A stretch of 49,809 nt of DNA. It comes from an uncultured Bacteroidia bacterium (GTDB lineage: Bacteria > Bacteroidota > Bacteroidia > Bacteroidales > UBA932). The stretch is from assembly GCA_902784435.1 (NCBI GenBank), contig CACZUR010000022.1:1-49809 (forward strand), in the 5' to 3' direction. Within the stretch, counting starts at the first letter, position 1; every line of letters starts with the position of its first letter. The notes beneath the pieces are model-generated. The model made no database searches, was not told where the DNA came from, and saw only the letters and a program-made list of their open reading frames with translations. Positions 1 through 49,809 of this stretch are shown one piece after another. Both the position numbers and the translations under genes were made by a program.

Positions 1-984
1 CTCCAGCATGTCTGACGATTGGAAACCAGTATGTATACCTGCGTCCAGAACCTTTAAATAGTTCATCTGGTATACCGTCAGATTGGCCAGTTGACGCATG
101 AACAGCGCCGATGTCTGTCTTATCAGAAGTTCATACCCACTCTCCAGATTCTGCTCAGTTACTTCTCCTTCAGTCTCTATCATTACATTCCAGGCAAGTT
201 GCTGTACATATGATGAATACAACTGGACTTTATCGCACAGACGCCCTGCCATTTCTTCTGAAATAATCATATTCCTGGTAGCAAAGCGTTGGACGATGTA
301 ATTGACCCACTCTTCCTTTGGTATCGCCTCAAGGAAAAACATATCTCCGAAATGATAGAATGGCATGGACTTATCCTGAAATAGCTTATCCATCATATGT
401 TTCTTGCTCCCGAACAGGCAATATGATACGTTCTTTTGCAATTGCCACACGCCCCTCGCCTTCTTTTGGAAACCGACAGAATCCGGGAATTCTCCAACTT
501 GTTGAAACTCGTCAATGCAAACGACGATGTTCAGATTTCTCTTTTGAGCTATTTTTTCAGGAAGGTCAAGGATTTCCTCTGGCTTTTCTGTCTTCGGGCC
601 GATACCAAAGGAAACTGAAAACTCCTGCGACGGGTCCGGCGAGATGGATATCTTGGGAGAAAGGCGGGACAGAAAGCTTTTGGCCAAAGTCATAGCCTGT
701 TCCGCTTTGGTTGCAAGGCTTTTCAGAATGGCTGATGCAAAACGTTCATAGAACTCATATTCGTCGCGGCAATCATAGATGTCAATCATCACAATCTTGA
801 CAGATGGATCCGTTATTTGTTCAACAGCCCTATATACCAGAGAGGTCTTCCCTGTCCTGCGGGGAGAAATCAGAATTGTATTCACGCCAGCCTCAAAATT
901 CATCTTGAGATGCTTGGTCTCGGCTTTCCTATCGGTAAAGTTCTCTCCAAAGACGGCGGTCCCGTATACAAATGGTTTGCCCAT
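1..984 (-). CDS. AAA-type ATP-binding protein, 3' end beyond the window
   Basis: The frame is open from an ATG at 984 to the window edge, giving 328 residues without a stop; the C-terminus is missing. A Walker A motif (SPRRTGKTSL, about residues 40-49) and a Walker B-like VCIDEF (about residue 155) are visible. Their order and the surrounding text fit the predominantly prokaryotic ATPase family (archaeal ATPase-like, PF01637 type), common in Bacteroidales as single cytoplasmic genes of unclear role, perhaps STAND-like or toxin/DNA-associated. There is no signal peptide. A full Bacteroidetes promoter lies 17 nt upstream, which supports the start. The partner or substrate cannot be told from the sequence. 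The family-level call is fairly safe; the biological role is unknown. Confidence 0.8.
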   Translation of the reverse strand, partial: MGKPFVYGTAVFGENFTDRKAETKHLKMNFEAGVNTILISPRRTGKTSLVYRAVEQITDPSVKIVMIDIYDCRDEYEFYERFASAILKSLATKAEQAMTLAKSFLSRLSPKISISPDPSQEFSVSFGIGPKTEKPEEILDLPEKIAQKRNLNIVVCIDEFQQVGEFPDSVGFQKKARGVWQLQKNVSYCLFGSKKHMMDKLFQDKSMPFYHFGDMFFLEAIPKEEWVNYIVQRFATRNMIISEEMAGRLCDKVQLYSSYVQQLAWNVMIETEGEVTEQNLESGYELLIRQTSALFMRQLANLTVYQMNYLKVLDAGIHTGFQSSDMLE

Positions 985-1000
985 AATTCTTTATTTTTTG

Positions 1001-1031
1001 CAAATATAGCGCATTATTTTTAGTCCACAAA
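1001..1031 (-). promoter_or_regulatory. Bacteroidetes promoter of the ATPase gene
   Basis: On the minus strand TTTG (1031-1028) is followed after exactly 19 nt by TATATTTG (1008-1001), matching the TTTG-N19..21-TAnnTTTG consensus. The ATG at 984 lies 16 nt after the box. The -33 element is inside the first copy of the 15-bp palindromic repeat at 1026-1055, so a protein bound there would compete with RNA polymerase. Confidence 0.7.
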
Positions 1032-1055
1032 ATTGTGGACCACAAAATTGTGGAC
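1026..1055. repeat. Tandem 15-bp repeat with inverted symmetry at a promoter
   Basis: The 15-mer CACAAAATTGTGGAC occurs twice in perfect tandem. Together with the bases before it, each unit forms GTCCACAA-AA-TTGTGGAC-like symmetry (8-bp arms, 2-bp centre). It overlaps the -33 element of the ATPase promoter. This is the form of a dimeric repressor operator; slippage-prone tandem copies are an alternative reading. Confidence 0.65.
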
Positions 1056-1152
1056 CAGCTCGCGTTGATAGTTTTTCGGTCTCTATTTTCCAGGCGGAAG
1101 CCCAACTCGGCCGCGCGGCCTTCAATGCTTATCTGCTCTGCGGCAGCGGCCA

Positions 1153-2352
1153 TTATTCTTCCTTTCGCTTCAGGTAACGCACGGTGCCATCGGACTCGGT
1201 CCATTCCATTTTGTCGTTGGAAGAGTCCATGCTGGCTTTGACAGTGCGTTTTTCCCCTTTGTCCGCCATTTCCTTGATTCTTTCTATGGATTGCTCCCGA
1301 TACCTGTTTACCCAGGCGTCCAGGCTGTCCTGCATGTTCTCTTCCGGCACCATACCGCTGGGGTCAACAGTCATATCTGCCGTATTGTAGTCGGGGGTCA
1401 AAACCAGTGAATCACCCTGGAAATCCCATTCGCCACTATAGGAGAGCGTCATCTTCAGCCTGCCGGAAAAGAACCTCATCTGTCTGAAAGAAGATGCATA
1501 GTCAACGGAAAAATCATACCTGTGGTCTCCGTGGAAGTCATATTCGTCGGTTTGTTCCCCAATGGTCAAGACCCAATGGCCCAGCAGTTTGGACTTGGTC
1601 AAGGAGACACCCTTTTTATTGATATTGTTGACATAGTCTTCCAGTTCCTGGTCCGTGAGGCCCATCAGGAACTTGTTCTCATCATTCAACCCGGTCCAAT
1701 AGTCAATCAGTTGCGTCAGATAGTCCAGTCGGCTAGAAGATACATTGATGTAGTAGACAACCCTGTTTTCGTGGAGTTTCTCTTCCAGGAGCGGCTGCAA
1801 GATGGCAGCAAACTCTTCCTCCGTCACCCATCCGGAATCCATGATTAATTGCATGTACTCTTCGTTGGGAATGGGTCTCTCCCATACCGTTGACTCGTTC
1901 ATGGCATCCTGAGCCCTTTTCCTGTAATGATAGAAAGTCTGTACATTGTCCAAAAACGCCATGTTGCCCAGATTCTGCCAGGTGTCCAGGTCGCTGTTGA
2001 AAATCTTCTCCTTGGATGTGTCGAAGCTGAAATCCGAACGGGAATCTATCAGAACGCCAAGGACGCTGGCGAGCGTGTCGAACGGCATCCCTTCCAGATG
2101 ATCTCTTTGTTTCAGGGCGAAACGCAGCAATTCGCCATTCCGCTCTTCTTCTTCCTTCATATCTTTGATGATCTGGACGGAATTGTCAATGTCGTGAATG
2201 ACCATGATGGCCGTGAGCCGCTGGGCTTGCGCCTTGCTACGGCGCTCCAGTATTCCGCTTACGATGAAGGTGAGCGCCACACCGATGGCAGTACCCAGGA
2301 CGGTCACAAAAAAACTGCCCCAGTCAAATCTTCTTTTGGTTTTCTTTTCCAT
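1153..2352 (-). CDS. Hypothetical single-pass membrane protein
   Basis: A 399-residue protein that I do not recognise. One transmembrane segment lies near residues 17-37 (VTVLGTAIGVALTF), after a basic cytoplasmic start MEKKTKRR and before a charged, probably coiled-coil stretch (about 38-80). The last 150 residues contain LLGHWVLTIGEQTDEYDF and YSGEWDFQGDSLVLTPDY, a repeated W-x-(F/G) pattern as in lipocalin-like beta domains, so an extracytoplasmic ligand-binding or stress role is possible. There is no lipobox. It has its own promoter box (2361-2368), 8 nt before the ATG. The neighbours, an ATPase and a decayed gene, say nothing about function. The gene call is secure; no function is assigned. 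Confidence 0.8.
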   Translation of the reverse strand: MEKKTKRRFDWGSFFVTVLGTAIGVALTFIVSGILERRSKAQAQRLTAIMVIHDIDNSVQIIKDMKEEEERNGELLRFALKQRDHLEGMPFDTLASVLGVLIDSRSDFSFDTSKEKIFNSDLDTWQNLGNMAFLDNVQTFYHYRKRAQDAMNESTVWERPIPNEEYMQLIMDSGWVTEEEFAAILQPLLEEKLHENRVVYYINVSSSRLDYLTQLIDYWTGLNDENKFLMGLTDQELEDYVNNINKKGVSLTKSKLLGHWVLTIGEQTDEYDFHGDHRYDFSVDYASSFRQMRFFSGRLKMTLSYSGEWDFQGDSLVLTPDYNTADMTVDPSGMVPEENMQDSLDAWVNRYREQSIERIKEMADKGEKRTVKASMDSSNDKMEWTESDGTVRYLKRKEE

Positions 2353-2360
2353 AACGGATA

Positions 2361-2368
2361 CAAAGATA
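2361..2368 (-). promoter_or_regulatory. Promoter -7 box TATCTTTG
   Basis: A perfect TAnnTTTG on the minus strand, 8 nt before the ATG of the membrane protein gene at 2352. No clear TTTG is seen at the -33 distance. The short distance implies a leader of only a few bases. Confidence 0.5.
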
Positions 2369-2380
2369 CTCTTTTTTCGG

Positions 2381-2626
2381 TCACTTGCTGAATAAAAACT
2401 CCGTCATGGAGCTGCTGTATACGTTGCCGTAGTTGGGGACGTTATACACTTTGACGTGTGAGCCGGAGGTGTGGGCGGCCAGGGTGTAGTAGAGCTCGCG
2501 CATACGGGCGTAGTCCATAGACTGGTTTTTACCGAAGTCCAGCGAGCCGGGTTCTCCGTGACTGTTCCAGAACACGAAAACATTGTCATCGGCATCGGGT
2601 GAAAGAACCTTGGCATCAGCATGATG
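2381..2626 (-). pseudogene. Remnant of a legumain-like (C13) or related peptidase gene
   Basis: An open minus-strand frame of 81 codons starts just after a stop codon at 2629-2627 and has no ATG in frame. It reads DADDNVFVFWNSHGEPGSLDFG, resembling the catalytic His-Gly region of C13 peptidases (consensus-like NVFIYFxDHGxPGxLxF), and continues to a natural-looking C-terminus ending in TEFLFSK. The expected catalytic Cys block (ACESGS-like) is absent, so even the remaining part looks deleted or diverged. A good promoter sits directly upstream (2638-2670), suggesting that the 5' coding part was lost by deletion behind an intact promoter. The family assignment rests on one short motif. A GTG-initiated 64-residue protein from 2575 is possible but unlikely to be functional. 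Confidence 0.45.
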
Positions 2627-2637
2627 TCATGTTTTTA

Positions 2638-2670
2638 CAAATGTAATGAAAATTATTAGCCAAAACCAAA
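2638..2670 (-). promoter_or_regulatory. Promoter in front of the decayed gene
   Basis: Minus-strand TTTG (2670-2667), exactly 21 nt, then TACATTTG (2645-2638): a full match to the Bacteroidetes promoter consensus. It points into the truncated peptidase-like frame. The rest of the gap (2671-2790) holds no convincing gene. Confidence 0.55.
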
Positions 2671-2790
2671 CGATTTTGCAAGAGTGCGCCTATCATCCCC
2701 AAAATAGGGACATTAGGAGCACCTTGGCACTGTTTCTGCCTGACTACAGAACCGGGAGACCGATAAACTGGAAATTGCTGAGCAACCGGT

Positions 2791-3708
2791 CTACTGACTC
2801 TTAATCCATGCAACCGCGTCTTCCAGCGGGGTCTTGGTTTCTACATCAGGAGCGATGGGGTCATCACAGAAGACCTCACCTGTCCGGGCAACGTCACATC
2901 CGATAGTAATCAGGAGTGTGTAACCGTCTGCCATAGGAAAAGACTGATTGGCGCTCGCATAACCGGCAGTAGGTATACCGAAAGTACGGGTGTTTTCCAA
3001 ACCCCTGAAGCACAGAAGCGTAGCCTCTCCGGAACTCCCGGTCCAGTCATTGATAAGGATGGCGATGGGCGTATTATCCGGAAATTTCGAAATCTCCGCA
3101 AGATTCAGTCCGGAAGACCGGACCACGTAATCCAAAGTGATGGGGGAAGTACGTTTGCGCGTCTTGAAACTCAGGAGCGTTCCCTCCGGGAGCAGCGGGG
3201 CTACGGCCGTTATCATCGGATACATATTCCCACCATGGTTGTCGCGAAGGTCCACAATAACACCTGCGGCGTCAAGATGGCTTTGAAGGAAATCAAGCAC
3301 TGTGTGAATATAGATGGAATCGCTTACCTTAACCCCTTGGTGAGCCGGAAGTTTTAAATAAGCAATTCCCCCCTCAAGCATATAGGCTTCAGAGGGTAGT
3401 TCTTCGTATGCCGTAGTGTCAGTTACAGGAGCCACCAGCGCGGAATGTTTGCGTCCGGCAAATGCCAGTGCGCTTTTCACTATCCTGTGAGCATCATCGA
3501 AATTGTCAATGGATTTCGCTTCCGAAAGATATGATTCGCGTTCAATGATCCAATCGCCATTGGCGTAAAGGGCATGCTCGTCAATTATCCGGAAACTGCT
3601 TTTGACATATCCGTAAGGGGTACTTTGATCATCGAAAAGACCACAGGCAGAAATGGCAAACGGTAAGGTTAAAAGAAGGATTCGCAAAAACAACTTACGC
3701 ATACTCAT
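2791..3708 (-). CDS. S41-type (tail-specific/IRBP-like) peptidase lipoprotein
   Basis: The protein has an N-terminal lipoprotein signal MRKLFLRILLL...AISAC and a C-terminal S41 core: VIVDLRDNHGGNMYP, the strand and turn typical of S41 enzymes, and then WTGSSGEATL, which carries the nucleophilic Ser. It probably acts in the periplasm or at the outer membrane on protein C-termini or peptides. No PDZ domain is obvious, which fits the short IRBP/tricorn-like S41 branch. The frame is open up to an ATG at 3741, but a TACCTTTG promoter box lies inside that extension (3729-3736). The transcript therefore starts near 3722 and translation must begin at 3708 or 3702, giving 305 or 303 residues. A strong terminator upstream isolates it from the preceding gene. 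Confidence 0.82.
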   Translation of the reverse strand: MSMRKLFLRILLLTLPFAISACGLFDDQSTPYGYVKSSFRIIDEHALYANGDWIIERESYLSEAKSIDNFDDAHRIVKSALAFAGRKHSALVAPVTDTTAYEELPSEAYMLEGGIAYLKLPAHQGVKVSDSIYIHTVLDFLQSHLDAAGVIVDLRDNHGGNMYPMITAVAPLLPEGTLLSFKTRKRTSPITLDYVVRSSGLNLAEISKFPDNTPIAILINDWTGSSGEATLLCFRGLENTRTFGIPTAGYASANQSFPMADGYTLLITIGCDVARTGEVFCDDPIAPDVETKTPLEDAVAWIKSQ

Positions 3709-3728
3709 ATTTCGATTAATCTGACTCT

Positions 3729-3736
3729 CAAAGGTA
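3729..3736 (-). promoter_or_regulatory. Promoter -7 box TACCTTTG
   Basis: A perfect TAnnTTTG on the minus strand, 20 nt before the ATG at 3708. It decides the start of the S41 gene, because the upstream ATG at 3741 would not be transcribed from here. Confidence 0.55.
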
Positions 3737-3758
3737 ATCATTATTCTTCAGAGGCACG

Positions 3759-3788
3759 AAAAAAGACAGCGTCAAAGCTGTCTTTTTT
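3759..3788 (-). terminator. Bidirectional hairpin terminator
   Basis: Perfect 12-bp arms AAAAAAGACAGC / GCTGTCTTTTTT around a 6-base loop GTCAAA. The T-run follows the stem on both strands. It lies about 95 nt after the stop of the minus-strand lipoprotein gene (3884) and before the S41 promoter, so it most likely ends the 5995-3884 transcript. Confidence 0.85.
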
Positions 3789-3883
3789 CATGCAAATCGC
3801 AACCCTTCCACTTTCACAGTTTTTTTTCATCGGCAAATTAATCTTGCTGGCAGTTGCGCTTTCCGTTGCCTGCACGCGGCTTT

Positions 3884-4465
3884 TTACTTATGCCTTTTGC
3901 CGACATCGCGGGCAACCTTCAGGAGGTCGTCCAGGGAATGGTCGTAGGCGGCGTTGACGGGCAGAAGCCGAAGGCGGAACTCGTCGTAGTCATCGGCCGT
4001 TAAAATGCAGTCCTCTCCGGGCCGGAGGATTCCGGACCACTCGTAGCCCAGGAAATCCACCTCGATCCTGTAACTGCCGTCGCCCAGGTCGGTTTTGACA
4101 TAAGGGTGGCCGTCAAAGTCATAATAAGAAACGGCGGGCGTGCCGGGGTAATCCTTGTTGTCCAGGTCAAAATCGCTCCAGAACCGGGGACCGTAGTCGG
4201 CCGGAAACCAGCGCCGGTTGCTGAAAACCAGTTCGGGTTCCGTTTTCTTGCTATTGTATTTGGACCAGTCTTCCACGAAGGTAGCGTAGGCGTTGTTCCA
4301 GTGCCAGTACAAACCCGCAAGGATTTCTGTCTCTATCCGGAACTGGTGCTGTTCCATCCGCAGCGGAGCCTCTTCCCAGAAGGCACCGTTCACCCCGTTA
4401 TCCTGCTGGCAGGCCGATAAAAACATCGCCGCCAGCGCAATCCAAACAATCTTTTTCATACGCAT
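3884..4465 (-). CDS. Hypothetical lipoprotein
   Basis: A 193-residue protein with a clear lipobox (FLSAC, Cys about residue 19) after MRMKKIVWIALAA. The mature part is acidic and aromatic-rich (WHWNNAYATFVEDW, GYEWSGILRPGEDC) with no motif I recognise. It starts 6 nt after the stop of the large surface lipoprotein upstream, so the two are one operon behind the promoter at 6014-6021, closed by the terminator at 3759-3788. It may be a small partner of the larger protein at the cell surface; that is inference from pairing only. Confidence 0.75.
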   Translation of the reverse strand: MRMKKIVWIALAAMFLSACQQDNGVNGAFWEEAPLRMEQHQFRIETEILAGLYWHWNNAYATFVEDWSKYNSKKTEPELVFSNRRWFPADYGPRFWSDFDLDNKDYPGTPAVSYYDFDGHPYVKTDLGDGSYRIEVDFLGYEWSGILRPGEDCILTADDYDEFRLRLLPVNAAYDHSLDDLLKVARDVGKRHK

Positions 4466-4471
4466 AATGCT

Positions 4472-5995
4472 TTAATTGAGTCGAACCATCGTCGTTACCA
4501 CCATACCGGCGTTGCCGTCGCTGCCGACATTGGTCTTGATTTTGCCGCGGTCTGCGCCCACTACGGAAGTGTAGAAATTGAGCTGCGTGCCGTTGGACAT
4601 ATAGGCAACAAACTGAAGAGTGAGCGAAGAGGCTTCAAAGCGTTCCATCCTCAGCGTTCCCGGAACGATCTTGCCCTGGTATTCCGCCGCACTGCTCCAG
4701 TCCAGCGTCACATATTCGGCCGCATCCTTGGAAAGGTCGCACTCCCAGAAACCGGAAGTGCCGTCGATGGCATAAGCAACCCCGTCCACATACTCTCCTT
4801 GATTGGAAGGATAGTGGTCCGGCAGTTTCCGGGATAAAACCGTGCCGGCCTTGGGATCGAAAGTGTGGATGACGGCTCCGTCATATTCATTGCCGGCCCA
4901 CCAGCTGAGTTTTTCAGACGTGGAGATATAAACCCCGTTCGGGTCCATTTTATCGTTAAAGCTGCAGATGAGATTTCCCAGCGAGACGGAACTGGCGGAT
5001 ACGCTAAGATTATAAAAGTCTGTGCAGGCTACGGTCCTGGTCCAGGAATCTTTACCATCTCCCTCCTCGATTTCTTTCTCATAAGTATCTGCGTAATAAA
5101 GCTTTCCACCTATGGAAAGAAGGAAAGACTCTTTGCTGGCTTCCACCTGGAGGAGTACCGGCTCAAAGGAAGGAGGAGCGATGATTCCCTGCATTCCTCC
5201 CATTGCTCCGGGATAACCAAACGTCCCGCCCAGGCAAGTGCTTCCCGCAGGATAGAGTTTCCAGCAGGAGATATTGTCTCCCAGCACGTTGACTGCATCC
5301 AGCGTGCTTCCATTATCTTTCAGACGGATAAGTGACGGAAGTCCTCCGTTAATGCCCTCATAATTCCAGCCACCGGTCCTCACAAACAGGTCCTTTCCCA
5401 GCTGGTGGAACCAGCCGTTCAGGAAGGTGGGCTGTTTGAAGCCGTCGTCCATTCCGTCCGGTGCACCGGCCTCCAGCGTCCATTCGAACAGGGCGCCGTC
5501 GCTCTTGCGGATGAGGTAATGGGCACCGTGACGGTCGTGGTACTTGGCGCTGAATTCATTAATGATTTTGGACAAAGCGTGACGTGCAGATTTGTTTCCA
5601 TCCGTGGGATAATTATTCCATCCCCCCTTCACATCCAAATGGCTGTTGGCAAGCCACAGCCAGCCTTCTCCCACCGGGAATACAAAGCCTGGAGAAATAA
5701 TCAGGTTGGCCTGGATGGTCTGGGCCACTTCCCCGTCAGCACCTTCCACATCCACATTGTACGTTACTTCTACCATAGAGCCATCGGCAGAGACGGTGTA
5801 AAGAGCCTTTGGGCCGACATGGACGTCTCCCTCGGCCTTTGTAGCCGGGCTTCCCTGGGCAAGGGCCAGCATATGGGCGCCGGCGATATTTGCTTTTCGG
5901 AAAGTGACCTTGGCATTGCCGTCAAAGCCATCCTTGTTACAGGAAACAAAGAGGACCGAAAGGAGCAGCATTGCTGCAAGAAGAATCTTTTTCAT
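4472..5995 (-). CDS. Large surface lipoprotein, probably beta-propeller, with ATKA stretch
   Basis: From the ATG at 5995 this is 507 residues: signal MKKILLAAMLLLSVLFVSC with the lipobox Cys at residue 19. Then comes GSPATKAEGD, a stretch seen at the start of many Bacteroidetes surface lipoproteins. The remainder alternates short beta-like segments with W/Y-G patterns (EGWLWLANSHLDVKGGW, LFEWTLEAG, KDLFVRTGGWNYEG), compatible with a propeller like DUF4374-type proteins, though I cannot confirm the family. The frame extends to 6076, but the promoter box at 6014-6021 and the signal peptide fix the start at 5995. It is divergent from a two-component system across a shared 29-bp palindrome and probably belongs to that system's regulon. 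Confidence 0.72.
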   Translation of the reverse strand: MKKILLAAMLLLSVLFVSCNKDGFDGNAKVTFRKANIAGAHMLALAQGSPATKAEGDVHVGPKALYTVSADGSMVEVTYNVDVEGADGEVAQTIQANLIISPGFVFPVGEGWLWLANSHLDVKGGWNNYPTDGNKSARHALSKIINEFSAKYHDRHGAHYLIRKSDGALFEWTLEAGAPDGMDDGFKQPTFLNGWFHQLGKDLFVRTGGWNYEGINGGLPSLIRLKDNGSTLDAVNVLGDNISCWKLYPAGSTCLGGTFGYPGAMGGMQGIIAPPSFEPVLLQVEASKESFLLSIGGKLYYADTYEKEIEEGDGKDSWTRTVACTDFYNLSVSASSVSLGNLICSFNDKMDPNGVYISTSEKLSWWAGNEYDGAVIHTFDPKAGTVLSRKLPDHYPSNQGEYVDGVAYAIDGTSGFWECDLSKDAAEYVTLDWSSAAEYQGKIVPGTLRMERFEASSLTLQFVAYMSNGTQLNFYTSVVGADRGKIKTNVGSDGNAGMVVTTMVRLN

Positions 5996-6013
5996 AAGTT
6001 TCAGTGTTTTTCG

Positions 6014-6021
6014 CAAAGATA
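6014..6021 (-). promoter_or_regulatory. Promoter -7 box TATCTTTG (surface lipoprotein operon)
   Basis: A perfect TAnnTTTG on the minus strand, 18 nt before the ATG at 5995. The -33 position falls near the left arm of the 6037-6065 palindrome and lacks a clear TTTG. That is typical of an activator-dependent promoter. Confidence 0.6.
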
Positions 6022-6036
6022 GTCCATAGAAAAAAT

Positions 6037-6065
6037 CGCTTTGTGGCGGAATCCGCCACAAAGCG
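6037..6065. promoter_or_regulatory. 29-bp palindrome, likely operator between divergent promoters
   Basis: Two perfect 14-bp arms CGCTTTGTGGCGGA / TCCGCCACAAAGCG flank a single A at 6051. It sits between the TATCTTTG box of the minus-strand lipoprotein operon (6014-6021) and the TATCTTTG box of the sensor kinase gene (6098-6105). No T-run follows, so it is not an intrinsic terminator, and it lies upstream of both start codons. The natural candidate binder is the LuxR-type response regulator encoded at 8815-9471. This is inference. Confidence 0.7.
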
Positions 6066-6097
6066 CTGATTTGCAAGGATATTTCGGGAGGAAATAA

Positions 6098-6105
6098 TAT
6101 CTTTG
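6098..6105 (+). promoter_or_regulatory. Promoter -7 box TATCTTTG (sensor kinase)
   Basis: A perfect TAnnTTTG only 7 nt before the ATG at 6113, so the mRNA would start at or next to the start codon. A TTTG at 6070-6073 is 24 nt upstream, longer than the usual 19-21. Confidence 0.55.
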
Positions 6106-6112
6106 CGAAACG

Positions 6113-8818
6113 ATGCGCCGTTTTGCCGTCATATTCACGTTGCTGGTGCTTATAGTACTGGATGCCCGGTCGGAGCCGGGCATGACGATGCGTTTTGTGA
6201 ACTACTCTGCGGCCGACGGTCTGCCGTCCAACACCGTCTATGCCATTGCGCAGGACGTGGACGGGGTCCTCTGGATGGGAACCCGGAACGGGCTGGCCAG
6301 CTTTGACGGCGTGCGTTTCCGCAGCTGGAAGGAATACGGAAGGGTGAATGCCCTTACCGTGGATGCTGAAGGCCGATTATGGCTCGGTACCACTGAGGGG
6401 CTGACTGTGATGCCCGATCAGGTCGGGCATAACGAGGGGCCGGTCCGGGCCCTGCATGCCGACAAAGAGGGCTTTGTCTGGGCCACGGTGGGCGATACGC
6501 TCCTTCTGAAACTGTCCTACTGGGACGGAATAAGGGAGGAGGCCCGCTGCTTCTATGACAAACGGGACCACGAAGGGGATTATCCTTATTTTCAGATATT
6601 TGAGGCCTCCGACGGCAAGCTTTGGCTGGCGGGCCGGCTGGTCCACAACCAGTATGTGGAAGACCGGAGCAACCCGCACGTCACACTTCCCTCCTGGGAA
6701 GGGATGTACGGCAATGGAAGCTACGCGGAAAGCGGCGGGAAACTGTACGCCTTTGAAGACCATACTTCCCTCCTGTATACCTTCGAGGACAACAAGCCAG
6801 TCTCCCTGGGCCGCCTTCCCATAGCGCACGCCCGGCTGCTCACCGACAGCAAGGGACGTCTCTGGGCGGCAGGCTCCTACGGCTTGGGACTGGTGAAAAC
6901 GCAGAAGCCAGAAGATACAAAGGTTTATAAAACCCCATCGAACGAGCTGTACTGCATCTTCGAAGACCGCCAGGGCAATATCTGGGCGGGCGGCGACAAC
7001 GGCCTCTCCGTGCTGTCTCCTGCCTTGCAGCAGGTGAGCGTTGTCTCTACCGCCCAGGTATCGGCCCTTTTGGAAGACCATCACGGTAAACTGTGGATAG
7101 GAAGGGCCGATGAACGCGTTTCCAGCCTGTACGAAGACCGGGAAGGCACCGTGTACGTGGGCCTTTGGGACAATACCGGCTGGGAAGTCTGGAAAAACGG
7201 CAAAAAGTTGTACAAGGACCGCCTGAGCGGCCAGCTCCCCGAGGAGCAGACGGAAGCCCGGCACCTGGACGGGGCCAACTGGATATCGGACTTCCTGGAA
7301 GACAGCCGGGGGCGGTTCTGGGTGGTCACCTGGGAAGGCGTGGGCCTGAATGAGTGGGACCGCCAGGCCCGCCGGAGCCTTCCGCCCCGCTGGCTGAGCC
7401 CCTTCCGCTATCCCACGCCGCAGGTCGATTCCAACATCTATGTGAGTTCCCGCCTGGGCAGCCGCCTCCTCGAGGACGCGCAGGGCAACCTGGTCTATGC
7501 CACCACCGAGGCCGGAATCAATGTCATCGACAAGAATACCAACCTGATAACCAAATATTTCCGGGGAAATTCCTCCATCCCCGACGACTATGTCACCGAC
7601 CTCTGCCTTACCCCGGACGGCAGCGTCTGGGCCGCCACCCGCAGCGGGCTGTGGAGCCCTACCGGCCATCATTTCCTGGACGGCATGCTGGTGCAATCGG
7701 TAGAGGCCGATGACCAAGGCCGCCTGTGGGCCGGCACGGAAGACGGGCTCTGGTTCGTGGACACGGACGGCAGCACCGGACGCGTTCCCCAGGAACTGGG
7801 CTTTCCCTCAGACATTTACGGAGAGCGCGTCTCCTGCCGCCTTTCCGGCGGCCGTCTGGCGTTTGGAGGGGCCGGGGGCGCCGCCGTCTTCCATCCCGAC
7901 AGCCTGCTGGCCTTGTCGGCACCGGGAAATCTGCCGCTGGAGCGGCTGGTCCGGCACCGGTACCGCCTCAATGGCGGCGACTGGACAGACGGGACCTTCC
8001 CCGGTTTCCCGGCCCACCTGAGGCCGGGACGCTACATCCTGGAAGAGCAAAGCGCCGACATCTTCGGCCGATGGGAACGCGGCGAAAGCCGGGAGCAGAG
8101 CCTCCGCGTCCCGCCGCCGCCAGGGCTCCGCTGGCCCTTCCTGCTGCTGTATGCGCTCCTTCTCACCGGTATCGTATGGACGGTTCTCCGCCTCAGGGAA
8201 AGACGCCTGCTGGTGAAAGAGCTCCAGATGCGCAGCCGCCTGTTCTCCATCATTTCCCACGACCTCAGAAATCCCATTTCCGGGAACAGGATGCTCGCCC
8301 GCCAACTCCTGGAACGCGTGCACGAGCTGCCGCCCGAAAAGCTGGAAGAGGGGCTTGAGCAGCTGGCCCTGTCGGCCGACAACACCTCCTCCCTGCTAGA
8401 GAACCTTCTGCTGTGGTCCCTGAACCAGAAGGGGATGCTGGAGCCCGTGATGCGGGAAGAGAACCTGGCGGAGTTGGTTCAGGAGGCCATCGGCACCCTC
8501 CGGAATGGGGAAATCATTACCGTGGACATCCCTTCCGGCCTTACCGTGCGCACAGACCGCAATATGCTCCTGACCATTCTCAGGAACCTCCTGGACAATG
8601 CCGTGAAGGCCACGCCGGAAGGAGGAAAAGTGCTGTTGCAAGCCCGTAGAAGGCAGATTTCCATCGTGGACCAAGGCCCCGGTCTCCAGGAAGGAGGCGC
8701 GCAGTGGGGCCACGGCCTGGGCCTGGTGATTACCCGGGAGCTGCTGGAAAAACTGGGGGCGTCCCTTCAAATGCATAACAGGCCCGAAGGCGGCCTTGAA
8801 ATAACCATCGACCTATGA
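6113..8818 (+). CDS. Propeller-sensor histidine kinase (two-component)
   Basis: A 901-residue membrane kinase. The order is: signal peptide (MRRFAVIFTLLVLIVL); a periplasmic propeller built of two-component regulator repeats (NGLASFDG, GRLWLGTTEGL, GNIWAGGDNGLSVL, GSVWAATRSGLW, GRLWAGTEDGLWFVD); a Y_Y_Y-like beta domain (about 610-665); a transmembrane helix (about 672-693, WPFLLLYALLLTGIVW); a HisKA dimerisation domain with phospho-acceptor His about 716 (FSIISHDLRNP); and an HATPase with N-box NLLDNAVKA (about 824), DQGPGL, and GHGLGLV (about 866). Unlike the large hybrid sensors of Bacteroides it ends after the ATPase, with no receiver or AraC domain; the partner overlaps downstream. The ligand is unknown. 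The propeller type is typical of glycan or envelope sensing. Confidence 0.93.
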   Translation: MRRFAVIFTLLVLIVLDARSEPGMTMRFVNYSAADGLPSNTVYAIAQDVDGVLWMGTRNGLASFDGVRFRSWKEYGRVNALTVDAEGRLWLGTTEGLTVMPDQVGHNEGPVRALHADKEGFVWATVGDTLLLKLSYWDGIREEARCFYDKRDHEGDYPYFQIFEASDGKLWLAGRLVHNQYVEDRSNPHVTLPSWEGMYGNGSYAESGGKLYAFEDHTSLLYTFEDNKPVSLGRLPIAHARLLTDSKGRLWAAGSYGLGLVKTQKPEDTKVYKTPSNELYCIFEDRQGNIWAGGDNGLSVLSPALQQVSVVSTAQVSALLEDHHGKLWIGRADERVSSLYEDREGTVYVGLWDNTGWEVWKNGKKLYKDRLSGQLPEEQTEARHLDGANWISDFLEDSRGRFWVVTWEGVGLNEWDRQARRSLPPRWLSPFRYPTPQVDSNIYVSSRLGSRLLEDAQGNLVYATTEAGINVIDKNTNLITKYFRGNSSIPDDYVTDLCLTPDGSVWAATRSGLWSPTGHHFLDGMLVQSVEADDQGRLWAGTEDGLWFVDTDGSTGRVPQELGFPSDIYGERVSCRLSGGRLAFGGAGGAAVFHPDSLLALSAPGNLPLERLVRHRYRLNGGDWTDGTFPGFPAHLRPGRYILEEQSADIFGRWERGESREQSLRVPPPPGLRWPFLLLYALLLTGIVWTVLRLRERRLLVKELQMRSRLFSIISHDLRNPISGNRMLARQLLERVHELPPEKLEEGLEQLALSADNTSSLLENLLLWSLNQKGMLEPVMREENLAELVQEAIGTLRNGEIITVDIPSGLTVRTDRNMLLTILRNLLDNAVKATPEGGKVLLQARRRQISIVDQGPGLQEGGAQWGHGLGLVITRELLEKLGASLQMHNRPEGGLEITIDL

Positions 8819-9471
8819 TTAATGTCCTTCTCATCGAAGATTCCGCCGTGTTTGTGATGGGGCTCAAACTGACCCTGCAGGCCCACGCCGCTTTCGGGAG
8901 CGTCGAATCCGTGGCTTCCCCCGGGGCGGCGGTAGCTTACCTCAACGCCCACCCCGAGACCGACATCGCCGTCGTGGACGTCACGCTGGAGGCCGAAACC
9001 GACGGCCTCACCCTGCTGGGCATCCTCCGGGACGCCTTCCCCGGCGTCAAGGCCCTGGTGCTGTCCCACTATAAGAACCCCGCCTACATCCTCCGGGCCA
9101 TCACATCCGGCGCCTGCGCCTATCTGGCCAAGGATTCCTCCCCGGAATCCATCGTCGGGGCCATCCAGGATGTGGCGGGCGGCAAATGCCTTTTCTTCGG
9201 AGAGACCATCGACGCCAAGAAGATTCTCCGCATTTTCGGCGGCAAGGAAAACCTGGATGCCCGGAAACCCCAGGGACTTACGCCCCGGGAACTGGAAGTG
9301 CTGCAGCTGAGCGCTTCCGGCTACAGCAACGCCCAGATTGCATCGGCCCTGGAAATATCCATCAACACGGTGGACAGCTACAAGGAGCGCATCAAGGGGA
9401 AATTCGGCCTGGACAGCATCGTGGAATGCGTGGCCACCGCCGCCGCCCAGGGAATTGTTACGGTCATCTAA
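8815..9471 (+). CDS. LuxR/NarL-type response regulator
   Basis: A 218-residue cytoplasmic regulator. The receiver domain has the acidic pocket LLIEDS (E8/D9), phospho-acceptor Asp55 (IAVVDVTL), and Lys in YLAKDSS. The C-terminal GerE-type HTH (about 155-218) reads LTPRELEVLQLSASGYSNAQ and ISINTVDSYKERI. Its ATG overlaps the kinase stop (ATGA at 8815-8818), so it is the cognate partner. The likely target is the 29-bp palindrome at 6037-6065, giving autoregulation and control of the divergent lipoprotein operon. It ends 5 nt from the stop of the convergent M28 peptidase gene; I see no terminator there. Confidence 0.92.
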   Translation: MINVLLIEDSAVFVMGLKLTLQAHAAFGSVESVASPGAAVAYLNAHPETDIAVVDVTLEAETDGLTLLGILRDAFPGVKALVLSHYKNPAYILRAITSGACAYLAKDSSPESIVGAIQDVAGGKCLFFGETIDAKKILRIFGGKENLDARKPQGLTPRELEVLQLSASGYSNAQIASALEISINTVDSYKERIKGKFGLDSIVECVATAAAQGIVTVI

Positions 9472-9476
9472 ACACG

Positions 9477-11060
9477 CTACTTCAGAAAATCTGCGGTATT
9501 GGAGAGGGAGAGGGCGACGCTGAAGATGAGGCGGACATTGGCCACAGTGCCGGAGAGGTCCCAGTCGGAACGATATTCGTCGGAGGGCTTATGGTACCAT
9601 ACGGGCATCGGATACTGGTTGGGACGGGAAGGATCCACCAGGTCGGTACCGTTCTCCCAGACCACGGCGGGCACGCCTTTTTTCACAAAATTGTAATGGT
9701 CGCTGCGGAAGAACCATCCGTCGGAATTGTCGTCGTCGTAGAAGATTGTTCGGCCCTGGGAGGCCGCTGCAGCCTCATAATAACGGTCCAGGCGGCTTTC
9801 TCCGCCTCCAAGGACAGACAAATCCCTGGTAAGTTCGGCCGGCCCTATACTCTCAAAGTTGAGGCAGGCCACGGTCTTCTCCATCGGATAAACCGGATGG
9901 GAGCAGTAATAGTCCGAGCCGAACAGGCCGCTCTCCTCCGACGAAGGGAAGAGGAAAAGGACGCTGCGGCTGGGCCTGAGGGGCAAGCGGGTGAACAGGC
10001 GGGCCGACAACAAGGCACCGGCCATGCCGCTGGCATTGTCTGCGGCGCCGTTGTAGATACTGTCTCCTGTCTGGTCCGGAGTGCCGATACCAAGATGGTC
10101 CCAGTGGGCGCAGAGCACGACGACTTCATCGGCCCGGTCCGTACCGCGAAGGAGTGCGCCGACATTGCTTGTATGCTCAATATCGTAGGAGACGGCCATC
10201 TTTACATCTCCCTTCACTTTCAGAGAGAAACTCCGGAAACCCGGCTTTTTGGCGGCGGAGACAGCGGCATCCATATCCATCCCGGCAGCCGCGAAAATCT
10301 TGCGGGCGCCGCCTTCTGAAAGCCAGCCCTTGACGGGGAGTTCCCCGGCATTGCGGGTGTCGGGATCGTACAGGGCCAGGTTGTCTTCCAAATGGCCGTT
10401 TACGCACACGTGCCAGCCATAACTGGCCGCATCCGTGTTGTGAAGGACCAGACAGCCGGCAGCGCCCCTGCGCCTGGCTTCCTCAAACTTGTACAGCCAT
10501 CGACCATAATAGGTCATGTTGCGGCCCCGGAAAAGGGAAGGGTCATAGTAGCCGGGATCGTTTACCATGGCTATCACAATCTTCCCCCTCACATCCACCT
10601 GGGAGTAGTCGTCCCAACCATATTCGGGAGCATGGATGCCAAAGCCGCAGAACACATACTCTGCCTGGGTCAGTTCCACCCGGTCCGTTGCCTGGGAAGT
10701 CCATACCACCACGTCGTCGGGATACTTCAGACGGGCTTTCCCCTTTCCCTTCACGGTGAGGACGTCCTTTTCCGGTTTAGCCGTTACGGCAATCATCTGG
10801 AAAGGCTGGAACCAGCTGCCGGAAAAGGCGGGCTCCAGTCCCATCTTATCCAGTTCTTTTGCAAGATAATTGACAGTGAGGGGTTCATACGCCGTCATGG
10901 GTTTCCGGCCACCGAACTCGTCTGACGAAAGGGTCTGAATCCAGTTTCGCAGGAGTTGTTCATCCTGGCTGCCCGACACCGGGATATACGGTTCAACGGT
11001 CTGCGCCCAGAGGCCGAACCCGATGAAGGAAAATACCAGGCAAAAGAAAAAGCGTTTCAT
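9477..11060 (-). CDS. M28-family zinc aminopeptidase, exported
   Basis: A 527-residue protein with a signal peptide ending GLWAQ. A PA-like insert (about 125-230, VRGKIVIAMVNDPGYYD) precedes the M28 core, as in secreted aminopeptidases and glutaminyl-cyclase relatives. Zinc and catalytic residues: His319 in CAHWDH, Asp341 in AADNASG, the Glu pair 375-376 in PSSEESG, Glu403 in NFESIG, and His455 in RSDHYNF. It would remove N-terminal residues from peptides in the periplasm or outside the cell. It lies 8 nt after the acyltransferase gene and also has its own promoter box inside that gene's end (11081-11088). The family is secure; specificity is unknown. Confidence 0.92.
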   Translation of the reverse strand: MKRFFFCLVFSFIGFGLWAQTVEPYIPVSGSQDEQLLRNWIQTLSSDEFGGRKPMTAYEPLTVNYLAKELDKMGLEPAFSGSWFQPFQMIAVTAKPEKDVLTVKGKGKARLKYPDDVVVWTSQATDRVELTQAEYVFCGFGIHAPEYGWDDYSQVDVRGKIVIAMVNDPGYYDPSLFRGRNMTYYGRWLYKFEEARRRGAAGCLVLHNTDAASYGWHVCVNGHLEDNLALYDPDTRNAGELPVKGWLSEGGARKIFAAAGMDMDAAVSAAKKPGFRSFSLKVKGDVKMAVSYDIEHTSNVGALLRGTDRADEVVVLCAHWDHLGIGTPDQTGDSIYNGAADNASGMAGALLSARLFTRLPLRPSRSVLFLFPSSEESGLFGSDYYCSHPVYPMEKTVACLNFESIGPAELTRDLSVLGGGESRLDRYYEAAAASQGRTIFYDDDNSDGWFFRSDHYNFVKKGVPAVVWENGTDLVDPSRPNQYPMPVWYHKPSDEYRSDWDLSGTVANVRLIFSVALSLSNTADFLK

Positions 11061-11068
11061 GACCCTAT

Positions 11069-12190
11069 CTATTTTTCCTTCAAAGATACGCTTTTCTTTT
11101 CACCCAGCACACACCAGCGGATAAACGGAATGCGGCGGAGCATCTCATAAAGGAGCGGAGACAGGGTGAAAACCGCCCCGGCAAGGATCAGGTACATGGC
11201 CACCGGAGGCAGCTGCGTGTAGGTTTTCATCATATAGCCCAAGGCCGCGACGGGAAGATAATGGACCAGATAGAGCCCGTAACTGGAGCGCGTCATATAG
11301 CCGGCGAAGGCGTTTGTGCAGTTCCACCGGGCCGCAAAAAGGCCCATCATCGCAAGGCACATCAGCCAGCCGTAAAGGCAGTTGAGGGGGCTTCCCAGGT
11401 ACTCAGGAGAAGTGTTGTCCTGCCCGAAGGTGGTGCCGATGAGGACGCCCCCGGCTACAACGGCCGATACCATGAGGGGAATCCAGGCCTTGGCAACTTT
11501 TTCCTGGACTTCGTCGTGTGAGAACACAAAGTACCCCAGGAGGAACGGAACCAGGTAGAAAAGGGGCTTGTACAGGTTCAGAAGGCCGTCGGCCGATTCC
11601 GGACGGGGGTTCCGGATGAGCGTCTGCTCCCCTGCCCAGAAAAGCACGCCCAGCATGACGATCCATACGATATTGGCCTTCCCGCACCAGGTCCAGAACC
11701 GGTCCTTCTTGTCCAGCGCCCGCACGATGAGCAGCACGATACACAGCAGCCACAGCACCTGGATGAACCAAAGCGGACCCGTGCCGCTCACGGCCATGAT
11801 TACATATTTGACCGCTCCCGGAACGCCGTCAAAAACGCCTTGCCGCTGCGCCACCACCGTGTTGAAGTATCCCACCATCCATTGGAACACAAACAGGCCG
11901 ATGGTTCCCGGCACCAGCAGTTTCCGCGTGCGCGCCTTGAACCACTCCTTGGCGGAATACTTGTCCAGGGCATACCTGGCGCTGATTCCTGCCAGGATAA
12001 AGAGAAGCGGCATAAAGAACGGGTACAGGATGTACATCACAACATCCTGGTACTGCGGGACATCCGGATACTCTCCAAAGCCCCCAATCCCGCCGAACAC
12101 GCCCTTGTTGTTGTAGAAGTAAATGACGTGGTACAGAAGTACCAGAAGTACGGTTGCCCACCGCAGGTTGTCTATCCAATGTTTTCTCAT
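11069..12190 (-). CDS. Acyltransferase 3 family membrane protein
   Basis: A 373-residue polytopic protein starting MRKHWIDNLRWATVLLVLLYHVIYF, the typical first helix of acyltransferase 3 enzymes with the motif R-x(2-3)-V/L-L-L-Y-H. About ten hydrophobic helices follow, with the loop FKARTRKLLVPG and a late helix GLYLVHYLPVAALGYM. The family transfers acetyl or other acyl groups to surface sugars such as glucans and O-antigen, usually through a periplasm-facing site. The overall text is closest to OpgC/MdoC-like or YrhL-like members; the substrate cannot be told. It has its own promoter (12216-12245), and the M28 peptidase gene follows 8 nt downstream. Confidence 0.88.
   Translation of the reverse strand: MRKHWIDNLRWATVLLVLLYHVIYFYNNKGVFGGIGGFGEYPDVPQYQDVVMYILYPFFMPLLFILAGISARYALDKYSAKEWFKARTRKLLVPGTIGLFVFQWMVGYFNTVVAQRQGVFDGVPGAVKYVIMAVSGTGPLWFIQVLWLLCIVLLIVRALDKKDRFWTWCGKANIVWIVMLGVLFWAGEQTLIRNPRPESADGLLNLYKPLFYLVPFLLGYFVFSHDEVQEKVAKAWIPLMVSAVVAGGVLIGTTFGQDNTSPEYLGSPLNCLYGWLMCLAMMGLFAARWNCTNAFAGYMTRSSYGLYLVHYLPVAALGYMMKTYTQLPPVAMYLILAGAVFTLSPLLYEMLRRIPFIRWCVLGEKKSVSLKEK
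11081..11088 (-). promoter_or_regulatory. Internal promoter -7 box TATCTTTG
   Basis: A perfect TAnnTTTG in the last codons of the acyltransferase gene, 20 nt before the ATG of the M28 peptidase gene. It allows separate expression of the peptidase. Confidence 0.5.
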
Positions 12191-12215
12191 TTTGTCAGGA
12201 GTTCCATAGTTATTA

Positions 12216-12245
12216 CAAATTTAACTAAAAAATTGGCTCTGCAAA
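12216..12245 (-). promoter_or_regulatory. Promoter of the acyltransferase gene
   Basis: Minus strand TTTG (12245-12242), 18 nt, then TAAATTTG (12223-12216), 25 nt before the ATG at 12190. It is back to back with the pilus operon promoter at 12296-12327. Confidence 0.55.
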
Positions 12246-12295
12246 CGGAAAAACACACAGGCGCGTGCGTCACAGGCGTAAATACCCTATTAAAA

Positions 12296-12327
12296 TTTGC
12301 ATTTTAAAACGGGAAAGTTTAAATTTG
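12296..12327 (+). promoter_or_regulatory. Promoter of the pilus operon
   Basis: TTTG (12296-12299), exactly 20 nt, TAAATTTG (12320-12327): a full consensus match. The transcript should start near 12334. This rules out the ATG at 12297 as the start of the first pilus gene. Confidence 0.7.
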
Positions 12328-12353
12328 TAATCCGTAACCTAAATGTACAGGTT

Positions 12354-14000
12354 TTGATTTTACAAAACAGACAGACTTATGCGGGCCTCCTAACCACCTG
12401 CATCCTTTTGTTTCTGATCTGCCTCCCTGGCAGGGCGCAAGAGTTTTCCGTGCGCACCAATCTGTTATGGGACGCCGCCGCAGAACCCAATCTGGGCGTA
12501 GAATTTCCCCTGAGCAACCATTGGTCGCTGGGCGGTAACGCCGGCGTAAAGGCCTGGCCCCGCTGGCTGGCCTGGGACTGGGACCAGAACAATACGCAGC
12601 ACTGGCGCAATTTTGCGGTGGTACCGGAGGTACGCTACTATTTGGACGAAGTTTTCCAGGGATTTTTCACCGGAGCAGACTTTGTCTATACCCATTTTAA
12701 CGTAGGCGACGTACAGTTCCCGCTGGGGATGTACCCGGAAACGCAGGTCAACCGCCTGCAGGGCGCGTTCTGGGGCGGGGGCCTGTTCGTGGGCTATGCC
12801 TGGTGGCCCTGGCAGCACTGGCGCCTGGAGCTGGAAGCCGGCGCCGCGGCAGGCCTGGCGGCATACGGCCGCTACGACTGCCCGCACTGCGGCACCAAGC
12901 TCTCCGATGAACGGAGGCCGGCCGTTGTGCCCAAACTGGCCCTGAACGTGGCCTGGAACCCGGTTTCCCGGGAAGACCACAAAGCCCGCCGGGCAGAAGT
13001 AGTAATATCCGGGACAGACACCATCACCGTCATGACGCCTCCGGTAGCGTTCATCGTCCATCTGAACGATGTTGCAGCCCCGGAAACGGCCGCAGACCGC
13101 CTCTCGGAAGAATACGAGTGGGTGATGCCCCTTCAGAAATACCGTCCGCTGGATTACCAGACACGTCCGGGCCGCGACAGCCTGATGTACGTGAATTTCC
13201 GGGTAGACAGCCCTGTCCTGGAGCGGGACTTCGGCAGCAACGCCGCCGCGCTGGACCGTCTGCAGCACGTGCTGGAGGTAATCCGGGATGCCGACAGCAG
13301 CAACGAACTGCTGGTGTCCGTGGTGGGCCTTGCCTCCATCGAAGGCCCCAAGGAGCGCAACGACAGCCTGTCCATTCAACGTGCCCGGGCCGTTGCCCGT
13401 TACCTGGAAGAGCGTACCGGCGTAGGCCGGCGCCACTTCGAGGTTATCGGCAAAGGAGAGGCCTGGGACTGGTTCCGGGCCCAGCTGGAAGCCGCACCCA
13501 AAGGCCGGGAAAAGCTGCTGGAAATCCTGGACGAAGAGTCGGATCCGGATGCCCGCGAACGCCTGATCAAGGCCGACAAATCCCTGTACCAGGACGTCAA
13601 AGACAACCTCCTGGCAGAGCAGCGCAATTCCGGCTACATCCGCGTGTACTACGGCAACACGCCGGACGCGGTGACGGAGCAGATCAACGGAGAACTGCTA
13701 CCGCTATTGAAAGCCAGGCGTTATGGGGAAGCCGCACGCCTGCTGGAGCGCCATCCGGCCTGGCAGGAGCGCGCCGCATGGGACCCCGAGGCGGCCAACG
13801 CCATAGGTATCGCCCTGTACTTTACGGCGCTGGACAGTGCCGACGAAGCCCGGGAGCAGGAAGCTCTGCGCCTGATCCGGGAGGCAGCCCGCGGCGGCTC
13901 CGAAGCTGCTGTGCAGAACCTGAAAGGAATCGATGTTTACGGCCCCGCCCGCAAGGAATACGAGGCCTGGCAGCATATCATGAAAAACAACAATAAATAA
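12354..14000 (+). CDS. DUF3575/OmpA-like outer-membrane protein of the pilus operon
   Basis: First gene of the pilus operon. The N-terminal half is DUF3575-like: VRTNLLWDAAAEPNLGVEF just after the signal peptide, then alternating beta strands, and a CPHCG loop (Cys 176/179) of the kind often found in this family. The C-terminal half is OmpA-like (SVVGLASIEGP, RARAVARYLEE). Such genes commonly open Bacteroidales Mfa/Fim-type loci, probably as an outer-membrane component. The frame is open from an ATG at 12297, but that ATG lies within the promoter. No other in-frame ATG precedes the signal peptide, so I place the start at TTG 12354 (MILQNRQTYAGLL...GRA-Q), giving 548 residues. This start is inferred. 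Confidence 0.78.
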   Translation: MILQNRQTYAGLLTTCILLFLICLPGRAQEFSVRTNLLWDAAAEPNLGVEFPLSNHWSLGGNAGVKAWPRWLAWDWDQNNTQHWRNFAVVPEVRYYLDEVFQGFFTGADFVYTHFNVGDVQFPLGMYPETQVNRLQGAFWGGGLFVGYAWWPWQHWRLELEAGAAAGLAAYGRYDCPHCGTKLSDERRPAVVPKLALNVAWNPVSREDHKARRAEVVISGTDTITVMTPPVAFIVHLNDVAAPETAADRLSEEYEWVMPLQKYRPLDYQTRPGRDSLMYVNFRVDSPVLERDFGSNAAALDRLQHVLEVIRDADSSNELLVSVVGLASIEGPKERNDSLSIQRARAVARYLEERTGVGRRHFEVIGKGEAWDWFRAQLEAAPKGREKLLEILDEESDPDARERLIKADKSLYQDVKDNLLAEQRNSGYIRVYYGNTPDAVTEQINGELLPLLKARRYGEAARLLERHPAWQERAAWDPEAANAIGIALYFTALDSADEAREQEALRLIREAARGGSEAAVQNLKGIDVYGPARKEYEAWQHIMKNNNK

Positions 14001-14009
14001 TAAGAGTAT

Positions 14010-16313
14010 ATGAGACGCTATCTATTACTCGCATTCATTCCGCTCGCAGCCCTGGTCGGGTGCCAGCGGGAACCCTCGCCGGAAGACCTGCAGATGCAGG
14101 AGGTGAAGACCCAGTTCGTCTTCAACATTTCCGGGCACCGCACGCCTTCTACCAAGCAGTCTGCCGCCGCCACCCAAGCCGACGGCAACTTCCGGGGCAT
14201 CGACAGGGGTAAATTATTTACCTATGTGCTCCCGCAGGATGGCAAGTATCTGACAGAGGACAAAAAAGCCAATAAAGGGTACGACCTGTCCCGCTTCATG
14301 AATTCCGCCACCGCTTCCGCCTTCTCTTCCCGCCGAATCCTGGAGATGATGCTGCCTCTGGGCACCAACACCCTGCTGTTTTACGGCCGGGGAGCCAACA
14401 CAGCGGTTCCGGAAGGCTCCAGCTTCAGCCAGGCGGACTATTTTGGCAAACTGGACGCCTATGACATCACCGAAGAGGTTGGTTCGGCCAATTTCAAACT
14501 GGGCAAGCGTCTGGAAAAAGAGTCCGATTTCAAGATGACGGAAAACCTGATTGCCGGCATCCTGACGGTGATCATGAACACCACCATCAAGAGCGGCGCC
14601 CATTTCGATGCCACGCAAATCCCGGGCGGCACAGGAAGTCTTCCCCCCTATGGTTTTGAGATCACCCTGACCAAAGACATCAGCTGGGCCGACTACGCCG
14701 GGACCGTAAGCCCTTACGACGGCGGAGATCCGGACCCCCTGGAAGAGAAACTGTCCTATCTGTACAAGCAGATGACCACCATCCATACCGGCGACGGAGA
14801 ACTGCGCGCCGGCTCTACGGAGGCCGTCCTGAAAATAGTGACGGACCTCTGGTCGGTTATCAATTCGGTGCGCTGGGCCATTCCCACCTCGGAAGCGGAG
14901 GCCGTGGCCAAATTCTTTGCCCAGACCGTGAACGTCCATATCGGCCAGTACTTCTCCGGCACGCTGGCCACAGAGGGCGGCAGTGCCACGGAAGTGTCGT
15001 TCGATGCCCTGAAGGACACCCAGACCGACCCTGTGGTGTATGGTATCATCCACTACCTCGTGGCCGACACCTTCTGGCCCGCCGACGTCCCGACTATGTA
15101 TCAGGTGACCGAGACGGCGTTGAACAAACTGGACGCGACGGTCATCACATCTTTCCCCTCCTACTTCAATATCCCCCGGGGAGCCTCCTATATGGCTTTC
15201 AATACGGAAGGCAAGTACTTCTACTATCCCCAGGCGTTTAACGTGAGTGCCTTCGACGGACAGCCCAAAGACGAAACGGACGCCAATACGGTAACCTACA
15301 ATGCCGGCAATTATTATTACCCGGCAGAGCTGCTGTATTTTGGGAACAGCCCCATCCGCGTGTCGGACCAGGAACATAAGACGGGCGATTATCCCACCAC
15401 CGCCACGGACTGGATGAAAGACACCAACTGGCCCGCGTCTGTGAGCGGGCAGTCCGGCACCAAAGACTGGGAATCCGACAAACATGTCCTTTCCAGCACC
15501 CGCAGCGTGGCCATGAAATACAACATCCATTACGGCGTGTCCATGCTGGAAACCAAAGTGGGTTATTCGAGTGCCGTCATCACATCCCATGAACTGCTGG
15601 ACAACAACCATTATGTACAGCACGTCACCAACGGCATTGCACTGGATTCCCCGGACGAGCCGGACAAGAAGATTGTAGTGACGGATGGTTCCTTCAAACT
15701 GACCGGCATTATCATCGGCGGTCAGACGCAGAATGTAGACTGGGATTTCCTTCCCGCCAAGGACCCCACCGAAAACAAACTGGTGACCGGCTTTATCTAT
15801 GACAAGGCCATCACGACAGAAAGCGCGAGTGTTCCGCTCAATGACGGATCGACCTTCGAGCCCAACTATACGGTGGTGTTTGACAACTACAACAAGGCCG
15901 AGGCCGATAAAGGCACTGAAGGGAAACAGGACAAAGTTTACGTGGCCCTGGAATTCCAGAACAACACCGGCCAGGATTTCTACGGCAACTTCAACCTGAT
16001 CCGCAATGGCGGCTTTTTCTACCTCATCGCAGAGATGGATCCTGCCGACAAGACCGTAACGTGGCCGACGGACGGTTACAGGATTCCTCCGTACGACAAG
16101 GTGGTGCCCCGTATCTTTATCCAGGATTACGTGACCAAGGCCACCTTCAAGTTTGACACGCATTCGCTCAAGTACGCCTACCTCACCGTTCCGGACCTCC
16201 GGGCCAGTTCCCTTACCCTGGGCCTGTCCGTGGATATCAACTGGAACAACGGCCTGGTTTACGAAGACCTGATCATGGGCGGCGGCCAGCCGGATTACAA
16301 CAACGGTAACTAG
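14010..16313 (+). CDS. Fimbrillin/Mfa-like lipoprotein 1
   Basis: A 767-residue surface lipoprotein: signal MRRYLLLAFIPLAALVGC (Cys18), then a short spacer and FVFNISGHRTPSTKQ, the fimbrillin-type N-terminal strand region. The C-terminal half carries blocks shared with the genes at 16334 and 19895: YYPAELLYFGNSPIR, STRSVAMKYNIHYG, FKLTGIIIGGQ, FIQDYVTKATF, YLTVPDLRASSLTLGLSVD. These mark it as one of three paralogues, probably pilin or pilin-like subunits assembled after lipoprotein export and N-terminal cleavage, as known for type V pili. At 767 residues it is much longer than FimA or Mfa1 (about 350-560). It sits 9 nt after the DUF3575 gene. Confidence 0.8.
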   Translation: MRRYLLLAFIPLAALVGCQREPSPEDLQMQEVKTQFVFNISGHRTPSTKQSAAATQADGNFRGIDRGKLFTYVLPQDGKYLTEDKKANKGYDLSRFMNSATASAFSSRRILEMMLPLGTNTLLFYGRGANTAVPEGSSFSQADYFGKLDAYDITEEVGSANFKLGKRLEKESDFKMTENLIAGILTVIMNTTIKSGAHFDATQIPGGTGSLPPYGFEITLTKDISWADYAGTVSPYDGGDPDPLEEKLSYLYKQMTTIHTGDGELRAGSTEAVLKIVTDLWSVINSVRWAIPTSEAEAVAKFFAQTVNVHIGQYFSGTLATEGGSATEVSFDALKDTQTDPVVYGIIHYLVADTFWPADVPTMYQVTETALNKLDATVITSFPSYFNIPRGASYMAFNTEGKYFYYPQAFNVSAFDGQPKDETDANTVTYNAGNYYYPAELLYFGNSPIRVSDQEHKTGDYPTTATDWMKDTNWPASVSGQSGTKDWESDKHVLSSTRSVAMKYNIHYGVSMLETKVGYSSAVITSHELLDNNHYVQHVTNGIALDSPDEPDKKIVVTDGSFKLTGIIIGGQTQNVDWDFLPAKDPTENKLVTGFIYDKAITTESASVPLNDGSTFEPNYTVVFDNYNKAEADKGTEGKQDKVYVALEFQNNTGQDFYGNFNLIRNGGFFYLIAEMDPADKTVTWPTDGYRIPPYDKVVPRIFIQDYVTKATFKFDTHSLKYAYLTVPDLRASSLTLGLSVDINWNNGLVYEDLIMGGGQPDYNNGN

Positions 16314-16333
16314 AATAATAATAACAATATAAT

Positions 16334-18832
16334 ATGAATATGATTAAACACAGTATTCCCGTCATTGGCACCATGGTGCTGATGGCCCTGGTCTCCTGCC
16401 AGCGCGAGGGCGACAGGACGGTGGCTCCCAACCCCTCCTACGACCCGGAGACCAACAGCGTTAGAACGGAGTTCGTGCTCAATGTGTCCACCGCTACCGG
16501 CAAAGACACCAAGACCACGGCCAAATTCGCACAGGCGGGCGAAAACCCGGAATTCCTGGGTATGACCGACGTACATCTGCTCACCTACGAGCTTTCGCAC
16601 AGCAACGCCGACCATGGCACTTTCTTCTTCTCGCCCATCCGCGAGCAGAAGCCCGTACAGCCCAACCGTGACTACAATCTGGGCACCCTCTTCGCCGCCG
16701 GTGCCGTGACATCGGAAAAGTCGTCCCGTACCCTGGAACTGGCACTCCCGCTGGGAACCAATGCCGTATTGCTGTATGGCAAGGCCGCCAAGACCGAGTC
16801 GGACGACCTGCAGGGCAAGGTTGCCATCAGCGGCAAATCCAACGACCTCACTTCGCTCACCTTCGCCCTGCAGCCCAGGCTGGAGAGCAAGGCGGCCTTT
16901 GATGCCGGCACCTTCTTCCTTTCCCGCATGATTTCCTCTTTCCTGACCGCCGGTCTGGTGGACGAGAGTTCTTTCTATAAGCCCGCTACCGGGGCCACGA
17001 ACCGCAGCTACGCTTTCTGGTGGCCCACGCCCTCAGAGGCCGATGCCGAAGAACTCCCTGCCAATCCTACGGACCAGCAGGCTGCCACGGTGAACGGAAC
17101 GGACTATGTGTTCTATGCCGGTGAGCTTTCCTGGAAACAGCTGGGAACCATGTACCGCTATCAGATTGACGGAGACGATGCCACCAATCCCAATCTGGTG
17201 GTCAAGACCAGCGCGCCCGGCGACAAGGCTGTATACATGGACTTTGCCGCACTGAACGAAGTACTGGGCAATGCTTATTATTCCCTCGTGGACATCAAGG
17301 AAAATACCACTTCCGGCCTGAAAGAACTGCGTGCCGGCAGCGCCCAGGCTGTCCTGAGCATCATGCAGGATCTGTATTCCATCGTGGAAAGGGCCAAGCT
17401 GGCCGGCCCTACCACCTGGTCGGAAAAAGCGGCACAACTGCTGGCCGTCCAGATTGACGAAAGGATGATCGGTGATGGCAAGGACGGGAAGTATTATGGC
17501 TTCTTCCAGTTTAAGAACGGTGTCCTGGATTTCGCAAGGGATGCCAATGGCGCCTTCGACATCGCTTATCTGAAGAAGGCCATCGAGCAGAACTGCTCGT
17601 CCTCCGACTGGAGCGCCAACAGCAGCGTGGTCCTGGCCAACCTGAACGAAGAGTACTTCTATTCCGAAGGCAAGACGCCCGGTTTCCCCGTGAATGTGGG
17701 ACTGCCCTTCGGCGCCGCCATCATGGTTTGCAATGTAGACGCAGGCATTGACAAGGTGGACCAGTTCAGGTATACCGAAGACATTCCCGCCTACGGCTTT
17801 GGAACGACCACCTTCCCCATTGCCAATTACCGTTATCCGGCCGAGCTCATGTACTTTGGCAATTCCTCCATCCGCACATCCAACCAGACCAAGAAGGCCG
17901 GAGACTATCCTTCTTCCGTGGATGCCTGGGATTCCGAAGACAAGTGGACGGGCTGGTCTCCCAACGCAAAGGTGGCCTCCGACACCCGCAGCGTAGCCAT
18001 GACCAACAACATCAACTACGGCACCGCACTGCTGGCCTCTTCGGTCAAGTTCAGCGACGAAGTGGTGAACAATGGTTATCTCCTGGATAACAATGCCGCC
18101 CTGCACGACGGTGAAGATGACCTGAAGATTTCCATCACAGGAAATAACAATTCTTCGCCCTTCAAGATTACAGGCATCGTCGTGGGCGGCCAGTGTGACA
18201 AGGTGGGCTGGAATTACATCCGCATGCCCGACGGCAGCGTTTACGACGAAAGCGGTTACGACACCACCAACGAGAAGTTCTATGGCTTCACCTACGAGAA
18301 GGACCCCTTCGACAAGATGATTTACGACAAGGTGCTCACGGACTACTATGTAGGACAGACCACTGCCCCCATCTACACGCTCGTCTGGGACAACTATGAC
18401 CCTGAGAAGAAGGCTTCCGAGCAGAGCGACGTCTATGTGGGCATCGAAGTGTTGAACGAAGGCGACGACTTCTGGGGCGAGATGAACCTCATCCGTCACG
18501 GCGGCACCTTCTACCTGCTGGGTAAGCTGGATCTTTCCGTAGCCGTCGCTACGGCCCGCGGAAACAATGCTTCCGCGTTCACGAGCCTGGACCGCAAGTA
18601 TTACTGCTATCCTCCCTACAACCCTGTCACCGGAGAGACCATCAACGCTCCCCGCGTGTTCATGCAGGACTATCTTACCAAAGCCAACCTGATTCTGGGA
18701 ACAGACGCGCTCAAGCACGCCTACATGACCGTTCCTGACCTGCGCTCCAGCCAGATTTCCCTGGGTGTTTCCATCGATATGAACTGGACGCCCGGCCTGG
18801 CCTTCGACGTGAACATGGGTTGGTTGGAATAA
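16334..18832 (+). CDS. Fimbrillin/Mfa-like lipoprotein 2
   Basis: An 832-residue lipoprotein (signal MNMIKHSIPVIGTMVLMALVSC, Cys22), paralogous to the preceding gene. Shared blocks include YRYPAELMYFGNSSIRTS, DTRSVAMTNNINYG, FKITGIVVGGQ, MQDYLTKANLILGTDALK and YMTVPDLRSSQISLGVSID. The mature N-terminus has VRTEFVLNVSTATGKDTK. As the longest of the three paralogues, it could be the major subunit or a minor accessory pilin; the sequence does not decide. It lies 20 nt after its paralogue. Sequence conservation is strongest in the last 350 residues, the half that in fimbrillins carries the C-terminal assembly strands. Confidence 0.8.
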   Translation: MNMIKHSIPVIGTMVLMALVSCQREGDRTVAPNPSYDPETNSVRTEFVLNVSTATGKDTKTTAKFAQAGENPEFLGMTDVHLLTYELSHSNADHGTFFFSPIREQKPVQPNRDYNLGTLFAAGAVTSEKSSRTLELALPLGTNAVLLYGKAAKTESDDLQGKVAISGKSNDLTSLTFALQPRLESKAAFDAGTFFLSRMISSFLTAGLVDESSFYKPATGATNRSYAFWWPTPSEADAEELPANPTDQQAATVNGTDYVFYAGELSWKQLGTMYRYQIDGDDATNPNLVVKTSAPGDKAVYMDFAALNEVLGNAYYSLVDIKENTTSGLKELRAGSAQAVLSIMQDLYSIVERAKLAGPTTWSEKAAQLLAVQIDERMIGDGKDGKYYGFFQFKNGVLDFARDANGAFDIAYLKKAIEQNCSSSDWSANSSVVLANLNEEYFYSEGKTPGFPVNVGLPFGAAIMVCNVDAGIDKVDQFRYTEDIPAYGFGTTTFPIANYRYPAELMYFGNSSIRTSNQTKKAGDYPSSVDAWDSEDKWTGWSPNAKVASDTRSVAMTNNINYGTALLASSVKFSDEVVNNGYLLDNNAALHDGEDDLKISITGNNNSSPFKITGIVVGGQCDKVGWNYIRMPDGSVYDESGYDTTNEKFYGFTYEKDPFDKMIYDKVLTDYYVGQTTAPIYTLVWDNYDPEKKASEQSDVYVGIEVLNEGDDFWGEMNLIRHGGTFYLLGKLDLSVAVATARGNNASAFTSLDRKYYCYPPYNPVTGETINAPRVFMQDYLTKANLILGTDALKHAYMTVPDLRSSQISLGVSIDMNWTPGLAFDVNMGWLE

Positions 18833-18839
18833 TCTCCTG

Positions 18840-19892
18840 ATGCCTGTTCCCGTGCAAAAAGCCTGGAAACATATTGTCCTGTCGTTCCTCGCGGCTGCAG
18901 CCCTCACGGGCTGCGGCCTCGTGGACGAGGACATGAGCGACTGCGAAACCGACTATCGTATCGATTATCAGTTGCGGCTGGTTACCAACATGACCACCGA
19001 ACTGCAGACGCAGTTGGGCCTGCAAACAGACCTTTCCCTGGCCACGGCACTGAAAACCTATTTGTCCGACATCTTCACGGATTATGCCCACGACGTAGAC
19101 CTTTCCTTCTATGACGTGGGAGAGAATCCTCTCCGGCTGCACCACGAGCGCCATATCATGGACGACAACAGTTCCAGTTACACCCTGTATATCCCCGTGC
19201 GCAAGTATATGCACCTGGGGGTGGCCAATCTGGACGGATGCCCGACGGTGAGCCTGGAGCAGGACGAACGGTCCAATACGGCCCGCCTGCATCAGCAGGT
19301 GGCCGACACCCTGCCTCCCCACCGGAAGGGCCTCTTCACAGCCCGTCTCCCGATGGATATCAAGGAAGGGGTGGACCAGCACTTCGACGTGCACCTGTAT
19401 ATGGCCAACTGCGCATCGGCCCTGGTGCTGGATACGCTGGGCAGCCATATAAAAGATATCAAGGTATATACGGCCGGTTTTGCCACAGACTTCGACCTGG
19501 CCGACAGCACCTATCACTACCTGTACACGCCTATTTTCCGCACGGACAAAGTGGATATCCCGGACGCATCTTCTTCGAAGCTGTGCTTTGCATCGGTCAC
19601 CTTCCCGTCCAGGACGGCGGCCGACACCAAGGTGATCATCGAGACCACCGACCCCTTCGTGACAGAAGATGCCGCCCAGACCCTCTGGCAGTACCGCGTA
19701 TACACCACCCTGCAGGACAACTCGGTGACGGAAACCCTCCTGAGCCTGAAGCAGTCCCTCCAGGCCGGACAGTTCAAAGTTTTGACGGCCAACGTATATG
19801 AAAACGGCACTATATCGCCCTCAGACCCGACAGTCGGTGTATCCGTCACCATGGACTGGGATCCCGGTCTGGAAGTGGACGTAGTGTTTTAA
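18840..19892 (+). CDS. FimB/Mfa2-type fimbrial anchor lipoprotein
   Basis: A 350-residue lipoprotein with signal AAAALTGC (Cys25) followed by GLVDEDMSDCETDYRIDYQL. The D/M-SDC element a few residues after the lipid Cys is the hallmark of FimB/Mfa2 proteins, which end and anchor type V pili in the outer membrane and regulate their length. The length is close to the family's usual 300-330. Two beta domains follow, with YTLYIPVRKYMHLGVANLDG in the first and VSVTMDWDPGLEVDVVF at the end. It is in the middle of the operon, 7 nt after fimbrillin-like 2 and 2 nt before fimbrillin-like 3. Best assigned of the pilus genes. Confidence 0.85.
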   Translation: MPVPVQKAWKHIVLSFLAAAALTGCGLVDEDMSDCETDYRIDYQLRLVTNMTTELQTQLGLQTDLSLATALKTYLSDIFTDYAHDVDLSFYDVGENPLRLHHERHIMDDNSSSYTLYIPVRKYMHLGVANLDGCPTVSLEQDERSNTARLHQQVADTLPPHRKGLFTARLPMDIKEGVDQHFDVHLYMANCASALVLDTLGSHIKDIKVYTAGFATDFDLADSTYHYLYTPIFRTDKVDIPDASSSKLCFASVTFPSRTAADTKVIIETTDPFVTEDAAQTLWQYRVYTTLQDNSVTETLLSLKQSLQAGQFKVLTANVYENGTISPSDPTVGVSVTMDWDPGLEVDVVF

Positions 19893-19894
19893 CC

Positions 19895-21787
19895 ATGCGC
19901 AGATTCACCGGCATACTGCTTCTCGTGCTGGCCCTTTCTTGTTCCAGGAAAGGGTCTGCCGACATTTTGTCGGTAGAAGATGTGATCTCCCAGCCGGTGC
20001 AACTGGCCTTCGGCATCGGCGGAGATGCTTCCGCCACCAAGGGAAATCCCTCCGTCCTCACGGAAATGGCCGACATTCCGGCATTCCGGGGCATCGACCA
20101 GGTGTATATCCTCCCGTTTGCCAAGCGTAGCGCAAATCCCCAGACCGAAGCCATAGAGGCCGCCGACGAAAGCCTGTACCACATGGGCGCCCTGCCGGGC
20201 CTATCTACGAACGCGCAGGGGAAACTGTGGCATCTGTATCCCAATACGCAGGTGGCGCTGCCCCGCATGACGGCGTCCGTGCTGGTATACGGAGCATCGC
20301 CCGTTGGAACGGAAGGCAGCGACGTCGTGCTCCGGCATAAATACGGTGCCCTGACCCCCGTGGGCTTCGGCCCCATGAGCACCCTGCGCAAGGCCGCCAA
20401 CATAGGCTTTGAACCCGTGGTCATCCGGGCCGATGTCCCGGAAGAAGGCCAGACGCTGGCCGATATCCTGAATGGAATCGTGCAGGGAGCCACCTACACC
20501 GTTCCCTATTATTACAAATTGGAAAACGAGATTGTCCAGACGGGTGAGAGCATTTCCCGCACCTGGGACGAGAGCATCGACGACGCCCGGCTGCTGGAAT
20601 GGTTCCAGTGGTTTACCAACAACGGAAAGCTCATGCCCGGATCGGGGCCCGTGGTAGAGTATCTGATTGGCGCGCTGCGGCGTCTGCTGGCAGATTACTC
20701 CTATTACGACCTGCTGACTCCCGTCACGCATTCCCGGGACGGAAAGCGGTATCAGGCCTACTCGGATGCGGCCTGCCAGACACCGCTGATGATGAGCGAC
20801 GTGTACGACGGGCTCCGGGACTTCCTGCGCGAACGCATCACTGCGCTCACCGCCACTACCCAGGAGCAGGCGGCCGTCATGAAATGGGAGGACGGAAACC
20901 TGCAGTTTGTCTCGGAAAGCCTGCACAAGTATCCCCAGCCCTACGGCCTGCCGGACGGCAGCGCCGTCATCCGCTGGGACGGCGTGGCGTTCAAGCCCGT
21001 GGGAGCTTCCCTGGAAGGCGTGGCGCCCATGAATGCATACTGCTATCCGCCCCGTCTGTGGTATTATGCCAATACCAGCATCAGTACCCTGGACGCCCCG
21101 GCCGACGACCTGTATGCCAGCAGCGACACCTGGGAACAGATTCTGGAAGGCTATACCTCCGGCCGGGTGGTGTATGCCAGCACGGAATCCGTGGCCCTGG
21201 ACCGGAAACTGCAATACAGCTGCGGCATGCTCATGCTCACCGTCCGCTGCTCATCGGCCACGCTGGACGACGGCGACGGCCTTCCCGCCACCACCGTTAC
21301 CGTAGGAGAAAAGACCTTCCCGCTCACCGGTGTCATCGTGGGTGGACAGAAGGCCCTCTCCTTCGATTTCACCCCCGTTACGGGTAGCAAAGAGTATTTC
21401 CTGTACGACAACCAGGTGCCTGCCGTCTACCTGGTGCAGGCCGCTGGAAAAGCCGGCCTTGACCAGGTGCGCTGCTTTGTTTCCCAGACCGAAGAAAAGA
21501 AAGACATTTACCTGTGCCTGGAGTTCTGCAACGACAGCGGAAAGGCTTTCGTGGGGGCCGACGGCACGGTGAATCCCGGTTCCAAATTCTATCTGGTGGG
21601 CAGTCTGCCCCACCGGGACGCCTCCGTTTTCCAGAAGGACTACACCACGGAAGTCAACTGTGTGATACCCTCTTTGGCCGAAGCCCACTGCGCCATCCCC
21701 GATTTGGAAATGCCGCGCCTCTCCGTGGGCCTGGAAGTGGAGAGCAACTGGATCCAGTCCACATCGTCATCCCTTATCCTGTACTGA
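19895..21787 (+). CDS. Fimbrillin/Mfa-like lipoprotein 3
   Basis: A 630-residue lipoprotein (MRRFTGILLLVLALSC, Cys16). After GGDASATKGNPSV it follows the scheme of the two upstream paralogues: YCYPPRLWYYANTSIST, STESVALDRKLQYSCG, FPLTGVIVGGQ, VFQKDYTTEVNC, HCAIPDLEMPRLSVGLEVE. It is shorter and more diverged than the other two, and the C-terminal strand ends ESNWIQSTSSSLILY. An accessory pilin is likely. Its stop overlaps the next start by one base (TGATG at 21785-21789), showing translational coupling. Confidence 0.78.
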   Translation: MRRFTGILLLVLALSCSRKGSADILSVEDVISQPVQLAFGIGGDASATKGNPSVLTEMADIPAFRGIDQVYILPFAKRSANPQTEAIEAADESLYHMGALPGLSTNAQGKLWHLYPNTQVALPRMTASVLVYGASPVGTEGSDVVLRHKYGALTPVGFGPMSTLRKAANIGFEPVVIRADVPEEGQTLADILNGIVQGATYTVPYYYKLENEIVQTGESISRTWDESIDDARLLEWFQWFTNNGKLMPGSGPVVEYLIGALRRLLADYSYYDLLTPVTHSRDGKRYQAYSDAACQTPLMMSDVYDGLRDFLRERITALTATTQEQAAVMKWEDGNLQFVSESLHKYPQPYGLPDGSAVIRWDGVAFKPVGASLEGVAPMNAYCYPPRLWYYANTSISTLDAPADDLYASSDTWEQILEGYTSGRVVYASTESVALDRKLQYSCGMLMLTVRCSSATLDDGDGLPATTVTVGEKTFPLTGVIVGGQKALSFDFTPVTGSKEYFLYDNQVPAVYLVQAAGKAGLDQVRCFVSQTEEKKDIYLCLEFCNDSGKAFVGADGTVNPGSKFYLVGSLPHRDASVFQKDYTTEVNCVIPSLAEAHCAIPDLEMPRLSVGLEVESNWIQSTSSSLILY

Positions 21788-23421
21788 TGCGTTGGGGAAG
21801 CTTCATATCGCTTTTGCTGCCGGCAGTGCTTTTCACCGCCTGCCAGCGGGAGACGTCCCAGCCCGAGAACCATGAGCTGGGCATCTTCCTGTCCACGCCC
21901 GCCGCATCGGCCACCAAGGCCAGCGTAGGCCCGGTGGCCCCCGAGGCAGACTTCGAGGCAGACTTCGAGACCGCCCTGCACAGCCTGGAGGTATGGGTGT
22001 TCGAGAGCGAAGGCAACCATGCGCTGGTGGCGCATCGCCTGCTGGAAACGGGCGAACTTCCCCAGCCGGGCCGCCTGCAGTATTATGCCGTACCGGTGTC
22101 GGCCGATTTCGCCCGCACCCGGCCCGACGTAGATGTCTTCGCACTGGCCAATGCCGCTTCCATCGGGCTGGATGCGAATTCTACCGGAGTGCAGCTGGAT
22201 GCGAATTCTACCTGGCAGGAGGTAAAAGAAGCCGCCTTCGGCGCGGATGGCGCCCGCGATTACTTTGGCATAAGCAGCCCTGTCCGGGCCGTGCGCACCG
22301 TGGTGCACAACGACGAAACAGATACCGACGAGGTGCAGATATCGGCCGATGAACGCCTCACCGCCAACGGACTTCCCATGAGCGGCGTGGGCATGGGCAT
22401 GGCGGTACAGGGAGAAGACCCGGTGCTGCGGCTGGAAAAAGTGACCTTGCAGCGCGCCGTTTCCAAGCTTCGCTACGTTTTCTGCAAGACGGCCAGTGAA
22501 GAGGAGGATGTGATCGTCATCAACAGCATCACCCTGAACGGCAAAACTTTCCCGGTGAACGAATATGTATTCCCGTCATCGGCCCCGTTCCATATCGTCG
22601 GGGACACTTACCAGGAGGAGGGATTCCCTCTCTCCTTTGGAGCGTCCTGGGCCCTATGCAGCAACGAACGCCCCGAAAAACTGGTGTACACAGGACAGGG
22701 CGCCGCCTCTTACGAGACGCTGCTGAACGACGCCATTGCCACCCGGCAGCTCACGGACCTGGGCACCACCTACCTGCGGGAAACAGACAAGCTCCTGAAG
22801 GGCTCTGTCACGTTTACCATCAACGACAACCCGCCCAGCACCAGGACCTTCACCATGGATCCGGAGCAGTTCGACTATGACTTTGCCCGCAACCATACCT
22901 GGACGCTGTACGGATATTTCCTGAGCGGCCGCCGCCTGCAGCTTTCCGTCCGGGCCCTGCCCTGGGATTACAACGAGTACCATGTGGATTTTGCCAGCGG
23001 CGCACTGGTGGCCTGGCCCTTCCAGCTGGACGAGGAAACGCGGAAGTGGATGATAGAGGACGAGCAGCAGGAGAACGTCTATATTGTGAACATCCCCGGC
23101 GGCCATATGGCCCGCGGCTCCGTGAGAATCACCAATCCCACCGGAGGAAAGCTGTTCATCCGGGGGCTCGGGGAGCAGAGCGCCTTTGAAATCAAACCGG
23201 ACATCTGTACCATTGACGCCACGGAAAACGACGGACAGATAGACATTACCATCGGCCGGAATCCGGACTTTACCGGAGACTACAGCGGAAAATCCATCGT
23301 GCTGTCCTTCGCCGTGGAGCTGAACGGGGACGATGTGGTATCGGTAGACGGAGAAGGCCGCGTCATAGACGCCAACTCGGAACTGCTCCAGGGAGAAACC
23401 TATAAGTTTGTACTTCAATGA
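21787..23421 (+). CDS. Pilus-operon lipoprotein, FimC/Mfa3-like position
   Basis: A 544-residue lipoprotein starting at the ATG overlapping the previous stop; signal MRWGSFISLLLPAVLFTAC (Cys19). The mature N-terminus has TPAASATKASVGPV, and the middle has LEVWVFESEGNHALVAHRLL, which resembles the first beta domain of Mfa-like and FimB-type accessory subunits. The C-terminal 120 residues (VRITNPTGGKLFIRGLGEQ) look like a separate beta sandwich. It is not clearly a paralogue of fimbrillin-like 1-3. By gene order it corresponds to the accessory subunits downstream of the anchor in fim/mfa loci. Two short in-frame duplications (21943-21966 and 22168-22212) add four and nine residues. The stop overlaps the next start by four bases. 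Confidence 0.75.
   Translation: MRWGSFISLLLPAVLFTACQRETSQPENHELGIFLSTPAASATKASVGPVAPEADFEADFETALHSLEVWVFESEGNHALVAHRLLETGELPQPGRLQYYAVPVSADFARTRPDVDVFALANAASIGLDANSTGVQLDANSTWQEVKEAAFGADGARDYFGISSPVRAVRTVVHNDETDTDEVQISADERLTANGLPMSGVGMGMAVQGEDPVLRLEKVTLQRAVSKLRYVFCKTASEEEDVIVINSITLNGKTFPVNEYVFPSSAPFHIVGDTYQEEGFPLSFGASWALCSNERPEKLVYTGQGAASYETLLNDAIATRQLTDLGTTYLRETDKLLKGSVTFTINDNPPSTRTFTMDPEQFDYDFARNHTWTLYGYFLSGRRLQLSVRALPWDYNEYHVDFASGALVAWPFQLDEETRKWMIEDEQQENVYIVNIPGGHMARGSVRITNPTGGKLFIRGLGEQSAFEIKPDICTIDATENDGQIDITIGRNPDFTGDYSGKSIVLSFAVELNGDDVVSVDGEGRVIDANSELLQGETYKFVLQ
21943..21966 (+). repeat. In-frame 12-bp tandem duplication
   Basis: GAGGCAGACTTC occurs twice in a row, giving EADF-EADF in the lipoprotein of 21787-23421. 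It is a perfect, recent-looking duplication. Confidence 0.8.
22168..22212 (+). repeat. In-frame 27-bp period repeat
   Basis: The 18-mer CTGGATGCGAATTCTACC is repeated exactly 27 bp later (22168-22185 and 22195-22212), giving LDANSTGVQ-LDANSTWQE. The exact synonymous codons show recent duplication in a surface protein. Confidence 0.8.
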
Positions 23422-25922
23422 GCCGCCGCCTTGCATATCTGGCGGGAATCCTTCTCGCAGCCCTCCTTTCCTGTACTCGCGAAGAGCCGCAGGAAGAGCT
23501 TTCCGGCCCCGTGATCAAACTGGCGGTGTGGACAGACGAAGTGCAGATGGCCACCAAGGCGGGTTCTTCCGGCACCAAGGAGGCCGATACCTACCACCAC
23601 GAGAACCTGCTCACCACCATTGACTTCTTCTTCTATCCCGGCACCAATCCCACCGGAGATGCCGTTTACCACAAGCGCGTAAGCTCCAACAAGACCGACG
23701 GCTACGACGTGTTCCTGCTGGAAGTGAATTCCGACATCGTGAACGCCATTTTCCCGTCCCAGAACCAGGCCACGGTCTATGCCATTGCCAATTACGCCTC
23801 CGTAATCGTAGAAGACGAAAACGACCTGTCCGGCACTTCGCTGGCCCAACTGGGCCAGCTGCCCGTGAACACCGACTTCTTGCGGGAAAGTCCCTATTGG
23901 GAACAGGACCTTTTTGTGATGAGCGGAAAACAGGTGATCAACCTCACTTCCCGTACCCAGGTGCTGGCCGCGGAAGGGAAAATCGGCCTGGAGCGATATG
24001 CCTGCAAGATGACCGTCGCCGTGCACGTGGAGCCCCGGGTGGAACTGCCCAGCACGGAAGTATGGGAGCCCATGCTGGGCGGCATGGAAATCTACCTGGT
24101 GAATGCCGTGGGTTCGGTGAAACTTTCCGGCGAAGACAGCATGCCGTCCTACTTCAGCTACAGCCCCAATTCCCGTCATTTTGCCACGGGAGACCAGGAC
24201 GATTATCATCTGTATACGCCCTATCTGGACCCGACCACGAAAGACGGCAAGGAGTATCTGAACGCCTATCCCATGTACATGTATCCCCAGCACTGGACCT
24301 ATGGCTCCACGCAGGGGAACGACCGGGAACCCTATCTGAAACTGGTGGTTCCGTGGGTGCGCACCACGGAAAACGGATTCAGGCAAACCCAGCGCCAGTA
24401 TTATTACAAAGTGATTATCCCGGACGACAAACGGGAGGGCTACAGCCGGCGTTTCGTGCGCAACAACTGGTATCACCTGAACGTGGATGTGGGTATCCTG
24501 GGCTCGGAAACCGACGAAGCCCTGCTGGAAGTGACTCCGGGTTCCTGTTATATGGTGTACTGGCAGGATATGGATGTGGTGGTGAAAGAGGCCGAGATTG
24601 GCACGGCCCGCTACCTTTCGGTAGAGAAGCAGGAGTATACCATGAACAACATCAACTCGCTGAATGTCCGTTACACCACCAGTCATCCGGTCATTATCAA
24701 GCCCAATTCCATCAAGGTCACGCGGCCATATTACGGAAAAGAGACGGCAGGAAAGAATATCCTGGGCGGAACGGTCCGGAAGGCGGGAGCCAACGATGTG
24801 TACCCGCAGGGCACCATGTATCTGGAATACAGTGAGGCCCAGCGAAAGGCCCTTTCATCCGACGGCAAGGACTGGCTGGAATGCGGCGGCGGAAAAGCCA
24901 CCTTTACGCATGTGCTGAACAACAACTACCTGGACGCCAAGTTCGACCATTCTCCCTATCGCATTGCCTTCACGCTGGTGCACATGGATATGCCCAGTGA
25001 CACCAAATATGCCAAGGACATCGTCATTACCCAATATCCGGCTGTTTACATTGATGCACACCGGAATTCGGACGCCGACAACTTCAGGGAAATTAAACCG
25101 GATTACAAGCCGGTCAACAACAAGCCTCTTTTCACGTCCGATTCGGGCCATTGGGGCTATGTGTGGGTAGATGCGCAGCAGATTATCCGGCACGATGCCC
25201 GGAATAGCACCATTAAAAGCGAGGATATTGCAAAATGGAAAGAGCAGGGCTACGATTATCCCCACGCCAATGAATACAAATGGAGGGTGGTCTGGTATAC
25301 CGGCGGCAGCCTGAATCTGCACCGGATCAACGTGACGGTGCTACCTCCCCATTCCGACTTTGTCATCGGGGACCCGCGTACAGACGAGCCGGACAACCTG
25401 GAAGACAATTATGGCTATGCTTCGAATGGGGCACAGAACGTGCCTTACGCTTCCAACTACGCCCCTGGCATCGAGAATCCGACGGGGGCACCTCGACAGT
25501 TAAGCCATTACTATCCTACGGAGAATTCTGTACGCACCCGCGACATGCTGGCACCCAGTTACCGTTTTTCCACCAAGGCCGCCGGTACAGAATACGGAAA
25601 CATGAGCTATGATGATGCACAACGCCGTTGCGCCGGCCTGCAGGAGGACGGTTATCCGGCCGGCCGCTGGCGCATTCCCACCCGGGGCGAAATCCGTTTC
25701 GCGGCCATCCTGTCCGGCAACAACCTCTTTGACGAAGTCCTGTTCGCCAATACGGGTACGGGCAAATTCTGGGCGGCAGACGGCATCGTGAGCATAAACG
25801 GCACTAACGTAGTGGACGCCAGCGGAAATGATGCCATGGTACGTTGCGTATACGACAGCTGGTACTGGGGCGAAGAACGCTGCGACCCTGCCACTTTCCT
25901 ATGGGGAGACCTGCTAAAATGA
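23418..25922 (+). CDS. Pilus-operon lipoprotein with C-terminal DUF1566/lectin-like domain, tip candidate
   Basis: An 834-residue lipoprotein (signal MSRRLAYLAGILLAALLSC, Cys19). The N-terminal part resembles FimB/Mfa-type beta domains (LLTTIDFFFYPGTNP, VYAIANYASVIVEDEN). The last 110 residues read MSYDDAQRRCAGLQEDGYPAGRWRIPTRGEI...MVRCVYDSWYWGEE, the C-x-L-x(5-8)-G-x-WR(I/L)PT-x-x-E pattern of DUF1566/FISUMP-like, C-type-lectin-like folds. With the operon position late after the anchor, it is a good candidate for a tip or adhesin subunit like FimE or Mfa5. The conserved Cys pair (C in AQRRC and MVRC) could form a disulphide. The role is inferred. Confidence 0.75.
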   Translation: MSRRLAYLAGILLAALLSCTREEPQEELSGPVIKLAVWTDEVQMATKAGSSGTKEADTYHHENLLTTIDFFFYPGTNPTGDAVYHKRVSSNKTDGYDVFLLEVNSDIVNAIFPSQNQATVYAIANYASVIVEDENDLSGTSLAQLGQLPVNTDFLRESPYWEQDLFVMSGKQVINLTSRTQVLAAEGKIGLERYACKMTVAVHVEPRVELPSTEVWEPMLGGMEIYLVNAVGSVKLSGEDSMPSYFSYSPNSRHFATGDQDDYHLYTPYLDPTTKDGKEYLNAYPMYMYPQHWTYGSTQGNDREPYLKLVVPWVRTTENGFRQTQRQYYYKVIIPDDKREGYSRRFVRNNWYHLNVDVGILGSETDEALLEVTPGSCYMVYWQDMDVVVKEAEIGTARYLSVEKQEYTMNNINSLNVRYTTSHPVIIKPNSIKVTRPYYGKETAGKNILGGTVRKAGANDVYPQGTMYLEYSEAQRKALSSDGKDWLECGGGKATFTHVLNNNYLDAKFDHSPYRIAFTLVHMDMPSDTKYAKDIVITQYPAVYIDAHRNSDADNFREIKPDYKPVNNKPLFTSDSGHWGYVWVDAQQIIRHDARNSTIKSEDIAKWKEQGYDYPHANEYKWRVVWYTGGSLNLHRINVTVLPPHSDFVIGDPRTDEPDNLEDNYGYASNGAQNVPYASNYAPGIENPTGAPRQLSHYYPTENSVRTRDMLAPSYRFSTKAAGTEYGNMSYDDAQRRCAGLQEDGYPAGRWRIPTRGEIRFAAILSGNNLFDEVLFANTGTGKFWAADGIVSINGTNVVDASGNDAMVRCVYDSWYWGEERCDPATFLWGDLLK

Positions 25923-28900
25923 AACTAAAGTCCTTCATATCCCTGGCTTTCCTTCTGCTACTGGGCTGCGCCCGGGAGCAGGAGCCGGAACAGCTGCGCA
26001 ACCTCCCTTCGGCCGAAGGCGAAAAGGTGACATTAACTTTCTCTGTGGTAACAGACGGAAATGACAGTCCCGCCACCAAGGCGCTGGGAGAGGCCACGGA
26101 TCTGAACACCCTGTACCTGGCCGTTTTCGGCCGTTCCGGCTACCTGAAGGAGTATTCCAAGGCTACCCTCCTGGACTATAGTGATGATTTTGAATATACC
26201 TACACCTTCGACGTAGATGGTAAGGAAAGAGAGGTCCATCGTACGGGGGTGAGACATTATACCTTCTCGGTAGAACTGACGCTCACCGAGAACGAGCGCA
26301 TCATCCATTTTATCGGCAACGGTCCTTCTACCCTGAACTTCGGTTATGCCGATGAAATCCTGCCCGGCCTTATGTCCGGCAACGGGGAAACCGCCTTCTG
26401 GCAAATGAAAAGCGTGGCGGGCATCAAGGCCAAGCGTTATACTGGCGACGCGCCGTACGAGGATGCGAACGGAGAAACGGTGGAAAAAGGCGATTTCATC
26501 AACAATGACGGCAACAAAGTAACCAACGGCAAAACGGGTTATGTGGCCGCGCCGGAAACGGTGGCCGCCCTGCAGGACATTCCCCTCATCCGCAACTGGG
26601 CCAAGATTGTGGTGCTGCAGGACAAGACTGTAGACCCGGATACCGGAGAGGAGAACCAATCTTATTTCACGCCCTACAGCTACGCCGTCATCCATACGCC
26701 CGCCCGGGGAACCATCGCCCCGCACAGTTCGGAGACCAACGGTTTTGTCCAGGATTACCAGTTAAAGACCTTCGTCCAGCTGGAAGCCGCCGGTTATCCG
26801 GCCAACCTGCCGCTGAACACCACCATCAGCACGTTCGTGCCCAAGCACAGCGATTTCTTGAACGGCACCAACGGCGTAGCCAAGATTGCCAGCGGCGATG
26901 TGATTTCGTACCCTGTCCCCGCCGGAGCCGAGCCCGGTCACGCCGTATATCTGTACGAGCGCCCGGTGCCCACGGAAGACATGGACCCCACGTCCATCCT
27001 CGTTTACGGCCATTACGAAAACCCCAAGGATTTAGAGCACAAAGGCGACTGGTATTACAAGATAGACCTCATGGTGGGCAGCAAATACTATCCTGTGTAC
27101 CGAAATTTCAAATACCAGGTCCTCATCAAGAAAATCCTTTCGCAAGGGCATCTTACGCCGGAAGATGCGGCTGCTGCAGCCGGCAGCGCGGACGTTTCGG
27201 CCGATATCAGCGCCATGCGTCTGGCCGACATTTCCGACGGCCGGGCCCGTCTGGCCCTTTCCTGGATGGCCCGCTCCTTTATCAGCCAGCAAACGCCGGA
27301 CAACAACAGGACTTTGAGCGTCCGCTTCATCCCCGACGTGGACAATGTCGCGGCCCATACGGGGTCGGACCTCTTTGACAATACGGGAACGCCCAAAATC
27401 CTGACGGCCGAGATTCAGCCCATGAAGGACGGCAGTGAAAGCATCATTACCAGCGTAAGCATCTCGGATGAATTTGACCAGGAGGGCGAGCAGCAGGGCT
27501 GGCGCGACGTCCTGTTCACCACCATCGACCCTACCAACCCGGAAAAGCCCCTCACGTCGGCCAAGAGCCAGCGCATCCTCATTACCGGATACTTCGGCGA
27601 CGAGCTGGAGAAAAGGCTGTACCGGGAAGTGGAAATCACGCTCCTGCCGGTTCAGGACATGAAAGTGTCTGTTGCCCAGGAGATTATCCCGGACATAAAG
27701 GGCAGTGAGCAGACGGTGCTGGTAAGCATCCCCGACGGCCTTCCCCAGTCCATGTTCCCGCTGGTTTTTGCCATAGAGCCGGAGCGCATGAGCCTGACGC
27801 CCGACGATAACAAAGCCAACAACAATCTGCCGGTGGAGTGGGGAACATCCATCATTAAGCCGGAGGCCGGAGAGGAAGCCAAAACCAGCTTCCATTTCCT
27901 GCGTACCATAGACTGGACAGAATACCGTTCCCTGAAAACCACGCAGGAGAATTACCGGACCTGGCGCACCTTCAACTGCTATTTCAAGAGCAACCGGGAC
28001 GACAGCGCCACCTTCATTTATGTAAGCAACGAGTTCTTTAACCAGGGGAAAACCCGCTTCTTCAACTCCACGGACAACAAGTTCCGCAATCTGCATTACT
28101 CCACCTCCATTCCTTGCGCAGAGAACAAGGCCGTAGACGTGGAGTTCCAGGTGCGCAAGCAGTCGTCGCCGGATAATCCGGACGGAGTGTATCCCGAGAT
28201 CCGGATCAGTCACCTGATGGGCATGACCCCTTCCGCATCGGAAAGTACCGGCATTGCAGACTTCACGGGGCCGGATGCAGAGGGTTATTACAGCTTTACG
28301 CCCACCCAGGACGAGGTCAAGCTGCGCTTCCTGACCACCGTTTCGGACGGGAACGTCGTTGTGCAGCTGGAACTGGGCGAAGACGAAGACAATCAAACGC
28401 TTATTCCCTTCCACTTCGGGGACGTCTGGTTCCAGGACGGCAAGAGACTGACCGTAAGAAATGATAAGTGGTCTAACGTGGCCTTCGGCCGGGTAAACAA
28501 TGCCAAAGACAAGAGCCTGCTTATCGGGTACTTCGAAGACGAGAGGCAAATCAACGCGCCGGTAGAGGTAGAGTTGGTGTCGGGACTGAAAAGTTTGATT
28601 GGCACTAAATTCACACCTTCCGGGCCGGTTACCGCCAACGGCGATCCTACTTTCCACGAAATTGAACTGCAGACCCAAGGAAACGATAACCCTGCCCAGT
28701 TTATTCTCAAGTCGCCGGGGTATGTGGAGAAAACCGTTACGGCCAAGCGTTTCAAGGGGGATATTCTCAATTCGGAATTTCAGTCGAGTACCGATTTTAC
28801 CATGACGAAGATGACTGGACTGGGCCTCAGCACCACCAGCAAGTCTTTCTCTTATAAGAACATAAATGTATTGTTTGGGCCGTCAATCAGCAGAATTGAA

Positions 28901-29293
28901 ACGGATGGTATTTACTTCGACGGAGGAACCGATGACGATAAGGACTACAAGACCTATACGATCAGTGTGGTCAACTTGGACAACAAGCGCATGTTCTATA
29001 TCCAGCTGGATTTAGCCGCCAGTAATACCTGGACCTGGCAGGACCAGGACGGGAATCCCCAGATTTCGGTCACAACGGGAGCGGGTGCCATACGGCCCTA
29101 TCCGGGCAATACCAAACAACTGGTCTGGAGGATTCCGGAAGACCAGAGTAAAACCGGGCCGGTCAAAGACCTCTATGGCAACACCGTCATATTCACGATC
29201 AAAGTCCCCCAGGACCAGACCTTCTGCATCAATCACATCGTGCTCGAGAGCGACAGTACAGATAGTGGTAAGTCACTCATTACATTATTGTAA
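25919..29293 (+). CDS. Giant pilus-operon lipoprotein (1124 residues), adhesin candidate
   Basis: The start is the ATG at 25919 overlapping the previous stop (ATGA); signal MKLKSFISLAFLLLLGC (Cys17). Mature start: VTLTFSVVTDGNDSPATKALGEATDLNTLYLAVF, the same opening type as fimbrial tip-like proteins. The rest appears to be a chain of beta domains (about 450-700, 700-950, 950-1124), with no catalytic motif found. The last gene of the operon is where adhesins often lie. The C-terminus looks replaced: a related, shorter C-terminal sequence ending ESANDNVKFL is encoded 200 bp downstream, whereas this protein ends ESDSTDSGKSLITLL. The final residues may therefore come from inserted DNA. Function is inferred from context. 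Confidence 0.72.
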   Translation: MKLKSFISLAFLLLLGCAREQEPEQLRNLPSAEGEKVTLTFSVVTDGNDSPATKALGEATDLNTLYLAVFGRSGYLKEYSKATLLDYSDDFEYTYTFDVDGKEREVHRTGVRHYTFSVELTLTENERIIHFIGNGPSTLNFGYADEILPGLMSGNGETAFWQMKSVAGIKAKRYTGDAPYEDANGETVEKGDFINNDGNKVTNGKTGYVAAPETVAALQDIPLIRNWAKIVVLQDKTVDPDTGEENQSYFTPYSYAVIHTPARGTIAPHSSETNGFVQDYQLKTFVQLEAAGYPANLPLNTTISTFVPKHSDFLNGTNGVAKIASGDVISYPVPAGAEPGHAVYLYERPVPTEDMDPTSILVYGHYENPKDLEHKGDWYYKIDLMVGSKYYPVYRNFKYQVLIKKILSQGHLTPEDAAAAAGSADVSADISAMRLADISDGRARLALSWMARSFISQQTPDNNRTLSVRFIPDVDNVAAHTGSDLFDNTGTPKILTAEIQPMKDGSESIITSVSISDEFDQEGEQQGWRDVLFTTIDPTNPEKPLTSAKSQRILITGYFGDELEKRLYREVEITLLPVQDMKVSVAQEIIPDIKGSEQTVLVSIPDGLPQSMFPLVFAIEPERMSLTPDDNKANNNLPVEWGTSIIKPEAGEEAKTSFHFLRTIDWTEYRSLKTTQENYRTWRTFNCYFKSNRDDSATFIYVSNEFFNQGKTRFFNSTDNKFRNLHYSTSIPCAENKAVDVEFQVRKQSSPDNPDGVYPEIRISHLMGMTPSASESTGIADFTGPDAEGYYSFTPTQDEVKLRFLTTVSDGNVVVQLELGEDEDNQTLIPFHFGDVWFQDGKRLTVRNDKWSNVAFGRVNNAKDKSLLIGYFEDERQINAPVEVELVSGLKSLIGTKFTPSGPVTANGDPTFHEIELQTQGNDNPAQFILKSPGYVEKTVTAKRFKGDILNSEFQSSTDFTMTKMTGLGLSTTSKSFSYKNINVLFGPSISRIETDGIYFDGGTDDDKDYKTYTISVVNLDNKRMFYIQLDLAASNTWTWQDQDGNPQISVTTGAGAIRPYPGNTKQLVWRIPEDQSKTGPVKDLYGNTVIFTIKVPQDQTFCINHIVLESDSTDSGKSLITLL

Positions 29294-29454
29294 TGTGCTC
29301 GGTGTCTGCTGATGTTATGGCGCAACCTCCTCAACAGTCCAGCCGCTAGGGATTCCATCTACACCTCCCGGCTAACTCGTAGGTTACGCCAGGTTCATGC
29401 GGAAAATCAGGTATGGATGCGAGGCGCGAGCAATTATTGAACATTCTATAGTAA
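29294..29454. other. Non-coding spacer with strong predicted RNA structure
   Basis: There is no open frame of note. GGCGCAACCT (29319-29328) can pair with AGGTTACGCC (29381-29390), enclosing AGCCG...GGGA (29341-29352) with TCCCGGCT (29366-29373): a two-tier stem. ACATTATTGTAATGT (29282-29296) forms a small hairpin over the stop codon of the preceding gene. It separates the end of the giant lipoprotein gene from a duplicate of that gene's 3' part. It could be the remnant of a mobile RNA element such as a group II intron, but no domain V is visible and I do not claim that. Confidence 0.4.
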
Positions 29455-29676
29455 GCCTTATATTCCAATGTTGCGGCCGGCAGGCTGGGCGGCGGGGCCG
29501 ATAGCGACAAGGACTACAAGACCTATACGATCAGTGTGGTCAATTCGGACAAAAAGCGCATGTTCTATATCCAGATGGACCTGGCAGCCAGTAATACCTG
29601 GACCTGGCAGGACCAGACCTTCTGCATCAATCACATCGTGCTCGAGAGCGCCAACGACAACGTTAAGTTCCTGTAA
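29455..29676 (+). pseudogene. Duplicated, internally deleted 3' end of the giant lipoprotein gene
   Basis: The frame is open after a stop at 29452-29454, has no start of its own, and ends ...HIVLESANDNVKFL with TAA at 29674. Bases 29506-29650 align with 28937-29252 of the preceding gene, with about 9 mismatches in 145 by my count. Exactly 171 bp (57 codons) is missing between two copies of CAGGACCAG (29039-29047 and 29210-29218 in the upstream gene). Six of the nine differences are silent. The 17 codons before the homology (YSNVAAGRLGGGADS) differ from the upstream gene. This is either a silent donor cassette for the C-terminus or what is left of a neighbouring paralogue. Confidence 0.7.
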
Positions 29677-29692
29677 ACCTTAGAAAGTCCCG

Positions 29693-31375
29693 TCAATCGC
29701 GCAATGTCTGGCGGTATTCTGTAGGGGTTTGGCCATAGCGTTGCTTGAACTGCTCCCGGAAGTTGGGAAGGGTAAGGCCCACGGTTCCGGCAATCTCCGT
29801 CAGGGTCATTTCCGGGTGCTCGTCCAGCAGTTTCAGGGCCTCCTGGATGCGGATGTCATTGATGTAGACCGGGAACGACCGGCCCTGGGCATAGGTGGAA
29901 AGCAGTTCGTTCAACGTGCGCCGGCTAATGTGGAACCGGTCCAGGACATCCTGCCTTTGCAGGGAAGCCTGGGCATAGAGCCGCTCCTCCAGAATGGTAC
30001 GCTGGATGGTGTCGAAGAGTTCGGGGTCGACCGGGGAAGGAGCCGCCGGAGCCTTATCTTCAACCGTCCTCCGGCTCCAGCGGACAGCAAAGAAAGCGAA
30101 GACAAGCGCCAGGGCGAACATGGCGAAGGCCGCCCAGAACATGACTATCCTCCGGGCCGACAGGGTCTGGGCTTCCTGGATTCTCTTTTCCTGCTGCTGG
30201 GCGCGGTACTTGGCCGCATATTCATGGGCCTCGCTCTCCTGCTGCTGCCGATGCAGTTTTTCCTGCAGTTCCGAATGCCGTTTCATCCATTCCATCGCCA
30301 GCTCGGGCTGCCCTTGGGCCGACGCCGCCTGCGCCCGGTCCATGAGGATGGCGGCAAAATCCGTGTTCAGGGTATCACCACCCAGCCGCCCCTCCACTTC
30401 GTCATCCACGGCCAGTACTTTATCCCACTGGCCCAGCACTTTCCAGGCAGGCGTAATCATTTTCCGGCCGCCCAAGCGTTTTCCATAGTCCGATTGCTCA
30501 AAGAGCGTCGTGTATTTGCGTACCCGGTCCAGGTCTACAGGTGTCATCCGGGCATAGGCCCGGGCCATGAACCCCCATGCCTGGCTTTGGCAGAACTGGC
30601 AATACCACTCCCGGGGCTCGGCGCCGGGCGGCAGGCGGTAGCTGTCCTCGGCATAGGCGGAGGGGCGCTTCTGATAGTCGGCAATCTTATCCAGGATCTG
30701 CTGCGCCAGGGAAGGGATATCGGCATACTGACCCTGTTCTTCCAGCATGTGTATCCTGCGCTTACGGGCCACGATACCGGCGTCCATCCTGTCTATGCTG
30801 GGGCCCCCGGCATCCAGGGCGGCCATTACCTTATCCATCATGGCAAAACCCTCCTCCGACCGTCCCAGACGGTTCAGAATAAGGGCTATGTCGGCCTCGA
30901 TGCGCAGGGCCTCGGTTTCCTGTCCCCAGGCCTGGCACAACTGGGCCCGCTCGATGGCATACCTCAGCCACTGTTCATCATCTTCCTTGACACGGTAAGC
31001 GTCCATCAGGACCTGGAGGATATCGGAGCGTTTATCGGCCCGGGAAGCCGTAACCGCCTGGGTGGAGTCGTGCTGCAGCAGTTGCACGCAAATGCCGATG
31101 GCTTCGTCCGGACGGCCGTCTGCCAGGGTATTGGCATACACTTTGGCGCGCAGGAAGCTGGCTGTAAAGTCGTTGATATTGCCCACAATCAGGGCCGAAT
31201 CGATGAGGGTGAGCGCGCGATGCGGGTCCGAGCCATAAACCAGCATGGCAGCCCGGGCCGTATACAGCGTATCTGAAGATTGAGGGATGTGCTGTATAGG
31301 TTTCTTACCACCCTCCGCACATCCCGTCAACGTCAGAATAAAAAATATGTAACAAAACCAACTACTAACTCTCAT
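29693..31375 (-). CDS. TPR-containing membrane AraC-type transcriptional regulator
   Basis: A 560-residue protein. The N-terminus is lipoprotein-like (MRVSSWFCYIFFILTLTGC). A long helical, TPR-like periplasmic part spans about 40-400. A transmembrane helix lies at about 405-432 (IVMFWAAFAMFALALVFAFFAV). The cytoplasmic C-terminus carries an AraC-type HTH (about 460-560: DVLDRFHISRRTLNELL, then LTEIAGTVGLTLPNFREQF and the conserved RYGQTPTEYR). Such one-component TPR-AraC regulators are found next to fimbrial and surface loci in Bacteroidales. This one is convergent with the pilus operon, 17 nt beyond the duplicated gene end, so it is the prime candidate for its control. No good TAnnTTTG box is seen upstream. 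Confidence 0.87.
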   Translation of the reverse strand: MRVSSWFCYIFFILTLTGCAEGGKKPIQHIPQSSDTLYTARAAMLVYGSDPHRALTLIDSALIVGNINDFTASFLRAKVYANTLADGRPDEAIGICVQLLQHDSTQAVTASRADKRSDILQVLMDAYRVKEDDEQWLRYAIERAQLCQAWGQETEALRIEADIALILNRLGRSEEGFAMMDKVMAALDAGGPSIDRMDAGIVARKRRIHMLEEQGQYADIPSLAQQILDKIADYQKRPSAYAEDSYRLPPGAEPREWYCQFCQSQAWGFMARAYARMTPVDLDRVRKYTTLFEQSDYGKRLGGRKMITPAWKVLGQWDKVLAVDDEVEGRLGGDTLNTDFAAILMDRAQAASAQGQPELAMEWMKRHSELQEKLHRQQQESEAHEYAAKYRAQQQEKRIQEAQTLSARRIVMFWAAFAMFALALVFAFFAVRWSRRTVEDKAPAAPSPVDPELFDTIQRTILEERLYAQASLQRQDVLDRFHISRRTLNELLSTYAQGRSFPVYINDIRIQEALKLLDEHPEMTLTEIAGTVGLTLPNFREQFKQRYGQTPTEYRQTLRD

Positions 31376-31491
31376 CTTTTCCTCGTTTTTCCATTGAAAT
31401 AGTTACAATGCACTATCCTTTTCAAAAACGAAGTTAGATAAAAAAATTATTAAATGGATTTGTCACACACACGATTTTGGCACAAAACCAA

Positions 31492-32238
31492 TTATTCGCA
31501 TTCCTTTTGCGCCTTTATTCGCCGGAATTCTTCCCGTGCAAAAGCCATATCGCGCTGAAAATCAGGGGATGTCTGCAGGCGGGAGAAGCCCATTCCTGCC
31601 ACCGGGCGGCTGGCGTCCACATCGCTTTGCCAATGGCAGCCGGAAATGACGCGGCTTTCCCCGGAGAGCCAGGCGCGGGCAAAGACGGCCTCGGCCGATG
31701 CGGGGTTGATCTGGGCCATCACCAAGGCACAGGCCCAGGCCCGGATGGTGTGGCCGGAAGGATAGGAGCCCTCCGTGGCCAGCCATGCATCGTCTTGGGG
31801 GAAGATGGACGGTTCCTGGAAATAGGCGAAGGGACGGATGCGGAAATAATGTGCCTTGGGGCGGAAGCGGATGTTTTCGATGGTGGTGATGCCCCTTGTG
31901 AGCACGCGGTAGATGGCCGGCGTTTCCTCCGGGCCGATTTTCAGGCCGAAGGGTTCTCCCAGGATGACCAGCGTGGTGTCCATGCTCCAGATGGCGTCGC
32001 GGACAGCCATCGCCAGGCGCTGCGGGTCTTTCCGCTGCTGTTTGCCCCACATATAGCGAAGGATGTCGTGGTCGAAGTCCGGGCTGGGGTCGGCGGGCGG
32101 CGCAGGCAGCACCTGCACCACGTCCGGCATTTCCTCTTCCGGGATATAGGGTTCATAGGACTGGCCGAAGGCGGGAGACTGGCCCAGGGCGGCTGACAGG
32201 AAAAGGGCCGCCAGGATGCTGGAGAAACGCAGTTTCAT
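31492..32238 (-). CDS. Class A acid phosphatase (PAP2 superfamily), periplasmic
   Basis: A 248-residue protein with a signal peptide (MKLRFSSILAALFLSAALG...AFGQS). All three PAP2 signature blocks are present: K-x6-RP in KAHYFRIRP, PSGH in GSYPSGHTIRA, and SR-x5-H-x3-D in SRVISGCHWQSD. These give a vanadium-haloperoxidase-type active site with a phospho-His intermediate. Length and layout match bacterial nonspecific acid phosphatases of the PhoN/PhoC class, which release phosphate from nucleotides and other esters in the periplasm. It is divergent from a purine nucleoside phosphorylase gene, so nucleotide salvage (dephosphorylation outside, phosphorolysis inside) is a reasonable joint theme. 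Each gene has its own promoter. Confidence 0.92.
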   Translation of the reverse strand: MKLRFSSILAALFLSAALGQSPAFGQSYEPYIPEEEMPDVVQVLPAPPADPSPDFDHDILRYMWGKQQRKDPQRLAMAVRDAIWSMDTTLVILGEPFGLKIGPEETPAIYRVLTRGITTIENIRFRPKAHYFRIRPFAYFQEPSIFPQDDAWLATEGSYPSGHTIRAWACALVMAQINPASAEAVFARAWLSGESRVISGCHWQSDVDASRPVAGMGFSRLQTSPDFQRDMAFAREEFRRIKAQKECE

Positions 32239-32265
32239 CTTAGTTTACTTTACGGTTATCGGATG

Positions 32266-32273
32266 CAAAATTA
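32266..32273 (-). promoter_or_regulatory. Promoter -7 box TAATTTTG (acid phosphatase)
   Basis: TAnnTTTG on the minus strand, 27 nt before the ATG at 32238. No clear -33 TTTG is seen. Confidence 0.5.
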
Positions 32274-32295
32274 TACATTTTTGACGGAATATTCC

Positions 32296-32303
32296 TATAT
32301 TTG
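32296..32303 (+). promoter_or_regulatory. Promoter -7 box TATATTTG (deoD)
   Basis: A perfect TAnnTTTG, 24 nt before the ATG at 32328. It shows that an in-frame ATG at 32301 lies within the promoter and is not the start. Confidence 0.6.
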
Positions 32304-32327
32304 TGTGATAACCACAAAATAGCACAT

Positions 32328-33041
32328 ATGAGCAAAGAAAACACCCCTACTCCGCATATCGGAGCCCAATACGGCGACATCGCCCCCACCGTCATCATGG
32401 CCGGAGACCCCCTCCGCGTCAAATTCATGGCCGAGCGTTACCTGGACAACCCCGTCTGCTTCAATGAAGTGCGCGGCATGCTGGGCTACACCGGCACCTA
32501 CAAGGGCAAGCGCATCAGCATGATGGGACACGGCATGGGCATGCCTTCCATCGGCCTGTATACTTATGAATTATACCATTTCTACGGTGTAGACTCCATT
32601 ATCCGCGTGGGCAGTGCCGGTTCCATCCACAAAGACCTGCATATAGGAGACCTGGTGCTGGCCCAGGGCGCATGCACAGACTCCAACTACGGAGACCAGT
32701 ACAACCTGGACGGCATGTTCGCGCCCATCGGAGACTTCCAGCTGCTGCGCAAGGCGGCCGACACCTGCGAAAGCATGGGCCTCAACTACAAAGTGGGCAA
32801 CGTCGTGTCCTCCGACATCTTCTACAGGGAAAATCCCAACACCAAGGGCTGGATCAACATGGGCGTCCTGGCCGTGGAAATGGAAGTGGCCGCCCTGTAC
32901 ATGAACGCCGCCCGCAGCGGCAAACGCGCCCTGGGCATCCTCACCATATCGGACCACATCCTCACCGGCGAAGCCACCACCTCCGAGCAGCGCAAGTCCA
33001 CCTTCACCAACATGATGGACGTGGCCCTCTCGCTGGTATAA
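32328..33041 (+). CDS. deoD: Purine nucleoside phosphorylase, DeoD type
   Basis: A 237-residue cytoplasmic enzyme that splits purine (deoxy)nucleosides with phosphate in salvage. The start MSKENTPTPHIGAQYGDIAPTVIMAGDP has the conserved His in HIGA and the GDP phosphate loop. Further family blocks are GHGMGMPS, RVGSAGS, the substrate-binding VLAVEMEVAALY, and the acid/base Asp in TISDHILTGE. The length matches hexameric DeoD proteins (about 235-240). The promoter at 32296-32303 sets the start at 32328. It faces the PLD gene across a 337-bp repeat-rich gap. High certainty. Confidence 0.96.
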   Translation: MSKENTPTPHIGAQYGDIAPTVIMAGDPLRVKFMAERYLDNPVCFNEVRGMLGYTGTYKGKRISMMGHGMGMPSIGLYTYELYHFYGVDSIIRVGSAGSIHKDLHIGDLVLAQGACTDSNYGDQYNLDGMFAPIGDFQLLRKAADTCESMGLNYKVGNVVSSDIFYRENPNTKGWINMGVLAVEMEVAALYMNAARSGKRALGILTISDHILTGEATTSEQRKSTFTNMMDVALSLV

Positions 33042-33120
33042 GGGCAGCGCCGGGGCTGGGGTTACGCGGTTGGCGCCTGGGCTGGGTGCGGACCGGGCTG
33101 GGTTCAGACCGGGCTGTGCT

Positions 33121-33239
33121 CGGAATGGCGCAGGCTGGGGCACGGATGGCGCAGGCTGGGACACGGATGGCGCAGGCTGAATTTTAGGGCCTACACCGGC
33201 GCCACGGGAGAGCACAGAATGGCAAATCATGGCGCAGGC
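33121..33239 (+). repeat. 21-bp direct repeats, forward group (TGGCGCAGG core)
   Basis: The core TGGCGCAGG occurs at 33126, 33147, 33168 and 33230. The first three are 21 bp apart; the fourth is 62 bp on (three units less one base). Full units read CGGATGGCGCAGGCTGGGACA. Looser GC-rich relatives fill 33060-33120. The group lies just after deoD and points toward an opposite group at 33255-33380. No gene is seen in 33042-33378. Confidence 0.75.
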
Positions 33240-33254
33240 ATCGGCATTAGAATT

Positions 33255-33380
33255 AGACCTGCGCCAAACAGACGAAGACCTGCGCCAAATGGACGAAGAC
33301 CTGCGCCGATAACGGACAGACCTGCGCCAGATGAAGGCAGGCCGGTGCCAAACGAAGTGAGGCCGATGCCAACAGCAGCT
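33255..33380 (-). repeat. 21-bp direct repeats, reverse group (six units)
   Basis: Six consecutive 21-bp units start at 33255, 33276, 33297, 33318, 33339 and 33360, the first four with AGACCTGCGCC and the last two diverged to AGGCCGRTGCC. The core CCTGCGCCA is the reverse complement of the forward group's TGGCGCAGG. The last unit runs to the stop codon of the PLD gene. Unit-length spacing without unique spacers rules out CRISPR. Two helical turns per unit suggests repeated protein binding or a large foldback between convergent genes. Confidence 0.75.
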
Positions 33381-34725
33381 ACAGTTGCGGAGCGGCAAGC
33401 ATCATCAGTTTCTGCATGTACAGGTCCCAGAGCGGGAAACGGAGATCGGCCAGGGTTATTTCCCGGCTGGTCTCCATGTCTTTTTCGTAGATAGCCCGGC
33501 AGCGCAGCGCGACCTCCCTGTCGTAGATGTACAGGTTGTTCTCGTAATTGATGTTGTAGCTGCGGTTGTCTATATTGGCCGATCCGATACAGGACAGGTA
33601 GTCATCCGTGACGAAGGTTTTGCTGTGCATGAAGGTACCGCTGCGCTCGAAGATGCGCACGCCGCCCCGGAGCAGCCGTTCGTAGAAGTGGTGGTTGGTC
33701 CAGAGCATGAAGATGACGTCCTGGGTGTCCGGAATCATCATCTGTACGTCCACCCCGCGGGCGGCGGCATCCACGAGGGCCTTCAGGGTGGATTCCGGCG
33801 GGCAGAAGTAGGGGTTCTGGATGTAGAAATACTCCTGTGCCCGGGAAAGGGCCTGCTCCAGGCCGTCCCGCAGGATATGCGCCTTGGAGTCCGGACCGTC
33901 TCCCACCAGCTGCATGATGGCAGTATCGGCCGACGGGCCGGTGGCGGCCCCTGACGCCGGAACGGAATGAGCCCCCGCTGTCGGGGGAACCGCAGCCTGA
34001 GCCCCCCCCGCCGGAGCCGAAGCCCCCGCAGCCGGAGCCCCCGCCTGGGCCGGAGCCGCCTGCTGGGGACCGCCGAACATGCGCCAGGCGCTGTCGAAGA
34101 GGCTTTGGTAGGAGCGCACTACCGGGCCGGTGACCCGTACGTGGGTATCCCGCCAGATGGTATGGTAGCGGTCCTGGACATTCATGCCGCCCGAATAGCC
34201 TATTTTTCCGTCAATCACCACCAGTTTCCGGTGGTCCCGGACCAGGAGATTCCCCACCCAGTTGTTGGTGGGTTCCACCTCTACCACGGAAACGCCGGGC
34301 GCCCGCTTGAGCCGATTGTAGAACGATGGGGCATACGAGTTGGAATGGGCTTCCAGGATGACCCGCACCACCACGCCTTCCGCGGCCTTCCGGATGAGCA
34401 TGTCCCGCACCTGGGTAGCGATGCTGTCGGCCGAAAAGCGGTAGTATTCCATGTCGATGGTGGACTGGGCCTGCTCCAGGTCCTGCAGCAGCGCCGCAAA
34501 TTTGGGGCGGCCGAACAGAAAGATGTCCAGGCTGTTCCCGGGCTCCGGCAGCGTGTGCCCTTCCCGGGCCAAGAACTCTGCCACGGGCCGGAACTGCGGC
34601 TCGATGCCGGCAAAGACCGGCTCCTGCAGGCTGACGGGGGCATCCAGCACAGGCTGGGGCGAGCGCCGGTATACCGAGCAGGAAAGCGCTAAAAACAGCA
34701 AAAAAAGGATACTCAAACGTTTCAC
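33379..34725 (-). CDS. Phospholipase D/cardiolipin-synthase-like lipoprotein
   Basis: A 448-residue protein with two HKD motifs: DHRKLVVIDGKIGYSGG and MHSKTFVTDDYLSCIGSANID. Together these form one active site, as in cardiolipin synthases (phosphatidyl transfer) and other PLD enzymes. The N-terminus MKRLSILFLLFLALSC is a lipoprotein signal (Cys16) instead of the usual two transmembrane helices of ClsA. Between the halves is an Ala/Pro/Gly-rich linker of about 45 residues (QAGAPAAGASAPAGGAQ...), unusual for the family. The start is GTG at 34725, only 5 nt after a TATCTTTG box, and no ATG precedes the signal peptide. Substrate (cardiolipin, other lipid or nucleic acid) is open. Confidence 0.86.
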   Translation of the reverse strand: MKRLSILFLLFLALSCSVYRRSPQPVLDAPVSLQEPVFAGIEPQFRPVAEFLAREGHTLPEPGNSLDIFLFGRPKFAALLQDLEQAQSTIDMEYYRFSADSIATQVRDMLIRKAAEGVVVRVILEAHSNSYAPSFYNRLKRAPGVSVVEVEPTNNWVGNLLVRDHRKLVVIDGKIGYSGGMNVQDRYHTIWRDTHVRVTGPVVRSYQSLFDSAWRMFGGPQQAAPAQAGAPAAGASAPAGGAQAAVPPTAGAHSVPASGAATGPSADTAIMQLVGDGPDSKAHILRDGLEQALSRAQEYFYIQNPYFCPPESTLKALVDAAARGVDVQMMIPDTQDVIFMLWTNHHFYERLLRGGVRIFERSGTFMHSKTFVTDDYLSCIGSANIDNRSYNINYENNLYIYDREVALRCRAIYEKDMETSREITLADLRFPLWDLYMQKLMMLAAPQL

Positions 34726-34730
34726 AGACG

Positions 34731-34738
34731 CAAAGATA
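34731..34738 (-). promoter_or_regulatory. Promoter -7 box TATCTTTG (PLD gene)
   Basis: A perfect TAnnTTTG on the minus strand, 5 nt before the GTG start at 34725. It implies an mRNA beginning at or next to the start codon. Confidence 0.5.
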
Positions 34739-34824
34739 CCCTTTTTTCGCGGAAGACCCTCGTTTTCCCACAGAAAATTCGTAACTTAGCCGGACCAATA
34801 ATACTGAAACCCAAACCAATCACC

Positions 34825-35496
34825 ATGGATGATGTAAAAGTCATCGAAATCAAAAAGAGCATTTTCGAGGACAACGACCGTGACGCAGACAACCTGCGCG
34901 CAGACCTGAAACGCCGGGGCGTGTTTCTGCTGAACCTGATGTCGTCACCGGGCAGCGGCAAAACCACCACCCTCATTCAAACCATCAACCGCATCAAGGA
35001 CCAGGTCCGGGTGGCCGTGATGGAGGCCGATATAGACAGCAACGTAGACGCCGTCAAAATCCGGGAAGCCACCGGCATCCCCTCCATCCAGCTGCATACG
35101 GGCGGCATGTGCCACCTGGACGCGGAAATGACCCGCCAGGGCCTGGACAACGTGCCGCTCGAAGACACGGACCTGGTTATCCTGGAGAATGTCGGGAACC
35201 TGGTATGCCCGGCGGAATTTGACACCGGCGCCGTCAAGAACGCCATGATTCTGAGCGTCCCCGAAGGCCACGACAAACCCCTGAAATACCCGCTCATGTT
35301 CTCCATCTGCGACGTCGTGGTCATCAACAAGATGGACGTACTCCCCTACTTCGACTTCGACCTGGAAAAGTGCCGGGAATACGTGCGCCTGCGCAACCCC
35401 AAGGCGCAGGTCATTCCCATCTGCGCCAAGACCGGCGAGGGTGTAGACGCCTTTGCCCAATGGCTCCTGCAGGAAATCAACAACTGGAAAAACTGA
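34825..35496 (+). CDS. hypB: Nickel-insertion GTPase HypB
   Basis: A 223-residue SIMIBI-class GTPase that, with HypA, loads nickel into [NiFe] hydrogenase or other nickel enzymes. It has P-loop SSPGSGKTT (about 40-48), VMEADIDSN, the metal-binding CHLD in GGMCHLDAEM, ILENVGNLVCPAEFD with the second conserved Cys, and the guanine motif NKMD. It lacks the N-terminal CxxCGC motif and any His-rich stretch, so it is the minimal form. A degenerate -7 box (TAACTTAG, 34782-34789) lies 35 nt upstream. It is the first gene of an operon with an Fe-S/flavin oxidoreductase (6 nt gap), hypA and two membrane proteins. No hydrogenase subunit gene is present. Confidence 0.94.
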   Translation: MDDVKVIEIKKSIFEDNDRDADNLRADLKRRGVFLLNLMSSPGSGKTTTLIQTINRIKDQVRVAVMEADIDSNVDAVKIREATGIPSIQLHTGGMCHLDAEMTRQGLDNVPLEDTDLVILENVGNLVCPAEFDTGAVKNAMILSVPEGHDKPLKYPLMFSICDVVVINKMDVLPYFDFDLEKCREYVRLRNPKAQVIPICAKTGEGVDAFAQWLLQEINNWKN

Positions 35497-35502
35497 TACA
35501 TT

Positions 35503-38328
35503 ATGCCTGAGATGTCCAATAAATTTGTCCCCAAACACAAGGGGGACAAGAACCCGAATCCCAAGCTCCTGAAATTCGTGCGCCACGTCACGGACCGCAT
35601 TCCCGGCAAAATCAAGATGGATACCGACGCCCCGGAATACTGGGGCCTGGCCTGCATCTTCGAGGACGAAATGGACGCCGTAACCCGCGAAGCCGCCCTG
35701 GACCTGCTCCTGGACATGCTTCCCGGCAATTTCTTCAAGGTGAGGGAACACCGCAGCTACTACCTGCTGCACGAGTGGAACCGCCAGAAGCACTACACCC
35801 CGGACGACGCCTCCTTCGACGAGCTGCTGGACAAGCTGGCCTATTTCGGTATGCTGGAATACGACTACGGAGACAAGTACACCCAGGACGGTCCCGTGCC
35901 CGGCACTACCTATGAGCGCAAGGACCGCATCTACTGGGTGCCCATGTTCGTTCCCGGCAGCGCGGAATACACCAACATGAGCACCTACCTCATGGACAAG
36001 CATCCGGAACTGGCCATGTTCTTCGAGCGCATGACCTTCCTGCCGCTGGAGAAAATCACCCCCATGGTGCCCATGGGCGGCAGCGGCATCGGCATGCACG
36101 TGATTCCCGTAGAGAAGGCCATCAGCATGGAAAATGAGACGGCCGACATCGAGCACATCTCCTACTGGCTCAAGAAATACGAAGGCCACCTGGCAGTGGG
36201 CATCTGCAGCTGCCGCTACGGCCGCAAGAAGCTGGACGAAGGCTGCGCGGACGACTACCGCGACTGGTGCATCGGCGTGGGCGACATGGCCGAATACCTG
36301 GTAGAGACCCACCGCGGCCATTATATCACCTACGACGAGTGCATGAACATCCTCAAGATCGCAGAGGACAACGGCTTCGTACACCAGGTGACCAACATCG
36401 ACGGCGAGGGCAAGATTTTCGCCATCTGCAACTGCAATGTCAAGATTTGCAACGCCCTGCGCACGTCCCAGCTGTTCAACACGCCCAACATGAGCCGCAG
36501 CGCCTATGTGGCGGAGGTAGACCCCAAGAACTGCGTGGCCTGCGGCCGCTGCGTGGAATACTGCCCCGCCGGCGCCGTACGCCTGGGCCAGAAACTGTGC
36601 ACCAAGAACGGCCCGCAGAAGTATCCCAAGCACGAGTTGCCGGACGCCGCCAAATGGGGTCCCGAAAAATGGACGGAAGACTACCGCGACGTAAACCGCA
36701 TCAACTGCTACGAAACCGGCACCGCCCCCTGCAAGACCGCCTGCCCGGCCCACATCGCCGTCCAGGGTTACCTGAAGAAGGCGGCCGAGGGCAAATACAC
36801 CGAGGCCCTGGAGCTCATCAAGCGGGAGAATCCCTTCCCCGCCGTGTGCGGCCGCGTGTGCAACCGCCGCTGCGAGGATGCCTGTACCCGCGGTACCATC
36901 GACCAGCCCATCGCCATCGACGAAGTGAAGAAATTCATCGCGGAGCAGGACCTGAAGGCCGAAACCCGCTTTGTGCCGGAGGTGGTCATCGCCTCTTCCG
37001 TGCAGAAGCGCTGGGAAGAGAAGATTGCCATCATCGGCGGCGGCCCCGCCGGCATGAGCTGCGCCAACTACCTGGCCACCATGGGCTACAAGCCCACCGT
37101 CTTCGAGAAAAACGAAGAGCCCGGCGGCATGCTGCGCTACGGCATCCCTTCCTACAAGCTGGCCAAGGACGTGATCAAGGCCGAGATTGACATCATGAAG
37201 GAAATTGGCGTAGAGGTCCGCACCGGCGTGGAAGTGGGCAAGGATGTCACCATCGCCCAGCTGCGCGAACAGGGCTACAAGGCCTTCTACGTGGCCATCG
37301 GCTGCCAGGGCGGACGTCTGCCCGGCATTCCCGGGGAAACCCTTCCGGGTACCACCACGGCCATCGACTTCCTGCACGGTGCCAACTGCGGCGACCAGAC
37401 GGTCTCCGGCAAGGTGGTGGTGGTAGGCGGCGGCAACGTGGCCATCGACGCAGCCCGCGTGGCCCTGCGCAGCGGCGCCTCGTCCGTGACCATGCTTTCG
37501 CTGGAGACAGAGGACATCATGCCCGCCAGCCTGGAAGAACGCACGGAAGCCCGCGAGGACGGCGTTATCCTGAACCCCGGCTGGGGCCCGAAGGAAGTGC
37601 TGGGCGACGGCAAGGTCTCCGGCATCGTCTTCAAAAAGTGCACCTCCGTGTTCAACGCAGAGCACAAGTTCGCCCCGGAATACGATGAGTCTCAGCTTAT
37701 TACGCTGGAGGCCGACCTGGTCATCTTCGCCATCGGCCAGACGGTCATCCTCAAGGACCTGCTCAAGGATACGAAGGTAGAATTCTTCCGCGGCGTATAT
37801 CCCGTGGCCGACAAACTCACCTACCAGACGGCAGAGCCCGACATCTTCGTGGGCGGCGACTGCTTCACCGGCCCCAAGTTCGCCATCGACGCCATCGCCG
37901 CGGGCAAGGAGGCCGCCGAAAGCCTGCACCGCTTCGTGCAGCACGGCCACATGACCATCGGCCGCAACCGCCGGCAGTTCGTGGAACTGGACAAGCAGGA
38001 TATCCTGGTGGAAAGCTATGACAACGGCTCGCGCCAGGCCCCCGGCGTGGTGCCCGTGAAGAGCAAGTTCGCGGAGTATCACGGCACGCTCACCGAGGAG
38101 CAGGTACGCAGGGAAACCGCCCGCTGCCTGAGCTGCGGCGCATCCGTCGTGGACGAGAACAAGTGCATCGGCTGCGGCATCTGCACCACCAAGTGCGCCT
38201 TCGATGCCATCCACCTGCACCGCGTGCACCCGGAAGCTTCGGTCATGCGCACCTCCGAAGACAAGTTCTCCGGCATTCTCCCGTACATGGTCAAACGCAC
38301 CGGAAAAATCCTGTTCAAAAAGAAATAA
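35503..38328 (+). CDS. Multidomain Fe-S/FAD NAD(P)H oxidoreductase, GltD-like
   Basis: 941 residues in three parts. Residues 1-335: a Cys-rich ferredoxin-type domain of anaerobes with GICSCRYGRKKLDEGC (about 232), DWCIGVGDMAEYLVETHRGH, and CNCNVKIC (about 308). Then a 4Fe-4S motif CVACGRCVEYCPAGA (about 342). From about 400 a GltD-like module: Cys-rich start CKTACPAHIAVQGYL...CGRVCNRRCEDAC, FAD site IIGGGPAGMSC (about 509), NAD(P)H site VVVGGGNVAIDAA (about 642), and GGDCFTGP before the C-terminus. A last ferredoxin domain CIGCGICTTKCAFDAI lies near 887. It can move electrons between NAD(P)H, FAD and several clusters in the cytosol. Placement between hypB and hypA ties it to a nickel enzyme, which one is unknown. 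No glutamate synthase large subunit is nearby. Confidence 0.88.
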   Translation: MPEMSNKFVPKHKGDKNPNPKLLKFVRHVTDRIPGKIKMDTDAPEYWGLACIFEDEMDAVTREAALDLLLDMLPGNFFKVREHRSYYLLHEWNRQKHYTPDDASFDELLDKLAYFGMLEYDYGDKYTQDGPVPGTTYERKDRIYWVPMFVPGSAEYTNMSTYLMDKHPELAMFFERMTFLPLEKITPMVPMGGSGIGMHVIPVEKAISMENETADIEHISYWLKKYEGHLAVGICSCRYGRKKLDEGCADDYRDWCIGVGDMAEYLVETHRGHYITYDECMNILKIAEDNGFVHQVTNIDGEGKIFAICNCNVKICNALRTSQLFNTPNMSRSAYVAEVDPKNCVACGRCVEYCPAGAVRLGQKLCTKNGPQKYPKHELPDAAKWGPEKWTEDYRDVNRINCYETGTAPCKTACPAHIAVQGYLKKAAEGKYTEALELIKRENPFPAVCGRVCNRRCEDACTRGTIDQPIAIDEVKKFIAEQDLKAETRFVPEVVIASSVQKRWEEKIAIIGGGPAGMSCANYLATMGYKPTVFEKNEEPGGMLRYGIPSYKLAKDVIKAEIDIMKEIGVEVRTGVEVGKDVTIAQLREQGYKAFYVAIGCQGGRLPGIPGETLPGTTTAIDFLHGANCGDQTVSGKVVVVGGGNVAIDAARVALRSGASSVTMLSLETEDIMPASLEERTEAREDGVILNPGWGPKEVLGDGKVSGIVFKKCTSVFNAEHKFAPEYDESQLITLEADLVIFAIGQTVILKDLLKDTKVEFFRGVYPVADKLTYQTAEPDIFVGGDCFTGPKFAIDAIAAGKEAAESLHRFVQHGHMTIGRNRRQFVELDKQDILVESYDNGSRQAPGVVPVKSKFAEYHGTLTEEQVRRETARCLSCGASVVDENKCIGCGICTTKCAFDAIHLHRVHPEASVMRTSEDKFSGILPYMVKRTGKILFKKK

Positions 38329-38334
38329 CCCTTC

Positions 38335-38386
38335 GCGGACGAAAACTTTTTCTACCCCACAAGGGGGAGCGAAAAGTTTTGTCCGC
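38335..38386 (+). other. Long hairpin between the oxidoreductase and hypA genes
   Basis: GCGGACGAAAACTTTTTC (38335-38352) pairs with GCGAAAAGTTTTGTCCGC (38369-38386) with one bulge. It fills most of the 73-bp gap and is not followed by a T-run, so it is not a classic terminator. A role in mRNA processing, stability or attenuation inside the operon is possible. Confidence 0.55.
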
Positions 38387-38401
38387 TTCGGCCAATCATT
38401 T

Positions 38402-38752
38402 ATGCACGAATTAGGCATTGTGTTTTACATCATCCGGGACGTCAAAAAGGCGGCTCAGGAGAATGGCGTGCAGAAGGTGTCCGGGGTGGTGATGAACATC
38501 GGAGAGGTGTCTACCATCGTGCCGGAGTATCTCACGGACTGCTGGCGGTGGGCGGCGGACAAGGAAGATCTGCTCAGGGGCTGCGCGCTCAAGTGCAACA
38601 TCGTTCCGGCCGTTACTTACTGCGAGGACTGCGGGGCGGAATATGGGACCGTCCAATATGGAAAGGTCTGTCCCCGCTGCGGCAGCGAAAACACGTATCT
38701 CATTCGTGGCAACGAAGTGGAAATCAAAGAAATAGAAGTACCTAACAATTAA
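38402..38752 (+). CDS. hypA: Nickel metallochaperone HypA
   Basis: A 116-residue protein starting MHELGIV, the conserved M-H-E nickel site with His2, followed by the HypA fold (VSGVVMNIGEVSTIVPEYL). The zinc site is Cys74/77 and Cys90/93 (CEDC...CPRC). The length is the family norm (about 113-117). It delivers nickel with HypB to hydrogenase or, in some bacteria, to urease and other nickel enzymes. It is the third gene of the operon, separated from the oxidoreductase gene by a hairpin, and a small membrane protein gene starts 4 nt later. The start is fixed by the invariant MHE. Confidence 0.95.
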   Translation: MHELGIVFYIIRDVKKAAQENGVQKVSGVVMNIGEVSTIVPEYLTDCWRWAADKEDLLRGCALKCNIVPAVTYCEDCGAEYGTVQYGKVCPRCGSENTYLIRGNEVEIKEIEVPNN

Positions 38753-38756
38753 GAAT

Positions 38757-39101
38757 ATGGCTTGTTTCATAGCACCCCTGGTGCAGGCTGTAGCCGTTAC
38801 CGCCCTGCGCAAATCCCAATCGGCCGCCATCCGGAATCCGGAGGCCTCGCCGTTCCTGCATTACCTTCCGGATCTGGAGAAGATGCTCTGGGGCGGAACG
38901 CTCATGCTCATCGTAGACCACATCATCAACGGGGAACTCACCTGGCGTTTCCCCTTCTTCACGGCGCTGGGAGAAACCGGCGGCTGGAGTGTCATGCTCA
39001 AGGAAATATTGGTTGTGGGCGTCCCCATGGCCGCCGTGCTCACGCTGGCCTGGGCCGTGTGGGTGGTGGCCAGGAGCCGTCGGAGTGTTTCTGCAAAGTA
39101 A
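38757..39101 (+). CDS. Small membrane protein of the hypAB operon
   Basis: 114 residues; family not recognised. MACFIAPLVQAVAVTAL may be a short first hydrophobic segment. Clear helices follow at about 43-57 (LWGGTLMLIVDHIIN) and 84-106 (ILVVGVPMAAVLTLAWAVWVVARS), with a basic C-terminus RSRRSVSAK. It starts 4 nt after hypA and precedes the larger membrane protein by 29 nt, so the two probably form one membrane complex. The loop ALRKSQSAAIRNPEASPF is polar and would be cytoplasmic by the positive-inside rule. No metal-binding Cys/His cluster is apparent. Confidence 0.75.
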   Translation: MACFIAPLVQAVAVTALRKSQSAAIRNPEASPFLHYLPDLEKMLWGGTLMLIVDHIINGELTWRFPFFTALGETGGWSVMLKEILVVGVPMAAVLTLAWAVWVVARSRRSVSAK

Positions 39102-39130
39102 TTATCATTCAATAACTTAAACCTTTTATT

Positions 39131-40177
39131 ATGTTCTTTCAAGTTTATGGGGCTCATGCCCTGTCTCAATGGGGAATGCTCATCGTGGTCCTGCTGGGCC
39201 TGATCCTCCTCAATGAATTTGCCCGTCGCACCAAACTGGGCGGCATCATTACGTTCCTGGTGGTCCCGGTAGCCCTTACCGCTTACTTCCTGGCCATCTG
39301 GATCGGCGTACGCAACGGTGCCCAGTGGGCGCTGGAGAACCAGACGCACATTTACATGCAGGGCTGGTTCCACTATGCCAAACTGTATGCTGCCACGGCC
39401 GGGTGTATCGGCTTCATGATGATCAAGTACAAGTGGGGCGTCGGTGCCAAGCACTGGTTCAAGCCCTTCCCCTTCATCATCGTAGGCATCAACATCCTCA
39501 TCGCCTGTGTGTCGGACTTCGAGAGTGCCGTCATGGGCTGGAACAAGTGGTGGCTCACCTCCGAAGGCGTATGGCAGTATGGCGGCTGGCACAATGTGTT
39601 CAACGGCGTGGCCGGTCTCATCAACATCTTCTGTATGACCGCCTGGTGGAACGTATATCCTTCCAAGGACAAGAAAGACATGATCTGGGCCGACATGACC
39701 TGGGTGTACATCCTGGCCTATGACGTCTGGAACTTCGCCTACACTTACAACTGCCTGCCTACGCACAGCTGGTACTGCGGTATCGCCCTGCTGGCCGCTC
39801 CCACCGTGGCCGCCCTCCTGTGGAACCGCGGCGGCTGGATCCAGAACCGCGCCAACACCCTGGCCATCTGGTGCATGTTCGCCCAGGTATTCCCCCTGTT
39901 CCAGGAAACCCCCGAAGGCGTGGACACCATCAGCAAGCTGTATGAGGCTGCCGGCGGCGAAGCTGCCGTAGTGGGCACCACCGTAGATCCTTCCGTCGTG
40001 GCCGCCAATCCCACGATGATGCTCGTCATCAGCGCCCTTGCCCTGGTCATCAACGTGGTCACCATCGGCTATATCGCTGCCCAGGCCAAGAAACGCCACA
40101 TCAACCCCTACAAGGAAGATGTGTTCGTGTCCCAGCAGTACTACAAGGACTCCATGGCCCGCGCCGATGTGAGCTAA
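39131..40177 (+). CDS. Polytopic membrane protein, DUF5692-like, of the hypAB operon
   Basis: 348 residues with about eight hydrophobic helices, rich in Trp/Tyr at the membrane borders (YMQGWFHYAKLYAATAGCIGF, MTAWWNVYPS, WVYILAYDVWNFAYTYNCLPTHSWYCGIALL). The text matches my recollection of DUF5692, a family without known function; I could not verify this. The DVWNFAYTYN segment with acidic and aromatic residues in a helix looks conserved-type and could line a site for an ion, quinone or metal. There is no CxxC haem motif. It is the last gene of the hypB-oxidoreductase-hypA operon; a strong terminator follows at 40237-40272. Candidates are a transporter or the membrane half of a redox complex. 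Confidence 0.72.
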   Translation: MFFQVYGAHALSQWGMLIVVLLGLILLNEFARRTKLGGIITFLVVPVALTAYFLAIWIGVRNGAQWALENQTHIYMQGWFHYAKLYAATAGCIGFMMIKYKWGVGAKHWFKPFPFIIVGINILIACVSDFESAVMGWNKWWLTSEGVWQYGGWHNVFNGVAGLINIFCMTAWWNVYPSKDKKDMIWADMTWVYILAYDVWNFAYTYNCLPTHSWYCGIALLAAPTVAALLWNRGGWIQNRANTLAIWCMFAQVFPLFQETPEGVDTISKLYEAAGGEAAVVGTTVDPSVVAANPTMMLVISALALVINVVTIGYIAAQAKKRHINPYKEDVFVSQQYYKDSMARADVS

Positions 40178-40218
40178 TTGCCTCCTGCACAGGCCGGCCC
40201 GTTATGGGGTCCGTCGCC

Positions 40219-40815
40219 TTAGAACTTTCTGATTTTGACGCCCGTGAACAAACCGCGGGCGTCTCTTTTTTTGAAGGTGAACGCCCCGGTCTCGTGACCG
40301 TCTGCCGGAGAGATGAGAAAGTAGTGGCCGTCCCGGCTGCCCCAGAAATCCGTCACCTCCTGCGGGGTGTCCAGCCGGCTGCCGCGGCCGAATTCCTTAT
40401 AGCGGCGCTCCGTAAGGATGTTGCCGTCCTCGTCCATGAGGGCATAGCCTTCCCCGACCAGTCCCACAATGAGCCGATGCTCCGCGGGGCCGGCGCCCAT
40501 ATGGATTTCGGCATAATTGAGCTTGCGTTCCGTGGCCTTGCTGCCGTCCGGCAGGAACAGGGTCACCGACTGGCCCGAGCCCCGTTTCCGGGCGGCCAGG
40601 ATCAGGCGGAACTGCTCGGGCGTGCCGGGGACTTCCGCCGACCAGATGCGCTGGTATTCACAGGGGATGACGAGCCGCCCCAGGGTGTCTTTCACGCCCA
40701 GGTTACCGGACTTCTGGTCCCGGACAATCTCCAACTGGTTGTGGTAAAAGGACTGTGCGCCCGCCTGGAAAAGGACGGAGAGCGAAAGGAGCAGCAGAAG
40801 GCCTATGCGTTTCAT
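40219..40815 (-). CDS. Exported WG-repeat-like protein, short paralogue
   Basis: 198 residues with signal peptide MKRIGLLLLLSLSVLFQAGAQ. GVKDTLGRLVIPCEYQRI and YALMDEDGNILTERRYKEF are WG-repeat-like units (strand, small residue, DxxG, I/L-x-P-x-x-Y). It shares long blocks with the 318-residue protein at 44304-45260: LFLPDGSKATERKLNYAEIHMGAGPAEHRLIV against LFLPSGKRATDIKLDYARIEMGEGPDEHRLIV. The pair are paralogues flanking three genes on the opposite strand. The plus-strand terminator of the hypAB operon is embedded in its last codons. Function unknown. Confidence 0.8.
   Translation of the reverse strand: MKRIGLLLLLSLSVLFQAGAQSFYHNQLEIVRDQKSGNLGVKDTLGRLVIPCEYQRIWSAEVPGTPEQFRLILAARKRGSGQSVTLFLPDGSKATERKLNYAEIHMGAGPAEHRLIVGLVGEGYALMDEDGNILTERRYKEFGRGSRLDTPQEVTDFWGSRDGHYFLISPADGHETGAFTFKKRDARGLFTGVKIRKF
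40237..40272 (+). terminator. Intrinsic terminator of the hypAB operon, inside a convergent gene
   Basis: Stem GACGCCCG / CGGGCGTC (40237-40244 with 40256-40263), 11-base loop, then TCTTTTTTT. It lies 59 nt after the stop at 40177 on the plus strand and within the final coding bases of the minus-strand gene 40219-40815. Confidence 0.85.
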
Positions 40816-40831
40816 CGTTTGCGATTTTGTG

Positions 40832-40839
40832 CAAAGGTA
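40832..40839 (-). promoter_or_regulatory. Promoter -7 box TACCTTTG
   Basis: A perfect TAnnTTTG on the minus strand, 16 nt before the ATG at 40815. It is divergent from the box at 40912-40919. Confidence 0.5.
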
Positions 40840-40911
40840 CGCAAAGTTTCAGAATTTTCCATTCCCGCCAATTCCACCCTTTTGAGTAGTGTTTTTCACA
40901 GGTGAAATCTC

Positions 40912-40919
40912 TACTTTTG
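40912..40919 (+). promoter_or_regulatory. Promoter -7 box TACTTTTG
   Basis: A perfect TAnnTTTG only 4 nt before the ATG at 40924, implying a leaderless or nearly leaderless mRNA. Confidence 0.5.
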
Positions 40920-40923
40920 CTTT

Positions 40924-41544
40924 ATGAAGAAACTAATTGTACTCCTGCTGCTCCTCATCTCCTGTACGGGCATGGTGCGGGCGCAACAAAAACAGATTCC
41001 CAAGGAACTGCTGCAAAAGCTGGAAAAGGCCCGTACATCCCTTTCGGCGGCCCATCAGTGGATGCTTTTCGAAGACTTCGCATCAACCGGAGTGGTCGCC
41101 AACGGCTATATTGAAGCCCCGGCCGAAGAACCCCTCGGCTCGGGCATCACCCAGCCGCAGGGAACTGCTTCGGACAACCTGCAGGCCGCGGCAGATGACC
41201 TCCCGGACACCTATACCATCTGGATTCAAACGCCTCAGAACTGGTTTGTGAGTGTGAGGAAAGGGGATACCGCCGTTTTCCTGCAACTCGCCGATGACGG
41301 GGGAGACATGGACTTCGGCCACGGCAGCGGCTGGTGCATCCAACCCAAAGGTGCCGGCTTGGTCAAGTACCCGTACAAGAACGGCAGCTGGGGCGCCGCC
41401 CAAAAGGCCGATGCCGCCGAAATCGGCCCGTGGCAGCAGGAATACATCCTCACCCCCGCTGGGAATATGGGCAGCGACCGCGTGCGGCTTTTTGAGAAGG
41501 CCGCGTATTTCGACGACCTGGATATTACTCTCCCTAAACAATGA
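40924..41544 (+). CDS. Hypothetical exported protein
   Basis: 206 residues with signal peptide MKKLIVLLLLLISC...RAQ; the Cys in LLISC is followed by TGMVRAQ, so both lipoprotein and ordinary cleavage are possible. The mature part starts with a helical stretch (IPKELLQKLEKARTSL) and then a compact beta/aromatic region (YTIWIQTPQNWFVSVRKGD, GWCIQPKGAGLVKYPYKNG). I do not recognise the family. Its stop overlaps the start of the TPR protein gene (ATGA at 41541-41544), so the two are translationally coupled. Confidence 0.75.
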   Translation: MKKLIVLLLLLISCTGMVRAQQKQIPKELLQKLEKARTSLSAAHQWMLFEDFASTGVVANGYIEAPAEEPLGSGITQPQGTASDNLQAAADDLPDTYTIWIQTPQNWFVSVRKGDTAVFLQLADDGGDMDFGHGSGWCIQPKGAGLVKYPYKNGSWGAAQKADAAEIGPWQQEYILTPAGNMGSDRVRLFEKAAYFDDLDITLPKQ

Positions 41545-43682
41545 CCGGAACCATGAAAAGATACTTCGCCCTTTTGACAACGGTTCTGGTCATCGGCCTT
41601 CCCGCCAAGGCCCAGGAGCCGCTTACCCCGGAAGTGAACCGGATGATTGAATACCTGATGCTGGCCGATGAAGCCGGCCTCAACGTACCTCTCTATATCA
41701 TGGAGCTGAGCGACCAACTCGCCATGCTTTCCTTAACCAATCGTATGAACAAGGAAATCATGGAGCAGGGGGCCGCCGCGGCCGAGCTGTACGCCCATCC
41801 GCTGGTTTGTATGAACTACGCCGCCTGCCTGATGAAGCAGCAGAAGTACGGCAGTGCCCTCCACTACCTGAATAAAGCCTGGAAGCAGGACAATAAGAAC
41901 GTAATGCTGGCCACCAATATGGCCCGTTGCCACTTTGAGCTGGGAGACGATGCCAATTGCCAGGCCTTCCTGAACAAAGCACTCTCCATTGACCCCGACT
42001 ACGGCCTGGCCCTGCAGCTCAAGGCCACCCTGCTGCTGAAGAAGGGGGACCAAGAGAGCCAGTTGCAAGCCGTGGATTACGTACTTCGCAGCGCTCTGGA
42101 CGTGTGGAACGGCATCTCCGTACGGCAGTTCAATTCGCTCATCGCCCAGATGCAGCAGCTCTACTATTATTACCTCGAAAACAAGGCGTCCATTCCGGAC
42201 AATTTCAAGAAACTGCCCACTCCGCTGGACGGGAAAGAACGGTACTTCCGGCAGATTATTCGTGCCGGGCGTGATTGGGCAGACGAACCCACGGACGACA
42301 AGTTCCCCTATCCCGTCGATCCCGGCACGCTGGAATTTGAAGGAGAAGAAGGGTGGGAGGGCCTGCTTGACGCAGATAATGCCTTCGCAGAAAAAGCCCA
42401 AAGCATCAAGATTCCCATTGAGACCAGCGAATATCCTGCGGAATATACAGGGATGACGGGCGGAGACACCTACCAGCCGGATTCCCGTGCCTTCCACATG
42501 ACCCTTCTGGCCTATTTCTACCACCAGATCAAGTTGTTGGAGGCGTCTTACAAAGCCGAGATCAAAGAACTCAAAGAAACAGAGCCCTATGAAAAACGCT
42601 ACCATGAGGCGCAGGAGGCATTATGGGCAGCGATGGAAGAAGAACACGAAAGAAAGCTAAAACAAGGCGTAGTTGATCTCACCCTCATTAAAAAGTACGG
42701 GGAAAAGGCGTACCTTGTCGGCAAGGAATATGTCAATGCTTCTGTCCGTATCCACCTTGCCAACTGGGAACACCTGATGAGACCGGCCCTGGAGGCCTAT
42801 GCCAAAGACATCAAGACCGGCCTCATCTATATTGGCAACGACGTAGGCTTTGCCTATATCCAGAGCCGCTTTGACAAGGATATTGCCACTCTTTACGAAT
42901 ACAATGAACTCTCCTACCTTGCCACGATGCAGGGCGATGTGAACTTGGAGCACGGTGGCGCCTCATTAGGGGAAGAAATACTGGCCGAACTGCGCGAGCA
43001 GGAGCAGGAATATCAGGACTACCTCACCCGTACCCGCAACCGGCGCTATCTGGAATGGGACTCCAACGAGAAGCTCCGGGCTGCCGGACTAGCCGACCTC
43101 AACCGCCAGCGGGAGCCGGTTCCGTTCGTGGGCGTAAGGGTCGGCTGCTTCAGTTTCCAGCTGGGAATAGACCGGCACCACAGGGTACATATCCTCTACG
43201 ACTCGCCCGACCATTCCATCAATAAAGTGTATAATATGGAAACCGGCGCATCTTCCACCACGGAGCTCAGGGAAGTCAAATCCGGGAAGTCCTACGCCAA
43301 GGATGTCGTGACAACCCTGGCGCAGGATGCGGCTTCCAAGGGGCATCTGTCCTTCACCCCGGAGCTGGGAGAGCGCAAAGGAGAACAGGTGGTCACCGAC
43401 GGGCGCGGAAATGTAATAGCCTCTTCCTATGTTAAGGAAAAAAGCGGCTCCATCAGCGGGAGTGTGAGTGCCGCACCTCCCGGAGCGGGCGGTTTTTTGG
43501 CCAATAACTTCAGCGTGGGTGGCACCTATACCGTCAAACAAGCCTCGTACAAAAACAAGTGGTACGGCTCGTCCGTAGTTCCCATCAGCGCCCGTTCTAC
43601 CGTAACCTTCGATGCCGGCGTGGGCGTAAAAGGATTCAACATTTTTTCGGCCAGTTTTGGCGCAGCCCAAGGATCATTATAA
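41541..43682 (+). CDS. Exported TPR protein
   Basis: 713 residues; signal peptide MKRYFALLTTVLVIGLPAKAQ (start at ATG 41541 by overlap, or at 41553, four codons on). TPR-like repeats lie at about 90-170 (YAACLMKQQKYGSALHYLNKAW, MARCHFELGDDANCQAFLNKAL, PDYGLALQLKATLLLKKGD). A charged helical middle part follows (AEIKELKETEPYEKRYHEA). The C-terminal 120 residues are Gly/Ser-rich with beta character (SGSISGSVSAAPPGAGGF, ARSTVTFDAGVGVKGFN). It may serve as a periplasmic scaffold. It stands between a small exported protein and a DUF3108-like protein, all plus strand and within 10 nt of each other, so they form one operon. No enzyme motif found. Confidence 0.78.
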   Translation: MTGTMKRYFALLTTVLVIGLPAKAQEPLTPEVNRMIEYLMLADEAGLNVPLYIMELSDQLAMLSLTNRMNKEIMEQGAAAAELYAHPLVCMNYAACLMKQQKYGSALHYLNKAWKQDNKNVMLATNMARCHFELGDDANCQAFLNKALSIDPDYGLALQLKATLLLKKGDQESQLQAVDYVLRSALDVWNGISVRQFNSLIAQMQQLYYYYLENKASIPDNFKKLPTPLDGKERYFRQIIRAGRDWADEPTDDKFPYPVDPGTLEFEGEEGWEGLLDADNAFAEKAQSIKIPIETSEYPAEYTGMTGGDTYQPDSRAFHMTLLAYFYHQIKLLEASYKAEIKELKETEPYEKRYHEAQEALWAAMEEEHERKLKQGVVDLTLIKKYGEKAYLVGKEYVNASVRIHLANWEHLMRPALEAYAKDIKTGLIYIGNDVGFAYIQSRFDKDIATLYEYNELSYLATMQGDVNLEHGGASLGEEILAELREQEQEYQDYLTRTRNRRYLEWDSNEKLRAAGLADLNRQREPVPFVGVRVGCFSFQLGIDRHHRVHILYDSPDHSINKVYNMETGASSTTELREVKSGKSYAKDVVTTLAQDAASKGHLSFTPELGERKGEQVVTDGRGNVIASSYVKEKSGSISGSVSAAPPGAGGFLANNFSVGGTYTVKQASYKNKWYGSSVVPISARSTVTFDAGVGVKGFNIFSASFGAAQGSL

Positions 43683-43692
43683 ACCATCAGAT

Positions 43693-44328
43693 ATGAAAAA
43701 AGTCATTTTTACCCTTTCGCTCCTTTGCATCGGCCTTATGGCAGCCGCACAGAGCCCTTTCACCTGCACCACGCAGGGAGCCAAGCTGCGCTACATGAAT
43801 ACGGACCGTAACGGCAAGGAAGTCACCCAGTCGGAGATTGAGGTGACCAAAGTGGAGAAAAGCGGAGAAAGCTACAGCATCACCCAGGTAACCACCATCT
43901 ACCTCAACGGAAAACGCTTTATGAAGCCCGTGGAAATCAAAGCCACCGTCAGGGACGGAGACGTGCTCATGGATATGGGCGGCAATCTGTCCGGATCCGT
44001 GGAAGGAGCCGGTTACGCCCTTCCCAAACGACTGGCCGTGGGCCTGGAACTGCCCACCGGGGAAGCCAAGGTAAAAGCCGGGAACATCAACATGACGCAA
44101 AACACCACCTTCCACAAAGTGGTTGCCCGTGAGGAGGTTACCGTTCCCGCCGGCACCTATGACTGCTATGTGGTGGAACGGCAGTACACGGCCGAGATGG
44201 CCGGAATGACGGTGAAGAGCACCATCAAAACCTGGTATGCCCGCGGCGTTGGAACTGTGAAATCAGAAACATACGGTGAAGACGGAACCCTTTCCTCCGG
44301 CTCTCACTTGCTGGAGTTCAAGAAGTAG
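43693..44328 (+). CDS. Exported DUF3108/TapB-like protein
   Basis: 211 residues; signal peptide MKKVIFTLSLLCIGLMAAAQ. The second half, VPAGTYDCYVVERQYTAEM followed by KTWYARGVGTVKSETY, is the usual pattern of DUF3108/TapB-like beta proteins: VPAGxFxC, then W-Y-A-x-G-V-G-x-V-K. The frame can be extended upstream to 43657, but the signal peptide fixes the ATG at 43693, 10 nt after the TPR gene. Its last 25 bases overlap the 3' end of the convergent WG-like gene. Confidence 0.82.
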   Translation: MKKVIFTLSLLCIGLMAAAQSPFTCTTQGAKLRYMNTDRNGKEVTQSEIEVTKVEKSGESYSITQVTTIYLNGKRFMKPVEIKATVRDGDVLMDMGGNLSGSVEGAGYALPKRLAVGLELPTGEAKVKAGNINMTQNTTFHKVVAREEVTVPAGTYDCYVVERQYTAEMAGMTVKSTIKTWYARGVGTVKSETYGEDGTLSSGSHLLEFKK

Positions 44329-45260
44329 GTGACTTCCACATCTGAGAAAACGTTCTCACGGTCACGGCTGGAGAAGGTGAAGGTACCCAGTTCGCGGCCG
44401 GTGAGGATATCCATCAGGTAATAGGTTTTTCCCTTGCGCGCCCAGAATTGGTCATTGGTGGACCAGCCATAGAATTTGGCGTGCATGAATTCGTCGTACC
44501 GTTTGGGCGTGAGGATGTTACAGTATTCGTCCATGACGGTAAAGCCCTCGCCGGGGATGCGCACGATGAGCCGGTGCTCATCCGGCCCCTCCCCCATTTC
44601 AATCCGGGCGTAGTCCAGCTTGATGTCCGTGGCCCGCTTGCCGCTGGGCAGGAACAGCACCACGTCAAATGTCCCGTCCGATGCCGTGCCGGAAATCTGC
44701 CTGTACCCGATGATAAAGCGGAAGAACTCTCCTGTATTGGAATTCCAGCTGGAGACAAAGCCCTGATACTCAAACGGAATTATCATCTGTCCCTTGGCAT
44801 TCATCACGCCCCAGGCATTGGCATGAGGCGTAACGCCGTCAAACGCTTCGGCCTCTGTGTAAGGCTCTTCCCGCACACTCACCAGGCGGTCCCGGTACTC
44901 TAATTGGGCTCCCACGAACATGCGCCCGCCCACGGCATGGCGGCAGATGGCCTTGCGAAGGCCTTCCGGAGTAAGATTCTTCCCGGTCTCCACCTTCTGG
45001 CGGAACTCCTCATCGGCCAGGGGTATCCAGTCCGGATTCTCCTGGGCCGTCTGATACATCAGATACGTGTTAATCCTATCATTCAGTTCCTGCCATTCCG
45101 GACTGTAATAGTATTCTTCCGTGAAAACGGCCTTGCACGGCGGATTCCACGCATCCTTGGGGAAGAGGTCCCTGGCGTCGTAAATCACCAAACTCTGCGC
45201 CTGCGCTGAGAAAACTCCACAAAGCACAAAAAAAGTCAATAAAACGTAACGGAATTTCAT
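44304..45260 (-). CDS. Exported WG-repeat-like protein, long paralogue
   Basis: 318 residues; signal peptide MKFRYVLLTFFVLCGVFSAQAQ. The C-terminal 190 residues are paralogous to the protein at 40219-40815 (AKGQMIIPFEYQGFV, VMDEYCNILTPKRYDEFM, LMDILTGRELGTFTFSSRDR). The extra N-terminal 130 residues are charged and helical (PEWQELNDRINTYLMYQTAQ). The ATG overlaps the stop of the lysozyme-like gene (ATGA at 45257-45260). It is the last gene of the minus-strand operon from 49372 and overlaps the convergent DUF3108-like gene by 25 bp. Confidence 0.8.
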   Translation of the reverse strand: MKFRYVLLTFFVLCGVFSAQAQSLVIYDARDLFPKDAWNPPCKAVFTEEYYYSPEWQELNDRINTYLMYQTAQENPDWIPLADEEFRQKVETGKNLTPEGLRKAICRHAVGGRMFVGAQLEYRDRLVSVREEPYTEAEAFDGVTPHANAWGVMNAKGQMIIPFEYQGFVSSWNSNTGEFFRFIIGYRQISGTASDGTFDVVLFLPSGKRATDIKLDYARIEMGEGPDEHRLIVRIPGEGFTVMDEYCNILTPKRYDEFMHAKFYGWSTNDQFWARKGKTYYLMDILTGRELGTFTFSSRDRENVFSDVEVTYFLNSSK

Positions 45261-45937
45261 CGGGCAATCTTTTTATAGTGTTTGAGAGCCAAGGCAGCGT
45301 AGCAGTAGCGGCGGGTGAAGCGGGTGGGAATGAGGGCGTAGTGGAAGTGCTTTTCGGTCGCGTGTTCCTGCAGGGCCGAAAGGTCTCCGTAGCCGGGGGC
45401 GGCCCAGACTACGCCGCGGTTGTAGGCGGTGGCGGCCAGGCGCAGCTGATCGGCCACGGGAAGCGTCTCCAGGCCATCCTGCGTATGTTCTCCGCGCTTG
45501 TTGACAGAACCATAAGTGGCATAGAGCAGCCGCAGGAACACCCCCACGTAAATCACCTGCCACTCCTCTTTCTGCAGCCTGGAAATGCGGATGCGGCGCG
45601 CGGTGACCGTATCATCCGTGTCGAACCAGAGTTCGTATTGCCGGGCCAGGCCGCTGCGCATCCAGGCCTTTTCCATGGCCTCCACGAAGGAGGGCTTCAT
45701 CTGAAACAGGCCGATGGAATAGTCCGGCCCGCCGCCCGTGGTGATATAAGTACCGTAATTGGCCGCCGTTTCCATCACATCCTGCAGCCGGGAATAACGT
45801 TCCATCTCCGGCCACACCACGGCTTCGGCAACCAGCGGATCCACGTCGAAGGAACGCCAGACATCATACCAGGCAGCGCCCCCAGAAGAGGGCGCTGCAA
45901 GTATGAGCAAACTACATATTAGAGTTTGTAGGTACAA
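45257..45937 (-). CDS. Exported lysozyme-like/lytic-transglycosylase-like protein
   Basis: 226 residues with a signal-like start (LICSLLILAAPSSGGAAW). Features of the lysozyme-like fold: VDPLVAEAVVWPEMERYS with a likely catalytic Glu (about 44 or 46), then GGPDYSIGLFQMKPSFVE, matching the G-x-(F/M)-Q-(M/I) block of transglycosylases, and LRLAATAYNRGV, matching the late A-x-x-Y-N-x-G block. It would cut peptidoglycan glycan strands in the periplasm. No ATG is available; TTG at 45937 is the furthest start and overlaps the end of the upstream gene by 19 bp, so translation is probably coupled. The fold-level call is good; activity is not proven. Confidence 0.72.
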   Translation of the reverse strand: MYLQTLICSLLILAAPSSGGAAWYDVWRSFDVDPLVAEAVVWPEMERYSRLQDVMETAANYGTYITTGGGPDYSIGLFQMKPSFVEAMEKAWMRSGLARQYELWFDTDDTVTARRIRISRLQKEEWQVIYVGVFLRLLYATYGSVNKRGEHTQDGLETLPVADQLRLAATAYNRGVVWAAPGYGDLSALQEHATEKHFHYALIPTRFTRRYCYAALALKHYKKIAR

Positions 45938-47787
45938 AGGACAAGCTGGTACTTACCGTCCTCGGTGGTGATGGCGTTGAGCCACTGAATCTTGTCGGGG
46001 AAGGCCTTCCAGGCATGCGGCTGGAAGATTTCATCACCCTCGGGCAGGGCGATGTAACCGCCTTCACCGTTGAAGGTTACAGTACGCTGGCCGTCCCGGG
46101 AAGTCCAGGAGCCACCGGTCGCCGCGACGTCTTTCTTCATTTCGCTCAGTTCCTTGATGCGCTTGTCGGACAGCTTGGTCCAGGAACCGCCGCTGAACTG
46201 ATAGACCTCTCCGGCCGCATTGGCGGCAAAGACGTACTTGCCGGCGGCAATGTCGTCAAAGTGGGAAGAACCGAACACGGAGAACTCCGGGAACCAGGCC
46301 TTTCCTTCGCCGCCCGGAACCTTACCCAGGTTCAACTCACGGATGACCTCTTCATTATACATGGGCGGGTATTCGGACGGAAACTCGCTGTAAGCTTCGG
46401 CCAGGATGTCTCCGGCCGATATCACGGCGTTGAGCGGCATACGCCACAGGGCGCATTCGGGGATGAGTTCATCGGCCACGGCCTGCCGGTTGAGTTTGAT
46501 CAGGGACGACATATTCTCCTTCATCTGGTTGAAACGCTTCTGGACGTCGGCGGCCCATACCTTGGCGGCACGCTCACGGTAAGTCTTGATCAGTTCCAGC
46601 GCCTGCAGATAGAGGGGATTGTATTCGGCGGGATTGTCGGTAGCGTAAATCTTCTCTTTGATAGCCAGCAACTTCTTGCGGTCGGCGGCCGAGAACTTGG
46701 CATCGACCTGTCCGTCCGGGACAGAGAGCAGTTTCTGGGCCTCCATGAAATATGCGCTGAGCTTCTGCTCCATCTCCATGATGGGTTTTGCCTTGTCCAT
46801 CGCCTGCATCAGATTACCCATTCCTCCGCCCAGGGCGCCCAGGCCGCTGGACTTCATGGCTGCGTCCATAGTCTCTTTCTGCATGCGTTTCTCAAAGGCG
46901 TCCGCCTCTTTCTTGAAGGAAGGATCCTTGGCAGATTCGGCCTGCTGATAAGCTTTGATCTTCTTGTTCAGGGCCGCCATCTCGGGGCATTCCTTGTTGG
47001 GGTTGGCAGCGTTCATCTGGGCACGGGAAGCGCTCTTGAATTCGGCGGCCGAAACGCCGCAGTACTTCTTGATGTCGGCGGCATTGCGGTCATAGACGGC
47101 ATCCAGGGCCGTCAGACTGCGGTTGGCCGTCATGGCCACCATCTCGTCTTCCGACATCCCCTGATACTGCGCGGCCTGTTTCTCCAGAGCGTCCACGTCC
47201 ATGTCTCCCAACAAAGCCTTCTGCATCTTCTCTTCCAGGCGCTTACGCTCGGCTTCGGGCAGGTTTTCGTCCTGCAGTTCATCTATCTCTGCCGGGGTGA
47301 GACCGAACAGGTCCGACAGCATCTTGTTGCTCTTTTCCCGGTACAGAAGGGTCTGCTCATCCTCGCAGGTGGTGTCTTCGTTCAATTCCTCGGCCCGCAG
47401 GGTAACGGCCTTGATGGCTTTGTAGTAGGCAATCTGGGCTTCTTCCGTGGGATGGGCCAGCTCGGAGGCCGCCGGTACAGCCGGGAATTCGTTCATCAGC
47501 GGGATAGGGAATTTAGCCGATGAAGGAGTGACGGGACCGTCCCAGCCAAAGGTACTGGCACGCTTGGCGGGAAGGGCCTGCTCGCCGGTAACGGCGGCGG
47601 GACTGTCGGAATCGCCCATCTGGGCCATATTTTGGACATTTTCGGGCACCAGCCCACCCAGGGCTTCGCCGATATTGCCGCCCACGGCCTTTTCGGCCTG
47701 CTGTTTCAGCTTACCCAGGAAGCCCTGGGCCTGCGCCGGAGCGCAAAGCAGCGACAATGTAGCAATGGCAATAAACAGTTTCTTCAT
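45919..47787 (-). CDS. Large exported helical protein sharing an N-terminal motif with its OmpA-like neighbour
   Basis: 622 residues; signal peptide MKKLFIAIATLSLLCAPAQA. The mature N-terminus QGFLGKLKQQAEKAVGGNIG aligns with the neighbour's QSFLERLGQRAKNAIEENIG (positions F, L, L, Q, A, A, NIG identical). Long charged helices follow (about 100-450, e.g. LEKQAAQYQGMSEDEMVA, KEADAFEKRMQKETMDAAM), then a C-terminal beta domain (FSVFGSSHFDDIAAGKYVFAANAAGEVYQF) related to display-type repeats. I do not recognise the whole. It starts 3 nt after the OmpA-like gene and is the largest member of this operon, so a structural role at the envelope is likely. Function unknown. Confidence 0.75.
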   Translation of the reverse strand: MKKLFIAIATLSLLCAPAQAQGFLGKLKQQAEKAVGGNIGEALGGLVPENVQNMAQMGDSDSPAAVTGEQALPAKRASTFGWDGPVTPSSAKFPIPLMNEFPAVPAASELAHPTEEAQIAYYKAIKAVTLRAEELNEDTTCEDEQTLLYREKSNKMLSDLFGLTPAEIDELQDENLPEAERKRLEEKMQKALLGDMDVDALEKQAAQYQGMSEDEMVAMTANRSLTALDAVYDRNAADIKKYCGVSAAEFKSASRAQMNAANPNKECPEMAALNKKIKAYQQAESAKDPSFKKEADAFEKRMQKETMDAAMKSSGLGALGGGMGNLMQAMDKAKPIMEMEQKLSAYFMEAQKLLSVPDGQVDAKFSAADRKKLLAIKEKIYATDNPAEYNPLYLQALELIKTYRERAAKVWAADVQKRFNQMKENMSSLIKLNRQAVADELIPECALWRMPLNAVISAGDILAEAYSEFPSEYPPMYNEEVIRELNLGKVPGGEGKAWFPEFSVFGSSHFDDIAAGKYVFAANAAGEVYQFSGGSWTKLSDKRIKELSEMKKDVAATGGSWTSRDGQRTVTFNGEGGYIALPEGDEIFQPHAWKAFPDKIQWLNAITTEDGKYQLVLCTYKL

Positions 47788-47790
47788 AGC

Positions 47791-49164
47791 TTATTTCTTT
47801 ACAAACTCTACTCGACGGTTCTTGGCGCGGCCTTCGTCCGTGCTGTTGTCGGCGATGGGTTCATGCGAGCCCTTGCCCACGGGCGTGAGGCGGGACTCGG
47901 CGATGCCCTGCTCCACAAGCGCAGCCACGATGGCCTCGGCGCGCTTCTGGGACAGCGGGTCGTTCACCTTGTCGGAGCCCGTGGCGTCGCAGTGGCCCTG
48001 CACCTCGAAGGAGACGCCGGGGTTGTCCTGCATCAGCTTGGCGATACGGTTGATTTCCACCATGGACTCCGGCTTAAGATCGGCCTTGCCCACCTCGAAG
48101 GTGATGGCGTAGGTGATGATCTTGCCGTCGCTGGAGAGGCGGTCGTACAGCGGGACGGCTCCCTTGGCCAGACGGACGTTGGAGATGCAGGCATATTTGT
48201 ATTGACCGCCATGATTGAACCAGAAATGCGAAGGCACTTTGGCGGTGGGTACGTTCATTACCCGTACACCGTTCACATAGCCCTTGAAAGCGCGCTTGTT
48301 GAACGAGAAGGCAAAGTGATTCCAGCCGTCCTTCAGAGGGGTGCCGCTCTCGTCGAGGCTCAGGAGCTTTTCGCCAGTGATGTCATCGCCCCCGTTAGGC
48401 TTTTGAACGGTCCAGCCGTAGCGGGAATAGCCGTCGTCGCGGAACGAGACAACTACATACTCAACGCGGCCGTTCCAGTTGGGAAGGTCCGGGTTGCCAA
48501 AGGCGATTTCCAGTTCGTCCCCGCCCAGGCCGTCGCCTGTCTGCAAATACATATCGAATTCCAGCGTGAACACGTCTGGCAGGAAGTGCTGCTGGTCATT
48601 CATCAGGGGCTGTATTTCGGCGAATCCGTCATCCGTAAAGGCAATCACCTTACGTCCGTCCACGGATCCCACTTCGGCGTAACCGGACATCAAATCCCAC
48701 TGAGCAGGGAACTCTCCCATCTGCTCATTTTCAAATGTATCCTCGAAGAAAATCTCATCTCCCGGCACAAAGTCGCTCTTGGCGTACTCAGACGCTGTCT
48801 GCTTCTTGGGTTTCGGGGCCTCTGCACCGGGCTTCTTGGCACCGCAATCCTCGCAGAACTTGCCGGTGTTGCCGGTTTTACCGCATTCCTCGCAGGTCCA
48901 GGCGGCGCCGGCGGCAGGCTGGGCAGTCTCCTGAACCTCGGTTTCAGGGGCCTCGGTTTCCTCGGTGACCTTGCCCTTCTTATTCTTGTCCTTATTGCCC
49001 ACTTTTCCGTCCAGGACGTCGTTCACGCCCTGTTCCACTTTGTTGCCAATGTTCTCTTCAATGGCATTCTTGGCGCGCTGACCCAGTCTTTCCAAAAAGC
49101 TCTGGGCGTCTGCCGTACCGCAAACCATGGCGAGCACGGCAATAGAAAGCAATAACTTTTTCAT
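47791..49164 (-). CDS. OmpA-family protein with zinc-ribbon and LamG-like domains
   Basis: 457 residues. The order is: signal peptide MKKLLLSIAVLAMVCGTADA; an amphipathic helix QSFLERLGQRAKNAIEENIG; an acidic linker; a zinc-ribbon-like knot with Cys91/94 and Cys104/107 (WTCEECGKTG...FCEDCG); a concanavalin/LamG-like domain (about 135-340, FFEDTFENEQMGEFPAQWDL, WNHFAFSFNKRAFKGYVNG); and an OmpA-like peptidoglycan-binding domain (about 350-457, ITFEVGKADLKPESM, EVQGHCDATGSD, RAKNRRVEF with the conserved Asp and Arg). It therefore links the outer surface or a ligand to the cell wall. A zinc ribbon in a secreted protein is unusual. It starts 1 nt after the stop of the HTH gene upstream. Confidence 0.87.
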   Translation of the reverse strand: MKKLLLSIAVLAMVCGTADAQSFLERLGQRAKNAIEENIGNKVEQGVNDVLDGKVGNKDKNKKGKVTEETEAPETEVQETAQPAAGAAWTCEECGKTGNTGKFCEDCGAKKPGAEAPKPKKQTASEYAKSDFVPGDEIFFEDTFENEQMGEFPAQWDLMSGYAEVGSVDGRKVIAFTDDGFAEIQPLMNDQQHFLPDVFTLEFDMYLQTGDGLGGDELEIAFGNPDLPNWNGRVEYVVVSFRDDGYSRYGWTVQKPNGGDDITGEKLLSLDESGTPLKDGWNHFAFSFNKRAFKGYVNGVRVMNVPTAKVPSHFWFNHGGQYKYACISNVRLAKGAVPLYDRLSSDGKIITYAITFEVGKADLKPESMVEINRIAKLMQDNPGVSFEVQGHCDATGSDKVNDPLSQKRAEAIVAALVEQGIAESRLTPVGKGSHEPIADNSTDEGRAKNRRVEFVKK

Positions 49165-49165
49165 T

Positions 49166-49372
49166 TCAGATCAGTTTGTTTTCAATGGCTAATTTGATCA
49201 TTTCGGCGGTATTGTCCGCCTCGAATTTGGACAGCAACCGCTTCCGGTACCATTTGATGGTCTCGGGGCTGAGCGAGAGCCTGTCGGCAATTTCGGGAGA
49301 GGTGAGACCGTGCGCCACCAGGCGCAGAATTTCCAGTTCTCGTTCGGTTAGTGTCCGTTTTGTGTTATTCAT
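49166..49372 (-). CDS. Solo LuxR-type HTH regulator (68 residues)
   Basis: A complete GerE-type helix-turn-helix with nothing else: LTERELEILRLVAHGLTSPEIADRLSLSPETIKWYRKRLLSKF. No receiver, sensor or membrane segment is present. It heads the minus-strand operon 49372-44304 (1 nt to the OmpA-like gene), so it probably regulates this operon and perhaps the divergent gene at 49486. Upstream (49379-49386) is GAAATTTG, one mismatch from the TAnnTTTG box. Activity must depend on its own level, on dimerisation with another regulator, or on an unknown partner. Confidence 0.88.
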   Translation of the reverse strand: MNNTKRTLTERELEILRLVAHGLTSPEIADRLSLSPETIKWYRKRLLSKFEADNTAEMIKLAIENKLI

Positions 49373-49473
49373 AATCGCAAATTTCGTATTTCATACCCTA
49401 AAAAACACCACCCTAAAGGGGGGAAATAGGTTCATAAGCGCCTGCCCGATACGCAAATGCCACCATTTTTCCC

Positions 49474-49481
49474 TATTTTTG
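49474..49481 (+). promoter_or_regulatory. Promoter -7 box TATTTTTG
   Basis: A perfect TAnnTTTG, 4 nt before the ATG at 49486; again consistent with a leaderless mRNA. The divergent intergenic stretch also holds two CCCTAAA copies and the inverted repeat CCC-TAAA-GGG, possible binding sites. Confidence 0.5.
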
Positions 49482-49485
49482 TGTT

Positions 49486-49809
49486 ATGAAACGCTTTCTC
49501 CTCCTGTTTGCACTTTTTGTCCTGGCCATGCCCCGGACAGCCGCCTACAACGACCACCGGGGCCACAACCTGGACTCGCTGGAGCGGGCCGTGGCACGCT
49601 GGACACCGGATGCCATAGACCGGGCTTCGGAGGAGGAATTGATCCCCCTCAACCGAGCCTGCCGGGACCTGATGCTGGGCTACAATGTCATCAATGGAGA
49701 AAAGTGCGTTTTCTACGCCCGCCGGGCCCTTTCCATCAGCCATCCCCGGCTATGGTATGCCGCCGATGCCGACGCCTACCGCTATATCGGCCAGGTTTTC
49801 TACGGCAGG
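49486..49809 (+). CDS. Exported protein, 3' end beyond the window
   Basis: 108 codons are open to the window edge. Signal peptide MKRFLLLFALFVLAMPRTAA, then a helical start (NLDSLERAVARWTPDAIDRASEEEL, LNRACRDLMLGYNV) and AADADAYRYIGQVFYG, which looks like the first TPR repeats. In Bacteroidales such proteins often continue as TPR sensor kinases or TPR-LuxR regulators; this cannot be checked here. It is divergent from the solo HTH regulator gene. Confidence 0.7.
   Translation, partial: MKRFLLLFALFVLAMPRTAAYNDHRGHNLDSLERAVARWTPDAIDRASEEELIPLNRACRDLMLGYNVINGEKCVFYARRALSISHPRLWYAADADAYRYIGQVFYGR

Follow-up and report, generated by a model that had tools for sequence, protein, structure and literature searches.

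A conserved cassette of ruminant-gut Bacteroidales joins the nickel chaperones HypA and HypB to an IsrA-like oxidoreductase and membrane proteins

The window analysed here, a stretch of 49,809 nucleotides from an uncultured Bacteroidia bacterium (contig CACZUR010000022.1 of assembly GCA_902784435.1; Bacteroidales, UBA932), carries five genes arranged head to tail on the plus strand at positions 34825-40177: hypB, an oxidoreductase gene, hypA and the genes of a small membrane protein and a DUF5692 protein. Open reading frames and profile matches confirmed that all five are present in the order given in the initial annotation of this DNA. The features of the locus are as follows:

34825..35496, + strand: hypB, nickel-binding GTPase of the short type, 223 aa (TIGR00073, 245 bits, cut-off 121)
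35503..38328, + strand: isrA-like oxidoreductase, 941 aa (Fer4, Fer4_20, Pyr_redox_2, C-terminal ferredoxin site)
36205..36450, + strand: codons of the seven-cysteine motif (C235-x-C237, C248, C256, C309-x-C311, C316), the place of the proposed IsrA cluster V
38402..38752, + strand: hypA, nickel metallochaperone, from the MHE start (H2/E3 nickel site, CxxC...CxxC zinc site)
38757..39101, + strand: small membrane protein, 114 aa, an open reading frame of no known family
39131..40177, + strand: DUF5692 integral membrane protein, 348 aa (PF18948, 426.5 bits, cut-off 27)
40237..40263, + strand: terminator-like hairpin with a T run, 10 pairs (8 G-C), the best of six matches

The genes are separated by 6, 73, 4 and 29 bases in gene order. 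The hypB product has no N-terminal cysteine cluster and its metal motif is C96-H97. HypA scores 107 bits with PF01155 (cut-off 28.9) and 74 bits with TIGR00100, which is below the cut-off of 88; we take a longer open frame of hypA from 38204, which overlaps the preceding gene, for a start-codon artefact. At E 0.001, neither Pfam nor NCBIfam offered a match to the small membrane protein. Of the strong terminator proposed earlier, the hairpin of 10 pairs with its T run was found, but such matches are as frequent in shuffled sequence (six sites in the region versus a mean of 5.6), so that the case for this hairpin comes from its position and quality. A convergent open frame on the minus strand (window 40219-40815) ends near the hairpin, which may serve both this frame and the cassette.

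Four Fe-S/cysteine regions were found in the 941-residue oxidoreductase instead of the three annotated initially: the seven-cysteine motif (residues 235-316), a ferredoxin site (344-354), a GltD-type region (402-461) and a C-terminal region (875-898). The N-terminal part consists of a winged-helix-like section, the seven-cysteine motif with its two CxC motifs (C235xC237 and C309xC311, plus C248, C256 and C316) and the first ferredoxin site. Fer4_20 and the FAD/NAD(P)H core occupy residues about 400-815 and are flanked by ferredoxin-type sites on both sides (C344-C354 before, C888-C898 after). The domain matches thus bear out the earlier picture of an NAD(P)H/Fe-S redox core with membrane partners. 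While the core resembles that of NfnB, GltD and dihydropyrimidine dehydrogenase, the oxidoreductase differs from these proteins by an extra 340 N-terminal residues with the seven-cysteine site, by an extra C-terminal ferredoxin site and by having no partner subunit in the cassette.

An enzyme of this kind has already been published. PMC10134865 describes IsrA, the putative isoprene reductase of Acetobacterium wieringae, as a protein of 901 residues with a GltD-like core, ferredoxin sites on both sides of it and six clustered N-terminal cysteines with two CxC motifs, named cluster V. Isoprene induces IsrA together with HypA, HypB and a ferredoxin, the A. wieringae genome is reported to be without [NiFe]-hydrogenase and hypCDEF, and 988 IsrA homologues lie near HypA in 73%, near HypB in 56% and near DUF5692 in 40% of cases, from which source also comes the proposal that IsrA is a nickel client and cluster V a potential nickel site (PMC10134865). 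The window oxidoreductase matches the published description as a flavoprotein of about 900 residues with an N-terminal cysteine site holding two CxC motifs, with ferredoxin sites flanking a GltD-like core and with hypA and hypB adjacent, an adjacency that is common but not universal across the IsrA family, clade 9 of the published tree; no [NiFe]-hydrogenase is reported in A. wieringae and none was found in the cassette genomes. In contrast to the isr operon, the window cassette has one HypA instead of two, lacks a separate 4Fe-4S ferredoxin gene, includes DUF5692 and the small membrane protein, follows a different gene order and resides in a ruminant-gut Bacteroidales host. Hence, the puzzle raised by the initial annotation is largely a published one, and what is new here is the five-gene version of ruminant-gut Bacteroidales, the signs of its lateral spread and a finding that speaks against the nickel site as published. 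Given its IsrA-type architecture and the published HypA/HypB linkage, the oxidoreductase is the first candidate for the nickel client; the unrecognised, unlinked enzyme suggested earlier for this role finds no support. The literature examined, part of it in excerpt, yielded no report of nickel in an IsrA homologue.

To assess conservation, a single contig scan was performed with the N-terminal 366 residues of the oxidoreductase as query. It yielded 163 relatives, and the 80 best were retained for analysis; because two of them, L051 and L068, have the same assembly prefix, they count as 80 loci rather than 80 genomes. Among these best 80 of 163, the taxon labels read Bacteroidales, Bacteroidia or Paludibacteraceae in 79 cases and 'bacterium F082' in one, while the habitat labels name a ruminant host or stomach part in 28, are RUG labels (presumably for rumen uncultured genome) in 38 more and give no habitat in 14. 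Five-gene order and strand are kept in 59 of the best 80 relatives (60 of 81 before removal of L033, a duplicate of L040). A further nine lack the small membrane gene only, ten are cut by a contig or locus end and two are exceptions: L085 has no DUF5692 match in its 17-kb locus, and L093 contains isrA and hypB, the genes after isrA being missing from the locus. Provided that G613:C47 is the same contig, hypA of L093 seems to be located some 14 kb farther along. Median gaps across the loci are 22, 8, 26 and 42 bases in gene order. Flanks vary: in a count over 81 sequences (the 80 loci and the window, with crude ORF calls and clustering and many short flanks), no neighbour family recurred in more than six once frames overlapping the cassette were excluded, and nothing recurrent pointed toward fatty-acid or terpene metabolism. 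The tandem is therefore conserved well beyond chance and the five genes are a unit, their order being kept while the flanks vary. This agrees with the single function proposed for them earlier and answers the suggestion to look for their order in other genomes. Within the 59 loci, some genes of the cassette are spaced apart by about 0.6-2.8 kb of unassigned sequence in L086, L112 and L115, with the order kept, and the DUF5692 match falls into several pieces at L117:11328-12008 and L057:11638-12630, where the gene is broken or misassembled.

Several observations point towards lateral spread. Near-identical IsrA (at least 92% over the N-terminal part) was found in two of 295 order-sample genomes, namely the window genome and G494 from another family, the remaining 37 matching genomes having distant or weak matches only; DUF5692 exceeded its cut-off in one of 296 phylum-sample genomes, the window's own. 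G303, a 100% complete genome of the same genus as the window, gave no IsrA or HypA match, and strong IsrA matches in the family of G494 were restricted to 26 of 173 genomes, all of one genus. IsrA was more alike than RpoB in 202 of 210 genome pairs (median identity 87.5% versus 68.5%, minimum 83.8% versus 61.6%; 21 genomes with RpoB found of 28 searched, G303 standing in for the window genome), a contrast inflated by the selection of loci for their high IsrA identity (best 80 of 163). Vertical inheritance may account for some of this, as the two identities correlate (Spearman 0.47), but RpoB identities as low as 62% beside IsrA identities above 83% are hard to explain without lateral spread. 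A four-gene form, hypB-isrA-hypA-DUF5692, occurs in Bacillota on a Subdoligranulum variabile TSDC17.2-1.1 record labelled plasmid, with identities of 70, 62, 53 and 56%, respectively. In a HypA tree of 104 proteins (115 columns, bootstrap not settled), the cassette group, which includes Subdoligranulum, was separated at 100/100 support from 30 other Bacteroidales HypA, taken from the 30 best loci of the order search; the Bacillota HypA in this tree came from the cassette alone.

We then turn to the site at which nickel might be bound. All seven cysteines of the N-terminal motif are invariant in 77 of 77 IsrA-like proteins. They also align in 15 of 15 stand-alone paralogues (L005-L019; open frames of 347-436 residues in the order sample with 24-30% identity to the N-terminal region), 13 of which match one spacing pattern as well. 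No hypA or hypB match was found in the four paralogue loci checked with 14-19 kb of sequence, and no HypA match in four of the source genomes, G312 (70% complete), G549 (78%), G432 (99%) and G550 (98%). As the seven-cysteine site is present without HypA, it cannot alone be a HypA-dependent feature or mark a HypA-loaded nickel site, which runs against the simple form of the published idea of cluster V as nickel site. Three histidines, H199, H218 and H273, occur in all 77 of the 77 IsrA-like proteins but in none of the 15 paralogues, which usually have Arg or Lys there; judged from these two sets of proteins, they are candidate extra nickel ligands. The stand-alone proteins are apparently an uncharacterised Fe-S family in Bacteroidales. 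One example, L008:1234-2523, combines the same seven-cysteine motif with ferredoxin sites, only ferredoxin families passing the cut-offs in the L008 scan, and a weaker relative occurs in Cetobacterium (L172).

Could the reductase then be an ordinary Fe-S flavoprotein without nickel, with HypA and HypB supplying another metal, assisting its folding or tuning its activity to metal supply? We regard this as a real possibility, albeit one on the unlikely side. It would account for the seven-cysteine site of paralogues without HypA linkage, for the incomplete association of IsrA homologues with HypA (73%) and HypB (56%) given in PMC10134865 and for the sub-threshold TIGR00100 score of the window HypA. 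However, both chaperones retain the nickel-site residues as their roles are given in that source (PMC10134865): H2, E3 and the two CxxC motifs (C74, C77, C90, C93) are present in 74 of 74 HypA sequences, and C96 and H97 in 80 of 80 HypB sequences, C128, presumably the second CHXnC cysteine, being found in 79 of 80, one a truncated row. Moreover, HypA was found in all 36 distinct cassette genomes, which are the window genome, G494 and 34 genomes reached via loci picked from the 80, all of them drafts; it is the sole copy over the cut-off in 35 of them, while G592 has two (G588 repeats G494). HypA itself is widespread in the order, exceeding the cut-off in 103 of 295 genomes and giving any match in 117, so its presence is not special; the company of its gene is.

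The membrane proteins offer another potential centre. In the small membrane protein, R18, E41, W45, D54, H55, E60 and W99 are present in 63 of 63 sequences. Its gene gave no match in 10 of 72 sequences having both hypA and DUF5692, which are spaced there by 16-62 bases, so that the core of the cassette is hypB-isrA-hypA-DUF5692 and the small protein is accessory. The predicted model of DUF5692 is mostly helical (mean pLDDT 64), and a fold search with it was uninformative, giving no helpful match. A DUF5692 gene on a Latilactobacillus curvatus plasmid (L119:8926-9855) has no hypA, hypB or isrA match in 18.8 kb; by its gene context, DUF5692 may also work alone. That DUF5692 and the small membrane protein form the catalytic nickel or redox centre, with the flavoprotein merely feeding electrons, would fit the conservation of DUF5692, in which H81, D188, H212 and W186 are among the residues present in 68 of 68 sequences and 93 positions are identical across the window, Subdoligranulum and Latilactobacillus copies. 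We nevertheless consider it improbable, given that DUF5692 lies near only 40% of IsrA homologues (PMC10134865), that the Latilactobacillus gene stands by itself and that the cassette at L085 has no DUF5692 match. A membrane protein as nickel client, as had also been suggested initially, is likewise the weaker choice, with the small protein missing in 10 of 72 sequences and a lone DUF5692 on the Latilactobacillus plasmid.

The cassette genomes were searched for other nickel enzymes. Together with G303, 37 genomes were covered, and HypD, the [NiFe] large subunit and urease over the cut-off were each found in none of them (of HypC to HypF, HypD was the one searched); the cassette thus differs from a [NiFe]-hydrogenase maturation locus, with which it shares HypA and HypB by family and metal-site residues, in having neither HypD nor a hydrogenase match in 36 of 36 draft cassette genomes. 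Among these 36, LarA exceeded the cut-off in two and the prismane/CODH family in eight, and 26, including the window genome, matched none of the five families (HypD, [NiFe], urease, LarA, prismane/CODH). Of the eight prismane matches, six belong to frames 557-579 aa long, which we take to be the size of a hybrid-cluster protein rather than of CODH. Absence in the window genome alone would be weak evidence, this genome being 82.6% complete and lacking an RpoB match. The earlier description of nickel chaperones without a hydrogenase therefore holds across the cassette genomes, and with the linkage conserved, a hypAB pair merely displaced from a hydrogenase locus is not what was found. That the client of HypA and HypB is an unlinked nickel enzyme encoded elsewhere in the genome, and that they adjoin the reductase only incidentally, is very unlikely: LarA or prismane/CODH matches in 10 of 36 genomes, a search that left out glyoxalase I, ARD and Ni-SOD, and the draft state of the genomes (the window's included) speak for it, but 26 of 36 genomes match no tested family, most prismane matches have the size assumed for hybrid-cluster proteins and the linkage stays while the flanks change.

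What, then, might the cassette do? We see about an even chance that it serves one IsrA-type (putative isoprene/diene) reductase, which would be nickel-loaded and membrane-assisted and hydrogenate a C=C bond of a lipophilic substrate. The role of the cassette is probably the saturation of carbon-carbon double bonds and not service to a hydrogenase. Following the domains and the IsrA model in PMC10134865, NAD(P)H would reduce FAD in the GltD/NfnB-like core, and the [4Fe-4S] chain would carry the electrons on to the seven-cysteine site in the N-terminal part; there, a C=C bond of a lipophilic compound, non-activated and probably conjugated, would be hydrogenated. HypB, as GTPase, and HypA would insert nickel into the oxidoreductase; the most likely place is at or next to the seven-cysteine site, with the IsrA-specific H199, H218 and H273 assisting. 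DUF5692, usually with the small membrane protein, may dock the reductase at the membrane or hand over the hydrophobic substrate, a role suggested by its membrane helices and its linkage; we infer this role as well as the nickel and the substrate class. In ruminant-gut Bacteroidales, the reaction might provide an electron sink or protect the cells against toxic unsaturated lipids.

By analogy with IsrA, the substrate is probably a conjugated diene, and a 2025 announcement calls the isr cluster a 'putative diene reductase cluster' (PMC12509576). The exact substrate is not transferable, since IsrA itself is only a putative isoprene reductase and the strains that carry other Acetobacterium homologues (47-49% identical) do not reduce isoprene (PMC10134865). 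The same paper mentions an oleate hydratase gene adjoining an IsrA homologue in A. woodii and A. fimetarium. A natural substrate would be at hand in rumen biohydrogenation, as the conversion of conjugated linoleic acid to vaccenic acid by the Butyrivibrio CLA reductase (PMC12254105) is the same kind of step. According to a 2015 genomic study, a search for the Butyrivibrio fatty acid oxidoreductase was not possible because no family database contained it, although a sequence had been reported (PMC4478896). No direct link between cassette and fatty acids was found among the flank families or in the literature examined. The bolder version of our reading, a laterally spread, membrane-docked, nickel-loaded Fe-S/flavin enzyme acting on conjugated dienes, for example conjugated linoleic acid or plant isoprenoids, as a reductase, and thus both a new class of nickel enzyme and a missing enzyme of rumen biohydrogenation outside Butyrivibrio, is unlikely to hold as a whole.

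With a conserved cassette, 26 of 36 genomes without a match to the tested nickel enzymes and three histidines confined to IsrA-like proteins, the question is directly testable. Hydrogenation of unsaturated plant lipids in the rumen influences the fat of milk and meat and consumes hydrogen that could otherwise be turned into methane. If the reductase carries nickel, it would extend the kinds of HypA/HypB clients beyond hydrogenase and urease and would be a new nickel enzyme for the hydrogenation of plain C=C bonds.
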